In this document: positions 1 through 64,000 of the stretch, in pieces
Layout: each line of letters opens with the position of its first letter
Numbering within the stretch: the first letter of the stretch is position 1
Assembly (NCBI RefSeq): GCF_002209355.2
Contig: NZ_CP106855.1
Span: 3,100,001 to 3,164,000 of the forward strand
Source of the DNA: Bdellovibrio sp. SKB1291214
GTDB taxonomy: Bacteria; Bdellovibrionota; Bdellovibrionia; Bdellovibrionales; Bdellovibrionaceae
Length of the DNA: 64,000 nucleotides
Reading direction: 5' to 3'
Position numbers and translations under genes: made by a program
Notes under the pieces: generated by a model
The model's database searches: none
Seen by the model: the letters and a program-made list of their open reading frames with translations, nothing else
What the model was told of the DNA's origin: nothing

Positions 1-96
1 AATTTCGCGATTCACTCTCAAAGAGTCTTTAGAGTCTTTCTTGTTGCGATCAAAGCGACCGCCACCGCCTCCAAAATTTCCTGAAAACTTGCTAAT
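1..96 (-). CDS. infC: Translation initiation factor IF-3, N-terminal start (partial)
   Basis: The first 32 codons of IF-3 are visible; the gene continues past the left edge. IF-3 binds the 30S subunit and checks start-codon choice. The reading frame begins at an ATT codon (96-94) preceded by a GGAGG Shine-Dalgarno (107-103) at 6 nt spacing. It runs through a glycine-rich, basic stretch to RVNREI, which matches the start of the conserved IF-3 N-terminal domain. No ATG or GTG is available in frame close to the SD. The AUU start is a known infC hallmark and permits autoregulation, because IF-3 discriminates against it. The gene lies 50 nt downstream of thrS, the common thrS-infC order. The glycine-rich leader before RVNREI is longer than in enteric IF-3. 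Confidence 0.9.
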   Translation of the reverse strand, partial: MSKFSGNFGGGGGRFDRNKKDSKDSLRVNREI

Positions 97-146
97 GGTA
101 AACCTCCGGGGTTTAGTTAAATACTAGCGTCACCTAAGTGCGACGA

Positions 147-2111
147 CTAGTTTACAGTTGCAGACTTCGCAAGAGAGCTCTGCAAACTTCTTGTGTTAAT
201 ATCTGTCGTAATCAAATTCATTACCTGATCCACAGTCATCCCTTTATGTTCAGACCCGTCTCTCAAACGCAATGAAACCGTTCTGGATTCTGCCTCTTTA
301 TCCCCTACGATAATCATGTATGGAATTTTTTGAAGCTGAGCCTCACGGATTTTATAATTCAACTTTTCGTTACGGCGGTCAAATTCCACGCGAACTTTTT
401 GATCTTTGAGGGACTTCATCAGTTCCTCACAGAACGTGTTCACACGGTCCGTAACATTCAAGATTGAAACCTGGACCGGCATCATCCACGGTGGCAAATG
501 GCCTGCCGTGTGCTCTAAATAAACGCCGATAAAACGCTCTAAAGAGCCCAAGATCGCACGATGTAGCATCACCGGGCGATGTTCCTTGTTATCCTCGCCT
601 GTGTACTTCAAATCAAACGCTGTAGGAAGATTCGGGTCCACTTGAAGTGTTCCCAATTGCCATGGACGATTCAAAGCATCCACGAACATGATATCTAACT
701 TTGGTCCATAGAAAGCACCATCGCCAGGGTTCAATTCAAACGGCAAATTCAAAGATTTTAAGGCTTCGGCCAAAGCACCTTCGGCCATATCCCAGTACTC
801 TTCACTGCCCATGCGGTTGTCTGGACGAGTGGAAAGGAAGATCTTGTAGTTGCTCATACCAAGCTTATCGTAAACACGATTTAGCAAGCCCATGAATTTC
901 GCGATCTCTTCCTGCAACTGATCCATGCGGCAGAAGATGTGCGCGTCGTCCTGACAGAACGTACGAACACGAGTCAAACCGTGCATGGCGCCTGATTTTT
1001 CATAGCGATGCAAACGACCGAAGTCTGCCATTTTGATTGGCAAATCACGGTAAGAATATTTCTCAGAGTTATAAAGCAAACAGTGAGAAGGACAGTTCAT
1101 TGGTTTCGAAGCGAAATCACGCTCGTCCACTTTCGTGAAGAACATGTTTTCTTTGTAGTTCTGATAGTGACCCGAAGTATGGAACAAGTTCACATCGAAG
1201 ATTTGCGGCGTGATGACTTCTTGGTAACCAGTCTCGAAATACAATTCGCGAAGGTAGGTTTGCAAAGAGTTGTAAACCGTTGCGCCCTTACCAGTAAAGA
1301 ATGGAGATCCTGGAGCTAGTTCGTTGAAGTAGAACATGCCAAGCTCTTTACCTAGCTTACGATGATCGCGCTTCTTCGCTTCCTCGATGTTGTGTAAGTA
1401 AAGATCCAGGTCTTTCTTGTCGTTGAACGCTGTCGCGTACACGCGTTGAAGCATGGCGTTTTTCTCGTCGCCTCTCCAATATGCACCGGCTACGGACAAC
1501 AATTTGAAGGCTTTGATTTGACCCGTTGATTGAATGTGTGGACCACGGCAAAGGTCAAACCAGTTCGTACCATTGAAATAGATACCAACAGTCGTCTCGC
1601 CTTTTTTCGCAAGGTCTTCAATCAACTCAACTTTGAATCGTTCATTCATCCCTTTGAATGTTTCAATCGCTTTCGCAATTGGCCAGTCCTCACGATGAAT
1701 TGGAAGATCTTTAGAAACGATCTCAGTCATTTTCTTTTCGATTTTTTCGAAATGCTCTTCAGTAAAAGCAAACGGAGAATCGAAGTCATAATAGAAACCG
1801 TTATCGATCACAGGACCGATCGTCACTTTTACTTCTGGCCAGATATCTTGAATCGCTTGCGCCATGATGTGCGCAGCCGAGTGACGAACCACTTCAACTG
1901 ATTCAGGAGATTTGGTGGTGACAAGAGCCACTTTCGTTTGATCTTTCAAAACAGTGCGAAGATCAGAAATTTCAGTTGAACCATTTAGTTTTGCACCAAG
2001 AGTTTCTTTAGCCAAGCGAGGGCCAATAGACTGCGCCACTTCTAGCGCTGTCGGTTCATGGTCAAAAACCTTCGTCGAGTTATCCGGCAGAATAATTGTA
2101 ATTTGTGACAT
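147..2111 (-). CDS. thrS: Threonyl-tRNA synthetase
   Basis: Class II aminoacyl-tRNA synthetase that charges tRNA-Thr, cytoplasmic, 654 aa, full length. In order: TGS domain (about 1-64), editing domain with H77/H81 (HSAAH) and C188, catalytic core with motif 2 (RTFCQDD, about 383-389) and motif 3 (GSLERF, about 522-527), and a C-terminal anticodon-binding domain. The zinc ligands C340, H391 and H517 align with the known C/H/H triad of the family. The ATG at 2111 fits the family N-terminus but has no clear Shine-Dalgarno. A small hairpin (2123-2136) sits just upstream in the leader. infC follows 50 nt downstream, so the two are probably co-transcribed. Confidence 0.98.
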   Translation of the reverse strand: MSQITIILPDNSTKVFDHEPTALEVAQSIGPRLAKETLGAKLNGSTEISDLRTVLKDQTKVALVTTKSPESVEVVRHSAAHIMAQAIQDIWPEVKVTIGPVIDNGFYYDFDSPFAFTEEHFEKIEKKMTEIVSKDLPIHREDWPIAKAIETFKGMNERFKVELIEDLAKKGETTVGIYFNGTNWFDLCRGPHIQSTGQIKAFKLLSVAGAYWRGDEKNAMLQRVYATAFNDKKDLDLYLHNIEEAKKRDHRKLGKELGMFYFNELAPGSPFFTGKGATVYNSLQTYLRELYFETGYQEVITPQIFDVNLFHTSGHYQNYKENMFFTKVDERDFASKPMNCPSHCLLYNSEKYSYRDLPIKMADFGRLHRYEKSGAMHGLTRVRTFCQDDAHIFCRMDQLQEEIAKFMGLLNRVYDKLGMSNYKIFLSTRPDNRMGSEEYWDMAEGALAEALKSLNLPFELNPGDGAFYGPKLDIMFVDALNRPWQLGTLQVDPNLPTAFDLKYTGEDNKEHRPVMLHRAILGSLERFIGVYLEHTAGHLPPWMMPVQVSILNVTDRVNTFCEELMKSLKDQKVRVEFDRRNEKLNYKIREAQLQKIPYMIIVGDKEAESRTVSLRLRDGSEHKGMTVDQVMNLITTDINTRSLQSSLAKSATVN

Positions 2112-2122
2112 TATGATTGCGT

Positions 2123-2136
2123 GCTCGTGAACGAGC
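2123..2136 (-). promoter_or_regulatory. Short hairpin in the thrS leader
   Basis: An inverted repeat GCTCG/CGAGC with a 4 nt loop lies 11-25 nt before the thrS ATG, in the place of the missing Shine-Dalgarno. thrS is translationally autoregulated by leader hairpins in enteric bacteria. A similar role here is only a guess from position. On the plus strand the hairpin is followed by a short T-run, but no plus-strand gene needs a terminator there. Confidence 0.3.
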
Positions 2137-2286
2137 TCTTTTTAAGTGGGATAAGTGATGAATAAAACGGGAAATTTTGCATCACATTATTACTAATCCC
2201 GGCATGGAGGAGGGTCAAGTGTTCTTGGTCTCGAACCGCCTCAATCCGCCAATGACGCATCGCTTACGCAAATAGGACCTGGCACC

Positions 2287-2832
2287 TTAACGGCACAGCT
2301 CAGTCACCCGGCGCATGTCACCCATATCGTCACATTCGAATCTGCCCAATTCCGAGCAGATGCGATCGATACAGCTGGCATCACTGACTCCTCGACACAT
2401 TTTCGTGATCGAAAACAGTTCACGCTTTTCGTCACAGTCAAAACGATCTAACTGATTACAAACCGCTGTCACACATTGGCCATTCACACCGTCACATTGG
2501 CAGGCGATATCTTTAACTTTTTTATCGGTGCTGCAGTCCATATTCGGCAACTGATCACACACCGCTCGAATGCAACGAACGTTCTCGGGATTCGTGGTAC
2601 TGCAGTATGGAGGTTTGGGAGTGGATGGGGGTTTGGGTGCAGGCGGATCATCGGGACCATCCCCTGGTTCATCCGGCAAGGGCAATGGCGCCGGCAGATC
2701 TCCGTTCATGATTTGTTCATAGAGCTGAAGTTTTTGATAGTTGCTGGAAATCGGCCTGCCATCCGCATCGGAAGCGTGCACTGTCTGAAATGCAAAAACT
2801 GAAACAAGAACCGCCGTTCTGATCAGAGTCAT
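2287..2832 (-). CDS. Secreted Cys-repeat protein with proline-rich linker
   Basis: Not a recognised family; 181 aa. The start is the ATG at 2832, which has a GGAGGGG Shine-Dalgarno 5 nt upstream; a longer in-frame start has none. Residues 1-20 form a signal peptide ending VHA. A Pro/Asp/Gly-rich linker (about 46-76) follows. The C-terminal half holds three tandem repeats with a period of 33-34 residues, each with the pattern C-(I/V)-x3-C-x2-L-x4-C (starting at C87, C120 and C154) followed by a further Cys near the repeat end. The even spacing suggests disulfide-bonded modules in the periplasm or outside the cell. It may share transcripts with thrS downstream, since no clear terminator lies between them. 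Confidence 0.8.
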   Translation of the reverse strand: MTLIRTAVLVSVFAFQTVHASDADGRPISSNYQKLQLYEQIMNGDLPAPLPLPDEPGDGPDDPPAPKPPSTPKPPYCSTTNPENVRCIRAVCDQLPNMDCSTDKKVKDIACQCDGVNGQCVTAVCNQLDRFDCDEKRELFSITKMCRGVSDASCIDRICSELGRFECDDMGDMRRVTELCR

Positions 2833-2942
2833 TGAATCCCCTCCATGAAAAACCTGTTCCGACAAATCGGAGTGTATCAGGTTATTTCAACAGAGCGGAG
2901 CTACCGTCTCAAACGGGGCTTGATGGATGTGGCAAAAACCAA

Positions 2943-5198
2943 TTATTCAGAATAATAACGGTTGTGAACTTTTTTAATCAAAGGTGATGCCTCACCGCTT
3001 GGATAAAGACGATCGGCACCGATTTTCTTTTCAGCCATCTCAATGGCTCGAAGCAATGTTTCCTGACGTTTTTGCATATCCTGGATTTGATACTCTGTTA
3101 GATTGCCAGCCGTCACTTTTTTCCAGTCCTGGAAAGATGTCGCCTTTAACTTTTCAACGACTTCTTTTTGCGGGGTAAAAGCCTTAATGGCTGATTGCAA
3201 TTCTGATTCTTTGCGTTTTAGCTCTGCCAATTGCTCTTTCATTGAAGCCACATTACGACCGCCACTTTCAATGGACTTCGTCATTTTTTCTTGGGCCCGC
3301 AGATTCTTATCCAACTGCCCGACGTTGCCTTGGAAAGTCACAAAAGGATCTTTCCCACGACCACCGCCAAATGACAGACCGTGATCGATCGCTACCAATT
3401 TTCCGTCTTCTTTTTGCAGATAGTTAAAACCATGGCGATCGCCATTCGCAACTAAATAGTCAAAGAATCCTAATTGGTCTGGATCATCGGCAAAGGTTTC
3501 GTAAGGCGATTGGTCTTTTAAGTTCTTCACACGATACTGAACGGAACCGATTTCGCCTTTGTATTCCTTAATTACAGTCACCGGAGTATTGTTCAATCCC
3601 AAGTACTTATCGATATTATAAGCCGCCACTTCACTTTTCGAAGTATCGATTTCGTCCATCACCGCGCGAGGTTTCCAGACGCCCTCGGAACCATCTTCGT
3701 AACGCACAAAGCGCGCGCCATAGACACCTTGCCCCACTCTTTTATCAGAAACTATATTTCCTTCAGCCAGCTTCTTTTCCAATGCGACCGAAGAGCCCGT
3801 GGCTCCAGGCCTTAATTCTGAGGAGGCAGTGGTTGACGTTGCATTATTTCTTTTAATGGAAGCTTTGGTATCTAAAAACTGATCTGCATCCGCGATGCGA
3901 CCAGCTTGGCTGGCATTTTCTTCCGCAATGGCCTTTTTTACTTTGCCTTTAAATGCCGACAACGCTTTCTGAGGGACCACTCCCAAAGCCGTCAGTGATG
4001 CTGCCATAATGCAGTTGTCTTGTTCTTGGCGGTCTGCTGTGGGTGCACTAATGCATGCGCCACTTGTTTTAAGATCGGCGACTTTAGTTTTAAAACACGC
4101 TTGATCCGTTACCGCTGCCATACTGGCAAAATCTGTCGCCATGACAGCGTACTTCATCATGTTCATGGCATTGTAAGAAACCATACCAACAGTTCTTGCT
4201 GACTGAGCTGTGGAAAATGCTTTAGCTGTGAATGCACCTACTTTACCCACGACTGATGCACCGGCGCCTAAAAACAGCGAACCGATCATCACACCGTTGT
4301 TTAAATTGTCAGCACCTTGTCCGTAACGAGCATTGGCTAAGCACGCCACTTCAGATAGCTTCGGCTGACTTTTTACAACGGAGGCACTTAATGCCGGGTC
4401 AGCCAGCAGGTCATGACGAGTTGTACGATCCAACCCTTGGCCACCCTGACCCACAATGGAAGCCGTTAGGTTCGAACGGTTTTCATCCAAAGCCTTTTGG
4501 GTTTCCTGGTAGGCCGAATTCAAATTTTTAATCATGTCTTGATCAGAAATTTCCTGGGTGGAACTGGAAAATTTTTCGATGACACTTTTTACCTCAGGGG
4601 CTCCTGAAAGTGGAATCGCACTCATGATAACCTTGTAGGAATTCTGCAACGAGATCAGTTCTTTGCAGGCATTATATCGAGCATTCTTTTTAAAACCTTT
4701 TACTTGCTCTTCAAGGGTTTCAAAACTTGTGGGACAGACAGGTGTTGCGAGACCTGGATCAGAGACGATTTTTTTTGCTAATTCGGCAGTCTTTGCACGC
4801 ACTTCCCGTGCAAGAGTTAACTTTTTCTTGAGATCTGAATTGGCAAAGTCTTTGGAGTTCTGAGCGACAAGGTTCTTAGCATAATCGCTGGCACACTGAA
4901 GCTCGCGGACCTGCTGCTGCGCCAGCAAATAGAAATACCGATCTTCTTCAGATTGTCCGGCCAACTGTGCGATTTGTTTAACATCTTTAGCATTTTCTTG
5001 AAGAGAAGACTCTTTGGGGTCACAGATTTCATCACTTTGGGATTGCGCCAAAGGTTCGCACTTATTACCGGTCACTTTAAAAGCTTGTTCCGACAACGCC
5101 TCAAGAGGGCCCGCCGTGGCGCGTGCTGCATGTAAGGAAATACAAAACAAAACTAGAAATTGAAGGGTATTCATCAGGGAACTTATCGGTTTCAACAA
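2943..5198 (-). CDS. Large secreted protein with a PI3K/HipA-like kinase signature
   Basis: 751 aa, no firm family. The N-terminus has a hydrophobic signal segment ending around ARATA. The start is read as TTG at 5198, with AAGGGA just upstream and a second TTG adjacent; an ATG 8 codons in has no Shine-Dalgarno. Residues about 30-460 are largely helical with one hydrophobic, glycine-rich patch (about 300-325). The region about 485-610 looks like the atypical kinase fold of PI3/4-kinases and HipA: a glycine-containing GQGVYG, a lysine in VWKPR (K509), an acidic E523, NGDRHGFN (D587, N592) and AIDHG (D605), giving the D-x4-N ... D-x-G catalytic pattern. The remaining tail is coiled-coil-like. 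If active it would phosphorylate a periplasmic, secreted or prey target. The kinase call is inference from motifs. Confidence 0.7.
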   Translation of the reverse strand: MLKPISSLMNTLQFLVLFCISLHAARATAGPLEALSEQAFKVTGNKCEPLAQSQSDEICDPKESSLQENAKDVKQIAQLAGQSEEDRYFYLLAQQQVRELQCASDYAKNLVAQNSKDFANSDLKKKLTLAREVRAKTAELAKKIVSDPGLATPVCPTSFETLEEQVKGFKKNARYNACKELISLQNSYKVIMSAIPLSGAPEVKSVIEKFSSSTQEISDQDMIKNLNSAYQETQKALDENRSNLTASIVGQGGQGLDRTTRHDLLADPALSASVVKSQPKLSEVACLANARYGQGADNLNNGVMIGSLFLGAGASVVGKVGAFTAKAFSTAQSARTVGMVSYNAMNMMKYAVMATDFASMAAVTDQACFKTKVADLKTSGACISAPTADRQEQDNCIMAASLTALGVVPQKALSAFKGKVKKAIAEENASQAGRIADADQFLDTKASIKRNNATSTTASSELRPGATGSSVALEKKLAEGNIVSDKRVGQGVYGARFVRYEDGSEGVWKPRAVMDEIDTSKSEVAAYNIDKYLGLNNTPVTVIKEYKGEIGSVQYRVKNLKDQSPYETFADDPDQLGFFDYLVANGDRHGFNYLQKEDGKLVAIDHGLSFGGGRGKDPFVTFQGNVGQLDKNLRAQEKMTKSIESGGRNVASMKEQLAELKRKESELQSAIKAFTPQKEVVEKLKATSFQDWKKVTAGNLTEYQIQDMQKRQETLLRAIEMAEKKIGADRLYPSGEASPLIKKVHNRYYSE

Positions 5199-5242
5199 GT
5201 TCCCTTTTAAGAGGAAAGTCAGAGTCTTGTAAGTTATCTGAC

Positions 5243-5788
5243 TTATTTTACCTCAGTCACACTAGACGTTGGTGCTGGAGTGGCTAGCGGAGGTACGGAC
5301 TGAGGAATATTGGCATTGGTGAAAAGATTTTTCAGAACGCTTGGATTTCCAGCTGCATCGAAATCGTACACTTTGGAGCCATCGTATCCGCGCAAATGAT
5401 TGCACTCGTAACTTAAAGCATAGTCGTAGGTTTTTCCGCCCTTTGTAACACGAATACCATAGCGAGGATTAAAACATCCCGGAAGTGCTAAGCCATCCTT
5501 GAACGACTCAGCGGCATCTTTAAATTCGAGAGCAGCTTCCGTCACGTCTTCAGGTTGAACTTTGATTTCGCCTAAGATTTTAAAGCCATGAAAGTCTGTT
5601 GGTCCCTCGCCTTTTTGCGCCGGATCTAAAGAATAAACAGTCGCGGTTTGCGGCTCTTGAAGGTTGTTTAAAAAGGCCATTTCAGCCTTCACAGCTTTGA
5701 CTTCTTTAGTCGCTTCCAAAGAATCAAATTTCCAATCGCAACCTGCAAACACAGATGCTGCTAAAAACGTACAAACTAGAAATCTCAT
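5243..5788 (-). CDS. Hypothetical lipoprotein
   Basis: 181 aa with an N-terminal lipoprotein signal peptide and a VFAGC lipobox (Cys16). The ATG at 5788 has a GAGG Shine-Dalgarno 4 nt upstream. The mature part is hydrophilic and ends in a Pro/Ala/Thr/Ser-rich tail; no domain is recognised. It lies 44 nt upstream of the secreted kinase-like gene on the same strand, so the two are probably one transcript and the lipoprotein may work with that protein. It is likely anchored in the outer membrane, because the residue after Cys is Asp followed by Trp. In enteric bacteria Asp at +2 retains lipoproteins in the inner membrane, so the final location is unsure. Confidence 0.75.
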   Translation of the reverse strand: MRFLVCTFLAASVFAGCDWKFDSLEATKEVKAVKAEMAFLNNLQEPQTATVYSLDPAQKGEGPTDFHGFKILGEIKVQPEDVTEAALEFKDAAESFKDGLALPGCFNPRYGIRVTKGGKTYDYALSYECNHLRGYDGSKVYDFDAAGNPSVLKNLFTNANIPQSVPPLATPAPTSSVTEVK

Positions 5789-5842
5789 AAGACCTCACTC
5801 ACCTTTCCCTGGTGGATGAAAGATTTAACCATATTCTAAACG

Positions 5843-5871
5843 ACAAAAGCCACCCTTGGGGTGGCTTTTGT
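5843..5871 (-). terminator. Strong hairpin terminator after the act operon
   Basis: A perfect 13 bp stem (5843-5855 with 5859-5871) with a 3 nt loop, A-rich on one end and T-rich on the other, so it can work in both directions. It lies 45 nt past the actF stop and upstream of the lipoprotein gene, and would end the alternative complex III transcript. Confidence 0.8.
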
Positions 5872-5916
5872 TAAGAGTCCAGCGTTATTAACGCTACGCT
5901 CTTATTCCGTGTAATC

Positions 5917-7116
5917 TTAGTAAGCAACGTGGTGGTTTAAAGCCTCGTGCATACGTGGATCTTTGATCGGAACCAAGTTGTACTTGTTCCAGAAGTTCAT
6001 GATGCAAAGAAGGAACAAACCAGCGAATCCTGCGAAGATACCGATTTCCCAGAAACCGAATACAACCGCACCATCGTTAAAGTTTGGATACACCATCCAG
6101 TAGATATCCACGTATTGGAAAATCAAAACAATCGTAGAAATCAACAGTACGTTCGCATCGTTTCTTTTTGCGCCACGAGGAAGCAACGCCAAGAACGGAA
6201 CGATGAAACGGAAGACCAATAGAGCTACGGAGATTTGCATCCAACCGCCCAATGATCTCATGATGTAGTACTCAGTTTCTTCCGGTAAATTCGCGTACCA
6301 CATCAACATGAATTGAGAGAATGCGATATACGCCCAGAAGATCGAGAAACCCTTCAAGTACTTCACAACGTCGTGTTGATGCTCAACCGTCACGTAACCT
6401 TTAACAAGGCCAGAACGTCTCATGAACACGATCGTGATTGCCAAGAATGCCAAACCCGATTGGAACAATCCCGAGAAGCAATAGATCCCGAAAATCGTCG
6501 AGTACCAAGTTGGAAGCAACGACATGATGACGTCTACGGAGAAGAACGAGAACAACAATGCAAAGAACGCGATGAAACCGACAGCAGGACCCACGTTTTT
6601 GTGAGTCAATTTTTCGTCACCCGTTTGATCTTGCTTCAAAGAATTCCCGACCATCACCCATTTAAAGATCATGCAACCGACAACGAAAACCAACAAACGA
6701 ATCACGAAGAACGTCGGGTTCAAGTATGCCGTTTTTGCAGCGATCACTGGATTTTCAGCGATAACTTTCGGATCAGCCCAGATGAAAAGTTTTTTGAAGC
6801 CGAACAACAAGATCAAACCAAACACCAAGATGTAAGGAATAAAAGATGTCGTCGCTTCAGCAAAACGGCGGATCGAAACGGACCAACCGGCTTTCGCCAC
6901 GTTGTTAATAGCAACCCAGAAAAGACCGCTTAAGCCCAAGCAAGAAAAGAAAAAGAAAGAGACAAGGTAAGATGTCCACAAGCGGTCTTGATTTTTCATC
7001 AAGCCCACTGCAAATGTGATCAAACCGATCGCCATCAATACGAAACTCAATGTTTTCATCCATTGTGGAGCTTCGAATTTACCCATATGTAGATCTACGT
7101 GTTTATGTTCGCCCAT
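5917..7116 (-). CDS. actF: Alternative complex III subunit ActF (NrfD-like)
   Basis: Integral membrane subunit of alternative complex III, the quinol:cytochrome c oxidoreductase that replaces bc1 in some bacteria. 399 aa with about ten hydrophobic helices spread over the whole length and a short soluble N-terminus, like NrfD/PsrC-type quinol-binding subunits and paralogous to ActC in the same operon. The ATG at 7116 has AGGA 6 nt upstream. It is the last gene of actABCDEF, 8 nt after actE, and is followed by a strong terminator. No cytochrome oxidase genes follow within the window. Confidence 0.92.
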   Translation of the reverse strand: MGEHKHVDLHMGKFEAPQWMKTLSFVLMAIGLITFAVGLMKNQDRLWTSYLVSFFFFSCLGLSGLFWVAINNVAKAGWSVSIRRFAEATTSFIPYILVFGLILLFGFKKLFIWADPKVIAENPVIAAKTAYLNPTFFVIRLLVFVVGCMIFKWVMVGNSLKQDQTGDEKLTHKNVGPAVGFIAFFALLFSFFSVDVIMSLLPTWYSTIFGIYCFSGLFQSGLAFLAITIVFMRRSGLVKGYVTVEHQHDVVKYLKGFSIFWAYIAFSQFMLMWYANLPEETEYYIMRSLGGWMQISVALLVFRFIVPFLALLPRGAKRNDANVLLISTIVLIFQYVDIYWMVYPNFNDGAVVFGFWEIGIFAGFAGLFLLCIMNFWNKYNLVPIKDPRMHEALNHHVAY

Positions 7117-7124
7117 ACGTATTC

Positions 7125-7703
7125 CTATTTTCCATCACGCTTCTCAAGGAAGCGAATGTAGTTAACAACCTGCCAACGATATTTTTGCGGGATGTGAGAA
7201 GCGTAAGGACCCATCACACCTTGTCCCATCGTAATAACGTGGTACAAGTGACCATCTGGCCAGCCTTTAACTTTGTCAGTCAAAAGAGCAGGTGGTTTCA
7301 AAGCCATTTTCGCAGACACTACTGAACCAGACTTGTCGCCGCCCTCGCCTTTATAGCCATGGCAAACTGCGCAGTTTGTTTCGTAGTATTTTTGACCCGT
7401 CAAAAGAGTCTCATCATCCATTTTTCCAGCAAGTGGATTTTTAAGGTTCTTTGCAGCCCCTTCAACATCCGTTGCGTAACGGTACGGCTCGAAACCAACT
7501 GGCACTGTGTGCTCCGGTGGAACGCGCATACCGATATGGTGTGGAGAGCTTTCGTCGTACTCCTGAGCTTTAATCGCCGGAGACTCCATCATATCTTGAA
7601 TGATCTCAACGTTTGGTTTGTTGCCGCGAGGACCACAGCTTGTCAGCGCTGACACTGCCAAACCCGCTGCTACAACTAGAGTCATATTAACAAGACTTTT
7701 CAT
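7125..7703 (-). CDS. actE: Alternative complex III subunit ActE, mono-heme cytochrome c
   Basis: 192 aa lipoprotein-type cytochrome c. The signal peptide ends in LTSC (lipobox Cys about 23), and a single CAVCH heme-binding motif lies near residue 113, with later methionines (MGQGVMG) available as axial ligand. It would carry electrons from the complex towards the terminal oxidase. The ATG at 7703 has GGAG at 8 nt. It sits between actD (2 nt gap) and actF (8 nt gap), the standard order. Heme attachment would depend on ResB/CcsA encoded upstream. Confidence 0.92.
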   Translation of the reverse strand: MKSLVNMTLVVAAGLAVSALTSCGPRGNKPNVEIIQDMMESPAIKAQEYDESSPHHIGMRVPPEHTVPVGFEPYRYATDVEGAAKNLKNPLAGKMDDETLLTGQKYYETNCAVCHGYKGEGGDKSGSVVSAKMALKPPALLTDKVKGWPDGHLYHVITMGQGVMGPYASHIPQKYRWQVVNYIRFLEKRDGK

Positions 7704-7705
7704 TT

Positions 7706-8229
7706 CTAGTACTCCGTCTTCTTCACTTCAACCGCGCCAAGTTCTTTGAACAAAGCAGTGAGCTTTGTTTCATCGTAAGTAGCATCGTTGTGTGGAACAA
7801 AAATCGCGAACTTATGGCAGCTCAAATCTGGATCGATGATGGGTGGATCGATACGTGGCATTTTGCACGCATAGAACAAAGCACCTACCGAAGAAAGCGC
7901 CGCCAACAAGATCGTCAATTCGAACATGATTGGTACGAATGCTGGAGCGGAGAAGAACGGCTTGCCACCGACATTCACAGCCCAGTCAACTGCTGAAGTC
8001 CAATAAGTTAAAGCCAAGCCACCAGACAAACCAAGGCAACCCGCTACGAATGTTACGTAGGGAATCCAAGAACGTTTGATGCCGCAAGCTTCTTCCATAC
8101 CGTGAATTGGGTATGCAGAGATTGCTTCGAATTTATCAGAACCAGAATCACGCATCTTTGCTGCAGCTTTAAGAATTTTTGATTCTTCAAGCCAGATTCC
8201 AGCAATACCTTTAGTATATTGAGCAGCCA

Positions 8230-8230
<1 letters not shown>
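7706..8230 (-). CDS. actD: Alternative complex III subunit ActD
   Basis: 174 aa membrane subunit of alternative complex III (DUF3341 type). Two hydrophobic helices (about residues 56-80 and 100-125) are flanked by soluble ends, matching ActD, which packs against ActC and has no cofactor of its own. Its ATG overlaps the actC stop (TAATG at 8232-8228), indicating translational coupling. A GGAGG lies upstream inside the end of actC. Confidence 0.9.
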
Positions 8231-9587
<1,357 letters not shown>

Positions 9588-9591
<4 letters not shown>

Positions 9592-12500
9592 GAGTGCTCA
9601 CCTTGTTTTGCAGTACCGTGACCATCGTGGCCACCAGTTGATTCTTTATCATTGTTGCGGATTTTAGAAAGATATCTAACAGAAGGTTTCGCATGCCATT
9701 CTTCAAGCAATGCGTATCCACGAGCCTTCTCTTCTTCTTTCCAAATTTTAGAAACAGCACTGTCTGGATCGTTCAAGTCACCGAACACGATACCACCAGC
9801 TGGGCATGAAGTTTGGCAAGCTACCTTAACATCTCCATCCTTCAACTGACGTTTTTCGTTACGAGCGATCGTTTTGGATTCTTGGATTCTTTGCACGCAG
9901 AACGTACATTTTTCCATAACCCCGCGCACGCGAACGCCTACCGCAGGATTCAAAGCCATGTGCATTGGTTTTTCGATCAACTTAGCATAATTGAACCAGT
10001 TGAAACGACGTACTTTGTACGGACAGTTATTCGCGCAGTAACGAGTACCAACGCAACGGTTGTAAACCATGTCGTTCAGACCCTCATCAGAGTGAGTCGT
10101 CGCAAGAACCGGACATACTGTTTCACAAGGAGCGTTGTCGCAGTGTTGACACATAACTGGTTGGAAGACCGCTTGCGCATTTTCGATATCACCTTGGTAA
10201 TAACGATCGATACGCAACCAGTGCATGATACGACCTTCAAGAACGTATTTCTTACCGATAACTGGAACGTTATTTTCAGATTGGCACGCCACCACGCAGG
10301 CTGAACAGCCTGTGCAAGTGTGAAGATCAACTGCCATACCCCATTTGTGACCAGAGTATTGGTGACCAGACCAGATAGACCATGTTTCATGTCTGTGGAT
10401 ACCAGCCGATTTATTTTTTACGTAGTCTTTCAAAGTCGCTTCAGCAGCGATTTGACGGCCTTCCATAGAGAAGTTACCAGACGTACCTGCTAGATCGTAG
10501 TGTTTGCCCAATTTTTCGAATGTAGCAACTTGACCCGCAAAGACAGCTTTACCGGCTTTGTCGACAGAGATGAACTCTGTCATGTCTTTACCTACGCCAT
10601 TTGCAACTTTACCAGCGCGAGTACGACCGTAACCTACAGCAACTGCGATAACTTCGTTGTGCAAGCCTGGTTGGATGTACACTGGAAGCTCAACAGATTT
10701 ATCACCCACTTTAAGGTTGATCACAGAACCTGTTTTCAAATGGTGTTTTTCAGCCGTAGCGATCGAAACCATTGCGTAGTTATCCCACGTCAATTTTGTC
10801 ACAGGATCTGGAAGCTCTTGCATCCAACCTGCATTCGCCAAAGAACCATCCATGATCGCCACTTTAGGGTAAAGAACGAGTTCCATACCTTCTTGAGCTT
10901 TAGCTGGCTTGATGCTTGTGAAAGCATCCACTTTGAATGAACGAGCGACTGAACCAGAACGATTCAACTCACCCACATAGCCTTTTTGAAGAGCTTCCAA
11001 CCAGAAATCTTCAAAGCCTGCGCCTTTACCGTATTTCGGGTGGATGTCTGATTTCCAGTAAACTCTTAAGTAGTCATAGAACGTTTCGTAATCACGAAGA
11101 CGTGCTGGACCTTGTTTCGCCATGAAAGCCCAAGTCATCAAAGACAACTGGAACGAGCGAGTGTCATACATAGGACGAATCGCAGGTTGGCAAATAGAAA
11201 CAACGCCTTTACCTACTTCGATATCATTCCAAGATTCCAACGCGTGGTTGTCTGGAGTGATGTAATCAGCGAACACGCCCGTCTCGTCAACACGGTCCCC
11301 TGTATAAAGAACCATTTTAACTTTTTTGATCGCTTCAGCAAAGCCCATAGATTTTGGCAAATTGTAGCCTGGGTTTACTTTATGCATGATCAAAGTTTGA
11401 ACTTTGCCGTCATTCATATCTTGGATCAATTGAGCCATGTCAGCGTACGACGCTGTCAATGCAGGGTGACCTGCTTTGGCATCAACTGTTTTACCATCGT
11501 TGTCCAAAACTGAATTTAGCATGTTCACGGCAATTTGAAGCTCAAGCGATTGAGCAGTTTGCGAAGTGATACCACCTGCTACTACCAATGATTGACCTTT
11601 GTTTGCAGCCAAATCAGCAGCCACTTTCGCAAAGACTTCTTTGTCGAAGCCTAACTTCGTAGCTACATCTGCGTAAGGTTCCAAAGTCGCTTTCACAGCG
11701 CCGTTACCAGCGTATGAAGACTGACCCTTTTTCACGATGATTTCGTGAAGAAGACCCATCACAACATCAAGTTGTTGAGACGGTTTGATTTTGAAACGGA
11801 TATCGGCATTAGCACCCGTCAATGAGTAGTTGGAATCAAAAGAAACCAAACGATTCATGTTTTTGATATCTTTACGACCTTCCGTAAAGTGGTGCGTAAA
11901 TGTCGTCGGGCTGATCCATGTACCCAAGAAGTCAGCATTGATTGAAACGATCATTTTCGCTTTATCAAACCAGTACTGAGGAACGACGTCATCGCCGTAG
12001 GAAGCTTTTTGTCCATCACGAACGTCGTCGTGAGAGAATGCATCCCACACGACAGTCTTAGCTTTGAAACCTTGAGCGAAGTCAGAAATCACAGCCTTTG
12101 TTGAAGGAGAAGCTATCGGAGCTGTCAATACAACAACGCCACCTTTAACCAATTGCTCTGACACTTTTTTGTCTAGATCTTCCCACTTAACATCGATCAA
12201 TTGAGAGTTCGATTTTTTCTCATTGAACAAGTTGCGTTTAGGACCTTGCAATCTTTCCGGATCATACAAGTACATCAAAGTCGCTTGAGAACGAGCGCTC
12301 AAACCACCTTGGCTGTATGGATGGGATGGATTTGATTCAATGTGTACCGGACGGCCTTCGCGAGTTTTGATAAGCAAAGCCATCGCATCGCTACCGTCGA
12401 AGTATGCAGAAGTGTAGTAGTTCGGAAGACCAAGAGTCACCTCTTCAGGCATCTTGTTATACGGAACGATCTTTTGTACTGGACGACGGACGCAAGACGC

Positions 12501-12734
12501 TGTCGCCATAGCCAAAGATGCGCCCATAAGTTTCAAGAACTCACGACGTGCCCAACCATCTTCACCGTCGCTTTCGCGCAGTGGAGAAGATTTAAACTCT
12601 GTCTCTGCTAATTTTTGAAATTCAGAATCGCCCATCTTTTCTTCGATGGTTTCCCAGAATTTCGTGTCACGCACGATTGTCGGGCGCAACGCTTTTTTCA
12701 TCTCTAATTCATGATCATGATGCATTTCAGACAT
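9588..12734 (-). CDS. actB: Alternative complex III subunit ActB, Fe-S molybdopterin-oxidoreductase-like
   Basis: 1048 aa periplasmic-side iron-sulfur subunit of alternative complex III. A twin-arginine signal ([11 protein letters not shown] at 63-64) ends in ATASC, so it may also be lipidated at C81. A long molybdopterin-oxidoreductase-like domain follows, which in this family carries no molybdenum. The C-terminal ferredoxin-like domain has four Cys clusters: [37 protein letters not shown] and CTFC...CQTSCP. The ATG at 12734 is chosen for its GAAGG Shine-Dalgarno at 5 nt; a start 10 codons earlier lacks one. It is the central gene of the act operon. Confidence 0.95.
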
Positions 12735-12751
12735 AATACCTTCCGAAACCC

Positions 12752-13294
12752 TTAGTAGTGACAAGTTGAGCAGTTAAGCGGAGCTTTGTTCTCTGGTTGG
12801 CGGTGGCAGTTCACACACCAGCCCATAGAAAGATCAGAGAATTGCTCCACACGTTTCATCGTTTCGATAGGACCGTGACATGTTTGACAGTTCACGCCTT
12901 TCGCGATGTGCGCGTTGTGATTGAAATGAACGAAATCTGGAAGCATGTGAACGCGTACCCACTCAACGGAGCCACCGCTGTCGTATGCATCACGAAGTTT
13001 TTGAATTTCTGGTTTATCTGTCGCTACTTGCAAGTGGCAGTTCATGCAAGTTGATAGCGCCGGAATATTAGAGTGACGAGTTCTTTCCACTTGGTTGTGG
13101 CAATACTGACACGCAATTTTGTTAGTTCCCGCATGCAATTGGTGATCAAACGCAATTGGCTGCTCTGGAGCGTAACCTTTGTTATATCCCCAACCTGGTT
13201 GGAATTTACAACCCGTGAGAAGTGCTGAAAAAATCATGAGCGCGCTCAAACAAGCTAACACGCCCGCCGTCGTACTTCTAAATACCCGATGCAT
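12752..13294 (-). CDS. actA: Alternative complex III subunit ActA, penta-heme cytochrome c
   Basis: 180 aa with five CXXCH heme motifs (CQYCH, CMNCH, CQTCH, CVNCH and a C-terminal CSTCH), the ActA hallmark. A long hydrophobic N-terminal segment ends in a LLTGC lipobox. The start at 13294 has AGGA 5-6 nt upstream; another ATG two codons earlier abuts the same Shine-Dalgarno and is less likely. First gene of actABCDEF, 17 nt before actB. All five hemes need the ResB/CcsA system encoded just upstream. Confidence 0.94.
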   Translation of the reverse strand: MHRVFRSTTAGVLACLSALMIFSALLTGCKFQPGWGYNKGYAPEQPIAFDHQLHAGTNKIACQYCHNQVERTRHSNIPALSTCMNCHLQVATDKPEIQKLRDAYDSGGSVEWVRVHMLPDFVHFNHNAHIAKGVNCQTCHGPIETMKRVEQFSDLSMGWCVNCHRQPENKAPLNCSTCHY

Positions 13295-13503
13295 AATCAT
13301 CCTTTTGCTAAACTCGTATCCTCTTAATCACATTGAGGATTGAGGCCAACAACGCTGTCCTATATTTAATTTTGCCCTTATTTAAAGACTTAAACGTCCA
13401 GTTGTCCATATTCTTTTTGCAAGCATATTGAAAAAGCGAAAGAGATTTCTCCCTCTCGCTTAAATTTTGTGCAAAACTCTTTCGCGCTGTTGCTAGAGAG
13501 TTT
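13295..13503 (-). other. Intergenic region between ccsA and actA
   Basis: About 210 nt without a supported gene. It holds the candidate terminator at 13431-13461 and must carry the ribosome site, and probably the promoter, of the act operon. I could not identify a convincing -35/-10 pair. Confidence 0.5.
13431..13461 (-). terminator. Candidate terminator after ccsA
   Basis: AAGCGA (13434-13439) pairs with TCGCTT (13456-13461), with a further GAG/CTC inside across a bulge. On the minus strand the stem is followed by a run of five T. It lies about 40 nt past the ccsA stop and would separate the resB-ccsA transcript from actA-F. The stem is imperfect. Confidence 0.4.
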
Positions 13504-15159
13504 CTAAGATTTCGCGGATTTTTTATTGCGGCCTTGTCTGACAACCCACACGTAAAGGGCAAACAACATGTGTGCAGCAACAAAAGCAGACACATACTCG
13601 ATACCACCCGCACCGAATCCGTAAGAATGAAGCCCTGCACCAAGAACGAAGTTCACACCGTACCAAGCCATGATAACTAAAGAGAAAGTGATAATCGCTG
13701 TCACTACCATACCGAAATTTTTGATCATCCCCGCGTATCTTGCATGTAGGACCGCCAAATATCCAAGCAAAGCGATCAAGGCCCAAGTTTCTTTTGGATC
13801 CCATCCCCAGAAACGACCCCATGAATAGTCAGCCCAGATTCCGCCCAAAATAATTCCCGGAGCCAAGAATGCGACACCGATTTGCATCGATCTGTAAATG
13901 GCTGTCACAATCGCGCGAATTTTGTCGTGGTTTTTTTCTTCGCCTTTTAGATAATAGAACAGACCAAGGTCGCCCAATCCAAACGCTAAGAAAAAGGCCG
14001 CGTAACTGATAGTGATAGTCATCACGTGGATGGTCAGCCAATAGTTGCTGCGCAGCACAGGCTCAAGCGGTTGAAGAGTTGGATCTAGCACCGCCGGTGC
14101 AAAGTCTGCAATCACCAGTGCAAACGCTGAAACAAGAGTTCCCGCGAACAAGATGATACGGAATTTATAGATAAGCTCCAAGATCGCAGCGAACAAAATG
14201 GTTCCCCACGAAACCCAAATCACCGTCTCGTACATGTTCGATACCGGCGCTCTTTCCATAATATACATACGCAGACCGAAGCCATAGGTATGAAGGATGA
14301 AGCCCAACGCAAGAAGCACCCAGCCGGCCTTCATCAAAGACTCTTTAGAAAGAGCCCAAACCAGCAAAAGCACAATCGCTGCTAAGATATAGAATACATA
14401 AGCCCAACGAAACGGATGGAAGCTGTTATAATGTACTTCGGCTTTGATTTTCGTATCGTGATTATAGGCCTCAGGATTTTCTGCACGAGCTGCCGTTTCA
14501 AATGCATTGACTGCTTCATCCAATTTAATTGCGGCCGCATCCACATCACCTTGATTTGAATTATTCGCCACCGCACCGATATACGTTACAAATGCCGTCG
14601 TGATGCCGACGAATTTTTGCTGAAAAGCCTCTGGCAAGTCAGCAACGGCAGTCCAGTTCATACCTTCTTTGGGAGGAAGAACACGAAGCATACGTCCTGC
14701 TGCCACCTCTTGGAAAACGAAGAATTGATTCTCCAGGCGTTGCAAAGCTTGGAAATACGGATTTAGTTTTTCTTTCGTTTCGCGTTTGGCCTGAAGCTCT
14801 TGGCGAAGCAACGTAAAACGATCACTGCCGAAAAGTTCCTGCCCGTTAAAGTATCTTTGGTCTTTGGGAAGCTTCATCGCTTCCAAAACTTGGTGATTGC
14901 GCACTTCAAAGATCTTTTTATCAGACCACGCTTGGGGCGACAGCATCCAAGTCAGAATAATTTCAGTCGCATTGCGACCCTCATATCTGCTTTTTCCGTA
15001 AACGATTTCCAGCATTTCTTTCGCAAAGCTGTCGTAAGGCTTGATACGACCGCCATCTTGCACTGGAAGATATTTGAGTTGATCACCGGGCTTTGCCATC
15101 GCCGTCAGCGCGGAGAAAGAAAGCAATACTGTTGTCAAAACTAGCAAAAGCTTTTTCAT
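13504..15159 (-). CDS. ccsA: Cytochrome c biogenesis protein CcsA/ResC
   Basis: 551 aa. System II cytochrome c synthetase subunit that delivers heme across the membrane to apocytochromes. An N-terminal signal/anchor and a periplasmic domain of about 230 residues come first. About eight membrane helices follow, carrying the tryptophan-rich WWD heme-handling motif (WGRFWGWDPKETW, about residues 445-457) and histidines in the helices. The large N-terminal soluble extension before the CcsA core is longer than minimal CcsA proteins and is typical of fused or delta-type forms. It lies 3 nt after resB. Its client proteins ActA and ActE are encoded directly downstream. Confidence 0.93.
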   Translation of the reverse strand: MKKLLLVLTTVLLSFSALTAMAKPGDQLKYLPVQDGGRIKPYDSFAKEMLEIVYGKSRYEGRNATEIILTWMLSPQAWSDKKIFEVRNHQVLEAMKLPKDQRYFNGQELFGSDRFTLLRQELQAKRETKEKLNPYFQALQRLENQFFVFQEVAAGRMLRVLPPKEGMNWTAVADLPEAFQQKFVGITTAFVTYIGAVANNSNQGDVDAAAIKLDEAVNAFETAARAENPEAYNHDTKIKAEVHYNSFHPFRWAYVFYILAAIVLLLVWALSKESLMKAGWVLLALGFILHTYGFGLRMYIMERAPVSNMYETVIWVSWGTILFAAILELIYKFRIILFAGTLVSAFALVIADFAPAVLDPTLQPLEPVLRSNYWLTIHVMTITISYAAFFLAFGLGDLGLFYYLKGEEKNHDKIRAIVTAIYRSMQIGVAFLAPGIILGGIWADYSWGRFWGWDPKETWALIALLGYLAVLHARYAGMIKNFGMVVTAIITFSLVIMAWYGVNFVLGAGLHSYGFGAGGIEYVSAFVAAHMLFALYVWVVRQGRNKKSAKS

Positions 15160-15162
15160 CTG

Positions 15163-16569
15163 TTAATTCCCGTCGTCTTTCTTTTTAGCTAATTTGAAAT
15201 CTAAATGTTTAAACCACATCAAAAGCACCACACCGACACTTAAAATCAGTGAGCCCAAGTACTTCCAAGCGCGTCCCGGGTCTGCATTCACCGAGAAAAT
15301 CGAAGCCACTGGATGACCGTTTTCCTCTTGGAAGCTGGCTTGATAAATCGTAAGCCCTTTGTATTTCAAGGGCTCGTTCATCGAGATTTCACGCTCGCCA
15401 AGTTCCGGAATTTCAACGACGCTTTTGTAAGCGGCGGCTCTCATCGTGCCTTGATAACGATCCACTGCAAATGATTTTAAAGCCACATTAAAATTCACAT
15501 CAATGCGACGATTGCCGTAAGTTAACAAGTAAACTGCATTTTCCGTGAAAAGCTTCACCATGTCGTTCAAAAGCACCCAGTGAGCCTTGCCGTTAAAGAT
15601 AATTTTGACTGCGGAAGTCGTTAGCGGAGTCGGTGCTGACATATCTTGAAGATCCCAATCCTCAAGGGCCGCCGGAATAAATCTTAGAATACGGAAATCC
15701 ATCGCCATCTTAAAGCCGGGATTGAACATATCGCCTTCTTTAACGAAGCCCGTCTTTCCAGGTTTTTCAGACTCTTTGTAAAAGACAGCATACTTTAATC
15801 CGCCTTTTTCTTTATCTGGTTGCAAATAAATTTCGTTACGTCCTTGACCCTTTTCAGGAATAGGTCCCAAGTGAACTTGAGCTGGACCGAAATCATGCGT
15901 CTGAACAGAGTTGGCTTTTTTCTGAACCAACCACTCAATCACATTCACGTTTGGATTTTGAATTTGAAAACGCAAGCCTGAGCCCGCTTTACCACTTTCA
16001 TCTGCGACAACTTTGCGCGACGGTAAAACGTATTTTTTATAATCGACAACTTTGATTTCCCCTGTGTAAAGAGGAATGACAGTGGGCTTGCTTTCAGTGG
16101 GTGGGTATTTGAAAAAATCCACCTCTTGTTCAAATGTCTTCGAATAGCGATCTCCGTCAAAGGAGCTGTAGATCACCATGTCCGTTTCACTTGTTTGCAC
16201 CAGGTTGTTTTTCTGACCGATTTCGATGCGCATAGAACCATCGATGCCGTATTTCATCGTCAGCAAACCACCAAACAACAAAATGATGATCCCGATATGA
16301 GCCAACACGAAAGAGGCGTGCCGTCTTTTCCAAGGCAGACGGTCCACCATCACAGCGATGAGGTTGATCACAAGCAAACCCATGATCGAATACATATACC
16401 AAGTGTCGTAAACTAATTTTTTCGCCGCGTAGGCATCGTACTTAGCTTCAACAAAAGTTCCGATGGCCGTGATGACTGCAATTGAAAGAATAATAAAAAC
16501 CGCCAGTTTCAAACTCGCCAGCGGTTTATTGATGCGCTTAAAAAAAGACTTCAAATTTTTATCTGCCAT
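15163..16569 (-). CDS. resB: Cytochrome c biogenesis protein ResB
   Basis: 468 aa, partner of CcsA in System II cytochrome c maturation. Three hydrophobic helices lie in the first 110 residues and one near the C-terminus (about 440-460), with a large periplasmic domain between, the ResB layout. The ATG at 16569 fits the first helix; its Shine-Dalgarno is weak. The 3 nt gap to ccsA shows an operon. Genes for thiol reduction (CcdA, ResA) are not in the window. Confidence 0.92.
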   Translation of the reverse strand: MADKNLKSFFKRINKPLASLKLAVFIILSIAVITAIGTFVEAKYDAYAAKKLVYDTWYMYSIMGLLVINLIAVMVDRLPWKRRHASFVLAHIGIIILLFGGLLTMKYGIDGSMRIEIGQKNNLVQTSETDMVIYSSFDGDRYSKTFEQEVDFFKYPPTESKPTVIPLYTGEIKVVDYKKYVLPSRKVVADESGKAGSGLRFQIQNPNVNVIEWLVQKKANSVQTHDFGPAQVHLGPIPEKGQGRNEIYLQPDKEKGGLKYAVFYKESEKPGKTGFVKEGDMFNPGFKMAMDFRILRFIPAALEDWDLQDMSAPTPLTTSAVKIIFNGKAHWVLLNDMVKLFTENAVYLLTYGNRRIDVNFNVALKSFAVDRYQGTMRAAAYKSVVEIPELGEREISMNEPLKYKGLTIYQASFQEENGHPVASIFSVNADPGRAWKYLGSLILSVGVVLLMWFKHLDFKLAKKKDDGN

Positions 16570-16629
16570 AGAGCGTTTATCATTAGATGAAACCCTGCCC
16601 TATGACTATGCTTTTTAGACTTCGACGCC

Positions 16630-17439
16630 CTACATTAGGTGCTTCAAATTGTTGCGGATATAGCTAAGAGCGAAGGCGATTTTCTCCTGAACCTTTTTCG
16701 CTTCCTCAGGTTTCAGCTTCTTGGTTTTCTCGTCCATGTAAAGTTCGCGGTTCATTTCAACCTGCAAAGTATGCATCTCGCGGGATGGATCGCCGTATTG
16801 TTCCGTGACGCGACCGCCAAAATACGGCCAGTTGTATCCAACTTTGAATCCTGCAGTCACATAGGCCGCTATCACCAAGTCTTTGAAACGCGGATCACAG
16901 CTTTTGCCTTTGCTATCGCTGACCACGATATCAGCACGGCGCTCGCCTGGATCGCGGTGCTCAGATGTTCCCACCGATGGCATCGAGTGCGCATCAATGT
17001 GGAAGGTTTTCGTGTAACCTGCTTGATGAAGTTTTCCGTAAAGATCACGGATATTATTATGGAAAGGCTCGTAAATGAGCTTCACCAACTCATCGTGAGC
17101 TTGTTGGGTCATTGGTTCTTTCATCAATGGATGTTTGTAGGTCGTGATCACCCAGTGAAATCCACGGTTGTGCATTCCTGCTGGATTTTTGTTGCCGATC
17201 ACAGAAGTTGAATCCACGTCTTCTGGAACGCGATTCATATCGGCGGCATAGCGATGCCACTCGGTTTTAACAAATGGGATTTGAAGTTTGTGAAGTGTGG
17301 GTTCGTACAAGAAGTCAACGTACCGATCGACATCGCACATCACAATCTCTTCTGGCAGAGCATTCAACCAGGGCGTTTGCGGCGGGATTTTTTCACCGGA
17401 ATGAGGAATAGTGACCATTAAAGGAGCTGTGATTTCCAT
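16630..17439 (-). CDS. N-formylglutamate amidohydrolase family protein
   Basis: 269 aa hydrolase of the FGase family (PF05013), which cleaves N-formylglutamate to formate and glutamate or acts on related N-acyl amino acids. Family features: an N-terminal TIPHSGEKIPP, DVDRYVD, and the metal-site region FHIDAHSMPS, followed by RRADIVVSD and a late EMNRELYMDE with the conserved RELY. The ATG at 17439 is preceded by GAGAGG at 5 nt; a longer frame upstream has no ribosome site. It is divergent from the cobalamin adenosyltransferase with 62 nt between. No other hut genes are nearby, so the real substrate is open. Confidence 0.85.
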   Translation of the reverse strand: MEITAPLMVTIPHSGEKIPPQTPWLNALPEEIVMCDVDRYVDFLYEPTLHKLQIPFVKTEWHRYAADMNRVPEDVDSTSVIGNKNPAGMHNRGFHWVITTYKHPLMKEPMTQQAHDELVKLIYEPFHNNIRDLYGKLHQAGYTKTFHIDAHSMPSVGTSEHRDPGERRADIVVSDSKGKSCDPRFKDLVIAAYVTAGFKVGYNWPYFGGRVTEQYGDPSREMHTLQVEMNRELYMDEKTKKLKPEEAKKVQEKIAFALSYIRNNLKHLM

Positions 17440-17501
17440 CGGAACCTCTCTTGACCCACTCATACTAAAACGCGACACTTATATTGAAAAGGGCAAAAGT
17501 T

Positions 17502-18077
17502 ATGACGACACCTCCCAAAGCAAAGATCTACACTCGCACCGGTGACAAAGGAACGACTCGTTTGGTTGATGGCTCCTGCGTCGAAAAATTCAATCCCCGC
17601 GTTGAGGCCTATGGGACGGTGGACGAGCTGAACTCCTATTTGGGAGTTTGCCGATCTTCTTTCCATACCTATCCAGAGCTACTTTCATTAGACGGAATTT
17701 TTGAGAAAATACAAAATGAACTGTTCAATATCGGTAGCTTGCTTGCGACCGAAAAAGACGAAGTTTTCCAAATGTTGCCCCCAATCACCGAAGAACAAAT
17801 CCGTCGTGTTGAAAAGAAAATCGATGAATTAACGGCTGGTTTGCCAGAACTTCGCAATTTCATTTTGCCTGCGGGTCACATTGTGGCTTCACACATCCAT
17901 GTCGCACGCACCTGCTGTCGCCGCAGTGAACGTCGTGCTGCCGAAATCGCAGTCAAAGACGATCGTTATTCCATGTGTTTGCAATACCTGAATCGCTTGA
18001 GTGACTTTTTGTTCGTGGCGGCCCGTTGGGTTAACTTGAAGATGGGACAAAATGAAGTCCTTTGGAAACAGACTTAA
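17502..18077 (+). CDS. PduO-type cob(I)alamin adenosyltransferase
   Basis: 191 aa. Transfers the adenosyl group of ATP to cob(I)alamin to make adenosylcobalamin. The family N-terminal ATP loop is visible (IYTRTGDKGTT), along with EAYGTVDELNSYLG, FILPAGH, and the C-terminal CCRRSERR and NRLSDFLFVAARWVN signatures. The ATG at 17502 has AAGGG upstream at about 8 nt; an upstream TTG is possible but adds nothing conserved. Its stop overlaps the next gene's ATG (TAATG), so the two are translationally coupled. No B12-dependent enzyme is in the window. Confidence 0.93.
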   Translation: MTTPPKAKIYTRTGDKGTTRLVDGSCVEKFNPRVEAYGTVDELNSYLGVCRSSFHTYPELLSLDGIFEKIQNELFNIGSLLATEKDEVFQMLPPITEEQIRRVEKKIDELTAGLPELRNFILPAGHIVASHIHVARTCCRRSERRAAEIAVKDDRYSMCLQYLNRLSDFLFVAARWVNLKMGQNEVLWKQT

Positions 18078-19204
18078 TGAGACTTGAGATCGCCTCCCCC
18101 GACGACTCCGCTGCTTTGGTTGAATTTTACAAGAGTTTTCCATTAGATGGTCCTGTGCAAATCAAGATCGATCGCGATGGCAATTTCTTTAAGCCCTATG
18201 AAATTCATGGCGAAAAATCTTTAACCTACATGCTGAAGGACGAAGATAAACTGGAGGGAATGGCAAGCTTCGTGGTGCGCGATGTTTTGTTAGATAATAA
18301 AGTTCGCACCGTGGCCTTTGGCCGTGACCTGCGTATTTCATCGAATCGTAAAGCAATCATAGAATGGGGCCAGCATTTTTTGCCCGTGATGAATGAAGTC
18401 TCTTCGGTTCTTGATGCGAAGTACTTCTTTACGGTGATGAGCTTGAACGAAGCAAAATCCATGAACGCCTTCGTTCGCCAAAGAACTTTGAAACGCCCCT
18501 TGCCTCGTTATCACCTCTTCCGTCGTTTCAATATGATCTCGGTGCACGGAAGATTTCCATGGGCGAAAAATCCACTTCCGCATTTACGCATGCGCCATGG
18601 GAATCAACAGAACGTGGATGCATTGATTTATTATATCTCACAAAAATCCCGGTCCAAGGATTTAGCCACGGTCTGGGATGCGCAAAGTTTTCACGACAAA
18701 TTGGATCGCTGGGAAGGCCTGAAGCTTGAGGACTTTATTATGGCGATCGATAAAAACGATAATATCGTCGGGTGCTGCGCACCTTGGTCTGCCGAAGGCA
18801 TGCAAGATTTAATTCCAATGACCTACAATTTGAAGGCTCACAACTTCCGTCAGTTTTTAAAATTCGGCAAGATGCTGGGTTGGACTCGCACGATGACAAA
18901 GCCCTTTTCGCGCATCAAGATCGAAGCCAGTTTGAATTTCAAGTATTTGAATTTCCTGCACGCCGACAATGGTGACATTTTCGAAGCGTTATTATGGAAA
19001 GCTTTCGATGATGCTCAAGAAAATGAATTCTTGGTATATAATCAGATGAGATCAGAATACGTCTATCGTAGACCTATGGACTGGGTTTCGGCGAAAATCC
19101 CCTTCGGAGTTTACCTCATGACCCCGCCCGATTCCGAGCCACCAGACTTCATGCACCCCGTAAATGAAAAAGCCATCGAGATGGAGCCGTTCTTCACTTT
19201 CTAA
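18077..19204 (+). CDS. Putative GNAT-like acyltransferase
   Basis: 375 aa, cytoplasmic, no membrane segment. The N-terminal half (EFYKSFPL ... LEGMASFVVRDVLLDNKVRTVAFGRDLRISSNRKA) resembles the beta-strand and acetyl-CoA-loop region of GNAT N-acetyltransferases, and a second half with further strand-rich sequence suggests a duplicated fold. The start is the ATG overlapping the adenosyltransferase stop. The function and substrate are not recognised. Coupling to the adenosyltransferase is a positional fact, not proof of a shared pathway. Confidence 0.7.
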   Translation: MRLEIASPDDSAALVEFYKSFPLDGPVQIKIDRDGNFFKPYEIHGEKSLTYMLKDEDKLEGMASFVVRDVLLDNKVRTVAFGRDLRISSNRKAIIEWGQHFLPVMNEVSSVLDAKYFFTVMSLNEAKSMNAFVRQRTLKRPLPRYHLFRRFNMISVHGRFPWAKNPLPHLRMRHGNQQNVDALIYYISQKSRSKDLATVWDAQSFHDKLDRWEGLKLEDFIMAIDKNDNIVGCCAPWSAEGMQDLIPMTYNLKAHNFRQFLKFGKMLGWTRTMTKPFSRIKIEASLNFKYLNFLHADNGDIFEALLWKAFDDAQENEFLVYNQMRSEYVYRRPMDWVSAKIPFGVYLMTPPDSEPPDFMHPVNEKAIEMEPFFTF

Positions 19205-19241
19205 AGGTACGGCCTTACTTTCTAACGGTAGGGCCTTACCT
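19203..19241. repeat. Tandem copy of a short palindromic motif
   Basis: Two direct copies of GGTA(C/G)GGCCTTAC(T/C)TTC lie 20 bp apart directly after the stop at 19204. Each contains GTA-N-GGCC-N-TAC, and the two together form an imperfect hairpin of about 16 bp. It may terminate the plus-strand transcript or be a degenerate repeat. Confidence 0.55.
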
Positions 19242-19249
19242 TCACCATC

Positions 19250-19272
19250 GAAACCTTACTGAGTAAAGTTTC
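19250..19272. terminator. Candidate hairpin between convergent genes
   Basis: GAAAC-C-TTACT (19250-19260) pairs with AGTAA-A-GTTTC (19262-19272): 10 bp with one symmetric mismatch and a minimal loop. It sits between convergent genes ending at 19204 and 19297. There is no long T-run, so terminator activity is uncertain. Confidence 0.4.
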
Positions 19273-19296
19273 TTGGTAGCGCGGCTGTTTAAACAA

Positions 19297-19851
19297 TTAT
19301 TTTACTGCATTTTTTTGGGCTGTGGCGCCGGCTTTGGATGAGGTTTTAAATTTCCGTTGCAGGTCTGTGCGAGCTTCGATGACGGCGTCACTAATGGATC
19401 TTTTTCCGTTGGATGTTTTGCTGTCGATGAGGTCTTCGCATGTAAAATAGGTGAAATCGAGCTCTTGCACGTTGGCTTGAGTGGGCTTTATCGCTCTGAC
19501 TTTATCCAGATAGGCGGCGATAAATTTATCATAAAGTTCAATGACAGCGTTGACCGGCATCGAACGGCCACCCAGTTTTTCCATTGAAACACTACCTACT
19601 TTATCTGTTCCCCACTGAGCATAATTCCAAGCTGGTTCCGGCCGCTTTCCTTCATCTTGACGAATCAAATTTAAAGAATCATCACTGGAGGCCCATTGCA
19701 TATCCATGTAATCGACCCGCACAACCCCTGTCTCGAGTTTCTGCAGAGCTCGTAAACACAGAACACGCTTTTCATCCAATTCCTTGGCAAAACCAAAGGA
19801 TGGAATCAGGCAGATTGAGATTGTTAGAAATAACTTTAAATACGAAGCCAT
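19297..19851 (-). CDS. Hypothetical secreted protein
   Basis: 184 aa with a clear signal peptide (about 1-22, ending GFA). The mature part has three cysteines and no family I can name; it looks like a small periplasmic lysozyme-inhibitor-sized protein, but that is only a size impression. The C-terminus is lysine- and alanine-rich. It stands alone on the minus strand, convergent with the putative acyltransferase. Confidence 0.65.
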   Translation of the reverse strand: MASYLKLFLTISICLIPSFGFAKELDEKRVLCLRALQKLETGVVRVDYMDMQWASSDDSLNLIRQDEGKRPEPAWNYAQWGTDKVGSVSMEKLGGRSMPVNAVIELYDKFIAAYLDKVRAIKPTQANVQELDFTYFTCEDLIDSKTSNGKRSISDAVIEARTDLQRKFKTSSKAGATAQKNAVK

Positions 19852-19951
19852 ATCTTATGATCTCAAATTCAGGAAGAAGTGTAAATTACCAAAAAATAGG
19901 CATATGTTCACAGCATGAACACGCAAATCTGCGGGATCGAATAGATTGTTT

Positions 19952-20488
19952 TTAGGGGCTGTTATAAGGGTCCAAATGAGTGTTCGTTACACGAAGTTTC
20001 GTGAGACTCGGAGCATGTTCTTCGCCCACACAATTTTCAATCATTTTCCTCAATTTCGAATAGGCTGGCGATATGTACATCTTAGATTGAAGCCACGCCA
20101 TTGCATAAACGAACACCAGGATGAAAATAAGATTTGGGATGCTGCCGTTCATATAGACTCCCAAAACCACGGTCACAATGGCGACGCAAAAAAATCCAGT
20201 GGCAAATCGGCGCTCACTGGCGCGCACAATTTCAACAGCTATAAAATCAGAATCATTTCTATTTTTAACAGTTATTTTCCACAACATAGGAATCAAATAA
20301 AGGCCGGGATGAATATCTGATTCATACATATTGATGCGGAATTCTTGCTCTGACGAAGACACGAGCTTACCGCCGGTCAGAACCAGATGCTGCTTAAGTC
20401 TTGCGAAAGAGCGAGCCTTGTCGGCTGATTCCTCATAGACGTGATGTGTGTAACTTGGAAATATCCGAAATTTAAAACCTTGCTCCAC
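19952..20488 (-). CDS. Hypothetical membrane protein with two central helices
   Basis: 178 aa. A soluble N-terminal part (about 1-90) is followed by a hydrophobic hairpin (about 96-135) and a short soluble tail. This matches the pattern of proteins with a PH-like or DUF domain next to a helical hairpin; no family is claimed. The start is GTG at 20488 with GAGG 4 nt upstream. It is 28 nt downstream of the next minus-strand gene (20517-20915), so probably in one transcript with it. Confidence 0.6.
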   Translation of the reverse strand: MEQGFKFRIFPSYTHHVYEESADKARSFARLKQHLVLTGGKLVSSSEQEFRINMYESDIHPGLYLIPMLWKITVKNRNDSDFIAVEIVRASERRFATGFFCVAIVTVVLGVYMNGSIPNLIFILVFVYAMAWLQSKMYISPAYSKLRKMIENCVGEEHAPSLTKLRVTNTHLDPYNSP

Positions 20489-20516
20489 GGACCCTCGTAA
20501 GAGCTCTATTATCCAA

Positions 20517-20915
20517 TCAGGATCCCGATTTTACAAACTTTGTCGATACTAAGGAATCTTCGATTGCCACTTCACAGCGAGCGAGGGCTGGGGAAATTGA
20601 ATGGAACCAAATAACGACGGAGCCGTCTTTAAATCCCGCCCATTTTGCTGGTGAAAACGTTCCACGATTCGCGGCATTTACAGTGTCACCGGCTGGGTTC
20701 CTTAGAACCATTTTGTCGAATGATGAAGCTCCCGTTAATTGCATGACTTCGTCCAAAGACTTTCCGATTTGTATTTGATCGCAGAAATCTTGAGCTCGGG
20801 CTTCGGTATTCTTAGAGCTGATAAGGACCGTAGCAATGCCTCCCACAATAGAAACACTCAGAAAACCCACGACTATCACAAGCATTTTGATGACTTTTCT
20901 TGTTTTTAAACTCAT
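20517..20915 (-). CDS. Small membrane-anchored protein, possibly BamE/SmpA-like
   Basis: 132 aa. One N-terminal membrane helix (about 10-33) is followed by a periplasmic part containing IQIGKSLDEVMQLTGAS, close in pattern to the I-x2-G-x-S-x2-E-V-x2-L-x-G signature of BamE/SmpA-type two-layer domains. Two cysteines may form a disulfide. The ATG at 20915 has GAGG at 7 nt. Functional assignment is tentative; the anchor is a helix rather than a lipobox, unlike BamE. Confidence 0.6.
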   Translation of the reverse strand: MSLKTRKVIKMLVIVVGFLSVSIVGGIATVLISSKNTEARAQDFCDQIQIGKSLDEVMQLTGASSFDKMVLRNPAGDTVNAANRGTFSPAKWAGFKDGSVVIWFHSISPALARCEVAIEDSLVSTKFVKSGS

Positions 20916-20980
20916 GCATCGACCTCACTCAAAATAGCTTTGAGTTTATGATAATCAGAGTCAACTGCAAAATGCATCGC

Positions 20981-22261
20981 TCACACATGGCCATCTTGAA
21001 TGTTGGACGAGGACTTCACTGATGATGTCAATTGCTCTCGAATTTCCTCGAGTTCTTTTATGGCCCTCCGTTTTTCTTCAAATTCTTTCGCTTGTCCTAA
21101 AGAAGACGAGAGCATCACAGAAACGAGTGAAAACGCTTTAAAGACTTCATCGTCATAGAAATTAGGACTCATTGAATAATTTTTTAGAACGCCCAAGAGT
21201 TCATCTCCATAATACAGGGGCACGATGATCATAGAGCGTAGATGAATCTTACGGCACGCTTCGCGATCCACGCGGTCATCAAGTTCGGAGTCTTTGCACA
21301 TAAGAGGTTTTTGCTCCCTTAGGCACAATCCCGAAAAACTGCTGCGCGCTTTAATTCGAGTGCCAATAAAGGAACGAGCGGCACCTCCAGCATAACGATA
21401 CACCAGATCTCCACTGTCTATATCGAGTTCTTCAATAATGGCGCCATCTGAATCCGTCAAATCCATTGATAAGTTCACGACCTTATTTAAAATAAGGTCA
21501 ATATCCATGCGCGAACTTGATAAGTTATTCTGGATTTCAATAACTTTAGAAAAAACCTCCTTTGTTCTTTCCAAGGATCGATTTGATTCCATCATCGACT
21601 GTTCCATCTGTACCCGGGCGCTCAAGTTCCTCAGTAAAAAAAATATCAATCCTAAAACTAGCACCACAGTGAAAACGCAACCCACTGTATTCGCAATCTT
21701 ACTCGTCTTAATTGTCTTGCGAACAACGCCATTTATGACGGCGATTTTTGCGATTTGCCCAGACTCCAGCTCATCAAATATCTTTCGCAGATCTTCCATA
21801 TCAGCTTGACCAGCATCAGTTGCGATTATCTCCAAAGCAGTTTGCTCTTGACCTTTCTTCTTAAAATCAATTGTTCGCTTTAACTCGATTAATTTTCTGT
21901 TCGTTATCCTTTCAGCATGCAGTAAGCGGTCCAGCTGTTCAGGATCATCCTGCAACTTCGCTTTCAGTTGGTTAAATTTATCTTCAACCAAAAGGGTCGC
22001 TTCTTTATAAGGAGTTAGATAGCGCGTGTTACCCGTGAGTAAGTATCCCCGCTGTCCTGTCTCTGCATCGGTTATTAGCGACTTTAGAATTTGAAAATCA
22101 AAAGCGACACGACGAATCTGAGCCCGTTCGTTCGTAGCGCGCTCCACGTAAGCCAGACGCGTTTGCAAAAACCAGCTTGTAAAAATCAATCCAAGAGTCG
22201 CTATAACAAAACCGAACAAAATTTTCTTGTACGTATTAGGAATCTTCGAACCTAGGTCCAA
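20981..22261 (-). CDS. CHASE3-GAF sensor protein without output domain
   Basis: 426 aa. An N-terminal helix (about 12-31) is followed by a CHASE3 periplasmic sensor with its hallmark ITDAETGQRGYLLTG (about 58-72), a second helix (about 190-210), a short coiled linker, a GAF domain (about 250-395) and a coiled-coil tail of about 35 residues. No histidine kinase, GGDEF, EAL or methyl-accepting domain follows; the protein ends 40 residues after the GAF. The start is TTG at 22261, supported by AAGGGG at about 6 nt. It would signal through a partner, or the tail may mediate dimerisation. No response regulator is adjacent. Confidence 0.8.
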   Translation of the reverse strand: MDLGSKIPNTYKKILFGFVIATLGLIFTSWFLQTRLAYVERATNERAQIRRVAFDFQILKSLITDAETGQRGYLLTGNTRYLTPYKEATLLVEDKFNQLKAKLQDDPEQLDRLLHAERITNRKLIELKRTIDFKKKGQEQTALEIIATDAGQADMEDLRKIFDELESGQIAKIAVINGVVRKTIKTSKIANTVGCVFTVVLVLGLIFFLLRNLSARVQMEQSMMESNRSLERTKEVFSKVIEIQNNLSSSRMDIDLILNKVVNLSMDLTDSDGAIIEELDIDSGDLVYRYAGGAARSFIGTRIKARSSFSGLCLREQKPLMCKDSELDDRVDREACRKIHLRSMIIVPLYYGDELLGVLKNYSMSPNFYDDEVFKAFSLVSVMLSSSLGQAKEFEEKRRAIKELEEIREQLTSSVKSSSNIQDGHV

Positions 22262-22435
22262 CGTACACCCCTTTCAATCCATTTTACTTTAGTAAACAAT
22301 AGCATGTCGTATCAAATACTTCGCACAGGGAAGCATTTGGCGGCATGTGGATTGATAACATACAATAAGAGTTTGAACGGCTTGGATATTGCCTGGGGAC
22401 TTAATGATTAGTTTTCAAGAAATCCTGAAAAAAGA

Positions 22436-22454
22436 AGGCTCCGTTATGGAGCCT
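22436..22454 (-). terminator. Terminator of the pur operon
   Basis: AGGCTCC (22436-22442) pairs with GGAGCCT (22448-22454) around a 5 nt loop. On the minus strand it is followed by TTCTTTTTTC. It begins 8 nt after the purM stop and fits a Rho-independent terminator well. Confidence 0.85.
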
Positions 22455-22461
22455 ATTCATC

Positions 22462-23457
22462 TTATTTTGGTGTATTGATTTGGCCTGTGCCTTTTTTGAC
22501 GTAGCCGATTTCCCAAAATTTTTCGTCCTGGGTTTTTAAATGGTCTTTGATCATTCCTGCGAAGGACTTTTTAACCAACAACACCAGCCCCACGCCCATG
22601 TTAAAGGTTTTGTACAGTTCCTCGTTTGATAGGTTTGTTCTATCCACGATGGTTTTTATTACTGGAGCTGTGTTGTTCAGACTTGGCCAGCCATTCAAAA
22701 CGTAATCAAATTTTTCACTGATACGCGGGATATTGTGTATACCACCGCCCGTGATATGCGCCATTGCAAGAATCGCCTGAGGGGCATTTTTACGAATGGA
22801 GTTCACAAGGTTCACGTAGATCTTTGTGGGAACCAATAATTGATGGATCAGTTCCGTCTCGCCGTCTTTTACTAATTTTCTCAACAGAGAATAACCATTC
22901 GAGTGAAAGCCGCTGGACGCGATACCAATCAAGACGTCGCCTTCTTCGATATTAGATTCATTGAACATGTCTTTAGGATGAACATCGCCCACACTGAAAC
23001 CTGCAACATCGTACTCATCCCCTTGGTACATACCTGGCATTTCTGCTGTTTCGCCACCGATTAAGGCCATTCCGGATTGTCTGCAACCATCCACCATACC
23101 TGCGATCAATTCTTCACTCACGCGGGTATCAAGCTTACCGAAAGCCATGTAGTCCAAAAAAAACAAAGGCTTTGCACCAACACATAACAAGTCATTCACA
23201 CACATAGCAACCAGGTCAATACCCACGCCGTGATGTTTATTCATTTGTTGAGCAAGCTTCAATTTAGTTCCAACACCGTCCGTACTGGAGGCGATGATAC
23301 GATCATCGCTAACTTGGTAAAGAGCCGCGAATCCACCAATCCCTTGCAAGACTTGATCATTGTGAGTTGTCGGCACCAAAGCTTTAATACGCTCTACGAA
23401 CGCATCGCCTTTGTGAATATCTACTCCAGCTTTTGCATAATCCATTACTTCTGACAT
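22462..23457 (-). CDS. purM: Phosphoribosylformylglycinamidine cyclo-ligase (AIR synthetase)
   Basis: 331 aa. ATP-dependent closure of FGAM to AIR, purine step 5. Typical features: YAKAGVDIHKGD at the N-terminus, DGVGTKLKLA, the MCVNDLL and GGETAEMPGMY motifs, and GGGIHNIPR. Last gene of the operon, 9 nt after purH, followed by the operon terminator. Length is close to the usual 340-350 aa. Confidence 0.97.
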   Translation of the reverse strand: MSEVMDYAKAGVDIHKGDAFVERIKALVPTTHNDQVLQGIGGFAALYQVSDDRIIASSTDGVGTKLKLAQQMNKHHGVGIDLVAMCVNDLLCVGAKPLFFLDYMAFGKLDTRVSEELIAGMVDGCRQSGMALIGGETAEMPGMYQGDEYDVAGFSVGDVHPKDMFNESNIEEGDVLIGIASSGFHSNGYSLLRKLVKDGETELIHQLLVPTKIYVNLVNSIRKNAPQAILAMAHITGGGIHNIPRISEKFDYVLNGWPSLNNTAPVIKTIVDRTNLSNEELYKTFNMGVGLVLLVKKSFAGMIKDHLKTQDEKFWEIGYVKKGTGQINTPK

Positions 23458-23466
23458 CTTAAACTC

Positions 23467-24987
23467 CTAGTGCAAGAAATGGCGACGGCCAGTGAAGATC
23501 ATTGAGATATCGCGCTTGTTCGCTTCAGCAATCACGTCTTGGTCTTTGATTGATCCACCTGGTTGAACGATGTATTTCACGCCCACTTTAGACGCCACTT
23601 CGATGGAATCCGGGAATGGGAAGAAAGCATCTGAAGCTAAAACCATTTCAGAGGCATCCGTGACGTTTTTCTCTTTCAAGCGAGGAATCACCAATTTTTC
23701 GATACAATCCACGCGGTTCGTTTGACCTGATCCCAAAGTCACCATTTCAAACTCCGATCCACGCTGCGCACAGACCGCAATGGCATTGCTCTTAAGATTT
23801 TTCACACATAAGAACGCAAAGGCTGCGAGTTTTTGCTTTTCCTGTGGGAAGGAGTTGGTTGTGACGGGAGTAAAGCTTGCGGTTGAGAAATTGTCTTTCT
23901 CCTGAACCAAAGCTCCGCCCTCGATCGTCCGAACTTGCCAGCTGGATTTTTTATCTAAGCTGATGGGAACAAGGCGGCAGTTCTTTTTAAGCATCGTCTG
24001 AGCCTCGGCTGAAAATTCAGGGGCCATAATCACTTCCACAAATTTATCTTGGAAGAAAACGGCCACTTCAGCGGTCACTGGAAAACTAAGTGCCAGAACT
24101 CCACCGAATGAAGACTTCTCATCCCCCTTCCAAGCAAGATCCAGAGCACGAAGTGGCGTTTCAGCTATAGCCAAGCCGCAAGGAGTGTTATGTTTCACAA
24201 CGACAGCAGATGGATGAGCATAGTCACCCTGCCACGCCCAAAGGTCTTTCAAAGACTGGGCGGCAAAGTCTGCATCTAAAAAGTTATTGTAAGACATCTC
24301 TTTGCCTTGAAGAGTCTCTTTGTGAGCTAGGCCTTGAGAAAATGGATCTTTCAAAAGTACGGCTTTTTGGTGAGGATTTTCGCCATAACGAAGTTGCTCA
24401 CCTGTGCTTTGAGTTAAGTAGGCAGCAATGGCCATGTCATAGAACGCCGTCATTGTGTAAACCTTGGCAGCGCATTTTTTACGGAAGTCCATTGAAGTAT
24501 TTCCGTTGTTTTCATTCATATTTGACATGAATTCTTTGTATTGGGAAGGTTCGCACAAAACTGTGACAGCTTCGTGATTCTTAGCTCCGGCGCGCAACAT
24601 CGTAGGTCCACCAATATCGATGTTTTCAACGCACTCCGCGAACTCAGCACCCTTTTCAACTGTTTGATGGAAGGGATATAGGTTCACGACGACCAAGTCG
24701 ATCGGCTTGATCTTCAATTCTTGCGCCCTCGCGATATCTGCTTCGTCATGACGACGGAACAACAATGAAGAAGAGATTTCAAAGCTTAAAGTTTTCATAC
24801 GGCCTTGGAAGGCCTCTGGGTTGCCACTGATTTCCTCAACAGCTGTCACTGGCAATCCAACTTGCTCAAGAGCTTTGGCTGTGCCACCACTTGCAATCAA
24901 CTCCACATTTTGTTTGTGGAGATTTTGCGCAAGCTCAATCAAACCTGTTTTATCGGAAACGCTCAACAGAGCTCTTTTAATTTTCAT
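23467..24987 (-). CDS. purH: Bifunctional AICAR transformylase / IMP cyclohydrolase
   Basis: 506 aa, catalysing the last two steps to IMP. The N-terminal MGS-like IMP cyclohydrolase domain (LLSVSDKTGLIELA, ELIASGGTAKAL) is followed by the transformylase domain with its KHNTPCGLA catalytic Lys-His motif and the late SDAFFPFPDSIE and VQPGGSIKDQ. The start overlaps the purQ end by 11 nt. Full length. Confidence 0.97.
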   Translation of the reverse strand: MKIKRALLSVSDKTGLIELAQNLHKQNVELIASGGTAKALEQVGLPVTAVEEISGNPEAFQGRMKTLSFEISSSLLFRRHDEADIARAQELKIKPIDLVVVNLYPFHQTVEKGAEFAECVENIDIGGPTMLRAGAKNHEAVTVLCEPSQYKEFMSNMNENNGNTSMDFRKKCAAKVYTMTAFYDMAIAAYLTQSTGEQLRYGENPHQKAVLLKDPFSQGLAHKETLQGKEMSYNNFLDADFAAQSLKDLWAWQGDYAHPSAVVVKHNTPCGLAIAETPLRALDLAWKGDEKSSFGGVLALSFPVTAEVAVFFQDKFVEVIMAPEFSAEAQTMLKKNCRLVPISLDKKSSWQVRTIEGGALVQEKDNFSTASFTPVTTNSFPQEKQKLAAFAFLCVKNLKSNAIAVCAQRGSEFEMVTLGSGQTNRVDCIEKLVIPRLKEKNVTDASEMVLASDAFFPFPDSIEVASKVGVKYIVQPGGSIKDQDVIAEANKRDISMIFTGRRHFLH

Positions 24988-25717
24988 GACGACCTTTCAA
25001 GTATTGCAAAGCACTTTTAAAAAATTCCAAACCCCAGGCTTCTCCGTTGAAGGGCAGATGCCAGTCCTGAAGAGCTGCTTCCGGATGAGGCATCAAAGCG
25101 AAAACCAATCCGCTTGAATCACAGACTCCAGCGATACGATCAACCGCCCCGTTAAAGTTTTCCTTATAACGAAGAACGATCTGATTGTTTTTTTGAAGAC
25201 CTTTAAGAACTTCATCACTTTCGCACATAAAGCGACCCTCACCGTGACGTGCAGGTAAAACAAAGTTTTCAGGTAAGTTTTTAGTCCAAATACAAGGTGA
25301 CTTCGTGTTGCGTTCTAGTTCAACCCACTCATTTTGAAAGTGACCCTGTTCGTTTTTAATCAAGGAACAGCTTTTTTGAAAATTTGCGTCGGGTAAAAGT
25401 CCCAAGCGGACCAAGGTTTGAAAGCCGTTACAAATTCCCATGACGGGGAATTTCTTAACGAAGGCCTGAAGCTCTTCTTTAACAAAACGTTCAAGTTTTA
25501 AAGCCAAGATTTGGCCACTGCCCAAGTGATCTCCGAATGAAAATCCACCGGGAATTACCAGACCTTGAAAGTTTCGAAGCATTTCTGGTTTTTCCACCAG
25601 ATCGTTGATGTGAACTTTTTCAGCCTGACCACCTGCGAGTTCCACAGCACGAGCTGTTTCATTTTCGCAGTTAATTCCATCACCCCAAAGGACCATGAAA
25701 TTAGGCGTTGTAGACAT
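24977..25717 (-). CDS. purQ: FGAM synthase, glutaminase subunit
   Basis: 246 aa class I glutamine amidotransferase supplying ammonia to PurL. The nucleophile Cys lies in MGICNGFQTL and the His/Glu of the triad in LMPHPEA; WGDGINCENETA is at the N-terminus. It overlaps the purL end by 17 nt and the purH start by 11 nt. Usual length is 225-260 aa. Confidence 0.96.
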   Translation of the reverse strand: MSTTPNFMVLWGDGINCENETARAVELAGGQAEKVHINDLVEKPEMLRNFQGLVIPGGFSFGDHLGSGQILALKLERFVKEELQAFVKKFPVMGICNGFQTLVRLGLLPDANFQKSCSLIKNEQGHFQNEWVELERNTKSPCIWTKNLPENFVLPARHGEGRFMCESDEVLKGLQKNNQIVLRYKENFNGAVDRIAGVCDSSGLVFALMPHPEAALQDWHLPFNGEAWGLEFFKSALQYLKGRHEN

Positions 25718-28700
25718 TTAAAACTCCTTCAGACCAAATCGTTTGCAGATCAGAAACTTTGACCGAATGGGAATCCCCATTGAAATTCCATTTAAAAGAA
25801 TTATTCGCAGTCACCTGCCCAAGCTTGATCGAGCAACGATCAAAATAACGTTCAAACAATGCGACCTTGTCAGAAGGAACACTGACAACAAATTGAGAGC
25901 CCATTTCCGACCACAAATTTTCCCACTTTAAATCACGCAGATCTATGTCAGCACCCAATGCATTTCCAAAACAGCATTCAGCCAAGGCAGACATCAAACC
26001 GCCTTCTGAAATATCGTGGCAAGAACTTAAAAGATCGTGTTGAATCGCTCCATAGACCAAGCGATATAGATCACGATTCTTAGCTAAATTCGGATATTCA
26101 GGCTTGGATGAAACGGTTTCGAACTCTTGAGCGAATACAGAGGCGGTTAGGCTTTCTGTCAACTGACCCAAAAGGTAAATGTTATCGCCAGCTTTATTAA
26201 AAAACCCGTTTACTGTTTTCCGAGCATCAGGCACTTGGCCGATGGCCGTCATTAACAGTGTCGGGGGAACGGAGATCTTAACTGTTTCCCCTGACTTTAC
26301 TTTACCGATGAAATCATTCTTCATGCTGTCTTTACCACTCACCAGCGGGGCCTTGTAAGCCAACGCCGCGTCGTAAAGACCGGCACAAGCGCGCACCAAT
26401 TGAGCCATCTTGTGTTCAGCATCTGGATTTGATTTTTTCGGAGTGGGATCTGGCCAGCAGAAATTATCAACCAACGCCAACTTATCTGGATCAGCCCCTG
26501 TCGCCACCAAGTTTCGAACAGACTCATCAACTGCACGTTGAGCCATCAAATACGTGTCGTAATAAGAAAGCTGGGGGCACAATCCATTAGACACAGCCAC
26601 GGCATTGTGCTCTTGACCACCATGAACTGATAGATCAATCACACCCGAATTGTTCGCACCCTGCTGAGTGGAACCACCATAAGGTTTAACACGAGTGGCC
26701 CCTTGGACTTCGTGGTCATAATAACGAACTAAGGGTTCACGAGAAGCCACATTGGGATTTGCCAATACAGTTTTAAGAGCTTCTTCGATATGCGCTGACG
26801 TTGGAGCCAAAGTTTTCTTAGGCGTTGCTCTGAAATATTCTTTGTACTCTTTCGGACCTTGGAAGTGAGCATTCAATTCCATTTTACTTAAGCCATCATG
26901 CAGGAACTCAAGTTCTATTTTCGCCAAAGGTTTATCGCCGTAATTGACTTCAAACATCCCTGAGTTCGTGAATTCACCCAAGCAAGAGGCCTCAACGCCC
27001 ATTTTCGCTGCCAATTCCAAGAACTGATGAAGGTTCTCAGGAGCCACCGCAAAAGACATACGCTCTTGAGATTCACTGACCAGCATTTCCCAGAATTCCA
27101 AACCGTGGTACTTCACTGGATGTTTAGAAAGATCCATACGCGCGCCACCCGACAATGTCGCCATTTCTCCGATGGAAGAGCTCACTCCACCAGCACCATT
27201 ATCAGTGATAGCTTGAATCAGGTTTTTATCACGAGCGATCAATGTGAAATCCAAAAGACGTTTTTGTGTGATACTATCGCCGATTTGAACAACGTTGGAT
27301 GCGACTTTATCATTCAATTCTAAGGAGCTGAAGGTCGCCCCGTGAACGCCGTCTTTACCTAAACGACCACCCGCCACAACGATCATATCTCCAGGACGGA
27401 TTGCTTTCATCTCGGTATTTTTGCCGTGAACTTGCTTTGGCATAACTCCCAGAGAGCCGACAAAGATCAAAGGCTTTGCCGCAAATTCGCTAGCAAAGTG
27501 GAAAGCACCGTTTACTGTAGGGATACCGCTTTGATTTCCACCCTCTTCTACACCTTGATGAACTCCGCGAAAGATCACTCCTGGATCTTTCAAAAGATCA
27601 GGACGTTGCGGGTGATCTGTATTCGGGAAAAGATCTTTTTTCGACAGACAGAATACATCCATGTTCGCGATAGGCTTCGCACCCACACCGCAACCAAGGA
27701 TGTCACGATTCACACCCAAGATCCCCGTGATCGCACCGCCGAAGGGATCTAGAGCTGAAGGACTGTTATGAGTTTCAACCTTCACACAGACGTTTACATT
27801 TTTATCAAAATCAACGATACCGGCATTGTCTTTAAAGACCGAAACCAGATAACCACAGTCCTGCAATTTTTTAGTCGCAGCTTGAATATAGGATTTATAA
27901 AGGCTTTTGATTGTTTGGGAACCCAAGCGTGGAACGTCTTTGACGTCGTCCTCTGTATACTCAACATTCGCTGCAAAAATCTTATGTTTACAGTGTTCAC
28001 TCCAAGTCTGTGCCAAGCATTCAATTTCAACTTCAGTCACATATCCCGCCCAGCCCATAGCCGCACGAGCTTTCATTTGTTCTGGAGAAGTAAAATGACT
28101 GATCACGGTCTGAATTTCAACATCAGACAAAGCCAAACCACGTTCTTGATTTAATTTTTCTAAAACTTCTCTTTTTAAAGGGAAGAGTTGCAGTTCTGGT
28201 TTATGTTCAGTTTCGACTTTCCAATAGTCATGGAAGTTACCAAAAGAGTTTTCAATTTTAAGCTCTCTACCACGTTTCACTTGAACCTTTTGAAGCAATG
28301 GATTTGCCAAAGTTTGGAAAAGGACCTTTTCGATTTGGTGTTGATTAAAATCTTCACCCAGTTCGATTTGCCAGCCGCTATGAACTTCAACGGGGAAATC
28401 CTGCCAAGATTTTGTAGAGCCACCAGAAACTAAATACAATGCCTCGGTTGCAGATCTTGCCCAGTTGTCAGTAACCCCACCTAAATAGCGAACTTCGACG
28501 TAAACTTTTCCCTCGTGGTATTCCGGATAACCCATCGTTAGATCTTCAGTGATAGGATCGCAGAAAACCTTTTGCAGATCGTTTTTCATATCCCACTTAG
28601 AAAATGCACCTGGAGTTTTTTCCATCAACCAGAAAACACGGGATAATTTAAGATCTTTTGCAGGAGCCACAGGTCCGAACAACTTTTTTAGATATTCTTC

Positions 28701-28748
28701 CTGAGAGTTATCGATACGACTGCGAACGGCCACTCTATGCTTTAGCAT
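25701..28748 (-). CDS. purL: FGAM synthase, PurL with N-terminal PurS-like region
   Basis: 1015 aa, converting FGAR to FGAM (step 4) with PurQ. It is longer than the small PurL (about 740 aa) and shorter than the single-chain enzyme (about 1300 aa). The extra N-terminus of about 190 residues holds two strand-helix units (VYVEVRYLGGVTDNWARSAT and the LGEDFNQHQIEKV region) that look like a built-in PurS. The synthetase core follows with WSEHCKHK, KVETHNSPSALDPFGGA, NGAGG and the PYGGS region. The glutaminase part is the separate purQ, so this is a PurS-PurL fusion with a detached PurQ. The ATG overlaps the purN stop by 7 nt. Confidence 0.95.
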   Translation of the reverse strand: MLKHRVAVRSRIDNSQEEYLKKLFGPVAPAKDLKLSRVFWLMEKTPGAFSKWDMKNDLQKVFCDPITEDLTMGYPEYHEGKVYVEVRYLGGVTDNWARSATEALYLVSGGSTKSWQDFPVEVHSGWQIELGEDFNQHQIEKVLFQTLANPLLQKVQVKRGRELKIENSFGNFHDYWKVETEHKPELQLFPLKREVLEKLNQERGLALSDVEIQTVISHFTSPEQMKARAAMGWAGYVTEVEIECLAQTWSEHCKHKIFAANVEYTEDDVKDVPRLGSQTIKSLYKSYIQAATKKLQDCGYLVSVFKDNAGIVDFDKNVNVCVKVETHNSPSALDPFGGAITGILGVNRDILGCGVGAKPIANMDVFCLSKKDLFPNTDHPQRPDLLKDPGVIFRGVHQGVEEGGNQSGIPTVNGAFHFASEFAAKPLIFVGSLGVMPKQVHGKNTEMKAIRPGDMIVVAGGRLGKDGVHGATFSSLELNDKVASNVVQIGDSITQKRLLDFTLIARDKNLIQAITDNGAGGVSSSIGEMATLSGGARMDLSKHPVKYHGLEFWEMLVSESQERMSFAVAPENLHQFLELAAKMGVEASCLGEFTNSGMFEVNYGDKPLAKIELEFLHDGLSKMELNAHFQGPKEYKEYFRATPKKTLAPTSAHIEEALKTVLANPNVASREPLVRYYDHEVQGATRVKPYGGSTQQGANNSGVIDLSVHGGQEHNAVAVSNGLCPQLSYYDTYLMAQRAVDESVRNLVATGADPDKLALVDNFCWPDPTPKKSNPDAEHKMAQLVRACAGLYDAALAYKAPLVSGKDSMKNDFIGKVKSGETVKISVPPTLLMTAIGQVPDARKTVNGFFNKAGDNIYLLGQLTESLTASVFAQEFETVSSKPEYPNLAKNRDLYRLVYGAIQHDLLSSCHDISEGGLMSALAECCFGNALGADIDLRDLKWENLWSEMGSQFVVSVPSDKVALFERYFDRCSIKLGQVTANNSFKWNFNGDSHSVKVSDLQTIWSEGVLNVYNA

Positions 28749-29362
28749 TTGACGGTTTCCTTAAAATAATGAGTTGGAATTTCTCCCAAAACGATCTTTT
28801 CTAAAAATTCAGTATAAATTTGATGTTCCAGGCGATGAACGCTGGCTTTGAAATCTGCAAAGGCTGTGAACTCTTTCAATGAAATTGCTGCCTGCTTTAG
28901 CACAGGACCTGCATCCATCCCTTCGTCAACTAAATGTAAGGTCACGCCACTCTCAGAAACTTGATCCGCAAATGCACGCTCCAAAGAATGGGCGCCAGGG
29001 TAAGCTGGCAATAAACTTGGATGAATATTTACGACTTGTGCGCGACCTTCATGACGTTCCGCCAAGGACTTCAAAAAACTCGGAGACAAAAGACGCATGT
29101 ATCCCGCAAGCAAGATCCAGTCGATCTGATGTTGATCAATCAACTTCAAGACCTCTTGCTCATGTTGCAAGCGATCTGCTTTTTTCTTGATAACATAGCG
29201 TCTTGTATTTAAAGACTGAGCTTTTGCTAACACTCCCGCTTCAGTCTTATCAGAAAAAACAAATTCCACCTGCCCGCCCAGGGAGTGCATTTTTTTAATC
29301 AAGGCTTCGGCGTTGGAGCCGGCCCCTGACGCAAAGATGGCGACGCGTGGAGTTTTAATCAT
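28742..29362 (-). CDS. purN: Phosphoribosylglycinamide formyltransferase
   Basis: 206 aa, transferring formyl from 10-formyl-THF to GAR (step 3). Family signatures: VAIFASGAGSNAEAL, the catalytic Asn/His in VNIHPSLLPAYPGAHS, and SGVTLHLVDEGMDAGP with the catalytic Asp. The ATG overlaps the purD stop (ATGA). No formate-dependent purT is in the operon. Confidence 0.97.
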   Translation of the reverse strand: MIKTPRVAIFASGAGSNAEALIKKMHSLGGQVEFVFSDKTEAGVLAKAQSLNTRRYVIKKKADRLQHEQEVLKLIDQHQIDWILLAGYMRLLSPSFLKSLAERHEGRAQVVNIHPSLLPAYPGAHSLERAFADQVSESGVTLHLVDEGMDAGPVLKQAAISLKEFTAFADFKASVHRLEHQIYTEFLEKIVLGEIPTHYFKETVKC

Positions 29363-30597
29363 TGAGCAATGTCCTCTCGGAAGTACAAACCTTGGAATTG
29401 AACTTTGCGGATCTCTTGGTAGGCCTTCATTCGAGCCTCGTCACGAGTTTTCGCCAAAGCCGTCACTCCAAGCACACGACCCCCGGTATTTACCAAGTTT
29501 TCGTTCTTCGTTGATACTCCGGCAAAGTAGATATTTGTACCCTCAGTAGAAGCTGTTGGAATTTGAATCGCGTGGCCTAAATCCATCGTGTTGCCTGGAT
29601 AGCCTTTGCTAACGGCGACAACGTGAACGGAGCGATAGTCATGGAACTCTGTTTTTTGCTTCTCCAAGCGACCTTGAACGGCCTTCACTGAAAGATCCAA
29701 CAAGTCGCTTTTAATTCTTGGAAGTAAGGCCTGAGTTTCTGGATCTCCCAAACGCACGTTGAATTCCAAAACATAAAGTCCCTTATCGGTCTTCATCAGA
29801 CCCGCAAACAAGAAACCTACGTACGGTTTTCCCTTACGTTTCAAAGATTTCAAAGATTTTCTAAAGATGTCATCAATCGCTGCTTCATCGTCTGTAGAAA
29901 TGAAATCACATGGGCTGAATGCCCCCATACCACCCGTGTTCGCACTGAAGGGATCAGGGGTGATGCGTTTATAATCGCAAGCTGTACCCAAGATCACAAA
30001 GTCTTCACCATCGCACAAAGCAAAGGCAGAAAGTTCACGACCGATCAGGCATTCTTCAACTAACAACGGGAAACCGTAAGCCGTCGTCAAATCATGAACC
30101 GCGGCTTTTGCAGTTTCCAAAGTCTCACAGACAGCGACCCCCTTCCCCGCAGCTAAACCATCGGCTTTCACTACAATGGGAGTTTTAAAGTCATGTTTTT
30201 CAAGAAAAGAAATCGCCTCTGCCACCGTATTCGCTTTTTGATAAGCGGCCGTTAAAAGACCTGCGTCCTCTAAGATCTCTTTACAAAAATACTTGGAAGC
30301 TTCTAAATGCGCGGCCTCGCGAGAAGGTGCCAGGCACGCGACACCATTTGCTTCCAAAACTTCTTTAAGGTCAGACAAAATTGCGGCTTCGGGACCGAAA
30401 ACAACCAAATCAACCCGGTTCGTTTTACAAAATGCTAAAACGTCAGGTGTTTTTTCAACGTTCACACATTGAAGACCCACTTTGCTCATTCCTGGATTGC
30501 CAGGAGCAACCCACAAAGTCTCGAGCATCTTTGATTCAGAAATTTTCTGTGCGATCGCGTGTTCGCGACCGCCCTTGCCTACAACCAGGACGCGCAC
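29359..30597 (-). CDS. purD: Phosphoribosylamine-glycine ligase (GAR synthetase)
   Basis: 412 aa ATP-grasp ligase, step 2. The N-terminal MRVLVVGKGGREHAIA, VVKADGLAAGKGV in the ATP-binding loop, and LEFNVRLGDPETQ metal-site motifs are present. The start is GTG at 30597 within the end of purC (19 nt overlap). Somewhat shorter than the usual 425-430 aa but with all motifs. Confidence 0.96.
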   Translation of the reverse strand: MRVLVVGKGGREHAIAQKISESKMLETLWVAPGNPGMSKVGLQCVNVEKTPDVLAFCKTNRVDLVVFGPEAAILSDLKEVLEANGVACLAPSREAAHLEASKYFCKEILEDAGLLTAAYQKANTVAEAISFLEKHDFKTPIVVKADGLAAGKGVAVCETLETAKAAVHDLTTAYGFPLLVEECLIGRELSAFALCDGEDFVILGTACDYKRITPDPFSANTGGMGAFSPCDFISTDDEAAIDDIFRKSLKSLKRKGKPYVGFLFAGLMKTDKGLYVLEFNVRLGDPETQALLPRIKSDLLDLSVKAVQGRLEKQKTEFHDYRSVHVVAVSKGYPGNTMDLGHAIQIPTASTEGTNIYFAGVSTKNENLVNTGGRVLGVTALAKTRDEARMKAYQEIRKVQFQGLYFREDIAQ

Positions 30598-31601
30598 TGC
30601 TGTCTCCAGTTTTTCAAACTTGCTTCTTTTTCAAAGGGAGCCGTCTTACCTAATGACCACGCCATCTCATTCGCCAGAGATGTGTAAAGCATTGATGCCA
30701 CTTTAATTTGCTCTGGATTCAACACTTGCGGAACTTCCTTAAGCTCATGAGCGCAAATTTCTTTCCAGTTATTAGCACCACGTTCTTTGGCGATATCTTT
30801 CGCTTTACCAACAGCTTGATACCAAGTTGTTGGAGCATAAATCTGACGAAGGAATTCTTTAGACAACGGAGCGTTTTCGTAAGTCAATCGCAGCTCGTCA
30901 GGGCCGATGGAATCAACCATGAACAACTCCCGTCCATTCTCCCCGCGTCCGCCGAAAGCGAATTCGAATTTTCCGTCCCACAACTTGACACCGAAAGAAG
31001 CAAATAAGGATTGTAAGTGTTTTGCCACCTCTTCCGTCATTTTGCGGACTTGCGCCAGTTCGTTGGCATCAATCACGTTCAGGTCTTGGATTTCTTTGTT
31101 TGTCATATAACGATCTGTCGTCTCAAGCTTCGTCGAATACTCGACGATCGGCGGCATGAAAGTTTTTGAGGAATCTGGAATTTCAGTGAGGCCCAATTCC
31201 GCCATGTAAGCCGGATTCTTTTTCAAGCGGCCTTCTAAAGAATTTCCTTTACCCAAAAGGATGCGGAAGATCACTTCTAAAGGAACCAAACAGTTCGTGG
31301 GTTTATCAGCATAAACTGTATAATCGTAAACACCGTTTTCCCAAATAGGACGATGAACAGCGACTTCATTCACCAAAATGGAATCCGCGCTGTGCGGTTT
31401 CATGTAATGAGACTCGATGCCTTTGTCTTTCAAATGTTCAAAAAACATCCCGGCCATAGCTGCCAAGGCCTCACCCTTTTGAGGGATTTCGTTAGGCATT
31501 TCGCCCCAATCAAAAACCGAGTAACGATTGCTGTATTTGAAAAGCAGTCCTGCATCTGTTTTATAGATGTCTTTTACGGAACCACGGTACAAAAGGTTCA
31601 T
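30579..31601 (-). CDS. purC: SAICAR synthetase
   Basis: 340 aa, condensing CAIR with aspartate (step 7). The N-terminal LYRGSVKDIYKT matches the family's L-Y-x-G-(K/S)-x-K-x-I-Y start, and YSVFDWGEMPNEIPQKG corresponds to the substrate loop. It is about 100 residues longer than the E. coli enzyme (237 aa), closer in size to the eukaryotic single-domain form. The start is the ATG at 31601, which overlaps the purE stop by 4 nt; a longer in-frame extension would run into purE and is unlikely. Confidence 0.93.
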   Translation of the reverse strand: MNLLYRGSVKDIYKTDAGLLFKYSNRYSVFDWGEMPNEIPQKGEALAAMAGMFFEHLKDKGIESHYMKPHSADSILVNEVAVHRPIWENGVYDYTVYADKPTNCLVPLEVIFRILLGKGNSLEGRLKKNPAYMAELGLTEIPDSSKTFMPPIVEYSTKLETTDRYMTNKEIQDLNVIDANELAQVRKMTEEVAKHLQSLFASFGVKLWDGKFEFAFGGRGENGRELFMVDSIGPDELRLTYENAPLSKEFLRQIYAPTTWYQAVGKAKDIAKERGANNWKEICAHELKEVPQVLNPEQIKVASMLYTSLANEMAWSLGKTAPFEKEASLKNWRQQCASWL

Positions 31602-32305
31602 ACCAATGCCTCTTTCATTTTTTTGATTTGAAGAAGGAAGTTTGTGATGTTGTTGACACCCACCCAAGCGCCACCGGATTTAGCAACGGCAAAGAATTCG
31701 TTCGCAAGGTTTGAGTTTTTAAGTTCTTCTTTATCACAGATGTACATGCAAAGATTTTTGCCTTGAGGTTTTTCGCCCACCATCACAAGCTCACCTTGGC
31801 AATGCGGACTGTTTGGATCAACCCATACAACTTCCACACCCGCTTTTTCGCGGATATCTTGAAGCATTTTTGCCAAAACCGGAACTTCACTGCGGTATGG
31901 ATTCCAAGAAAGTTCCAGCTTGTCTTGGTTATAGCCTTTGGCCTTTTTCAAAAGCTCTGGAAGAAGCTCGATCTGATTTTCCATAACCGCAGCCACTGGG
32001 ATATCTTTTGGCATTTGCGCAATCGATAAGAACGCATCCATTCCGCCGAAAGCCCCGTTGATGGCTACGCCAAACACTGGCTTTTGAGTCAAGGACGCCA
32101 CAACACCTGGCAGATGAGCTGCAAGACCCGCTCCCGCCACAAAAGCATTCGCTTCTGATGTTGTTACAACTTCACGAACACGTGCTGGATGACGGTGGGC
32201 TGAAGCCACTTCCATCTTTACGTTCGCAACGTTTTCCAATGATTGACACAAAGGAGCGTAAACACGCTCATCACTTTGACTGCCGAAAAGAACTTGAATC
32301 TTCAT
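31598..32305 (-). CDS. purE: PurE-family AIR carboxylase/N5-CAIR mutase with C-terminal extension
   Basis: 235 aa. The first 160 residues are the PurE core: LFGSQSDERV, VASAHRHPARV, AGAGLAAHLPGVVAS and MDAFLSIAQMPKDIPVA. The SAHR motif resembles class I mutases, but no purK is in the operon, so whether it uses CO2 directly (class II) or N5-CAIR is unresolved. Residues about 155-235 are an extra domain not present in ordinary PurE (160-170 aa), with WVDPNSPHCQGELVMVGE and a strand-rich end. It is coupled by ATGA overlaps to purF and purC. Confidence 0.88.
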   Translation of the reverse strand: MKIQVLFGSQSDERVYAPLCQSLENVANVKMEVASAHRHPARVREVVTTSEANAFVAGAGLAAHLPGVVASLTQKPVFGVAINGAFGGMDAFLSIAQMPKDIPVAAVMENQIELLPELLKKAKGYNQDKLELSWNPYRSEVPVLAKMLQDIREKAGVEVVWVDPNSPHCQGELVMVGEKPQGKNLCMYICDKEELKNSNLANEFFAVAKSGGAWVGVNNITNFLLQIKKMKEALV

Positions 32306-33738
32306 ACGTTCACCTCGTTTTTACCGCCGCCACCGATATTGTGGGTGCGAGCATTAATAAAATCTTCTTTAGAAACTGGAACTGGATAATCGCCATCTAA
32401 AAGTTGAGTCAGTGGCAGGTAAATCAATCCATCCACTCCCAACAACTCAGCCACTTGGTCTTCGGTCCGTTTGTGTGCGACCAAAGCTTCCCCTTCCGGG
32501 AAATCAATACCGTAAAAACATGGATTACGAATCGGAGGACACGTGCTTGCTAAGTAAACTTTCTTAGCGCCCGATTCTCTCAGTAACTGAATGATTCGCG
32601 CAGATGTCGTGCCGCGAACAATGCTGTCATCGACCAGCAAAATACTTTTACCGCGGATTTCACTTTCAACCGGCATAAGCTTAAGATTAACCATAGCTTT
32701 ACGAACTTCCGGTTCGTTTACGATAAAGCTTCTTTGCACATAGCGATTTTTGATCAGAACTTCGCGGTAAGGTGTGTGTAAAACTTCTGCCAAACGAAGA
32801 GCAGCCGCGCGAGACGTGTCTGGCACAGGAGCCACCACATCAATTTCAATTCCCTGTTCTTGCATCTTACGACGAGTTTCATTCGCTAATACTTCGCCAA
32901 GTCGCAAGCGCACATCATACACCGGGCGCCCATGCCATTCTGTTTCCGCACCCGCGAAATAAATCCACTCAAACATACAAGGACGGGCTTTTTTCTCGGC
33001 CATGGGGTAAGAGTGGAAATTCTGGTCTTTATCAACGAAAACAAATTCCCCGGGCTTCAGATCACGGAAGTACTCGAAGCCCAGGGCGAAAAACACCTGC
33101 TTTTCAGAGGCAAAACAATAGCTATATTTATCCCCGATAGATTTTCGTCCTATTAATAGAGGACGAATTCCTTGGGTGTCGTTAAAGGCAAACATACCCT
33201 CGTCAGCCATCATGCCGACGACACTGTAAGCGCCTTGAACTTTTTCGACGACCTGCTGAGCTGCCTTGCCCAGAATTTCAGGAGATAATTCCTTACCAGC
33301 CTCCAGCTGATCCGAAACACCAATCGACATCATATGCAGAAGTAATTCCAAGTCGTTACGAGTGAACGTCCAACGACTGCGGCGCTTACGAACGTACTCA
33401 ACGATCTCATTATAATTAGTCACGTTCCCGTTGTGGGCCATGCCGATACCGTTTGGATAACTGACGATCAGAGGTTGAAGGTCCGCTTTCTCGACCGTTC
33501 CAATCGTGGAATAGCGAGTATGTCCCAAAGCCATGCTGCCTTTAATCTTTTCCAATTTATCCATTGGAAAGACCTGAGAGACCAATCCCAGATCCTTTTC
33601 AAGATGAAACTCACCTCGAGAGAAATCGAAACTTAAAATACCCGCGGCGTCCTGACCACGGTGCTGAAGGGCAAACAAAGCGGGAAATAATTTTTCGCCC
33701 GCTTTATCTTCACCAATCAACCCCACAACTCCACACAT
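32302..33738 (-). CDS. purF: Amidophosphoribosyltransferase
   Basis: 478 aa, committing step of purine synthesis (PRPP + Gln to phosphoribosylamine). Met is followed by Cys2, the N-terminal nucleophile of the glutaminase (MCGVVGLIGE). RGQDAAGI and LGHTRYSTIG follow, and the C-terminal PRPP-binding loop is ILLVDDSIVRGTTS. The ATG at 33738 has AGGAG at 5 nt. First gene of the operon, behind a structured leader of about 250 nt. Confidence 0.97.
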   Translation of the reverse strand: MCGVVGLIGEDKAGEKLFPALFALQHRGQDAAGILSFDFSRGEFHLEKDLGLVSQVFPMDKLEKIKGSMALGHTRYSTIGTVEKADLQPLIVSYPNGIGMAHNGNVTNYNEIVEYVRKRRSRWTFTRNDLELLLHMMSIGVSDQLEAGKELSPEILGKAAQQVVEKVQGAYSVVGMMADEGMFAFNDTQGIRPLLIGRKSIGDKYSYCFASEKQVFFALGFEYFRDLKPGEFVFVDKDQNFHSYPMAEKKARPCMFEWIYFAGAETEWHGRPVYDVRLRLGEVLANETRRKMQEQGIEIDVVAPVPDTSRAAALRLAEVLHTPYREVLIKNRYVQRSFIVNEPEVRKAMVNLKLMPVESEIRGKSILLVDDSIVRGTTSARIIQLLRESGAKKVYLASTCPPIRNPCFYGIDFPEGEALVAHKRTEDQVAELLGVDGLIYLPLTQLLDGDYPVPVSKEDFINARTHNIGGGGKNEVNV

Positions 33739-33755
33739 CGATTGCTCCTAAAGCT

Positions 33756-33777
33756 GTGGCATCGTCACTGATGCCAC
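33756..33777 (-). promoter_or_regulatory. Hairpin directly before the purF ribosome site
   Basis: GTGGCATC/GATGCCAC, an 8 bp perfect stem with a 6 nt loop, ends about 5 nt before the purF Shine-Dalgarno (33744-33750). It lies after the terminator-like hairpin, so it exists only in read-through transcripts. It could be part of a translational or anti-termination switch, or stabilise the operon mRNA. Confidence 0.55.
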
Positions 33778-33780
33778 CTT

Positions 33781-33813
33781 AAAAATAAAAAAGGCGCCTA
33801 CACGGACGCCTTT
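33781..33813 (-). terminator. Terminator-like hairpin in the pur leader
   Basis: On the minus strand AAAGGCG-t-CC pairs with GGCGCCTTT (33790-33813; 9 bp with one bulge), followed by TTTTTTATTTTT. No minus-strand gene ends upstream of it within the intergenic region, so it appears to interrupt the purF transcript itself: a candidate attenuator. Confidence 0.7.
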
Positions 33814-34000
33814 ATTGATACAGTTATTTAGTTTTGAGATTTGGATTTTTGGAGACACGACGGGAGTTCGGCCCAGATTTTGGTGGCAGCACGGGTATGA
33901 GTCACCCGATTCCCACTTCTTCAGTCGGAAACGCGACGAGAAATTTACTCTTTTGAGTCTATCCATCAGCATTTAGTTGTCCCTTGAAATGCTGTAGAGG
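33814..34000 (-). ncRNA. Structured 5' leader of the pur operon (candidate riboswitch/attenuator)
   Basis: In transcript order this holds: CAGCATTT/AAATGCTG (33967-33994, 8 bp, 12 nt loop); ACTC/GAGT; GTCG/CGAC with a 6 nt loop; and a two-part stem GTGG/CCAC enclosing CGGGT/ACCCG. An unpaired A-rich stretch then leads to the terminator hairpin at 33790-33813. Pieces such as GACUG, AAGUGGGA and CUGGGC recall the ZTP (pfl) riboswitch of purine genes, but the invariant CCGCCUGGGC block is absent, so I do not assign it. No strong promoter was found; TTGACG at 34027-34022 is a possible -35. Confidence 0.5.
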
Positions 34001-34175
34001 CTATCGATTCTGACAAAGTTTCGTCAATGGCCCTAACAGAACCCTGACAATTCAACGCGAGGCAACTTAGTTAAAAACCAACGGACTCATTGGAGTGAGC
34101 GATGGAGTCGCACGTTCCGCCGCTCATATATATAGTGGATGGACGATTTATCTCTCTCCCGCTAACCTTCAAAGT

Positions 34176-34733
34176 ATGATTAAAGTGCTCGTTATAGCTG
34201 TCGTTCTCCTGACTCACCTTACTACTTTCGCCCAAACGAAAGATGATGATGATCCTTGCGACAAGCAAGAAGAGCAAGCCATCATCAAAACTTGGAATGC
34301 GTGCAAGGCGAAAAAACATAAATCCTTGAAAACCTGGAAAACTCTAGAAGAAGCCAAGTGCGCTATCGAGGATGCAATTAGAAAGAGAGAATCAAAAACA
34401 CTTTTGCCCTACGTGGGCTGCGACGCTTACGACAGCACTCGCAACGAACTGCATTGTCTTTCTAACGAATTCGTCCTTGTAAAAAACAATATTCACACCC
34501 TGGGAGAATATTCATTGGGAGAAAAGACTCTAAAATCTTCCAAATGGATCACTCCGACAGACAAGGAGAAAAAAGATGTCCTTTCTTTATGTGGAGCTGA
34601 CTATGGTTTTAAAGCGGCTTTCAACTCCTGCGATCCAACTGAAAAAATTCAACCCATCGTTGATATAGCAAAATCAAAATATGGCTACTACCTCATAGGC
34701 CTTTCTATCTCGGGAGTCGCAATCCCTAAATGA
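34176..34733 (+). CDS. Hypothetical secreted protein
   Basis: 185 aa. The start is taken at the ATG at 34176, because a signal peptide (about 1-20, ending TFAQ) begins there; a longer frame would put 27 hydrophilic residues before it. The mature part is Lys- and Cys-rich (eight cysteines, several as evenly spaced pairs), with an N-terminal DDDD cluster. It is probably an extracytoplasmic disulfide-bonded protein. No family recognised. It is divergent from the pur operon leader. Confidence 0.7.
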   Translation: MIKVLVIAVVLLTHLTTFAQTKDDDDPCDKQEEQAIIKTWNACKAKKHKSLKTWKTLEEAKCAIEDAIRKRESKTLLPYVGCDAYDSTRNELHCLSNEFVLVKNNIHTLGEYSLGEKTLKSSKWITPTDKEKKDVLSLCGADYGFKAAFNSCDPTEKIQPIVDIAKSKYGYYLIGLSISGVAIPK

Positions 34734-35037
34734 AACCACGGACAAGAGTTCATTCATTCATTGACTTTGGCGCTACCAAGAAACGATGCTTCAATTACTA
34801 ACTATTTAAAATTTTCTTCTTGTCGTATTTTTTCATTCGCGAGAACGGTTTAGGCGAAGATCTTTTAAATCATTTGCGATCCTTCTGGTGTTAGAAAAAC
34901 CCTCTTTACCTAGACGATCCTTGAACCCTTCAATGATGTTTTAGACTCAATCCACTGCCAGCAATGGCGCCACTAATATGCCGAAAAAATGGTTTTTATA
35001 AACCTGTGGTAGAACTCTTTCGAACAAGGAGTTTCCT
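34734..35037. other. Intergenic region before the HNH endonuclease gene
   Basis: About 300 nt without a supported gene. It contains an inverted copy (34770-34784) of a 15-mer also found at 19268-19282 and, with one change, inside the HNH gene at 35819-35833. The last bases before 35038 carry AAGGAG. No clear promoter or terminator was recognised. Confidence 0.5.
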
Positions 35038-36075
35038 ATGATTCTATCCGCACTCTCAAACGAAGAATTATCTGGCCGCTTGGAAACACTGGCGCATTCT
35101 GAACGTAAGATCACACACCTAATTTTGATTCATATTAATGAAATGGAATCGCGTCGTCTTTATGCAGAATTGGGATTTGATTCTATGTTTCGTTATCTAA
35201 CTCGACATCTAAAGTACAGCGAAGATGCCGCTTATCGCAGACTGAGCGCCGCCCGCCTCCTTAAGAAATCTCCAGAGATCGCTAATCGGCTTGAAAACGG
35301 AAGTTTGAATTTAACTCAGCTTGCGCAAGTTCAATCTGCTCTTCGCCAAGATGCTAAGTTTAATCTAAACGATTCAACGATAGCATCGGACGGTATTCCC
35401 CAAATTCTAGACAAGATCGAAAACAAATCGTCTTTCGAAACCAAAAAGACGCTGACACAGGAGTTTAAACTTCCAATCGCAAAGCATGAAGTTTTGGAAC
35501 CACAACGTGATGATTCCGTTCGCTTAGAAATTACATTAACTACAGAACAATTGAAAACTTTAGAAACTGCGCGGGATTTAATGTCGCATCTTTTACCGAA
35601 TGGAAACTGGGCTGATTTTCTAACTTTACTGGCAGAAAAACAAATTCAAAAAATCCTTGGCAAGGACGTATTGGAGACTTCTAAGTCAGAAACAGGCAAA
35701 TTGCTGAAACCCACCTCGGATATCGAGAATGATACAAAAAGGTCATCTCTCGATGTCTCCTGTCTCACAAAGGTTGAACTTGTCCAAGAATCACTTCCGG
35801 CAAAAAGCTCAACGCATAGTTTCTTGGCAGCGCGAAAGCGTGGGCACATTAAGGCCACGACAAAGCGCGGGCTATTGGCTGCTGCAAATTACCGCTGTGA
35901 ATATAAAAATCAAAATACGGGAATCAAATGTGATTCAAAGTATCAGCTTCAAATAGATCATATCCAACCAATTGCTCTAGGTGGAAAAGATGATAAGCAA
36001 AACCTTAGGGTCCTTTGTCGAACTCATAACTTAATGGTGGCTTCGCAAATGGGATTACCTTGGAGGATTGATTAG
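35038..36075 (+). CDS. HNH endonuclease with helical N-terminal domain
   Basis: 345 aa. The N-terminal helical domain (about 1-190; LIHINEMESRRLYAELGFDSMFRYL) resembles the DUF222-type region of solitary HNH proteins. A less conserved linker is followed by a C-terminal HNH nuclease: YRCEYKNQNTGIKCDSKYQLQIDHIQP with the catalytic His in DHI, GGKDDKQNLRVLC and RTHN. AAGGAG lies 6 nt before the ATG. It stands alone with its own terminator and no restriction methylase nearby. Families of this kind occur in several copies per genome and may be remnants of mobile introns or DNA-processing enzymes; its role is unknown. Confidence 0.85.
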   Translation: MILSALSNEELSGRLETLAHSERKITHLILIHINEMESRRLYAELGFDSMFRYLTRHLKYSEDAAYRRLSAARLLKKSPEIANRLENGSLNLTQLAQVQSALRQDAKFNLNDSTIASDGIPQILDKIENKSSFETKKTLTQEFKLPIAKHEVLEPQRDDSVRLEITLTTEQLKTLETARDLMSHLLPNGNWADFLTLLAEKQIQKILGKDVLETSKSETGKLLKPTSDIENDTKRSSLDVSCLTKVELVQESLPAKSSTHSFLAARKRGHIKATTKRGLLAAANYRCEYKNQNTGIKCDSKYQLQIDHIQPIALGGKDDKQNLRVLCRTHNLMVASQMGLPWRID

Positions 36076-36114
36076 CTCTTAAAGGCGCTTTGCTATTTCA
36101 AGCAGGGAATTTTT

Positions 36115-36157
36115 AAGCGCGAGATTGGGCCTACAACAGGAAGTTGGTTTCGCGCTT
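36115..36157. repeat. Inverted repeat after the HNH gene
   Basis: AAGCGCGA (36115-36122) and TCGCGCTT (36150-36157) are perfect 8 bp arms around a 27 nt loop; a second small hairpin TTTGG/CCAAA follows at 36156-36170. Purpose unknown. Confidence 0.5.
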
Positions 36158-36212
36158 TGGTTATACCAAATTCGAAGGCTTGCCGGTGAAACCCGATGAC
36201 GAATGGAGGAAA

Positions 36213-36234
36213 AAAACCGCGTTTCCGCGGTTTT
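36213..36234. terminator. Bidirectional terminator
   Basis: AAAACCGCG (36213-36221) pairs with CGCGGTTTT (36226-36234) around TTTC. It separates the plus-strand HNH gene from the minus-strand gene at 36233-36910, whose stop codon is built into the stem's edge. Confidence 0.8.
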
Positions 36235-36910
36235 AGTTCACTGCTTGTTGGTATTCGTCGAAGCTGTCTCGAACCTGAGGCCAGAACCAGCTAAGGTTTG
36301 GGTCTGCTGAAATGACATCTTTGATTTGCACTTCAACGTCTTTGCGAGTTGTGACTTCACGACGCAGCCAGAACTCCACTTCATCATAGCCGGGGCCGAT
36401 GATCGTGATTTCGACTTTATCCATGAAATGCAAAAGATGAAGATCCTTAGTGGCTACTTCTCTACCCGCTACCTTAGCGTTGATAAAGTTGTGCACCACG
36501 TTCTTTAGTTCATCTAAAGAACGATGATTGATTCTTCTCAGAATCAAATCCGCACGCTGATCTCTGTTGACCCAGCGTTGGTGTAAGCCTCTTTGCACAA
36601 GGTTGATCAAAAGAGTGCGTAACACACTCGGTGTCTGACGAAATTCTTCATCAGACAGTGACATTACCTGCATCAAGTCTACGTAGCGCGCCTGCTCCTG
36701 GCCGCGACGAAGGGAGGTAAGCACTTCGGGAATGCGCAAAACAGATTCACGAATCCCTAATAGATCAATTCCTGCTCCATCCGTGAAGTAGAGAATTCTC
36801 ATAACTTTATCATGGCCTATCTTTTTGGATTTTAAATGGAAAATCAGAGCGTTAGGACCATGGTCTAGCATGTATTTTTTGATGCAGCCCTCCCATTTTT
36901 TAGGTACCAT
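36233..36910 (-). CDS. Hypothetical protein divergent from the T2SS cluster
   Basis: 225 aa from the ATG at 36910; longer in-frame starts would overlap gspC and none has a clear ribosome site, so the start is uncertain. No signal peptide or membrane helix. The middle is charged and helical (SLRRGQEQARYVDLMQVMSLSDEEF), followed by repeated short helices and strand-like segments (KVEITIIGPGYDEVEFWLRREVTTRKDVEVQI). Not a family I recognise. It shares a 50 nt divergent promoter region with gspC, which hints at a link to secretion or its regulation, but that is inference only. Confidence 0.65.
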   Translation of the reverse strand: MVPKKWEGCIKKYMLDHGPNALIFHLKSKKIGHDKVMRILYFTDGAGIDLLGIRESVLRIPEVLTSLRRGQEQARYVDLMQVMSLSDEEFRQTPSVLRTLLINLVQRGLHQRWVNRDQRADLILRRINHRSLDELKNVVHNFINAKVAGREVATKDLHLLHFMDKVEITIIGPGYDEVEFWLRREVTTRKDVEVQIKDVISADPNLSWFWPQVRDSFDEYQQAVN

Positions 36911-36960
36911 AGTCTGAGGCCCAAGGACTAGGTGCTGGAAAAAACAAAGGATTTGCAACT

Positions 36961-37878
36961 GTGATTTCACGTAACCAAAAAAATCAGCGTCCACCATTTG
37001 AACGATGGTATGCATATATTTTATTTATCTTTATTGGTTACTGCTTGGCCGACTTGGCAATTCTTTCATATCGCGATCGCATGTTGCCACAGTCTGCGCC
37101 CCCTGCTCACCCTAAAGCACCCGCTGTTGCTAACAATATGAGTTCAGGATTTTATAACAACATCGCAAGCAGAAATATTTTTGCTTCAAATGGTTTGATC
37201 CCAGATGCCTTGGTCGACAAAAACAAAGGCAACACTCCTGAGAAAGAAGCCGATCCTGTTCCTTCACAATTACCATTGAATTTGATAGGTACACTGGTGC
37301 ACTCGACACCGGAAAAATCCATCGCATCCATCGAGATTCGCGGTAAAAATCAAGTCATCTCCTACTCTCCAGGTAAAGAGATTGAAGGCATGGCAAATGT
37401 CGTTCGCATCGAGAGACAAAAAGTGATCTTCCGCAATTTGAATTCAAATCGTCTTGAGTTCATCGAGATCAAAAAAGAAGGTAACAAAGTAAGCTTTGCA
37501 GCGAGCAAACCTTCTGTCACAACAACAGGACAAGAAGTTAAGAAAACTGGTGACAACACGTTCGCCATCAAACGCACGGACTTGTTGAAGTACACGAATG
37601 ATTTGTCAAGCATCTTGATGCAAGCCCGTGCGGTTCCAAATCGTGAACCAGGCACAGGGAACATCAATGGCTTCCGTATTTTAGATATGCAACCTGGCAG
37701 TATTTACGAACAACTCGGCATCCAACGCATGGACGTTCTAAAAACTGTGGATGGCACCTTAGTAGACAGCCCCGCTAAGGCCATGGAGTTGTACCAAAAC
37801 TTGAAGAACAACAACAAGATCACTCTTCAAGTTGAGCGCAACGGCAAAACTGAAACTATGACTTATAATATTCAATAA
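36961..37878 (+). CDS. gspC: Type II secretion system protein GspC
   Basis: 305 aa inner-membrane component that links the platform to the secretin. A cytoplasmic N-terminus is followed by one helix (about 15-36), a proline-rich linker, the HR domain (about 95-190; LPLNLIGTLVHS typical) and a C-terminal PDZ domain (about 205-305; NGFRILDMQPGSIYEQLGIQRMDVL). The GTG at 36961 has AAAGGA at 9 nt. First gene of gspCDEF. The T2SS exports folded enzymes across the outer membrane. Confidence 0.92.
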   Translation: MISRNQKNQRPPFERWYAYILFIFIGYCLADLAILSYRDRMLPQSAPPAHPKAPAVANNMSSGFYNNIASRNIFASNGLIPDALVDKNKGNTPEKEADPVPSQLPLNLIGTLVHSTPEKSIASIEIRGKNQVISYSPGKEIEGMANVVRIERQKVIFRNLNSNRLEFIEIKKEGNKVSFAASKPSVTTTGQEVKKTGDNTFAIKRTDLLKYTNDLSSILMQARAVPNREPGTGNINGFRILDMQPGSIYEQLGIQRMDVLKTVDGTLVDSPAKAMELYQNLKNNNKITLQVERNGKTETMTYNIQ

Positions 37879-37898
37879 CTCCCTCAGGAGGAGAGAGA

Positions 37899-40169
37899 AT
37901 GAAAAAACCCATCAAGCCCGTCAGCATAGGAATTGCTTCATTGATGACTGCTTCGCAGCTAGTAGGAACTACTGCGCACGCTCAATTTGAAAACTTCCCT
38001 CCACCTCCCCCGCCGCCAGATTTTGGCAACGCGGATAACAGCGGTTTCGCCACTCCAGATGCTCCAGCGGCTTCAGGCGGAGTTCGCGGCGATTCTCACT
38101 CAGGTGACGACGGCGGTGTCTTAAACAAAAGCCAACGTGACAAGTTTGCGAAAGCTGCCACAGAGGATATCAACAGCAAAAATTTCCCGCAGACTATTGA
38201 GTCTTTCGACTATCCGAATGTTGAAATCACGGAGCTTGCAAAAGCCATGGGCGAACTGACTGGTAAGAACTTTATCGTCGACCCTGGTGTGCGCGGTAAA
38301 ATTACGATCAGCGCTCCATCGAAAATCACTGTCGCGGAAGCTTACAATGCGTTCTTGTCAGCCCTTGCAATCAACGGTTTCACAGTTGTTCCATCTGGGG
38401 GCTTCTTAAAAATCAAGTCTGCAAGAAATGCTCAACGTGATAATATCGAAGTTTATTCTGGCGCTTACTATCCAAATACAGATCAAATGATCACTCGTAT
38501 TATTCACTTGAAGCACATTTCTGCCGCTCAAGTGAATCGTGATCTTCGTATCTTGCCTTCAAAAGATGGCGAGATGAATATCTACGAACCAACGAACTCT
38601 ATCATCATTTCTGACTACGGCTCTAACATTGACCGCGTTATGCGCATCATCAGCCAGTTGGACGTACCGGGATTTGAAGAACAACTTGAAGTAATCCCTA
38701 TCAAGTTCGCGAAAGCCAAAGACCTTGCGGACCTGGTTGATAAAATCGTCAATAAAGGTAATAAAACTCAAGGTTCTGCTCCAGGTACATTTACTGCGGG
38801 CGTTCCAAGATTCTCTCGTTCATCAGGGACTTCTGCTCAACAGGGGGCAAGTTTCTTTATGGCGATCCCTGATGACAGAACGAATTCTATTATCGTAGTT
38901 GGTAATAAATCCGGTATCGTGCGTATTAAAAAATTGATCTCTCAGTTGGATTTTAAAATCCGCGCTGAAGATTCTGGCGGCGTTTACGTTTATTACATCA
39001 AAAACGGTGACGCGGAAAAAATCGCACAAACTTTGTCTGGCGTTACTAAAGATGCCGCTCCGAAAGCAAACTCAGGTCCAAGCTTGTTAGCCCCTATCGG
39101 TGGTCAAATGCAGGCTCCTCAAGAAATTTTCGGCGGCGACGTGAAAATCACAGCTGACAAAGCAACAAACAGCTTGGTTATCACGGCGTCAAAACAAGAC
39201 TATGAAGTTGTTTTGAATATCTTGAACAAAATCGACATCGCTCGTGACCAAGTTTACGTTGAAGCGATCATCATGGAGATGAGTGCTTCTGATATCGATT
39301 CTTGGGGTGTTGGTTACTATCAATACGGCGAGAATGGTTATGGTAAAGTCGGTTTCAATGGTGGAATCAATCTAACTGACATGCTGAGCCCGACTGGTGG
39401 TTCTGGTGCGATCTTGGGCTTCGGTTCAGGAAAAACTGTCACTATCACTCCGACAACGGGTGGTACAGCTATCACGATCCCTTCTTTGATCGGTTTCATC
39501 AATTTCTTGAAACAAACGAAGAAAGCCAACATCTTGTCGACTCCGACGATCATCGCTTTGGATAACAACGAAGCCGAGATCGAAGTGGGTGACCAAGTTG
39601 TAACAAGTATTCAGCAAAGCATCTCAGGTACGAGTGGAACTACAACTGTAACGCCAACACTGAGTGATGCGTCAATCAAGCTTCACATCAAACCGTTTAT
39701 CAGTCCTTCTTCGAATTCCATCCGAATGGAAATTAAGCAGTCTGTTGCTCAAATTTCATCAGTGGCAGTCCCTAAAGATTTCCAGAATAATACAAAGCCT
39801 CTTGCTAAACGTTCTATCAATACGATGATCAACGTGAAAAATGGTGACACGGCGATTCTCGGCGGCTTGATTAAAGAAGATGAAGTTGAATCTGTTGTGA
39901 AAGTACCTCTTTTGGGGGACATCCCTATCCTGGGCTGGTTGTTCAAGTCCCGTTCAACAGAAAAGACAAAAACCAACATGGTTTCATTCCTAACTCCGAA
40001 AATCATTCGTAACTCAGGCGATGTGAACCAGGTTGTTTCTAAGCGTTTGGAAGATCGCATTAACTACATCAAAGACCAGGGCGGAAAAGACCCTTATGGT
40101 GCTAAGATTGATCCGATCTACCAAAAAGCTAAAGGTGATGCGTCTACTTCAGAAAATGTTCAAGAGTAG
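37899..40169 (+). CDS. gspD: Type II secretion system secretin GspD
   Basis: 756 aa outer-membrane channel. A signal peptide (1-28) is followed by a Pro-rich stretch, the N0 domain and three N-domains (SYPNVEITELAKAMGELTGKNFIVDP and repeated IIVVGNKSGIVRI-type segments), then the C-terminal secretin domain with VYVEAIIMEMS and the conserved VPLLGDIPILGWLFKSRS near the end. A strong GGAGG ribosome site is present. 20 nt after gspC. No separate pilotin is in the window. A terminator-like hairpin follows before gspE. Confidence 0.95.
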   Translation: MKKPIKPVSIGIASLMTASQLVGTTAHAQFENFPPPPPPPDFGNADNSGFATPDAPAASGGVRGDSHSGDDGGVLNKSQRDKFAKAATEDINSKNFPQTIESFDYPNVEITELAKAMGELTGKNFIVDPGVRGKITISAPSKITVAEAYNAFLSALAINGFTVVPSGGFLKIKSARNAQRDNIEVYSGAYYPNTDQMITRIIHLKHISAAQVNRDLRILPSKDGEMNIYEPTNSIIISDYGSNIDRVMRIISQLDVPGFEEQLEVIPIKFAKAKDLADLVDKIVNKGNKTQGSAPGTFTAGVPRFSRSSGTSAQQGASFFMAIPDDRTNSIIVVGNKSGIVRIKKLISQLDFKIRAEDSGGVYVYYIKNGDAEKIAQTLSGVTKDAAPKANSGPSLLAPIGGQMQAPQEIFGGDVKITADKATNSLVITASKQDYEVVLNILNKIDIARDQVYVEAIIMEMSASDIDSWGVGYYQYGENGYGKVGFNGGINLTDMLSPTGGSGAILGFGSGKTVTITPTTGGTAITIPSLIGFINFLKQTKKANILSTPTIIALDNNEAEIEVGDQVVTSIQQSISGTSGTTTVTPTLSDASIKLHIKPFISPSSNSIRMEIKQSVAQISSVAVPKDFQNNTKPLAKRSINTMINVKNGDTAILGGLIKEDEVESVVKVPLLGDIPILGWLFKSRSTEKTKTNMVSFLTPKIIRNSGDVNQVVSKRLEDRINYIKDQGGKDPYGAKIDPIYQKAKGDASTSENVQE

Positions 40170-40176
40170 TTTTAGC

Positions 40177-40208
40177 GGTGGTTCTTCCCTCAAGAACCAC
40201 CCTTTTTT
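40177..40208 (+). terminator. Intra-operon terminator between gspD and gspE
   Basis: GGTGGTTCTT (40177-40186) pairs perfectly with AAGAACCACC (40192-40201) around a 5 nt loop and is followed by C-TTTTTT. It begins 8 nt after the gspD stop. The gspE Shine-Dalgarno (AGAGGA) follows the T-run. This is a classic Rho-independent terminator inside the cluster and would lower gspE-F relative to the secretin. Confidence 0.85.
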
Positions 40209-40220
40209 AGAGGAACTTTA

Positions 40221-41912
40221 ATGGCCACTGTGGATGTTCTGACAATTCTTTCAAAAGCAACTTCGCTGTCACAGGATCAATTGCGTTCTGTGCTAGCCAA
40301 CCCGTCCGTTGTAAGACCTGTGACGGTCGGTGAAGCTTTAAATCAGAAGGAATTCTCCACAGCGGATGAAGTCGTCAGTGATCTGTGCAAAGAATTGGGG
40401 TTGGATTTTATCCGCGATATCCCCGTTGCAGATATCAATGCTGACTTGATCCGAGATATTCCTATCAATTACGCAAAACAACAGCAGGTTCTTCCCTATA
40501 AAGATGAGCCCGATCAGTTGATCGCTCTTACAAGCAACCCCGTGAACCTGAAAGCCCTGGATGACTTAAAGGTTTTATTCGGAAAAAAAGTTCGTCCTCT
40601 TGTGACGACGGTGATTCGCATTCAAGATGCAATCAACAAAGTGTATGAAAAATCCACGGCGAATCTTTCGGGCCTGGATGAAATCGATGAAGAAGACTAT
40701 GACCTCGACGACCCTATCGTCGACCTTTTGGAAGCTGGCGAGGACGACGCGCCGGTGATCAAAATGGTGAACAGTCTTTTGTTCCGTGCCGTCAAAGAAA
40801 AAGCCTCCGATATCCATATCGAGCCCTATGAAAAAGACATGGTCGTACGCTTCCGTACCGACGGTGTATTGATGGACGTCTTTAAACCACCAAAAAAACT
40901 TCAAAACGCCATCACATCCCGTATCAAAGTTATGGCGAACTTAAACATCGCAGAAAAACGTCTGCCACAAGACGGCCGTATTCCTTTGAAGGTCGGTGGT
41001 AAAGACATCGATATTCGTCTTTCCACAGTGCCTGCCGCTTACGGCGAGCGCTTGGTTATGCGTATTCAAGATAGATCGACAGTTATTTTAGAACTTGAGC
41101 AACTGGGTTTCTCGAAGGAAAACTTGGATCGCTTGGATGATTTATTATCGCGTAATGACGGCATCATGCTTGTAACCGGCCCAACGGGTTCTGGTAAATC
41201 CACGACTCTGTATGGTGCTTTAACGAAATTAAACAAACCTGACGTAAACATCCTGACAGTTGAAGATCCGGTGGAGCAACGTATCCACGGGATTGGTCAG
41301 GTACAAACGAATTCTAAGATCGGCCTGACCTTCGCTGCGGGTTTAAGATCTTTCCTTCGTCAAGATCCAGATATTATCATGGTCGGTGAGATTCGTGACT
41401 TGGAAACGGCGGAACTTGCAATTCAGGCATCACTTACGGGTCACTTGGTTTTATCGACTCTGCATACGAACGATTCAGCAGGTGCTTTCCCACGTTTGAT
41501 TGACTTCGGCGTAGAGCCATTCTTGATTGCAACTTCAGTTATGGGAGTTATTGCTCAACGTCTTGTGCGCGTTCTGTGCCCTCACTGTAAAGCGCCTTAC
41601 GAGCCATCTGATTTTGAATTGTCTTTATTGGGTGTCACTCGCGAGGTTGCTAAAGCTAGCCACATCTGCAAAGCCATGGGCTGTTCAGAGTGTGGGCAAA
41701 AAGGATATTCCGGTCGTACGACGATCAGTGAATTGATGGTTGTGACGGATGATATTCGTTCTTTGATCATGCAACGTAAAGATGGTGCGACGCTCAAGAA
41801 ACAAGCATTGGCCAACGGAATGAAAACTTTCCGTGACCATGGTATTGCCAAAGTACTAGCTGGTGTGACTACAATTGAACAGCTAACTACGAATACGCAA
41901 CTGGATCTATAA
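40221..41912 (+). CDS. gspE: Type II secretion ATPase GspE
   Basis: 563 aa cytoplasmic ATPase driving pseudopilus assembly. The N-terminal GspL-binding domain is followed by an Asp box region, Walker A GPTGSGKSTT (about 319-328), the Walker B region DPDIIMVGEIRDLETAE and a His box (HTNDS). A four-cysteine zinc-binding insert, CPHC (about 453) and CSEC (about 488), is typical of T2SS/T4P GspE. AGAGGA precedes the ATG. 1 nt before gspF. Confidence 0.95.
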   Translation: MATVDVLTILSKATSLSQDQLRSVLANPSVVRPVTVGEALNQKEFSTADEVVSDLCKELGLDFIRDIPVADINADLIRDIPINYAKQQQVLPYKDEPDQLIALTSNPVNLKALDDLKVLFGKKVRPLVTTVIRIQDAINKVYEKSTANLSGLDEIDEEDYDLDDPIVDLLEAGEDDAPVIKMVNSLLFRAVKEKASDIHIEPYEKDMVVRFRTDGVLMDVFKPPKKLQNAITSRIKVMANLNIAEKRLPQDGRIPLKVGGKDIDIRLSTVPAAYGERLVMRIQDRSTVILELEQLGFSKENLDRLDDLLSRNDGIMLVTGPTGSGKSTTLYGALTKLNKPDVNILTVEDPVEQRIHGIGQVQTNSKIGLTFAAGLRSFLRQDPDIIMVGEIRDLETAELAIQASLTGHLVLSTLHTNDSAGAFPRLIDFGVEPFLIATSVMGVIAQRLVRVLCPHCKAPYEPSDFELSLLGVTREVAKASHICKAMGCSECGQKGYSGRTTISELMVVTDDIRSLIMQRKDGATLKKQALANGMKTFRDHGIAKVLAGVTTIEQLTTNTQLDL

Positions 41913-41913
41913 T

Positions 41914-43131
41914 ATGCCAATTTTTGAGTACAAGGGCCTTACACGTGACGGAAGAAACACCAAAGGTGTGATCGACGCAGAAAACCTGCGTGCTGCCCGT
42001 GCTAAACTCAAAAAAGACAATATTTACGTCGTCGATATCAAAGATAAAAAGAAAATCGACACCAAAAAAAGAGGCGCTCCCCGCGCGACAAAATCCGTGG
42101 GCGTTAAAGACCTCTCTTTGATGACTCGTCAGCTGGCGACCCTAGTAAAAGCAAACATTCCCCTCGTCGATGCGCTAACAGCAATTTCTGAACAAGTTGA
42201 AAATCCAACTTTGGCTGAGGCCATTGCTGATTGTAAAAACATGGTTAACGAGGGATCCCCATTCTATAAGGCCCTGCAAAAATACCCAACGATCTTCACC
42301 AAAATTTACATTTCGATGGTTGAAGCCGGAGAAATGTCAGGCTCATTGGATGTCATCTTGATGCGTCTGGCAGAGTTTACAGAGGCTCAATCTGAGCTTC
42401 GCGCCAAAGTCTCAAGTGCGATGACTTATCCGGTGATCATGCTTGTCGTAACGATGGGTTTGCTTTCGTTCCTATTCATCTTCCTCATTCCGAAAATGGT
42501 GACGGTATTTGAGTCAGCACCAAACTTGGTTCTGCCTTGGTACACGGTTGCTATGATTAATGCTTCCCAATTCATGGTGAATTATTGGTACATTATCTTT
42601 GGTGGTGTTTTTATCGCCATCGTGATGTTCCGCAACTGGAAGTCCACTCCGTCTGGCAGAAACCAATGGGATGCGATCTCGCTTAAACTTCCGATTGCAG
42701 GGGCTGCCGTTCGTATGGTTGCGGTTTCTCGCTTCACTCGCACACTGGCGACACTTTTAAACGGTGGTGTTCCCATGCTAACGGCCCTGGACATCGTTAA
42801 AAACGTTGTCGACAATCACGTCTTGGCAGTTGCGATCGAAGAAGCCCGCAACAACATTGCAGAGGGTGAATCCATCGCAGGTCCCTTAAGAAAGTCCAAT
42901 CAGTTTCCTCCGATCGTTATTCACATGGTCAATATCGGGGAAAAAACCGGGGACCTTGAAAACATGTTGATGCAAGTTTCCGATGCCTTCGATTTCCAAG
43001 TTAAAAACAAATTGGAATCTTTAACCTCTCTGATGGGGCCCGTAGTTATCGTTATCATGGGTTTTGCCATCGCGATGATCGTATTTGCCGTCATGATCCC
43101 AATGTTCGAAATGACAAACATGGCTGGATAG
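41914..43131 (+). CDS. gspF: Type II secretion inner-membrane protein GspF
   Basis: 405 aa platform protein with the duplicated T2SSF domain: two helical cytoplasmic domains (LMTRQLATLVKANIPLVDAL and TRTLATLLNGGVPMLTALDI), each followed by hydrophobic helices (three in total, around 170-190, 225-245 and 372-397). Starts 1 nt after gspE. Last of the first T2SS block; a terminator follows and gspG is 1.2 kb further on. Confidence 0.94.
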   Translation: MPIFEYKGLTRDGRNTKGVIDAENLRAARAKLKKDNIYVVDIKDKKKIDTKKRGAPRATKSVGVKDLSLMTRQLATLVKANIPLVDALTAISEQVENPTLAEAIADCKNMVNEGSPFYKALQKYPTIFTKIYISMVEAGEMSGSLDVILMRLAEFTEAQSELRAKVSSAMTYPVIMLVVTMGLLSFLFIFLIPKMVTVFESAPNLVLPWYTVAMINASQFMVNYWYIIFGGVFIAIVMFRNWKSTPSGRNQWDAISLKLPIAGAAVRMVAVSRFTRTLATLLNGGVPMLTALDIVKNVVDNHVLAVAIEEARNNIAEGESIAGPLRKSNQFPPIVIHMVNIGEKTGDLENMLMQVSDAFDFQVKNKLESLTSLMGPVVIVIMGFAIAMIVFAVMIPMFEMTNMAG

Positions 43132-43139
43132 TTTCGCGA

Positions 43140-43742
43140 TTAGAGATTCGAAGCTGGTATGAAAAGGGACTCACGAAGTCCCTTTCGTTTTTTCTGGAAC
43201 CTAATTTGAGTTAACCCGTTATTTAAGGCTACAAGTTCTTTACGTTCCCAGTCCTGTTCAAAATTGCCTTCGCCAAACAATCTAATCCCCGAACCCAGAA
43301 CGGTGGGTACCAGCGTCAGGATGATTTCATCAATCACGCCCCCCTTCATCAAGGTCGCAGCCAAACCCCCGCCTCCAACGATCCAAATACGATTCTTAAA
43401 TTCGTGCTTTAAGTTATCAACCAAACTCACCGGATCTTCATTGGTCACGGTGACCAGCGCGAGGTCTCGCGTATCAACTTCACCTCGGGTACAAACGAAC
43501 ACTCTTTTGTCGGGATAAGGAAACTCCATAAAAGACATCAGCACCTCAAACGTACGACGTCCCATAACCAAAACATCCACCGAAGAAAAAAACCGATGAT
43601 ACTCAAAAAGATCAACCGCCTCGCCACCCAAAACAGAAAAAGAATTATGTTGCGGAATATGGCGAACCCAATCCAAGGAATCATCCGCCTTAGCAATAAA
43701 CCCATCAATACTGACCGCCACATAATAGCAACAAGTCCCCAT
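43140..43742 (-). CDS. RibD/dihydrofolate-reductase-like protein
   Basis: 200 aa of the RibD C-terminal/DHFR-like family (small NADPH-dependent reductases such as YwjB/YyaP). Signatures: YYVAVSIDGFIAKADDSLDWV at the start, VLVMGRRTFEVLMSF, RIWIVGGGGLAATLMKGG and DEIILTLVPTVLGSGIRLF. The start is uncertain: the ATG at 43742 begins at the conserved strand but has no good Shine-Dalgarno; a GTG further up is possible. It lies on the opposite strand inside the T2SS cluster, between gspF and gspG, and a plus-strand terminator is embedded in its 3' end. Probably an insertion unrelated to secretion. Confidence 0.85.
   Translation of the reverse strand: MGTCCYYVAVSIDGFIAKADDSLDWVRHIPQHNSFSVLGGEAVDLFEYHRFFSSVDVLVMGRRTFEVLMSFMEFPYPDKRVFVCTRGEVDTRDLALVTVTNEDPVSLVDNLKHEFKNRIWIVGGGGLAATLMKGGVIDEIILTLVPTVLGSGIRLFGEGNFEQDWERKELVALNNGLTQIRFQKKRKGLRESLFIPASNL
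43163..43193 (+). terminator. Terminator after gspF
   Basis: AAAGGGACT (43163-43171) pairs with AGTCCCTTT (43177-43185), followed on the plus strand by CG-TTTTTT. It stops the gspCDEF transcript 30 nt after gspF. The same DNA codes for the C-terminus of the minus-strand reductase. Confidence 0.75.
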
Positions 43743-44317
43743 ACCAAAAATGATGCGCCCACATGAAAGATCCCTCAACACACCCCCGCAAGAAACAAGA
43801 ACAAAAACTTAAACTAAAACTTCAAGCTCCTGCATTGAGCTCACTACGCCCTTGGGCGCAGCAGAACGTCAGCTAAAACATTCGAAACAACCAGTTAAAG
43901 TAAAATCCAACAAACCACGATAACCCGTTGGTTTGATTCAAATTTGAACGCCTTTATATGATTGAAACACAGAAAAACTTCTTCGTTATAGTGTATGGAG
44001 AGGAGTCTGCCTTCGAGTTCCGCAGGCCTGTGGGAAACAAAGAAAGCACAATTGTAAATCGAGCCCCAAACAAAACTTAAGGAGCACAAGAAACGAGCGA
44101 GGATACGAATGCCATGATGGCATTCGTACGCGTAGCCCGAAGGGGCAATGGCAGGAGCCATTGACACTGCCCGAGATAAGCAGACACCTCTCCATACACT
44201 TTAACGAAGCAACGCCAACCTGCGTTTTAACAAGACAAAAGACGCCTCAAAGAAGAAGCAACCCTTTACGCCGATACCCGAGTCTGTTAAGATTTCACAG
44301 CTAACAAGGAGTTTCGA
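43743..44317. other. Non-coding region inside the T2SS cluster
   Basis: About 575 nt without a supported gene. It contains the 229 bp inverted-repeat element (43981-44209) and AT-rich DNA on both sides. The last bases carry the AAGGAG ribosome site of gspG. A promoter for gspG-N must lie here or be inside the element; I did not find a convincing one. Confidence 0.6.
43981..44209. repeat. 229 bp element with 30 bp terminal inverted repeats and inner hairpins
   Basis: The left arm 43981-44010 and right arm 44180-44209 are inverted repeats matching at 28 of 30 positions (mismatches at the 9th and 24th). Inside lie three compact hairpins: an 11 bp stem TACGAATGCCA/TGGCATTCGTA, AATGGC/GCCATT with an AGGA loop, and GCCC/GGGC with a GAAG loop; TTCC.../...GGAA near the left arm is also self-complementary. 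No transposase and no obvious target duplication. It could be a MITE-like palindrome or a structured RNA gene. Confidence 0.75.
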
Positions 44318-44719
44318 ATGTTCATTAGCAATCGTAAGGGTATGACTTTGATCGAGATCATGATCGTACTTGCTATCATCGGTGGTATCGCTGCCCTCTT
44401 GCTTCCTCGCCTAACGGGTCAGTTGGATAAAGCAAAAGTAAGACAAACAAAAATACACATGGCGCAAATCGTGAATGCTCTGCAAATGTACTACACAGAT
44501 TGCAACAAGTATCCGCAAACGTTAGAAGGTCTAACTAAAGCTGATCCTAACTGTTCTAACTGGGGTCCAGAACCATACATCAAAAAAATCACTGATGAAT
44601 GGAACCACGAATACCAATACGAACTTAACGGGGCTGAGTACCACTTGAAATCCTTCGGTAAAGATGGCCGTGAAGGTGGATCCGGTTACGACGCTGACAT
44701 CACATTGGACGAACAATAG
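44318..44719 (+). CDS. gspG: Major pseudopilin GspG
   Basis: 133 aa. The prepilin signal is MFISNRKG|MTLIEIMIVLAIIGG, cleaved after Gly8, with Glu5 of the mature protein; the first mature residue is Met instead of the usual Phe. The C-terminal part (TDCNKYPQTLEGL, FGKDGREGGSGYDADI) is the T2SS major pseudopilin fold with its calcium-site aspartates. AAGGAG precedes the ATG. First gene of gspGHIJKLMN. Confidence 0.95.
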   Translation: MFISNRKGMTLIEIMIVLAIIGGIAALLLPRLTGQLDKAKVRQTKIHMAQIVNALQMYYTDCNKYPQTLEGLTKADPNCSNWGPEPYIKKITDEWNHEYQYELNGAEYHLKSFGKDGREGGSGYDADITLDEQ

Positions 44720-44722
44720 TTG

Positions 44723-45319
44723 ATGAACCGTAGGGGCTTCACCCTCATTGAGGTGATGATTGTACTAGCTATCTTAGCTGGTTTGATCGTAGTCGGAGCC
44801 CCTCGTCTTTTCAAAAAGCAAACGAACATCAGAGCGACAACTCGTCAATTCATGGCTCTAACCAAAGATGTTCGCAATAAAGCTCGCATTTATAATTCTA
44901 CTTACAGATTAGTGATCAATTTGGATGGCGACAAAGCCGGAACTTATTGGGTCGAAAGAGCCAGTGGTCCCACACCTATTGATCCAGATGCCGCCGAAAA
45001 AGAACGTGAAAGACTTAAAAACAAATCGAAAGATGAGGACGGCCCACCTCCGAAATTTGCGATTGATACTTCAGTTCTGAAAAAGGAAGCACATCTTCCG
45101 GATGGGTTCCGCTTTACTCAGGTGGAAACCATGTCGGCGAAAGACCCTATTACGACGGGCACAGCATATATTCACTTCTTTGCCGAGGGATTTGTGGAAG
45201 CCTCTGCCATTCAGATTGCGGGCGGAAATAATTTAACTTGGACTCTTGTTTTTAATCCTTTAACGGGTCAAGCTGATATCATAGAGAAAGCTCAGTCGTT
45301 AAAGGATATTCAGCGGTGA
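44723..45319 (+). CDS. gspH: Minor pseudopilin GspH
   Basis: 198 aa. The prepilin leader MNRRG|FTLIEVMIVLAILAG is cleaved after Gly5. After the N-terminal helix the globular part is strand-rich with an internal Lys/Glu-rich, Pro-containing loop (about 85-115) that looks disordered. Start taken at the ATG at 44723, 3 nt after gspG (a TTG just before is less likely). The GTG of gspI overlaps its stop. Confidence 0.85.
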   Translation: MNRRGFTLIEVMIVLAILAGLIVVGAPRLFKKQTNIRATTRQFMALTKDVRNKARIYNSTYRLVINLDGDKAGTYWVERASGPTPIDPDAAEKERERLKNKSKDEDGPPPKFAIDTSVLKKEAHLPDGFRFTQVETMSAKDPITTGTAYIHFFAEGFVEASAIQIAGGNNLTWTLVFNPLTGQADIIEKAQSLKDIQR

Positions 45320-45807
45320 GAAATAAAGGCTTCACATTGATCGAGACCGTCCTTGCGTTGGTCATCCTTTCTTCAGGTTTGTTACTTTTAGCAAATTCCT
45401 GGGGCGGAAGCTTTATGTTCGTGCGTAAGGCGCAATTTTCCACCGAAGTCACCGCCCTGCTTGAACGCAAAATGGCAGAAATTGAAATTGAATATTCCGG
45501 CAAATCCCTAGACTCCATCCCCGAAGAAAAAGAAGACGATTTCGGTTCCGAGTTTCCCCAGTACTCCTGGAAAATGGAATCCAAGGAATTCGAAGTTCCA
45601 GATATCTCTTCAACTTTGACAGCTCAAGAAGGTGGCGCCGATCAAACGTCTTTGACGATGATGAAGACACTGACCACGCATATTTCAAAATCTGTTAAAG
45701 AAGTTCGTGTTACGATTTTCTATAAAGGCGGCAAAAAGCCGATGAGCTTTTCAGCCACTCAGTATTTTGTGGATTATGATCGTGAAATCCAGCTGGGCGG
45801 CAACTGA
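45316..45807 (+). CDS. gspI: Minor pseudopilin GspI
   Basis: 163 aa. Prepilin leader MRNKG|FTLIETVLALVILSS, then a globular domain with GspI-like ALLERKMAEIE. The GTG start overlaps the gspH stop by 4 nt. In the minor-pseudopilin tip complex GspI binds GspJ and GspK, encoded next. Confidence 0.88.
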   Translation: MRNKGFTLIETVLALVILSSGLLLLANSWGGSFMFVRKAQFSTEVTALLERKMAEIEIEYSGKSLDSIPEEKEDDFGSEFPQYSWKMESKEFEVPDISSTLTAQEGGADQTSLTMMKTLTTHISKSVKEVRVTIFYKGGKKPMSFSATQYFVDYDREIQLGGN

Positions 45808-46679
45808 TGAAATCCCGTCGCGGCTTTACCCTTCTTGAAGTGATGATCACTATCGGCATCCTGGGCACGATGACGGTGCTTGTGGCGCAAGCCATTCAGC
45901 AAAGTATTAAGATGAAAACCAAAGTGACAACCCAAATGGATGACGTCTCTCACATGCGTGATGCCGTTCGTTTGATTCAAAAAGATATCAACTTGGCTTA
46001 TCACTACCGCGATGTTGAAAAAGAACTCTCAGAGCTTTTGGCTAAGAAAAGTGCAACCACCGCACAACAACAACCAGTGACGCCTCCAGGATTTCAAGAT
46101 CCCCTACAACAGCAACAACAAAGCGCCTGGAATCAACAGCTTCAAAAACGCGAGGTGCCTCGCAAAGATCCCGAAACTCACTTCGTGGGTACTGGGGAAG
46201 GTATTAACTTCGTCACGATGAACAACGCCCGCACCGTTCGCAACACTCAGCAGGCAGACTTTGTCGAGGTCGGTTACGAACTGAAAGAATGCCGCTCATT
46301 GAGTGAAAATGGCGGAACATCAAAATGTATTTGGCGCCGCACTTCCCCGTGGGTTGATTTGGATGTTACCAAGGGTGGCAGCGAAGTGGTCCTTTTAGAA
46401 AACGTCTCTGAATTTAAATTCCGCTATATGGGTAAAGGCAAACAAGACTGGGTCAGCACTTGGCGCTCAGATTCAGGTGGCGACGGTGCTTCAAAGGGTA
46501 AATTCCCTCAGGCTGTTGAGCTTTCCATTACTGTTACTAAAAAAGACAGCGGTAAAGATCGTAAATACTCCATGCAAGTTATCGTGCCGATTCATTTTCC
46601 CAACAATCCCGATGATACGTCCACAGGACAAGCGACTCAAGCTCCGGGCTTCCAACAACAGGGAGTACCGCCACAATGA
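45807..46679 (+). CDS. gspJ: Minor pseudopilin GspJ
   Basis: 290 aa, longer than the usual 200 or so. Prepilin leader MKSRRG|FTLLEVMITIGILG. MRDAVRLIQKDINLAYHYRD is GspJ-like. A Gln-rich insertion (about 78-115, with QQQQQS) and a Gln/Pro-rich C-terminus explain the extra length. The TGATG overlap with gspI and ATGA overlap with gspK show coupling. Confidence 0.87.
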   Translation: MKSRRGFTLLEVMITIGILGTMTVLVAQAIQQSIKMKTKVTTQMDDVSHMRDAVRLIQKDINLAYHYRDVEKELSELLAKKSATTAQQQPVTPPGFQDPLQQQQQSAWNQQLQKREVPRKDPETHFVGTGEGINFVTMNNARTVRNTQQADFVEVGYELKECRSLSENGGTSKCIWRRTSPWVDLDVTKGGSEVVLLENVSEFKFRYMGKGKQDWVSTWRSDSGGDGASKGKFPQAVELSITVTKKDSGKDRKYSMQVIVPIHFPNNPDDTSTGQATQAPGFQQQGVPPQ

Positions 46680-47932
46680 TGAATATTTTTAAGCCCCTTC
46701 GCAATAATCGCGGCATGGCTTTGATGATCGTCACAGCTTGTTTGATGTTCATTATGTATTTTGCGACAGAGTTAATCTCTGAAACTCGTATCGAATACGA
46801 AGTAAACTCCGCTGGATTAAATCGCATCAAAGCTTATTACGCTGCCAAATCCGGCATGCAACTCAGTCTTTTGCGTATAAAAATCTATCAACAAGCACAA
46901 AGCAAATTTGGCGCGCAAATGGGCTCGAACAGCTCGATGCTGAATATGATTTGGCAGTTCCCTTTTGCATGGCCTTTACCCGCTCCGGACGAACTAAGCG
47001 CTATCGATAAAGACGCCTTTAAGAAACTGACTAAAGAGTCTTGGATGGATGCAAGCTATATCACGACGATCGAAGACGAAGGATCTAAGATCGACTTGAA
47101 CGATTTGGTCTCCCCGTCAGAATCTTTAAGAAAAATTACTAAACAGCAGCTCCTAAATATCTTCCAACAAAAAATGAAGGAAGACGATGCATGGGGCCGC
47201 GAGCATGCGAACTTTAACTTTGAAAAAGTCGTCAATAATATAGCTGACTTTATGAGCGACAAGGCCGCATCAGCAAATGGTGGCGACAAACGTCAGAACT
47301 ATGCGAATCTAAATTCAGAATCTCAGTCAGACTATTTTCCACCAAATCGCACCTTCCGCACCTTGCAGGAGTTGCACTTCGTTCCTGAAATGACCGACGA
47401 TCTGTACGATTTGATCGAGCCACGCGTAACGATTTACGGGATGAAAGGGATCAACCCGAATCTTGCGAGCAAAGAAGTTTTAAAATCGTTAGATCCCGGC
47501 ATGACTGAAGAAATCGTTGCTGCCATCATCAAACGTCGTGATGATAAAAACGAAGGTGGACCTTTTAAAGATGCCAGAGACTTCTGGGGCTTTGTTCAAT
47601 CTAAAAACATCCGCATGGAAGGTAAAGAGGACGACGTTCCTTTAGTCTTCGATTCTGTTTTTAACTTCCGCATCAGAAGCACAGGCGAATTCGCGCGATC
47701 TACCAGCGAAATCACGGTCATTGTGATGGATCTGAACAAGACTGTCGCAAAAATCAAAGACTACGTCGATAAAGACAAACAGGCCCAGAATCCCAACGGC
47801 CAAGATCAAAACCAAAACCAAAACCAGAATCAAAACCAAAACAATCAAGGCAACCAAGCTGGCAATCCACAGCAAAAAACAGATCCTCTTGCGAAGGGAC
47901 CACCACGCATCGTTTATTGGGGCGAAAGATAG
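46676..47932 (+). CDS. gspK: Minor pseudopilin GspK
   Basis: 418 aa tip pseudopilin. Leader region NNRG|MALMIVTACLMFIMYFATEL with Met, not Phe, after Gly. The helical SAM-like insert follows (TIEDEGSKIDLNDLVSPSE; GINPNLASKEVLKSLDPGMTEEIVAAII). Near the C-terminus lies a low-complexity tract of alternating Gln and Asn (about 378-400) not expected in the family. It lacks the usual glutamate at mature position 5, as is normal for GspK. Confidence 0.9.
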   Translation: MMNIFKPLRNNRGMALMIVTACLMFIMYFATELISETRIEYEVNSAGLNRIKAYYAAKSGMQLSLLRIKIYQQAQSKFGAQMGSNSSMLNMIWQFPFAWPLPAPDELSAIDKDAFKKLTKESWMDASYITTIEDEGSKIDLNDLVSPSESLRKITKQQLLNIFQQKMKEDDAWGREHANFNFEKVVNNIADFMSDKAASANGGDKRQNYANLNSESQSDYFPPNRTFRTLQELHFVPEMTDDLYDLIEPRVTIYGMKGINPNLASKEVLKSLDPGMTEEIVAAIIKRRDDKNEGGPFKDARDFWGFVQSKNIRMEGKEDDVPLVFDSVFNFRIRSTGEFARSTSEITVIVMDLNKTVAKIKDYVDKDKQAQNPNGQDQNQNQNQNQNQNNQGNQAGNPQQKTDPLAKGPPRIVYWGER

Positions 47933-48026
47933 CCTTAGGTCGAGCCTCTATACTTAGGAAAGATTTTACTTAAGTCTAAAGCCATCATATACTTAGACCA
48001 TTATCTCGTTCATGGAGGAACGGTCT

Positions 48027-49697
48027 TTGAAATCACTTGGTATCGACATCGGGTCAAGAAGCATAAAAGTTGTCGAAATGCAGTCAACGACGAAAGGCTT
48101 TCAAGTCTCTCAGTTCTTTGAGCATGTTCTAAGCACCAATCCTCAAAGCGATGCGGAGCTGGAGATCATTGAATATCTTCGTGATCTTTTAACTCGTTAC
48201 GATCATTCGCAAACTCGCTTTATCATGGGGCTTCGTCAGGATCGCGTGGCGATTCGCAATAAATTTTTCCCCTTCAGTGATCGAATTAAAATCTATAAAA
48301 GTTTAGCTTTTGAACTGGAAGAAGATCTTCCCTTCTCCTCTGACAATGCAGTCTTTGATGCCAAAGTCATTCGCACAGTCGGCGGTGGCGCCGAAGTTCT
48401 GGCGTGCGCAGCTCCGAAAGTTCACGTTCAAAATCTGATCGACAGAGCGAAGGATATTGGCATTGAACCGACGTTGATCTCTGCCGAAGGAACAGCTTTT
48501 GGTAACTTGTTCGAACGCTGGAACGAACCTCCTCCAACAACAGTCAGCAATCCTCAAAACTATGACATGACAGAATACAAACCTGTTCGTCATGTAAAAC
48601 TGGTTTTAAATATCGGTCACACTCGCACCCTCGTCTGCGCCATCGAGGGCAGCTCCGTGATTGGTGTTCGCTCGCTATTATGGGGTGGCAAAAACATCGC
48701 GGAAGCGATTGCTAAAAAATACGAGATTCCTTACATTGAAGCCTTACGTGAGCTTCAAACTAAAGCGTTCATTTTGACGAATAAGCAAGGTGCCACATTT
48801 GACCAAGTGACGTTCTCTGAAACGATCGCCAAATGTGTTCGCGAGATGACTCGTGACTTGCAGCTTTCTATTCTTGAGTTTAAGAGCGAGTTTAATGCTG
48901 AGATCATGAATATCGGTCTTACTGGCGGCACGGCACAAATTCAAAACTTGGGTCCGTTCCTGACACAAGCTTTAGAAATCCCTGCCAACCGTTTGGCGAT
49001 CCTTGATACGATTCCCAATGTGGCATTTGAACGTTCCCAGGCGAACTCTGCGAAATTGGGAGTGGCGATCGGTCTTGCGATTGAAGGTTTAAAAAAACCT
49101 CGCAACCCTGCTATCAATTTCTTGCGGGGGGAATTTGCTCGCGAAAATCACCAATTCAAAGTGATTTGGGAAAAATGGGGCCATACCGCTAAACTTGCAA
49201 CAGCCGCTTTGTTGGTTTTGTTCGTTTACTCTTACCTGCGCGAAGATTTCGCTTTAAGTCTTGCGGATCGCTCTCAAGAGGTTCTTAAAACTCAAGCGAA
49301 GAACGTCGCGAACTTGAGAGGCAGAAATGCCACTGAGGCAGGTATCAAGAAATACATCCGCGAAAATAAAAAGCGCGCAGCTGATTTGAAAACGTTGGCA
49401 AGCGTTGCCAACATGAACTCGGCCCTAGACATCATGAAAAAAGTCACGGACGCATCTCCGGCAAAGAATGCAGTGACTTTAGATGTTCGTACCTTCAACA
49501 TTCGCGATACTCATGTGACTCTTGAAGGGTATGTCAACACTCCTCAGGAACTAAGCCTTCTGCAAAAGTCCTTATCTAACATCACTTCGGATGGTCAGAT
49601 TAAAAGTCAGACTCCGGGATTGGGAACTTTGCCAGGACGCCAGGCATTTTCTTTCAGCTTTAATGTAGACCGCGGCATTCAAAAGGTGACTCGATGA
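48027..49697 (+). CDS. gspL: Type II secretion protein GspL (PilM/PilN-like)
   Basis: 556 aa. The N-terminal actin-like/PilM-type domain (LGIDIGSRSIKVVEM, LNIGHTRTLVCAIEGS, NIGLTGGTAQI; about 1-380) is followed by one helix (about 398-416) and a periplasmic ferredoxin-like PilN/GspL part (DVRTFNIRDTHVTLEGYV). This couples the GspE ATPase to the membrane platform. The TTG at 48027 is preferred: GGAGG lies 8 nt upstream, inside what would be the first codons from an ATG at 48012 that has no Shine-Dalgarno. A 79 nt gap follows gspK. Confidence 0.87.
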   Translation: MKSLGIDIGSRSIKVVEMQSTTKGFQVSQFFEHVLSTNPQSDAELEIIEYLRDLLTRYDHSQTRFIMGLRQDRVAIRNKFFPFSDRIKIYKSLAFELEEDLPFSSDNAVFDAKVIRTVGGGAEVLACAAPKVHVQNLIDRAKDIGIEPTLISAEGTAFGNLFERWNEPPPTTVSNPQNYDMTEYKPVRHVKLVLNIGHTRTLVCAIEGSSVIGVRSLLWGGKNIAEAIAKKYEIPYIEALRELQTKAFILTNKQGATFDQVTFSETIAKCVREMTRDLQLSILEFKSEFNAEIMNIGLTGGTAQIQNLGPFLTQALEIPANRLAILDTIPNVAFERSQANSAKLGVAIGLAIEGLKKPRNPAINFLRGEFARENHQFKVIWEKWGHTAKLATAALLVLFVYSYLREDFALSLADRSQEVLKTQAKNVANLRGRNATEAGIKKYIRENKKRAADLKTLASVANMNSALDIMKKVTDASPAKNAVTLDVRTFNIRDTHVTLEGYVNTPQELSLLQKSLSNITSDGQIKSQTPGLGTLPGRQAFSFSFNVDRGIQKVTR

Positions 49698-50383
49698 ATT
49701 TAGATGATTTGAAAGACAGATTTTCAACTGAACTTCGTGCCACTTGGGATCGAATCCAAGAAAGTGCAGCCTATAACCAAATGCGTGACCGCTACGAAAA
49801 CATGACTCCGCCGATGCAAAAATTGACGTTGTATGGTGGTATCGCAGTGGCTGCTTTGATTGTTCTGTCAATTCCCTATGGATATTTCAGCGGCTCGACG
49901 GATGCGGTGACCGAGTTTGAAGGTAAACGTATGACGATTCGCGAGCTTTTAAAAGTTTCGCGTGAAGCTTCAGAAGTTCCGTCTATTCCGCAAGCTCCCT
50001 CGATCGATGCTTTAAGAGGCATGATCGATAACCAAATTCGCAGCGCCAATCTTTTGCCAGAGCAAATCAAGGGAACGCAATCAACAAGCGGTTCTTCGTT
50101 GATCCCTGCAAACTTAAGCGAAGGTGGCTTACAGATCCAATTGGCAAAATTGAATCTGCGACAAGTTGTGGATCTGGGATACAAATTCAGTAGCTTTTCC
50201 CCAAGTGTTAAAATGAGTGATATGACCATGACAGCGAACCGCGAAGACAACCGTTATTTTGACGTTGTTTATAAATTGGTGGCGTTAGCCGTTCCTGCCG
50301 CGCCCGTCATTGCTGCCGAGCCAGAAACACCTAAAAAAGGCTTTAACCGTAATAAGAAATCAAGAGCAGAAACGGAAGAATAA
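49694..50383 (+). CDS. gspM: Type II secretion protein GspM-like
   Basis: 229 aa. One membrane helix (about 45-64), a coiled region and a small periplasmic alpha/beta domain with VSREASEVPSIPQAP and LNLRQVVDLGYKF. Called GspM by position directly after gspL (ATGA overlap) and by topology; sequence similarity to classical GspM is weak. A Lys/Arg-rich tail ends the protein. Confidence 0.8.
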   Translation: MNLDDLKDRFSTELRATWDRIQESAAYNQMRDRYENMTPPMQKLTLYGGIAVAALIVLSIPYGYFSGSTDAVTEFEGKRMTIRELLKVSREASEVPSIPQAPSIDALRGMIDNQIRSANLLPEQIKGTQSTSGSSLIPANLSEGGLQIQLAKLNLRQVVDLGYKFSSFSPSVKMSDMTMTANREDNRYFDVVYKLVALAVPAAPVIAAEPETPKKGFNRNKKSRAETEE

Positions 50384-51348
50384 TGGAAAACATCGCTAAG
50401 TTTTTTAAAGCTCTGAAAGAAAACAAAGGTAAGATCTTTGTGATGGTGGTTTCGGCTGTCATCTTTCTTTTCGTTCTTTTCCCATTCGACGACTTAAGCG
50501 ATTTGATTTCCTCCCAAGTAGCCAAAGTGACCAACAACTCTGTGTACGTGACTTTTGATCGCTTGAAAATGAGCTTGCTTCCTCATCCGGGTGTGCAAAT
50601 GGATCAAGTCTATATCGAGTCTGTGAAAACTCCGGCTCTGTCAGCACAAGAACTTGTTATTACTCCCTCGATCACCGGAATGATTCAACAAAAACCTTAT
50701 GGTTCTGTTTCCGCAAAAGGTCTGCTTAAAGGTGACGTGAACATTTCCATGGGCAAAGGAACTCGCAGTGATAACGGTATTGAAAGACACCGCATCGAAG
50801 TGAGCGCTAAAAAAGTCGCCTTAAATGACGTGCGCGAGCTGGCAAATCTTCCGATCCTGCTAAAAGGACAATTGAATCTTGAGACCACAGCTTTAGCTGA
50901 TTTGAGTTTTCAAGAACAACCCGACGTTGAAGTGAACTTGACGATCAATCAATTTGAGCTTCCCCCTTCGAATGTGAACACAGCGATGGGTCCTTTGACG
51001 TTGCCTGAATTAAAATTGAGTTCCATTGAGCTTAAAGGCCGCCTGGCGGCTGGTCGTTTCGTCATCGAGACTGGAACCATTGGTAAACCGGGCGATGAGC
51101 TTCAAGGCACTGTAAAAGGCGATATCGGCCTTACCATCGTAAATATGGGCGGTCGCTTTGGTCAGCAAATCGGCGCTTACAATTTTGACATCGATTTGCG
51201 TGCAAAAAAGTCCTTCCAAGATAAGGCCAGTTTGTTCCTGCTGATGGTGGATAACTATAAGTCCCCAACGGCTGACGGAGCTCAATATAAGTTCAAAGTT
51301 TCAGCATCAAATCCTATGATGCCTCCAAGCTTTGGCGCTGCGCGGTAG
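50383..51348 (+). CDS. gspN: Type II secretion protein GspN (AsmA-like)
   Basis: 321 aa. One N-terminal helix (about 17-35) is followed by a long strand-rich periplasmic domain typical of the AsmA-like GspN family: FDRLKMSLLPHPGVQMDQVYIES, repeated amphipathic strands, and a C-terminal half with regular beta repeats. The start overlaps the gspM stop by 1 nt. It ends the second T2SS block. No gspO prepilin peptidase is in the window. Confidence 0.83.
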   Translation: MENIAKFFKALKENKGKIFVMVVSAVIFLFVLFPFDDLSDLISSQVAKVTNNSVYVTFDRLKMSLLPHPGVQMDQVYIESVKTPALSAQELVITPSITGMIQQKPYGSVSAKGLLKGDVNISMGKGTRSDNGIERHRIEVSAKKVALNDVRELANLPILLKGQLNLETTALADLSFQEQPDVEVNLTINQFELPPSNVNTAMGPLTLPELKLSSIELKGRLAAGRFVIETGTIGKPGDELQGTVKGDIGLTIVNMGGRFGQQIGAYNFDIDLRAKKSFQDKASLFLLMVDNYKSPTADGAQYKFKVSASNPMMPPSFGAAR

Positions 51349-51512
51349 TCCGCCCGCCAAACCGCTCCCCATCTCCATTTGATTAAATCTGACCCAGAGC
51401 TGTGCTTAAATGTTGCTCAGCTTCAAATCCAAATAATTTGAGGGAGTTGTCGACTGTTGACATAGCTCCCGATCTGACAAAAAACCATAGTGGTTAATAT
51501 TTTGGAGGGACA

Positions 51513-51950
51513 ATGTCTGGAGTAAATAAAGTTATTATCGTAGGTCGTCTTGGTGCTGATCCAGAAGTGAAAGCAATCGGAAGTGGGAGCACTGTAGCTC
51601 GCCTTAACATCGCAACGAGCGAATCATGGGTTAAAGACGGTCAACGTCAGGAAAAAACTGAATGGCACCGTGTAACTGTATGGGGCAAATTGGCAGAAAT
51701 CTGCGGCAAACACCTTTCTAAAGGTCGCCAAGTTTACGTTGAAGGTAAACTTCAAACTCGCTCATGGGAAGACCAACAAGGTCAAAAACGTTACGCTACA
51801 GAGATCGTAGCGAACACTGTTCAATTCCTTGGTGCTGCGGGTGCAGAATCTTCTTCTCGTTCATCTAATTCAGGTGGCGGAGATGATTTCAACTTCAACG
51901 ATTTCGGACCAGAACCTAGTTTCAATTCAAACGACGAAATTCCTTTCTAG
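51513..51950 (+). CDS. ssb: Single-stranded DNA-binding protein
   Basis: 145 aa. OB-fold (about 1-110: [63 protein letters not shown]), a short Gly/Ser-rich linker, and the acidic tip DEIPF that recruits partner proteins. GGAGGG precedes the ATG. Shorter linker than the E. coli protein (178 aa). Confidence 0.97.
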
Positions 51951-52320
51951 GATTTCTTCGTTCGTTGATGACGGTACGGGCTTTTCACAGTGTTGGAAAG
52001 CCCCGCGCCGCTCACCCGGCCTTCCAGGCCTTGCCGGGCTTTGATACCGCATCGTGCGGGCCCGGAGGATTCACTCCACAGGGCTCTCCCACACAGGGAA
52101 AATCCCGAAGTAATTCTCTCTTCGAAACACCCTAGAAATGAATTCCGCCGTTTGAATCCGCGCGAGCAAAGACACAAAACCACAAAAATTATCCTTAAAC
52201 GTCGTGGTTCCTCCCCTCTCTCTCTGCAACGCTGCCGAACAAAACGGAGAAAACGGTTGAGAAATAAAATCGGTACCCCGATTTTATTTCGAAGGATATG
52301 TCGTATCTCAAACAAAGGAC
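51951..52320. other. Structured non-coding region after ssb
   Basis: About 370 nt with no supported gene. CGGTA (51972-51976) and TACCG (52045-52049) enclose two hairpins: a 9 bp stem GGGCTTTTC/GGAAAGCCC (51978-51986 with 51995-52003) and CCCGGC/GCCGGG (52015-52020 with 52033-52038). It is followed by CCGCA/TGCGG and a long stretch up to a terminator-like hairpin at 52261. The branched layout suggests a folded RNA, but it could be only a 3' UTR of ssb. Confidence 0.45.
52261..52290. terminator. 13 bp perfect hairpin
   Basis: GAAATAAAATCGG (52261-52273) pairs perfectly with its inverse at 52278-52290 around TACC. Its AT-rich outer part acts like an A-tract and T-tract on either strand. It could end the ssb transcript or a small RNA. 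Confidence 0.55.
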
Positions 52321-52588
52321 CCTTCGGCAGTCTAAACTAGTTCAATTGGTTCGAGGGGGACTGACTTGGGCGCTGGGGCCTGGGGATGTGAGTGCAGCGA
52401 CCTCCGTGGGCGCCACGATGGCGCGCACTCGCCGCAGGCGAGCCACGGCTGAGCCATGGATGGCGTGTCGCGGAAGTCACGTCCCCAGGACACGGTGACC
52501 AAGGCAGGCCCCCTCGGACCGATTGGGCGAAAGCCTAGATTAAGGAGGGGGTTTTGTCTTTAGAGAGTGAGAACTTTATACTTGAAAT
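52321..52588. other. Remainder of the ssb-downstream non-coding region
   Basis: Dominated by the GC-rich nested hairpin element at 52343-52525. After it come about 60 nt including AAGGAGGGGG and a possible promoter for the lipoprotein gene at 52589; nothing else was recognised. Confidence 0.5.
52343..52525. repeat. GC-rich nested inverted-repeat element
   Basis: The outer arms 52343-52369 and 52499-52525 match at 23 of 27 positions (two of the rest are G-U compatible). Second arms, 52379-52391 and 52477-52489, match at 12 of 13. Inside these lie GCGAC/GTCGC, CGCCA/TGGCG, and hairpins CTCGCC/GGCGAG, GCGCCA/TGGCGC and CCA-GGCT/AGCC-TGG. The whole could fold to a long branched rod of about 180 nt. 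Its base composition is far more GC-rich than the flanking genes. Confidence 0.7.
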
Positions 52589-53002
52589 ATGAAGTCAGCA
52601 GCGTTGATTGTTATTTCTTTAATGTTTCTAGAAGGTTGTTCGGTTTATAAATCCGATGGTCGCAATCAATTTGAGGCCGCTGCTCCCGCTAAAATTAAAA
52701 CTGCTTCTTTATCCGCGTCGGCTGAAATCTATAAGCTTGTCGGATGCAAAACCCAAACTCCCCTTGAGACTTGGTTTAATGATGAATTTCCTCGCACCAA
52801 CTACGAACTCGTGGTGATGGAAAATGATCTGGAGATTTGGCGTACGACTCATTCGGGTTCTGTTGAAGTTAAAGCCATCCAACGTGGTGAAAACAAGTAT
52901 GTCCAAAGCTGTTCCTATGAATTTGCGACAGCTGCTATTTGGGATCTTTACCGAGAGCAATTTATCCGTGAACTTGAAAACAACTTGATGATCAGCGAAT
53001 GA
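52589..53002 (+). CDS. Hypothetical lipoprotein
   Basis: 137 aa with a lipoprotein signal (lipobox FLEGC, Cys17). The mature protein is short, with two further cysteines, and no family is recognised. Its stop overlaps the start of the beta-barrel gene (ATGA), so the two are translationally coupled and may form an outer-membrane pair. Confidence 0.75.
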   Translation: MKSAALIVISLMFLEGCSVYKSDGRNQFEAAAPAKIKTASLSASAEIYKLVGCKTQTPLETWFNDEFPRTNYELVVMENDLEIWRTTHSGSVEVKAIQRGENKYVQSCSYEFATAAIWDLYREQFIRELENNLMISE

Positions 53003-53958
53003 ATAAATTCACTTTTGCACTTTGCCTTAGCTTTATTTTAAGTCTTCCTGCTCTTGCAGCGCAGGTGATCGCCGTTAAAGGTGGTAAGGTTATGGTAAAC
53101 CTTGAGGGTGCAGAAGTTGCTCCCGGTGACGAATTCTTTTTGATCAATCCAGCAAACAATAAAAAAAGTGCGATCATCCGCGTGAAGCAAACCAAAAACG
53201 GCAAGGCTGTCGCGGATGTCATTACAGGTCGCGCTACTGTCGGCAGCACTCTGCAAGCAAAAGCGGCCAGCGTCGGTGGAGGTGGCAAAAAAACGTCTAA
53301 ATCCTCTGCCACCTCGACCGCTCGTCAAAATGATACTCTCTCTCGCGCAAAAACTCCCGAAGAAGAAGCGGCGGCATTTGACAATGCCCGGGACCTCAGC
53401 TTTTCCCGAACATTAAAAAACTCTTACGGTTTTTTGGGTCAGTATTCGATGGACTCGATGACTCCTACAATCAAGGAAAGTGTTGCTATCAATCCAGCAG
53501 AACAACCGCAACTGAAAGGTTCTGGTATGGGCGCCGGTGCCTTTTATGAGTGGGCGTTAACTCGCACAATCACCGTGCGCACGACTGGGATTTTTGAGCA
53601 ATTCAATGTATCTGGCAACACTCAAAAAAATGTAGGATGTAAAGGCTCTACCAACTGTAGTGCTAACATCAACTATCTATCGGGATACGCCTTGGGAAAA
53701 TACTACTTCACTCAAGGTCGCATCCGTTCGTGGGCTGGGATCGGTGGTGGCTTTTTGATCGCCGTTTCAAAATCAGCCACGGCATTAGACGAAAACCAAA
53801 TTGCAACCAATCAAGTGATGATTTTGGCTGCGGGTGGCGAGTATCAATTAAATCGCAAAACATTCATTCCGTTCAGTGTCGGATACACTTACTTCCCGCC
53901 TTCTAGCACAGTGACTGCCAGTGCGCTCGTCTTCCAAGTCGGCTATGGCTGGCAGTAA
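52999..53958 (+). CDS. Predicted outer-membrane beta-barrel protein
   Basis: 319 aa. A signal peptide (1-20, ending ALAAQ) is followed by an N-terminal FlgT/SH3-like region (VIAVKGGKVMVNLEGAEVAPGDEFFLI), a linker rich in Ser, Thr and Lys, and a C-terminal barrel of alternating strands (GAGAFYEWALTRTITVRTTGIFEQF ... LVFQVGYGWQ) that ends in an aromatic-rich strand. Coupled to the lipoprotein upstream. Likely in the outer membrane; substrate unknown. Confidence 0.8.
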   Translation: MNKFTFALCLSFILSLPALAAQVIAVKGGKVMVNLEGAEVAPGDEFFLINPANNKKSAIIRVKQTKNGKAVADVITGRATVGSTLQAKAASVGGGGKKTSKSSATSTARQNDTLSRAKTPEEEAAAFDNARDLSFSRTLKNSYGFLGQYSMDSMTPTIKESVAINPAEQPQLKGSGMGAGAFYEWALTRTITVRTTGIFEQFNVSGNTQKNVGCKGSTNCSANINYLSGYALGKYYFTQGRIRSWAGIGGGFLIAVSKSATALDENQIATNQVMILAAGGEYQLNRKTFIPFSVGYTYFPPSSTVTASALVFQVGYGWQ

Positions 53959-54100
53959 TTACAGGTTTGTCGACCTTTTCGACATGCAGACGTGCATTGA
54001 GTTTTCGCCTACTTAACGAGTCCTTTTTAAAACTTCAATCGGTACTTAGTATTAAGAAGCGAATATCTTCTACATTTTAACCCTCCTATACCGGGTTATC

Positions 54101-54982
54101 ATGTATAAATCCCTCATGAAAAAACATTATCGATTTTTAATTATGGCCACAGCTTTGCTATTCACAGCGTGCGGGCCTGGGGCTGATACTGCATCTTTAA
54201 ATTTAAACGACGATAGCTCCGCAATAATAAACGGAACCAAAGTAAGTACGCGCGCTAAAGACGGTTCACGGGGCGTGGTTCTTTTCCTGCCTGTGAATGG
54301 ATTAGGAATGGCGATGGGCATCTGCACGGCCACTCTGTTAACAGATCACAGTGTTCTGACTGCGGCACATTGCTATGACAAACATAGTAAGACCCTTGCG
54401 GGATTCAAAATTATTTTTGCGAACAACAAAGGTATTTCAACTCGCAGCTTTTTAAAACGTGAAGGCACCCACGAAGACGTTGTTATTCACCCTGGATTCC
54501 GTGATACAAAAGTGGGACTCCTTAACGACTTAGCGATCGCTTTTTTTGACGGAGGCGTTCCCGCAGGTTTTGAACCTATAGAATTTGAACGTGATCAAAG
54601 CAAAAACTATAATAACAGCTTTGTGACTGCTTTCGGTTATGGAAAAAACAAAGATTCTGGTGAAGTCTTTGCCGTGGGCTTTGGCAGCGCTGGAGACCTT
54701 TATAAAGCAATTATCAAAGTCAACGGTGCCTATGGTCTCATGCAAGATCGCTACGCCATCTTAAGCAAAGGTAACACTCAATTTATCTGCGGTGGTGACT
54801 CGGGTGGCGGCCAGTTTATTAACGTCAATGGCAAGCCTCGCCTGATTGGCGTTACTTCCTCCGTTCGAGGACAAGAGGATATCTTCGGTCATGTTTCCTG
54901 CACGGAAGGTCGCTCGACGGCGATGAAGGTGTCCTATTTTGCTAGCTGGATAGATGAGGTGCATGAGGCAGCCAGACGGTAA
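54101..54982 (+). CDS. Trypsin-like serine protease lipoprotein
   Basis: 293 aa (288 if the ATG at 54116 is used; neither has a good Shine-Dalgarno). The lipobox is LFTAC. The mature protein starts with IINGTKV, resembling the trypsin N-terminus, and carries the catalytic triad: LTAAHCYD (His), NDLAIAFF (Asp) and CGGDSGGGQF (Ser). Extracytoplasmic and membrane-tethered or released. In predators such proteases degrade prey protein, but that role is not shown here. The 3' end overlaps the 3' end of the minus-strand histidine kinase by 41 nt. Confidence 0.92.
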   Translation: MYKSLMKKHYRFLIMATALLFTACGPGADTASLNLNDDSSAIINGTKVSTRAKDGSRGVVLFLPVNGLGMAMGICTATLLTDHSVLTAAHCYDKHSKTLAGFKIIFANNKGISTRSFLKREGTHEDVVIHPGFRDTKVGLLNDLAIAFFDGGVPAGFEPIEFERDQSKNYNNSFVTAFGYGKNKDSGEVFAVGFGSAGDLYKAIIKVNGAYGLMQDRYAILSKGNTQFICGGDSGGGQFINVNGKPRLIGVTSSVRGQEDIFGHVSCTEGRSTAMKVSYFASWIDEVHEAARR

Positions 54983-57557
54983 ATTTCGTCTGCGCCGAAT
55001 CGCAATCCAAAAAGAATTTTCCGTTGTGAGACTGGATAATACCCATACTGATGCTAAGTCCCAGTCCCACTCCCTTACCGACCTCTTTGGTCGTAAAGAA
55101 CGGCTGCATGATTTTCTCGCGCATTTCTAAGGGTACCCCTGGGCCGGTATCACTCACACAGATTTCAACCCCGCCTGCGTTGTAATACGCTTCAATACGA
55201 ACCCGCTTCACAGAGCTGCGCTCAACGGCATCAAAGGCATTATTCAATAGATTCAAAAGGACCTGAGAAATTTGATAGGGACGACATTTCACTGTCAGCC
55301 CCGGCTCAATGGAGGCCGTCAAATGCACTCCATGCTGCTTGAACTTTTCGTGGCAAAACGCCAACGTGTCATCAATGATCACAGCGATTTCAACTTCTTC
55401 CATATCGTCTAAAACAGACTCGTGGGCATAACTTCGAAGCCCGCGCACAATTTTAGCAATTCGCCCCACCATCGACTCAACCGAATCAATTCGACGATTT
55501 AAATCAACATCGCTTCCTAACCCTTTGTTATTCAAATTTTTACGAAGCATGCTTAAGTAACCACCGATAACCGCCAACGGATTGTTGATCTCATGAGCGA
55601 TCCCTGCAGCCATCTCACCTAAAGTGGCTAAACGCGACGATACTAAGATTTTTTCCTCGCGCTCTTTCAAAAGGCGTTCGCGCTCTTTTCTTTGCGTGAC
55701 GTCTTCGGCAACTACCAAATAGCCACTCATTTCACCTTGTTCATTCGTCACTCGATGTAACGACAAAGCCATATTAAAGGATCTGCCATTTTTAGAAATA
55801 AAAGTCCGCTCGTACCCTGGAGCATCCCCTGTTTCAAAGATGGCTTCCAGATAGTCATGCCCATTGTCCAAAGTTCTACCAAGTTTTTCTTCCATGCGAC
55901 CGCGGTACATCATGACTTCGGAATATTCACCCAACAAAGTCACTCTCTTACCGATCAAATCCGCCTCGGTATAGCCCAAAAGATCTTCTGTCGCCTTGTT
56001 AATACTGGAAACATTTCCGAATTGATCGAGTTGTAAGAGAAGCAAAGAAATACTGTCGCGCCCTGCTTTGTGCCAATCAAAAGCTTCTTTCATGCGACGT
56101 TCAGATTCCCGGGAACGTTGATAGAAAACCAAACTCATCGCCAGCAACACAGAGACACTCACCCCGCAGACTCCAATCACCCCGGGTAAATAAGATGAAT
56201 TGTTCTGAACTATTTCTGGAGTGGGCGTGACTGTGAATTGCCAATTTGCGTTCAAAGCTTTATAGGTGGCCGTATAGCCCCAGTCGCGCATGTAAACTTG
56301 GCCAGCGTTTCCTGTATTTAAAAACTCATGGTCATCATCATCTTTAATACGGACATAGTATCCCGGAGCAATTGCAGCCTCTTGAAAAAACGAATCTGCT
56401 CCCAACACCACACTTAATACACCTAAAAAATCATCTCCACGGAAGACAGGATAATAAAGGACGATACCATCCCCACCGGTCACCAACGGAATAACGTCTG
56501 ATAAAATCGGCTCACGGTTAGCCAGCATTTTTTCAATCACACCTTGGGAACCGCGTTGTTGAGTTAACTTCATCCCAATCACGCGCTCCGGATTGCGATT
56601 CAAAGGATAGATCCACTTCGCTAAAAGATCTTTTTCGGCCCAAAGAATTCGGCGAATCCCTTTAAAGTCGGCTGTATAAATCTGAGCATCGATCTGCCAG
56701 GACTCTTTATTTTTATAGTCGTTTAAGATGAATCTTTTCGCCATTCGCTCCAGAGAACGATTCAGCGCAGTAAAAACTGCATCAAAATTTTCTAAAATAG
56801 CAGTCGTACGAATCTCTGTGATCGTGCGGTTTTTTTGATAGTCCTTGATCAACAAAAGCTGCATCAATCCAACGGTTACGAAAATCCCTGCCGACAAAAC
56901 ATAGAATGGCAAAAATCGACGGCGAGAAAATCCAAGACGAGTCATTCGCTGGCGCAATTGCAACATCAGAGCAAACGACAGCGTGACAAAACATACGGAC
57001 GTATGGGGAGCCATTCGCGCAAAGCTCCCCCAGCCATATTGGGAGTTTATATCAAATATAGTTCCTACAGCACCGACCAACCCGACACAGCATACAATCG
57101 AAGCACAGGTCACCCGCACGAACTGACAAAGCAACGTGTTCTTATTAAAAAAAACTCCCAGGCCCATTAAGAACATGGCAATACAAGTGCTGGCCGCCAT
57201 GCGCCCCGGGAAAGGCGTTCCTGGCTCTTCAAAATAGCGTACAAAAAATAAGTCTAAACCGGAGGTGTAACCAAAGGGATACTGCAGAAAGGTGACCGCA
57301 GCAAAGCTCATCACTAAAATTGCGCAAACGCGTCCGATTTTAAAATGATCGCGATCTGAAAAAACAATTCCTAAAGACAGAAAACTGAAAAGCAACGCGG
57401 TATTAAAAACCATCGCATTATAGCCGGCAGCTAAACGAATCATCGCCGGATTTTGAGTAAGCCACCCGCCCATGACGATAATCGCCACGCACAAAACCAA
57501 AAATGCTAAGACGTTGTGCAGTCTGGGAGAGTATTTATTGAATGACACGCGTGACAC
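54942..57557 (-). CDS. Sensor histidine kinase (multi-helix N-terminus, CHASE, PAS, HisKA, HATPase)
   Basis: 871 aa. About eight N-terminal helices (1-250; MASE-like), a CHASE-type extracytoplasmic sensor (about 260-450), a further helix (about 465-485), a PAS domain (about 515-630), HisKA with [18 protein letters not shown] (phospho-His) and a C-terminal ATPase domain with [18 protein letters not shown] and [12 protein letters not shown]. The start is GTG at 57557 inside the rel 3' end, with AAAGG at 8 nt, so rel and the kinase are coupled. No response regulator is adjacent. Signal unknown. Confidence 0.9.
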
Positions 57558-59748
57558 CGATAATGCCTTTGATTTTTTGAATCTCGTAAATGGCCTGGTT
57601 CAATTGTAAGGCATCCTTCACTGAGACTTCAAAATTACAAACGGCTTTCTTATCCTTTGTCGTGCGAATCTGCGCGGACTGAATATTGATACCCTGCTGG
57701 GCAAAGGCCTCGGACATGGATTTTAACAAACCTGGGTTGTCTTGAGAGATGATTTTCAGGCGCACGATACGCTCTTGCCCTTCACCTGCCACTTTAACAT
57801 TCCAAGCGACATCCACTTTACGAAGCTGATCGAATTCAAATGCTTTGCTGCAATCACTGCGATGGATGGTGATACCGCGACCACGGCTGATAAAGCCCAC
57901 AATCGGATCGCCAGGGATCGGATGGCAGCATTTCGCATAGTGCACCAGCATGTCATCCATACCGTCCACAGAAACCAACGAATTGGTTTTGCGCGTTTTA
58001 TGAGTCGCCGCGCGCATGACTCTTTCCATAAAGGTAGAGTCTTCCGTTTTGGCAGCTTCCTTCGCGATATTTTCTGGAGAAAGTCTTTCAACCAAAACGC
58101 GTGTTTCAAGTTTTCCGTAACCAACAGTGACGTATAGCTCTTCGACGTCTTTCAGGCCGAAATCTTTTAAGTATTGCTCAAAGGCTGGGCCTTTCAAATA
58201 CTTTACGGCGGCCATGCCAAATTTGCGGAATTCTTTTTCCACCAACTCTTTACCCAGCAAGATGGAACGACGACGCTGTTCTTCTTTCACAAAGGCGCGA
58301 ATTTTCGCCTTGGCTTTATTGGTTACAACAAACTTCAACCAATCCTTGGAAGGCTCTTGGCCTTTACCAGTGATGATTTCAACCGTGTCCCCGTTACTCA
58401 ACTGATGTTTTAGCGGAACCATCTTACCATTGACTCGGGCGCCGACACATTTGTTACCAAGCTCGGTATGAACCGCATACGCAAAGTCCACAGGTGTGGC
58501 ACCTTCGGGAAATTCCCGCACTTCACCGGTTGGAGTGAAAACGTAAATTTCAGTTTCAAATAAATCCGTTTTAACGGTATCAAGAAATTCATCGGGACTG
58601 CGCACCTGCTGATGCCATGAAACCAAATCACGCAGCCAGTTGGCCTGCTGCATTTCATCGGATTCCATCTTGCCGCGCTCTTTGTACTTCCAGTGCGCCG
58701 CGATCCCCATCTCGGCAATCAAGTGCATGTCTGAAGTACGAATTTGAATTTCAATGCGCTCCCCACCTGGGCCTACCACTGTCGTATGAAGTGACTGATA
58801 GTTATTGGCTTTAGGCATAGCGATGAAGTCTTTAAAACGACCTGGAACGGGTTTCCACAAGGAGTGAACCAAACCCAGCGCCGCATAACATTCAGCAACG
58901 CTTTCAACGATCACACGAAACGCAAGAACGTCATAGACCTGATCGTAATCAAGATTACGACTTTGCATTTTGCGGTACACGGACCATAAATGCTTGGAAC
59001 GTCCATAGACCTCGAACTTAAATCCAACTTTACTAAGTTCTTTGGAAATCAAATGCTTCACATCTTCGATGTAACGATTTTGTTCTGCTTCTGTTTTCTT
59101 AATTTGTTGGATCAATTGGTAATACATGTCGGGGCGATAGTAACGGAAGCACAGGTCTTCCAGCTCGATTTTCAGAGCACTGATACCCATACGACCCGCA
59201 AGCGGACAGTAAATTTCTAAAGTTTCCAGAGCGATTTTTTCTTGCTTATCAAAAGGCATGAAATTCAAAGTACGCATGTTGTGCAAGCGATCGGCTAATT
59301 TCACCAAAACGACTCGCACATCTTTACCCATCGCCACGATCATCTTGCGAATATTTTCGCCCTGTTTTTCGTGGGAGTTTTTGAATTTCATCTGACCAAT
59401 TTTTGTAACACCATCAACCAGATGAGCAACAGCATCACCAAACTCACGGCGGATATCCTCGAGAGTGGCGTCCGTGTCTTCAACAGTGTCATGCAATAAA
59501 CCTGTGGCAATTGTATCTAGATCCAGGCGAAGATCCGCTAAGATAGCAGCAACAGAAAGTGGATGAGAAATATACGGCTCACCACTGCGACGGATTTGAC
59601 CCTCGTGATGTTTCTCGGAAAAGTAATAGGCTTTTTCAATAAATTTTAAATCAGCATTCGGCCAGTAGCCTTTAATGCGATTTAGAAGATCATCAACTGT
59701 TTTGACCGGCTTGTGGGACAAGCCGCTCTCTTTTTGCGGTTCCGCCAT
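57535..59748 (-). CDS. rel: Bifunctional (p)ppGpp synthetase/hydrolase Rel
   Basis: 737 aa. The N-terminal HD hydrolase domain (HHEGQIRRSGEPYISHPL, LLHDTVEDTD) is followed by the synthetase domain with RFKD (the RXKD form of bifunctional enzymes) and the YQSLHT motif, TGS (about 395-455), a helical/zinc-finger region with HYAKCCHPIPGD, and ACT (about 665-737). All catalytic motifs of both activities are intact. A hairpin GTCAG/CTGAC (59755-59769) lies just before the ATG, which lacks a clear Shine-Dalgarno. Confidence 0.96.
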   Translation of the reverse strand: MAEPQKESGLSHKPVKTVDDLLNRIKGYWPNADLKFIEKAYYFSEKHHEGQIRRSGEPYISHPLSVAAILADLRLDLDTIATGLLHDTVEDTDATLEDIRREFGDAVAHLVDGVTKIGQMKFKNSHEKQGENIRKMIVAMGKDVRVVLVKLADRLHNMRTLNFMPFDKQEKIALETLEIYCPLAGRMGISALKIELEDLCFRYYRPDMYYQLIQQIKKTEAEQNRYIEDVKHLISKELSKVGFKFEVYGRSKHLWSVYRKMQSRNLDYDQVYDVLAFRVIVESVAECYAALGLVHSLWKPVPGRFKDFIAMPKANNYQSLHTTVVGPGGERIEIQIRTSDMHLIAEMGIAAHWKYKERGKMESDEMQQANWLRDLVSWHQQVRSPDEFLDTVKTDLFETEIYVFTPTGEVREFPEGATPVDFAYAVHTELGNKCVGARVNGKMVPLKHQLSNGDTVEIITGKGQEPSKDWLKFVVTNKAKAKIRAFVKEEQRRRSILLGKELVEKEFRKFGMAAVKYLKGPAFEQYLKDFGLKDVEELYVTVGYGKLETRVLVERLSPENIAKEAAKTEDSTFMERVMRAATHKTRKTNSLVSVDGMDDMLVHYAKCCHPIPGDPIVGFISRGRGITIHRSDCSKAFEFDQLRKVDVAWNVKVAGEGQERIVRLKIISQDNPGLLKSMSEAFAQQGINIQSAQIRTTKDKKAVCNFEVSVKDALQLNQAIYEIQKIKGIIGVTRVIQ

Positions 59749-59754
59749 ATTCTA

Positions 59755-59769
59755 GTCAGTTTACCTGAC
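59755..59769 (-). promoter_or_regulatory. Hairpin before the rel start codon
   Basis: GTCAG (59755-59759) and CTGAC (59765-59769) pair around 5 nt on the 5' side of the rel ATG (59748), and the stem includes the only AGG-like bases near the start. It may reduce rel translation. The short stem could also be chance. Confidence 0.3.
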
Positions 59770-59850
59770 AAGAATATGGGTCTCCAAATAGATTCGCTTT
59801 ATAATTGGAATTTATTAGTATTTTTAGGAACTTAAGACCTTCGTCCTAGA

Positions 59851-60090
59851 CTATTTATTCAAATCTTTTTCGATCTGAAGAAGAGCATCTTTAGGATCCA
59901 TCGCTACTTCGTAACCTACGTTACCGATAGCAACTTCACGAAGTGCCGATACGATGTATTTGTTTGAACGAGTAGAAACTGTTGCTTCAGCACCTTTAAG
60001 AAGTTGCTTAGCTCTTTTAGCAACCATCAATACAAGAGCAAATCTGTTAGGTACTTTTTCTAAGCAATCTTCAACGGTTACACGAGCCAT
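59851..60090 (-). CDS. rpoZ: RNA polymerase omega subunit
   Basis: 79 aa. [30 protein letters not shown] matches the omega N-terminus. GGAGG lies 6 nt before the ATG. Omega aids RNAP assembly and, in many Proteobacteria, takes part in ppGpp binding; the rel gene lies 100 nt downstream. 51 nt after gmk. Confidence 0.95.
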
Positions 60091-60141
60091 TTAATGCCTC
60101 CGAGAGCAATTTAATCGTCAATTTAAACGACGAAAGTACCC

Positions 60142-60699
60142 TTAAGCTAGTAACTTTTCAATGATTTTCTTAAATTCAGAGTAGGAATGCTCGAAGTTGT
60201 CGTTCACGATCTGGAAGTCGAACTTAGAAGCTTCAGCGATCTCTTTCTCAGCGTTAGCCATACGAACCTCAATGTCCGCAGGCATGCCCCCGTCTCTTTT
60301 TTCGATTCTGCGACGCAGCTCGTCGATAGATGGGGGTAGGATAAAGATCGTTTTAGCGTCTGGGTACTTCGATTTGAATGTCTGCACACCTTGGATGTCG
60401 ATATCCATGATCGCGCACTTATCGGCTTTCCAAGTGGATTCTAGGGATTCATAGGAAGTCCCATAGAAATTCGTGTGCACCTTTGCCCACTCCACAAAGA
60501 AGTTTTGCTCAATTTTCTGTTTAAACTCGTCGTGGGAGATAAAGTGGTACTGAAGACCGTCCTTTTCCCCTTTGCGAATGTTGCGTGTCGTGAACGTGAC
60601 GATATCCACGAGCTGTGGAAGCTCTTCAATCGCCTTTGCTACGAAACTACTTTTTCCGGCGCCGCTGGGAGCAGCGACAATAATCATTCGCGTTTTCAT
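60142..60699 (-). CDS. gmk: Guanylate kinase
   Basis: 185 aa. ATP + GMP to ADP + GDP. P-loop IIVAAPSGAGKSSF, TFTTRNIRKGEKDG and the GYHFIS-like region DGLQYHFISHDEF, ending in NDNFEHSYSEF. The ATG at 60699 is used because the P-loop begins 6 residues later; a longer frame starts inside yicC. 1 nt after the yicC stop; order rpoZ-gmk-yicC is common. Confidence 0.96.
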   Translation of the reverse strand: MKTRMIIVAAPSGAGKSSFVAKAIEELPQLVDIVTFTTRNIRKGEKDGLQYHFISHDEFKQKIEQNFFVEWAKVHTNFYGTSYESLESTWKADKCAIMDIDIQGVQTFKSKYPDAKTIFILPPSIDELRRRIEKRDGGMPADIEVRMANAEKEIAEASKFDFQIVNDNFEHSYSEFKKIIEKLLA

Positions 60700-60700
60700 A

Positions 60701-61582
60701 TTATTGAACGTTTTGAACCTGTTCTCTAAGTCTTTCAATGAGGGTTTTTGCTTCTACCACGCTTTGAGTGATCTTGGCTACTTGAGACTTTGAACCAATC
60801 GTATTCACTTCACGCAGCAATTCTTGTGTATAGAAATCAAGCTTCTTTCCCTCAGCCTGCTGAGAAGCGATCAACTGGCGATAGTTTTTAATGTGCTCAG
60901 TTAAACGGCTTAATTCTTCGTTGATATCTGCTTTTTCAAGCTGAATCACGATTTCTTGAGACAAACGAGCGGGATCAATCTCGTTGCCTTTCATACGGGC
61001 ACGAACTTTGGTTTCATATCTTTCTTGAAGTTGCGCATTGGCGTCTTCGCGAAGATCGGTAATAACTTTGATTTCTTTATCCAATGACGAAAGAAGTTTT
61101 TCTAAGTCCTTGCGCAGAGCTTTCCCCTCGCGGATGCGCTCTTTATCACAGTTGGCACAAGCTTCAGTAAAAGCTTTTTTCAACGTCTTCTCTTCACCTG
61201 CGAAAAGCTCATAACTTTCTTCGAGCTTGATCACATCTGGCAAACGAGCCATGGCTTCCAAGTGAACTTGAAAGGGAATGCCCATTTCCTTAGCGAGATG
61301 CTTATAGGCCGTCACATATTTTTTTACCAATGCATCGTTCACCGTCATTTGCGCTTTACCAGCGGCCGCTGCTTTTACTTTGCGAGAAACAAAAACATCC
61401 ACTGTTCCGCGCGATAAAGACGCACCTAAGATTTTTTTAAGATCTGCTTCGAACGCAACGAATTCACGTGGCAAATGAAAGCGCGTTTCTAAAAAGCGAC
61501 CATTCACAGCGCGAATGCTGACTTCCACAGAAACATCTTTTGATTGAACCTTGGCGGTTCCATAACCGGTCATGCTTTTCAT
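60701..61582 (-). CDS. yicC: YicC/YloC family endoribonuclease
   Basis: 293 aa. MKSMTGYGTAKV and SIRAVNGRFLETRFHLP are the YicC N-terminal signature, and the C-terminal DUF1732 part has EIVIQLEKADINEELSRLTEHI and GKKLDFYTQELLREVNTIGSKS. The family cleaves RNA in vitro and in E. coli affects a small RNA. The start overlaps the miaA stop (ATGA). Confidence 0.93.
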   Translation of the reverse strand: MKSMTGYGTAKVQSKDVSVEVSIRAVNGRFLETRFHLPREFVAFEADLKKILGASLSRGTVDVFVSRKVKAAAAGKAQMTVNDALVKKYVTAYKHLAKEMGIPFQVHLEAMARLPDVIKLEESYELFAGEEKTLKKAFTEACANCDKERIREGKALRKDLEKLLSSLDKEIKVITDLREDANAQLQERYETKVRARMKGNEIDPARLSQEIVIQLEKADINEELSRLTEHIKNYRQLIASQQAEGKKLDFYTQELLREVNTIGSKSQVAKITQSVVEAKTLIERLREQVQNVQ

Positions 61583-62547
61583 ATATTTCCATTCTTGTCG
61601 GCAGGGCCATTTGTGGTCAAAGAGTTCAGGAATTTCTCGACCACTGCTCTTGCATCATTATATCCGCGAGCACCATCAAACCAATGAATCTCTTTGTCTC
61701 GCTGAAACCACGTTTTTTGGCGCTTGGCGAGCTGGCGAGTATTTGTCGTGATTTGCTCTAACAGTTCATCTTCATTGATACGGCCCTTGATGAACTCAAT
61801 GGATTCTTTATAACCCACGCTGCTGAGGGGAGCCCAATTCTCCAGACCTTGATCGAGGAGTCTTTCAACTTCGTCAATCAATCCATCCTTTAGCATCTTG
61901 TGCGCGCGCAAAGCAATGCGCTCACGCAGGACATCGCGCTCCCATTCGGGGCCAATTTTTAAAAGCGGAAATGGAAAAGGTTCTTTGGTTTCATCAAACT
62001 CTTTTTGAATTTGCGTCACACCCTTCCCCTGCGTGCGGATCAACTCGATCCCACGACCAATTCGATAATGATCTGCTAAGTTTACTTTCCCTGCGTACAC
62101 GGGATCGACTTTGGAAAGTTCCGCGTGCAATCGTTCGGGCCCACCTGGTTCTTGCAACTCTTTCGCTATTTGTGCTTTTACTTCGTCAGAAATCTTGGTG
62201 ACTGGATACATGCCTTTTTCAATCGCCATGAAATAAAAGCCCGTACCGCCCACTACAAATGCCGGCGTTCCATCTGGAAGGGCATCCATAGTTTTCATAA
62301 AATCTTCGCAATAAGTTCCAGCGGTGCTTTCGCTTGGAGGATCGACATACCCCAAGAGATAATGGGGAACCAAGTTTACTTCTTCTGCTGTGGGTTTTGC
62401 AGCGCCAATTTGAACTTTAGAATAACACTGAACGGAATCGCAATTTAAAATCACGCCGCCGAATTCCCGCGCAAGTTTAAGCGCCCACTCGCTTTTACCA
62501 GTGGCGGTCGAACCAACAACGAAAATAACGGGTTTGTTTTTATTCAT
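61579..62547 (-). CDS. miaA: tRNA dimethylallyltransferase
   Basis: 322 aa. Adds the isopentenyl group to A37 of tRNAs reading U-starting codons. P-loop VVGSTATGKSEW (about 10-21), LNCDSVQCYS, the FVVGGTGFY region and a C-terminal RQLAKRQKTWFQRD. Overlaps mutL stop by 1 nt (TAATG) and is coupled to yicC. Confidence 0.96.
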   Translation of the reverse strand: MNKNKPVIFVVGSTATGKSEWALKLAREFGGVILNCDSVQCYSKVQIGAAKPTAEEVNLVPHYLLGYVDPPSESTAGTYCEDFMKTMDALPDGTPAFVVGGTGFYFMAIEKGMYPVTKISDEVKAQIAKELQEPGGPERLHAELSKVDPVYAGKVNLADHYRIGRGIELIRTQGKGVTQIQKEFDETKEPFPFPLLKIGPEWERDVLRERIALRAHKMLKDGLIDEVERLLDQGLENWAPLSSVGYKESIEFIKGRINEDELLEQITTNTRQLAKRQKTWFQRDKEIHWFDGARGYNDARAVVEKFLNSLTTNGPADKNGNI

Positions 62548-64000
62548 TAAACAATTCGTCCAAAGTCCTTTTCAAGTTTATAGAACGGATACTCCACGCT
62601 CACAGGTCGTCCATGAGGACAGAAACTGGATAACGGGAAGTGATCCATCTCGCGCAAAAGATTCTTCATCTGATCGATACTCAGCGCCTGGCCTGCACGC
62701 ACCACAGAATGGCACGCCATCGTGGCACAGATATCTCCCACAGCTCTTTCCAAAGAATAGCTGCCACCTTGATCAACAACCTCTGTTGCCATGCGATCCA
62801 AAACTTTTCCTAAGATAGATTCTTTAATAAATAACGGAGCCGCCTTCACACCCACAGTGCCCGGGCCAAGGGCTTCAATGAAAACTCCCAAGCGTTCAAT
62901 ATCTTTAGCAAGCACGAGCAAGCCTTCGACTTTTTCAGGGGACATATCAATTGCCAGGGGAAATAGGAAATCTTGAATATCAATCTTCCCACCCTTCCAA
63001 GCAATCATCAGTTTTTCATAGGCAACACGTTCGTGAGCAGCATGTTGATCCACGAAAACCATTTTTTCGCGATGTTGAGTTACAATATAAGTAAGATTAG
63101 CTTGCCCCAAAACTTCCAGAGATGACCAGTAACCACCACTGACCGGAGCAATTGCCTCTGATGTCGCTTCAGTCCCATGGTTTCTTGAAGCCTGGAATTC
63201 ACCACGAGATTCTGCAGCCTCTGCCAAAGCTTGATAGCTCATTTGCGGCTGTTGAACCGAGGCCGTTGGAAAACTGAAATCTTTTTTCTGAAATTGAGTC
63301 GTTTTAAAAGTTGAATCCTGAAAGGCCAAGTTTTCCTTAGGCATTTCCTGAGCCGAGTCCTGCCTTGTGACCTCACCGGAATAGTTTGCAAAATTAGGCA
63401 AACCCTTCGCCGAAGAATATGTCGCTGAAGGATCCGAGTAATCAATAGCCCCGCCTGCATCGTTGAATTGCGACTGAGAACGAAGTTGACCACTTTGCTG
63501 AATCCATGGAGCATTTTCCAGAGTCGAGCGCAAAGCTCCCGCCACCGCACGGAATGCCAGAGAGGGATCATGGAATTTCACTTGGGATTTCGTCGGGTGA
63601 ATGTTCACGTCAATATATTCAGGATCAGTTTCAACCCAGACACAGGCGATCGGATATTCGCCGTGCATAAGAAGACTGCGATAGGCTTCATTCACCGCTG
63701 CCTGCAAACTGCGATCTTGAATCCAGCGATTCTGCGCAAACAGCCAAATATTTTTCGCGGTCTTAGCAACGTTATGGGGATCCGCAAACACCGCATAGGC
63801 CTTTACGTATTCACGTTGTGCTTCACCGACGAACAGGGGTTTGATTTCAAGAATCTGCTCCGCCCGTTCCTTGCGATCTTTGCAAGCTGGCCAGAAATTG
63901 ACGAGCTTGGAATTTTCTTGGATACGAAACTCAACATCGTAATGAGCCAATGCCATGGCCTTTAATGTTGTTTTAATCGCCGTGTGTTCTGCGGCATCTG
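62547..64000 (-). CDS. mutL: DNA mismatch repair protein MutL (C-terminal part, 5' end outside window)
   Basis: 484 codons are visible; the reading frame stays open to position 64000, so the N-terminal ATPase motifs are off the edge. Visible: the transducer domain end (EYIDVNIHPTKSQVKF), a long variable linker, and the C-terminal domain with DQHAAHERVAYE, which fits the DQHA-x2-E-x4-E endonuclease motif, plus ACHSVVRAG and CPHGRPVSV. This MutL should therefore nick DNA, as in methyl-independent mismatch repair. Confidence 0.95.
   Translation of the reverse strand, partial: DAAEHTAIKTTLKAMALAHYDVEFRIQENSKLVNFWPACKDRKERAEQILEIKPLFVGEAQREYVKAYAVFADPHNVAKTAKNIWLFAQNRWIQDRSLQAAVNEAYRSLLMHGEYPIACVWVETDPEYIDVNIHPTKSQVKFHDPSLAFRAVAGALRSTLENAPWIQQSGQLRSQSQFNDAGGAIDYSDPSATYSSAKGLPNFANYSGEVTRQDSAQEMPKENLAFQDSTFKTTQFQKKDFSFPTASVQQPQMSYQALAEAAESRGEFQASRNHGTEATSEAIAPVSGGYWSSLEVLGQANLTYIVTQHREKMVFVDQHAAHERVAYEKLMIAWKGGKIDIQDFLFPLAIDMSPEKVEGLLVLAKDIERLGVFIEALGPGTVGVKAAPLFIKESILGKVLDRMATEVVDQGGSYSLERAVGDICATMACHSVVRAGQALSIDQMKNLLREMDHFPLSSFCPHGRPVSVEYPFYKLEKDFGRIV

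Follow-up and report, generated by a model that had tools for sequence, protein, structure and literature searches.

Polymerase–ribosome coupling as a means of nucleotide sensing is textbook pyrimidine control in enteric bacteria. The pyrL leader of E. coli K-12, which serves as our yardstick, is a 44-aa open reading frame (ORF) that runs through an intrinsic terminator (CCCCTCAATCGAGGGG-T8) and stops 3 nt before pyrB. Tight coupling across this leader is described as preventing the terminator (PMC5021804), and UTP as setting the coupling through a U-rich stretch (PMC3641672). Closely following ribosomes are likewise described as repressing terminators, with catch-up expected within 100–200 nt (PMC4824070). 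In the Salmonella mgtCBR leader, polymerase pausing at adenines in the short leader ORF mgtM at low ATP has been proposed, together with coupling (PMC3641672). Here we compare these systems with the leader of a Bdellovibrio purine operon, which lies in a 64,000-nt stretch of genomic DNA (the window, to which all coordinates refer). A limited literature search, from which we draw no wider claim, found no report of this leader.

The operon is read from the minus strand. The genome belongs to a relative of Bdellovibrio, as the closest named matches to its PurF come from Bdellovibrio and Bdellovibrionaceae MAGs. Its first gene, purF (32302–33738), encodes amidophosphoribosyltransferase with GATase and Pribosyltran domains, and Pfam identifies AIR carboxylase, SAICAR synthetase, GAR synthetase, formyltransferase and FGAM synthetase-like genes downstream on the same strand (25701–32305), with a purH-family match further downstream (23698–24585). 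Twenty of the 24 Bdellovibrio genomes in our genus set carry purF. The other four (G010, G011, G016 and G020) give just weak matches to PurF at about 30% identity, which we take for other glutamine amidotransferases; purH is also missing in three of them and kept in G016. These four are possible purine auxotrophs.

Between a promoter-like element and purF, the original prediction had placed a terminator hairpin with a T-run, and we find it confirmed at 33813–33780 on the minus strand. The hairpin has a 9-bp stem and a 6-nt loop (AAAGGCGTC-CGTGTA-GGCGCCTTT) and is followed by TTTATTTTTA; in the sequence, the T-run sits at the expected transcript 3′ end, near 33783. All nine pairs are standard in each of the 20 purF leaders (180 of 180 pairs), and two have switched with both sides changed, pair 3 between A-U and C-G and pair 6 between C-G and A-U; the hairpin is therefore beyond chance. 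It is the sole structure kept in all 20 leaders. RNAalifold, applied to 11 of the 20, likewise returns one well-supported helix, the terminator, with a covariation term that is unfavourable overall (+0.37). Folding of the whole leader is barely better than that of shuffles (z −1.9). A two-part GTGG/CCAC arrangement and an extra hairpin beside the purF ribosome site (33756–33777, minus strand, within the leader ORF described below) had also been pointed out; both exist, though confined to the genome of the window and the two species nearest to it (G000, G012 and G022; 3 of 20). A tRNA or tmRNA remnant, considered for a T-arm-like stretch (GGGCCGAACTCCC), was rejected, as the window holds no tRNA and the stretch is not conserved.

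The original prediction saw no gene ahead of the terminator, a view not borne out by the sequence, in which a 74-codon frame spans it. This leader ORF (33748–33972, minus strand) begins with an ATG at 33972, after CAAGGGACAACTAA and 25 nt past the predicted −10 box, crosses the terminator and T-run, and ends with a TAG at 33750–33748 that overlaps the purF Shine–Dalgarno sequence (AGGAG, 33745–33749, minus strand, as read from the sequence). The frame is open through the terminator and T-run in all 20 species that have purF, and the remaining two frames over the same stretches are open in 0 of 40 cases. Shuffled sequence keeps the leader frame open in 0.9–14% of trials per species, chances that do not multiply given the kinship of the species. 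In none of the 20 species does the stop codon come before the T-run has ended; it ends −13 to +21 relative to the A of purF. Among 58 other terminator-like sites of the loci analysed, taken as controls, 18 are likewise spanned by an open frame (the pyrB hairpin discussed below accounts for 10, the purF hairpin read on its reverse strand for 2, and 6 are others); the comparison took in 19 purF terminators, of which 18 scored as ORF-spanned. The ORF starts with ATG in 19 species and TTG in one, begins 141–251 nt before purF (much of the middle is missing in L013) and encodes peptides of 45–82 residues, within leaders whose length varies widely among species. Ribosome sites ahead of it are weak: even a permissive list of short purine words finds one in just 17 of the 20.

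The frame evolves like coding sequence. We took the 11 of the 20 leaders that align more readily and aligned their DNA with the reading frame left out of account. Gaps within the ORF fall into 10 distinct runs, each a multiple of three in length, and codon position agrees in all 7345 pairwise aligned columns of the ORF. Parsimony changes at codon positions 1/2/3 number 55/50/87 (p = 2e-4), compared with 321/97/1474 in purF. The kept frame, the agreement in codon position and this distribution of changes together indicate purifying selection on the leader peptide, much weaker than that on purF. Searches of four leader peptides against Pfam and NCBIfam found no family above cut-off (best Pfam match E 0.045).

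Upstream of the hairpin lies an A-rich, G-poor tract (33813–33852, minus strand; A 53%, G 3%). Across the 20 species, the 40 nt upstream of the hairpin contain 38–60% A and 3–17% G, compared with 18–31% A in the rest of each leader ORF. The mean A fraction before the extended stem is 0.44 at 19 purF sites versus 0.30 at the 58 other terminator-like sites (Mann–Whitney p = 3e-8, a value not to be taken literally because related sequences are not independent). One of five other terminators in the window is equally A-rich, and the tract may be partly ordinary.

At the upstream end of the leader, a promoter/operator element (33998–34059, minus strand) is kept in 20 of 20 purF leaders, with 86% mean column identity over 63 columns. 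It comprises the direct-repeat-like words TGTCAGG and TGTTAGG, about 11 nt apart, and then TTGACG. Read from the sequence, the predicted promoter (33998–34027, minus strand) consists of TTGACG (34027–34022), an 18-nt spacer and TAGCCT (34003–33998), and most species have TTGAC, an 18-nt spacer and TAGnnT, the last of which we read as a putative −10 box by analogy with pyrB promoters (TTGACA-17-TAGGCT). A model of the element (R1) gives exactly one strong match (E ≤ 1.1e-14) in each of the 20 purF-bearing genomes and no strong match in the four without purF (next best E 0.005); with no second strong site in any of the 24 genomes, there is no sign of a regulon in this set. Its conservation suggests a candidate site for a dedicated activator or repressor. 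The product of a divergent gene upstream of the leader (34177–34733, plus strand) is short, looks secreted and matches no Pfam family.

We propose, with a probability of roughly 0.6, that the purine operon of Bdellovibrio is under the control of a pyrBI-like attenuator based on transcription–translation coupling, with ATP as the probable signal. The leader architecture is well supported and favours the attenuator reading of the original prediction. Transcription would begin just past the conserved promoter, and a ribosome would load on the leader ORF. Since the ORF includes the 5′ arm of the terminator, a ribosome close behind RNA polymerase would cover that arm and the polymerase would enter purF, while the leader stop at the purF start would hand ribosomes over to purF. 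With the polymerase ahead of the ribosome, the hairpin would form and transcription would end near 33783, leaving a non-stop RNA. Termination would thus be conditional. The hairpin begins about 90–205 nt into the ORF in the 20 species, roughly the distance at which a ribosome should be drawing level with the polymerase (PMC4824070). Its probable sensor is the preceding tract, rich in A and poor in G: scarce ATP would slow the polymerase there, the ribosome would catch up and the operon would be read, whereas plentiful purines, as inside prey, would lead to termination.

Like pyrL, the Bdellovibrio leader ORF passes through an intrinsic terminator upstream of the operon and stops near the first gene (20 of 20 for each), without a competing antiterminator in 17 of 20 leaders, where no segment pairs with a terminator arm above shuffles. 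In pyrL the tract before the hairpin is rich in the pathway's own nucleotide (T 35%, A 10%), and the A-rich Bdellovibrio tract may be its purine counterpart. Unlike pyrBI, which serves pyrimidine genes through UTP, the Bdellovibrio operon is a purine operon with an A-rich tract, and we therefore file it as working like pyrBI rather than as a member. The peptide also differs, being mostly longer, unrelated and under weak constraint, and the conserved architecture is confined in this survey to Bdellovibrio. The adenine stretch in a short leader ORF recalls mgtM, for which pausing and coupling have likewise been proposed; there, however, high ATP is described as promoting expression through alternative stem-loops (PMC3641672), whereas the Bdellovibrio terminator is inside the ORF and high ATP should repress. 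Attenuators of the trp/his type share the leader peptide and terminator, but the Bdellovibrio leaders have neither a shared codon run nor a shared antiterminator. On sequence grounds, a purine attenuator of pyrBI architecture appears to be present in every purF-bearing Bdellovibrio genome of the set.

Some features sit uneasily with ATP-dependent coupling, namely the weak leader ribosome sites, the one TTG start, and the 8–9 weak pairs with few G-C that L005, L006 and L014 can form with a terminator arm. The conserved promoter element also suggests an extra regulator acting at initiation, which could alone explain purine control. The constraint on the peptide exceeds what pure coupling needs, and it speaks for a translated attenuator with a nascent-peptide sensor, in which a purine or another metabolite would stall the ribosome at RVSxxPKCxxNLN or PPSGG. 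A ribosome held there would be too distant to cover the hairpin, and transcription would stop. Codon-position changes are 8/2/17 around PPSGG and 12/4/13 around RVS..PKC, and the motif is recognisable in most of the 20 peptides; it is missing or shifted in the G000 clade, L006 and L013, and the third-position excess is weak beside that of purF, which leaves such a sensor unlikely. A ribosome slowed on the leader for whatever reason would give the terminator the advantage, and the same device might report not ATP but the overall capacity for translation or the supply of amino acids. Several leaders contain PP motifs, and polyproline stalls in the absence of EF-P are described as raising termination at the pyrL hairpin (PMC5021804). 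No codon run for a single amino acid is common to the 20 peptides, however, and PP is missing in L002–L004, L006, L013, L019 and L021; we hold this reading to be rather improbable.

The other two explanations dispense with coupling. A riboswitch or an attenuator bound by an RNA-binding protein, as originally suggested, would suit a terminator in a purine leader and the several local stems seen in single leaders, and the ZTP (pfl) riboswitch, to which the leader had been likened, is itself a purine-linked leader with a terminator. Its covariance model (RF01750) gives 0 gathering matches in the window and is not among the 11 weak Rfam matches obtained on the leader at E ≤ 10; no Rfam family reaches threshold anywhere in the 64,000 nt. 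Together with the lack of a shared antiterminator and of any other supported helix in the 11 leaders folded jointly, this argues against a conserved aptamer with an antiterminator, and with an ORF start that ranges from 141 to 251 nt before purF and the gap in L013 it makes a riboswitch or protein-bound RNA very improbable. Hardly more plausible is an ordinary small-protein gene with the hairpin as its 3′ end, purF being reached by leak-through and controlled at initiation through the operator. That operator is strongly conserved and unique to purF; yet with a stop that in no species precedes the end of the T-run (0 of 20), terminated RNAs would carry no stop codon, and the four peptides searched belong to no Pfam or NCBIfam family above cut-off.

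A proteomic study of B. bacteriovorus gives the amidophosphoribosyltransferase Bd3009 at 0.06-fold two hours into prey, and its authors suggest that it is suppressed as the predator draws on purines from its prey (PMC12546842). From its product name and rough position, we regard Bd3009 as the purF studied here. The drop fits termination at high purine, and a repressor would fit equally. In a published list of attack-phase sRNAs, from which 5′ UTRs were excluded, none of the 8 entries is near 2.908 Mb (PMC3627812). The proposed attenuator would offer a mechanism for the collapse of amidophosphoribosyltransferase while the predator feeds. If correct, it would provide a purine counterpart to pyrBI in a distant predatory lineage, imply that the coupling logic is general, and open a direct experimental route to the question of whether coupling is set by ATP pools.

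Outside the genus, a strict detector found the leader architecture at 0 of 85 other purF loci (of 108 loci in all, 20 are from Bdellovibrio and 3 lacked enough upstream sequence); the detector misses one looser case, L025, spotted by eye. At that locus, in a genome of another family (G049), an unrelated leader ORF (MPVTVNRQ...) crosses a looser terminator into purF, and the sister genome G037 has, also by eye, a short leader ORF without a terminator.

In 22 of 24 Bdellovibrio genomes, pyrB also contains a terminator-like hairpin near the 5′ end of its coding sequence (GGGCTTCGG-NAAAA-CCGGAGCCC, with up to two mismatches), about 110–150 nt inside the gene and followed by a T-rich run. In the window genome it is outside the window, at about 18094–18116 of contig C1 of G000 (loci L172–L195 across genomes). 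Its codons show 1.6 third-position changes each, versus 6.9 elsewhere in conserved codons, which amounts to strong synonymous constraint on the stem, and the one free codon is the loop (GGN, 7 changes). In G004 the hairpin has diverged, with both arms altered and a weaker energy, and G017 has none. Synonymous resampling reaches the observed stability in 0.1–0.3% of cases for five of the seven genes tried, and in 16% and 70% for G004 and G017, respectively. The pyrB-like gene seems leaderless or nearly so in 24 of 24 genomes, its start reading TTGACA-17-TAGGCT and then TTCTAGATG, and a terminator leader is found in the 200 nt upstream in 0 of 24. The hairpin is thus a candidate intragenic attenuator, and pyrB may be its own pyrBI-style leader. 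The stretch before the hairpin is mildly U-rich (T 0.33 versus 0.26, 23 of 24 genes), which lends little weight to a nucleotide-matched tract at pyrB. Tentatively, and with the odds against it, both nucleotide pathways might be governed by terminators in translated frames, purines through an ATP-sensing leader ORF and pyrimidines through pyrB as its own leader; polymerase speed would then gauge the nucleotide pool and signal to the predator that purines and pyrimidines from the prey are running out. Immediately beyond pyrB there is a match to the carA family, and in many species a palindrome, CTAGATGTCATCTAG, covers the pyrB start codon.

Follow-up and report, generated by a model that had tools for sequence, protein, structure and literature searches.

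Among described systems, the REP/BIME/REPIN repeats with their RAYT (Y1) proteins come close to the element family analysed here, since like it they are extragenic, dispersed, hairpin-forming and often found near gene 3' ends. ERIC-type sequences, other long imperfect-palindrome repeats and MITEs resemble it in being long imperfect palindromes scattered between genes, and in ERIC-type repeats and MITEs the entire repeat is homologous between copies. The STAXI motif, a repeated structured candidate for which both RNA and single-stranded DNA have been considered, consists of tandem pseudoknots and was noted near genes for single-strand-binding proteins (PMC2864571). In presumed relatives of the host, eight individual sRNAs, also structured and intergenic, have been reported from the attack phase of Bdellovibrio bacteriovorus, where they are not described as a repeat family (PMC3627812).

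Here we analyse a long hairpin of Bdellovibrio sp. SKB1291214 (genome G000, 3,681,188 bases). It lies in a window, the whole stretch of 64,000 nucleotides under analysis, that covers genome positions 3100001-3164000; coordinates are those of the window unless a genome is named. The hairpin is one copy of a previously undescribed family of dispersed structured elements. Searches of openly available papers yielded no description that we recognised as this family.

Results

An earlier note had pointed to a nested inverted repeat at 52343-52525. It is present, and arm alignment sets its extent at 52346-52523 (Table 1). As RNA, the + strand folds at -128.2 kcal/mol, against -87.2 +/- 5.1 for shuffled sequences (z -8.05; 0 of 200 as good), and the - strand at -103.7 (z -6.0); about 50 columns of the outer arm pair. 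In the core, an internal loop GCA/GGA is followed by the stem GCGAC/GTCGC, a stem CCGTGG/CCACGG encloses the hairpins GCGCC-ACGAT-GGCGC and CTCGCC-GCA-GGCGAG, and a further hairpin is formed by GCC-ATGGAT-GGC. Across copies the loop of the middle hairpin is mostly C(AAA)G, C(GAA)G or C(GCA)G (37, 33 and 16, respectively). A mid-stem module is kept in the orthologues of G022 and G012, with the stem segments on either side of it replaced by other complementary sequence, and a foot (5' CGAAGGCAAA-ATTTG, 3' CAAAT-CCCCGCACTACGAA) is also conserved in other species. Neither an intrinsic terminator (GC hairpin plus T run) in 51900-52700 nor, across copies, a T run after the right arms was found.

Table 1. 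Positions of the element, its parts and associated features in the window
Feature	Position	Strand	Evidence
Whole element, outer arms and core	52346..52523	+	Fold z -8.05, arm alignment, R1 match
Conserved three-hairpin core (GCA...GGA), 81 nt	52394..52474	+	Near-invariant columns in alignment A1, 15 own-genome copies
Left variable arm	52346..52393	+	Pairs with 52475-52523; compensated replacement in G022 and G012 orthologues
Right variable arm	52475..52523	+	Partner of left arm; compensated replacement in G022 and G012 orthologues
Mid-stem module, left half CTGACTTGGGCGCTGGGGCCTG, many A.G mismatches	52361..52382	+	Identical in three species
Mid-stem module, right half CAGGACACGGTGACCAAGGCAG	52486..52507	+	G000 same as G022; two differences in G012
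Divergent partner element	51925..52157	-	Arms; R1 core match 51996-52088, 31 bits
Related element of other core type, before pseudopilin-like gene	43981..44209	+	Arms; link via L018/L023
A/C-rich footprint left of the 43981 element	43251..43980	+	C-G up to +0.31, A-T up to +0.35

Searching the host genome with just the queried DNA turned up matches at 17 further places, most of them limited to the middle ~80 nt. When folded, the copies have a common core flanked by long outer arms whose sequences vary among copies but which pair with each other in nearly all of them; L013 and L017 are weak, degenerate copies. A covariance model (R1) made from an alignment of 15 copies of this genome (A1) matches the queried copy at 52381-52487 with 115 bits and detects 23 places in G000, the weakest at E 0.008, which bears out the earlier suggestion of a class of large structured elements in this genome. 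There are 3-31 R1 copies per genome in 21 of 23 other genomes of the genus, and G003 and G004 have no match; other genera of the same family and order contain a few, and 23 of 241 genomes of the phylum have matches at E <= 1e-6. The elements have a median length of 153 bp (range about 130-270 bp), and many copies are common to orthologous loci. What is demonstrated is a variety of dispersed structured repeats.

No family match was obtained in phages, plasmids or IMG/VR, and a 17-base core pattern, too short to inform, gave chance matches only against the genome collection. The comparison with known RNAs proposed in the earlier note came out negative: Rfam 15 had 0 matches in the window and in the loci of seven relatives, with chance-level hits only in a relaxed search, and because nothing in Rfam matches, the element is not a member of the 6S, RNase P, tmRNA or OLE/ROOL families. 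A bacterial Y RNA was also considered and rejected, the Ro60/Rsr (TROVE) protein being found in 0 of 24 genomes of the genus, with the control genome positive.

How do the arms keep pairing as they diverge? All 13 arm pairs of A1 vary on both sides with pairing kept, and over the whole structure 77 cells are double-changed, whereas shuffles predict 27.3 and none of 500 reaches 77; when the partner strand is slid by 1-3 columns, pairing in A1 falls from 92% to 30-46%. At orthologous loci (28 comparisons, some sharing members), 177 arm pairs carry changes in both partners and still form Watson-Crick pairs, 109 carry a change in one partner (34 of them through G.U) and 806 are unchanged, so compensatory substitutions in relatives, which the earlier note had looked to as a check, are found. 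The core is mostly 0.84-1.0 identical between orthologues, with a few at 0.62-0.81. The arms diverge at about the rate of flanking noncoding DNA and can be as low as 45-62% identical where the flanks are 69-91% (e.g. L247/L226 and L280/L278). The double changes may have arisen stepwise under selection or by templating of one arm on the other, and the data fit both. Copying of arms between paralogues was rejected, as there is no arm similarity beyond the common modules, the exception being copies in genome G176 (see below), which share arms. Homing by a DGR or a group II intron was rejected as well: G000 has no reverse transcriptase (4 of the 24 genomes of the genus have one), and reverse transcription is excluded for G000.

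Isolated mismatches flanked by paired bases differ between the strands, with 212 A.G against 9 of the other-strand image C.T, 79 G.T against 28 A.C and 27 A.A against 8 T.T, counts that include orthologues and thus copies that are not fully independent; G000 alone has 45 A.G, 6 C.T, 19 G.T and 3 A.C. The A.G mismatches lie mainly in the contexts GAC/GGC and GAT/AGC. The remark in the earlier note that differences in the outer arms are G-U compatible holds, but A.G/G.A are the commoner departures; its idea that RNA-type pairing is selected agrees with these strand-specific mismatches and with the 177 double against 109 single changes. A palindrome acting at the level of the duplex would give symmetric mismatches, and the asymmetry fits RNA and single-stranded DNA of the + strand alike. 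Because the mismatches are strand-specific, one strand, the + strand of the core, is selected to fold.

Relative to the core, the left and right genes (simple longest-ORF calls) lie on strands +- in 36 cases, ++ in 31, -- in 25 and -+ in 9. Of 61 right-hand '-' genes, 33 end no more than 40 nt from the element, against 5 of 67 left-hand '+' genes. Such a location, next to the 3' ends of convergent genes, hints at a role as a boundary. Every close pair noted has the divergent order (- then +); examples come from G000, G005, G013, G014, G015, G018, G020 and G022. The partner of the queried element overlaps the 3' end of an ssb-like ORF with its outer left arm, and its orthologues in G012 and G022 score 39 and 33.5 bits with R1. 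A perfect 13-bp hairpin, GAAATAAAATCGG-TACC-CCGATTTTATTTC, is located between both divergent elements at 52261-52290, and both sides of its stem are changed in the G022 and G012 orthologues. A common neighbouring protein family was sought, and only orthologous groups surfaced.

These positions bear on the possibility that the element is a structured noncoding RNA, or a 3'-end RNA domain, transcribed rightward and functional as + strand RNA. Such an RNA would agree with the excess of G.T over A.C and of A.G over C.T on the + strand, with the right arm lying near the stop of '-' strand genes, with the divergent orientation of the close pairs, and with a pyrimidine-C motif, ATCTCC, that occurs 28 times upstream and 3 times downstream of the elements. 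The element might keep antisense transcription from entering the right-hand gene that converges on it, and the G-poor stretch upstream might be kept unstructured or serve Rho loading. However, no sigma70-type promoter was found in the 150 nt upstream of the elements in either orientation of that region, and the footprint described next adds two further objections, so that we regard the RNA reading as somewhat unlikely.

Averaged over 85 single copies oriented by the core, the DNA left of the elements has a C-G skew of up to +0.29 and an A-T skew of up to +0.29, reaching about 0 by 1 kb with an exponential decay of 520 +/- 50 bp, and to the right the skew is about 0. The left side exceeds the right in 95 of 104 copies, and the left skew is equal across all four orientations of the neighbouring genes. 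It sits at third codon positions of the left genes on either strand (C-G.465/A-T.355 and.345/.461). Ordinary gene ends do not account for it, as shown by controls from 1.6 Mb of G000: upstream of 163 ordinary terminators the sum skew is 0.02, with 1.8% above 0.4, against 0.51 and 71% for 17 copies of G000 (p 5e-11), and 1012 ORF ends have no such skew; a general trait of terminators or of ORF ends is rejected by both controls. The footprint is also present in G005, G018, G019 and G020, and is weak in G013, G015 and G023. In 55 copies the direction of replication made no difference to the skew. That comparison placed the origin at coordinate 0, a position that is correct for G012 and G022, where dnaA lies at the start, but conflicts with the skew of G000. 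In the queried copy the left skew is no more than weak (0.14/0.05), and that left side is occupied by its partner element.

Silent sites allow mutation to be weighed against constraint. Within 600 bp of the elements, 4-fold sites of the + strand have the composition A.365, C.423, G.112 and T.100 on the left and A.277, C.264, G.211 and T.249 on the right, that is, 79% A+C on the left against 54% on the right. Divergence at these sites is about.34 on the left against.30 on the right, where ~.27 would be expected on the left if the right-side exchange rates are applied to the left composition; after normalisation, transition exchange on the left is roughly 1.6-1.7 times that on the right, and A-C exchange does not differ between the sides. 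Since silent divergence is not reduced and transition exchange is higher, mutation is favoured over constraint, and purifying selection is disfavoured as the source of the A/C richness. The unreduced silent divergence also counts against the RNA reading, as does a skew that reaches ~1 kb into coding sequence even where the + strand is antisense.

A one-sided skew might also come from leftward transcription, the element acting as a start site or as the seed of an R-loop that exposes the - strand. In eukaryotes, transcription starts show a skew that decays with distance, and the G/T-rich bias of the - strand and its decay resemble that pattern. The left skew is, however, unchanged by the strand of the right gene, right-hand gene bodies show little skew, and the upstream region holds no promoter motif in either orientation; we consider this origin very unlikely.

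In G176, which belongs to another family, six copies (L386, L391, L396, L400, L405 and L409) form a dispersed repeat of ~200 bp with the same core. They are close to each other in sequence, their arms are alignable between copies and covary, and their surroundings are unrelated; they are possibly a recent expansion. Of the features used to define MITEs, the ends of this repeat are discernible and target-site duplications are not established, and within the genus the arms are not conserved. No flanking skew was found beside the G176 copies. Such a repeat would fit a REP/MITE-like mobile element of single-stranded DNA that a RAYT-like Y1 transposase mobilises in trans, and so would the selection of a single strand, as in single-strand transposition, and the presence of Y1 proteins in 21 of 24 genomes of the genus. 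The skew would then reflect leftward strand displacement from a nick at the right end, with the - strand exposed to deamination, and its sign agrees. Yet none of five Y1 genes examined has an adjoining R1 element, the correlation between copy numbers is weak (Spearman 0.31, p 0.14), a Y1 match is lacking in G013 despite its 16-17 elements, and orthologous copies are still paired over long divergence, unlike dead repeats. Transposition of this kind is in our judgement an unlikely explanation.

The earlier note had likened the queried element to the secretion-system element at 43981-44209, and this likeness is upheld by a G000 locus at 2740633 (L018/L023) that matches both, and by the one-sided skew that also flanks 43981-44209, by far the strongest in the window. 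Diverged relatives of the 43981-44209 element occur in 12 of 24 genomes of the genus, and a scan of the window for quasi-palindromes with 60-330 nt loops reached a score of at least 17 only for 43981-44209 and 51925-52157. The view that the queried element and the one at 43981-44209 belong to one broad class is supported. A composite at G000 2740633-2740764 (L018/L050) has the family core with a 43981-44209-type subdomain inserted in the first hairpin.

Elements of other core types have a left-side skew as in the queried family, and the G000 skew peak at 149821 also adjoins another folded element. At G000 80817-80986 (L304), 31-bp perfect arms with a 107-nt loop lie beside a skew peak at 80181, and TCGAGTTCCGCAGGCC, read by eye, is common to this element and 43981-44209. 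Folded elements edge strong A/C-rich skew peaks at G000 416521-416920 and 2549121-2549520 (L320 and L379), which have a third core in common, CCGCAGCGCAGGCGT...ACGTCGGAGCGAGGAC, also read by eye. At G000 714241-714640, 995381-995780 and 227401-227800 there are strong skew peaks with no folded element found adjacent. Given the peaks at 995381 and 227401, the association of skew and element is strong, not exclusive.

Discussion

Our observations are a folded strand with a conserved core, arms that change in a compensated manner, and a one-sided bias without reduced silent divergence. We tentatively propose, as a possible rather than a probable explanation, that the element is a polar roadblock to copying: the folded + strand would stall synthesis, and error-prone gap filling would leave the skew. 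While single-stranded, the + strand would form a rod of high stability. Because copying of the + strand always proceeds from right to left, synthesis would halt at the rod's right foot and resume further left, leaving a gap that spans the element together with a few hundred bases to its left. Error-prone synthesis across this gap would then introduce G.T wobble errors (G to A and T to C, with the + strand as template), which would build up a leftward-decaying A/C-rich trail. The stall, the gap and the filling with wobble errors are what we infer. This roadblock model ties the selected strand to the side and the sign of the bias, independently of gene direction. Excess damage to an exposed + strand would shift the composition the other way, and the model therefore requires error-prone filling to dominate.

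Several observations speak against the roadblock. The strong peaks at 995381 and 227401 have no adjacent folded element, the footprint of the queried copy is weak, and G176 has no skew, for which the sole account is the assumed youth of its copies.

In a wider sense, folded elements throughout the genome could be polar foci of strand-specific mutagenesis that direct errors into ~0.5-1 kb on one side only and reshape the codon use of their neighbours, while the two sides of their own stems change in concert. We take this to be a serious possibility, if one that stops somewhat short of probable; we know of no bacterial system with such foci, and the reading, if true, would be categorically new. 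Should the footprint stem from mutation, a physical structure of DNA or RNA would be tied to a directional gradient of mutation that sequence alone makes measurable at silent sites, providing a natural system in which to study how folded strands stall copying and an explanation for local codon-use bias beside such sites. If the element is an RNA, it would represent a large, multi-copy, fast-covarying class overlooked by curated libraries.

How does the family compare with known systems? Whereas STAXI consists of tandem pseudoknots, the elements described here are single or divergent three-hairpin rods with no constant gene association. They differ from ERIC repeats and MITEs in that homology is confined to the core and short modules, with arms that are unrelated within Bdellovibrio-like genomes. 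A RAYT gene flanked by repeat copies is a hallmark of REP systems, and five Y1 loci had no nearby R1 match. The REP unit is a short hairpin (20-40 nt) with a conserved 5' tetranucleotide, in contrast to a median of 153 bp and a branched core of 81 nt in this family, which is thus far larger (about 130-270 bp) and multi-branched, and which is further set apart from REP by its copy-specific, compensated arms and its one-sided skew.
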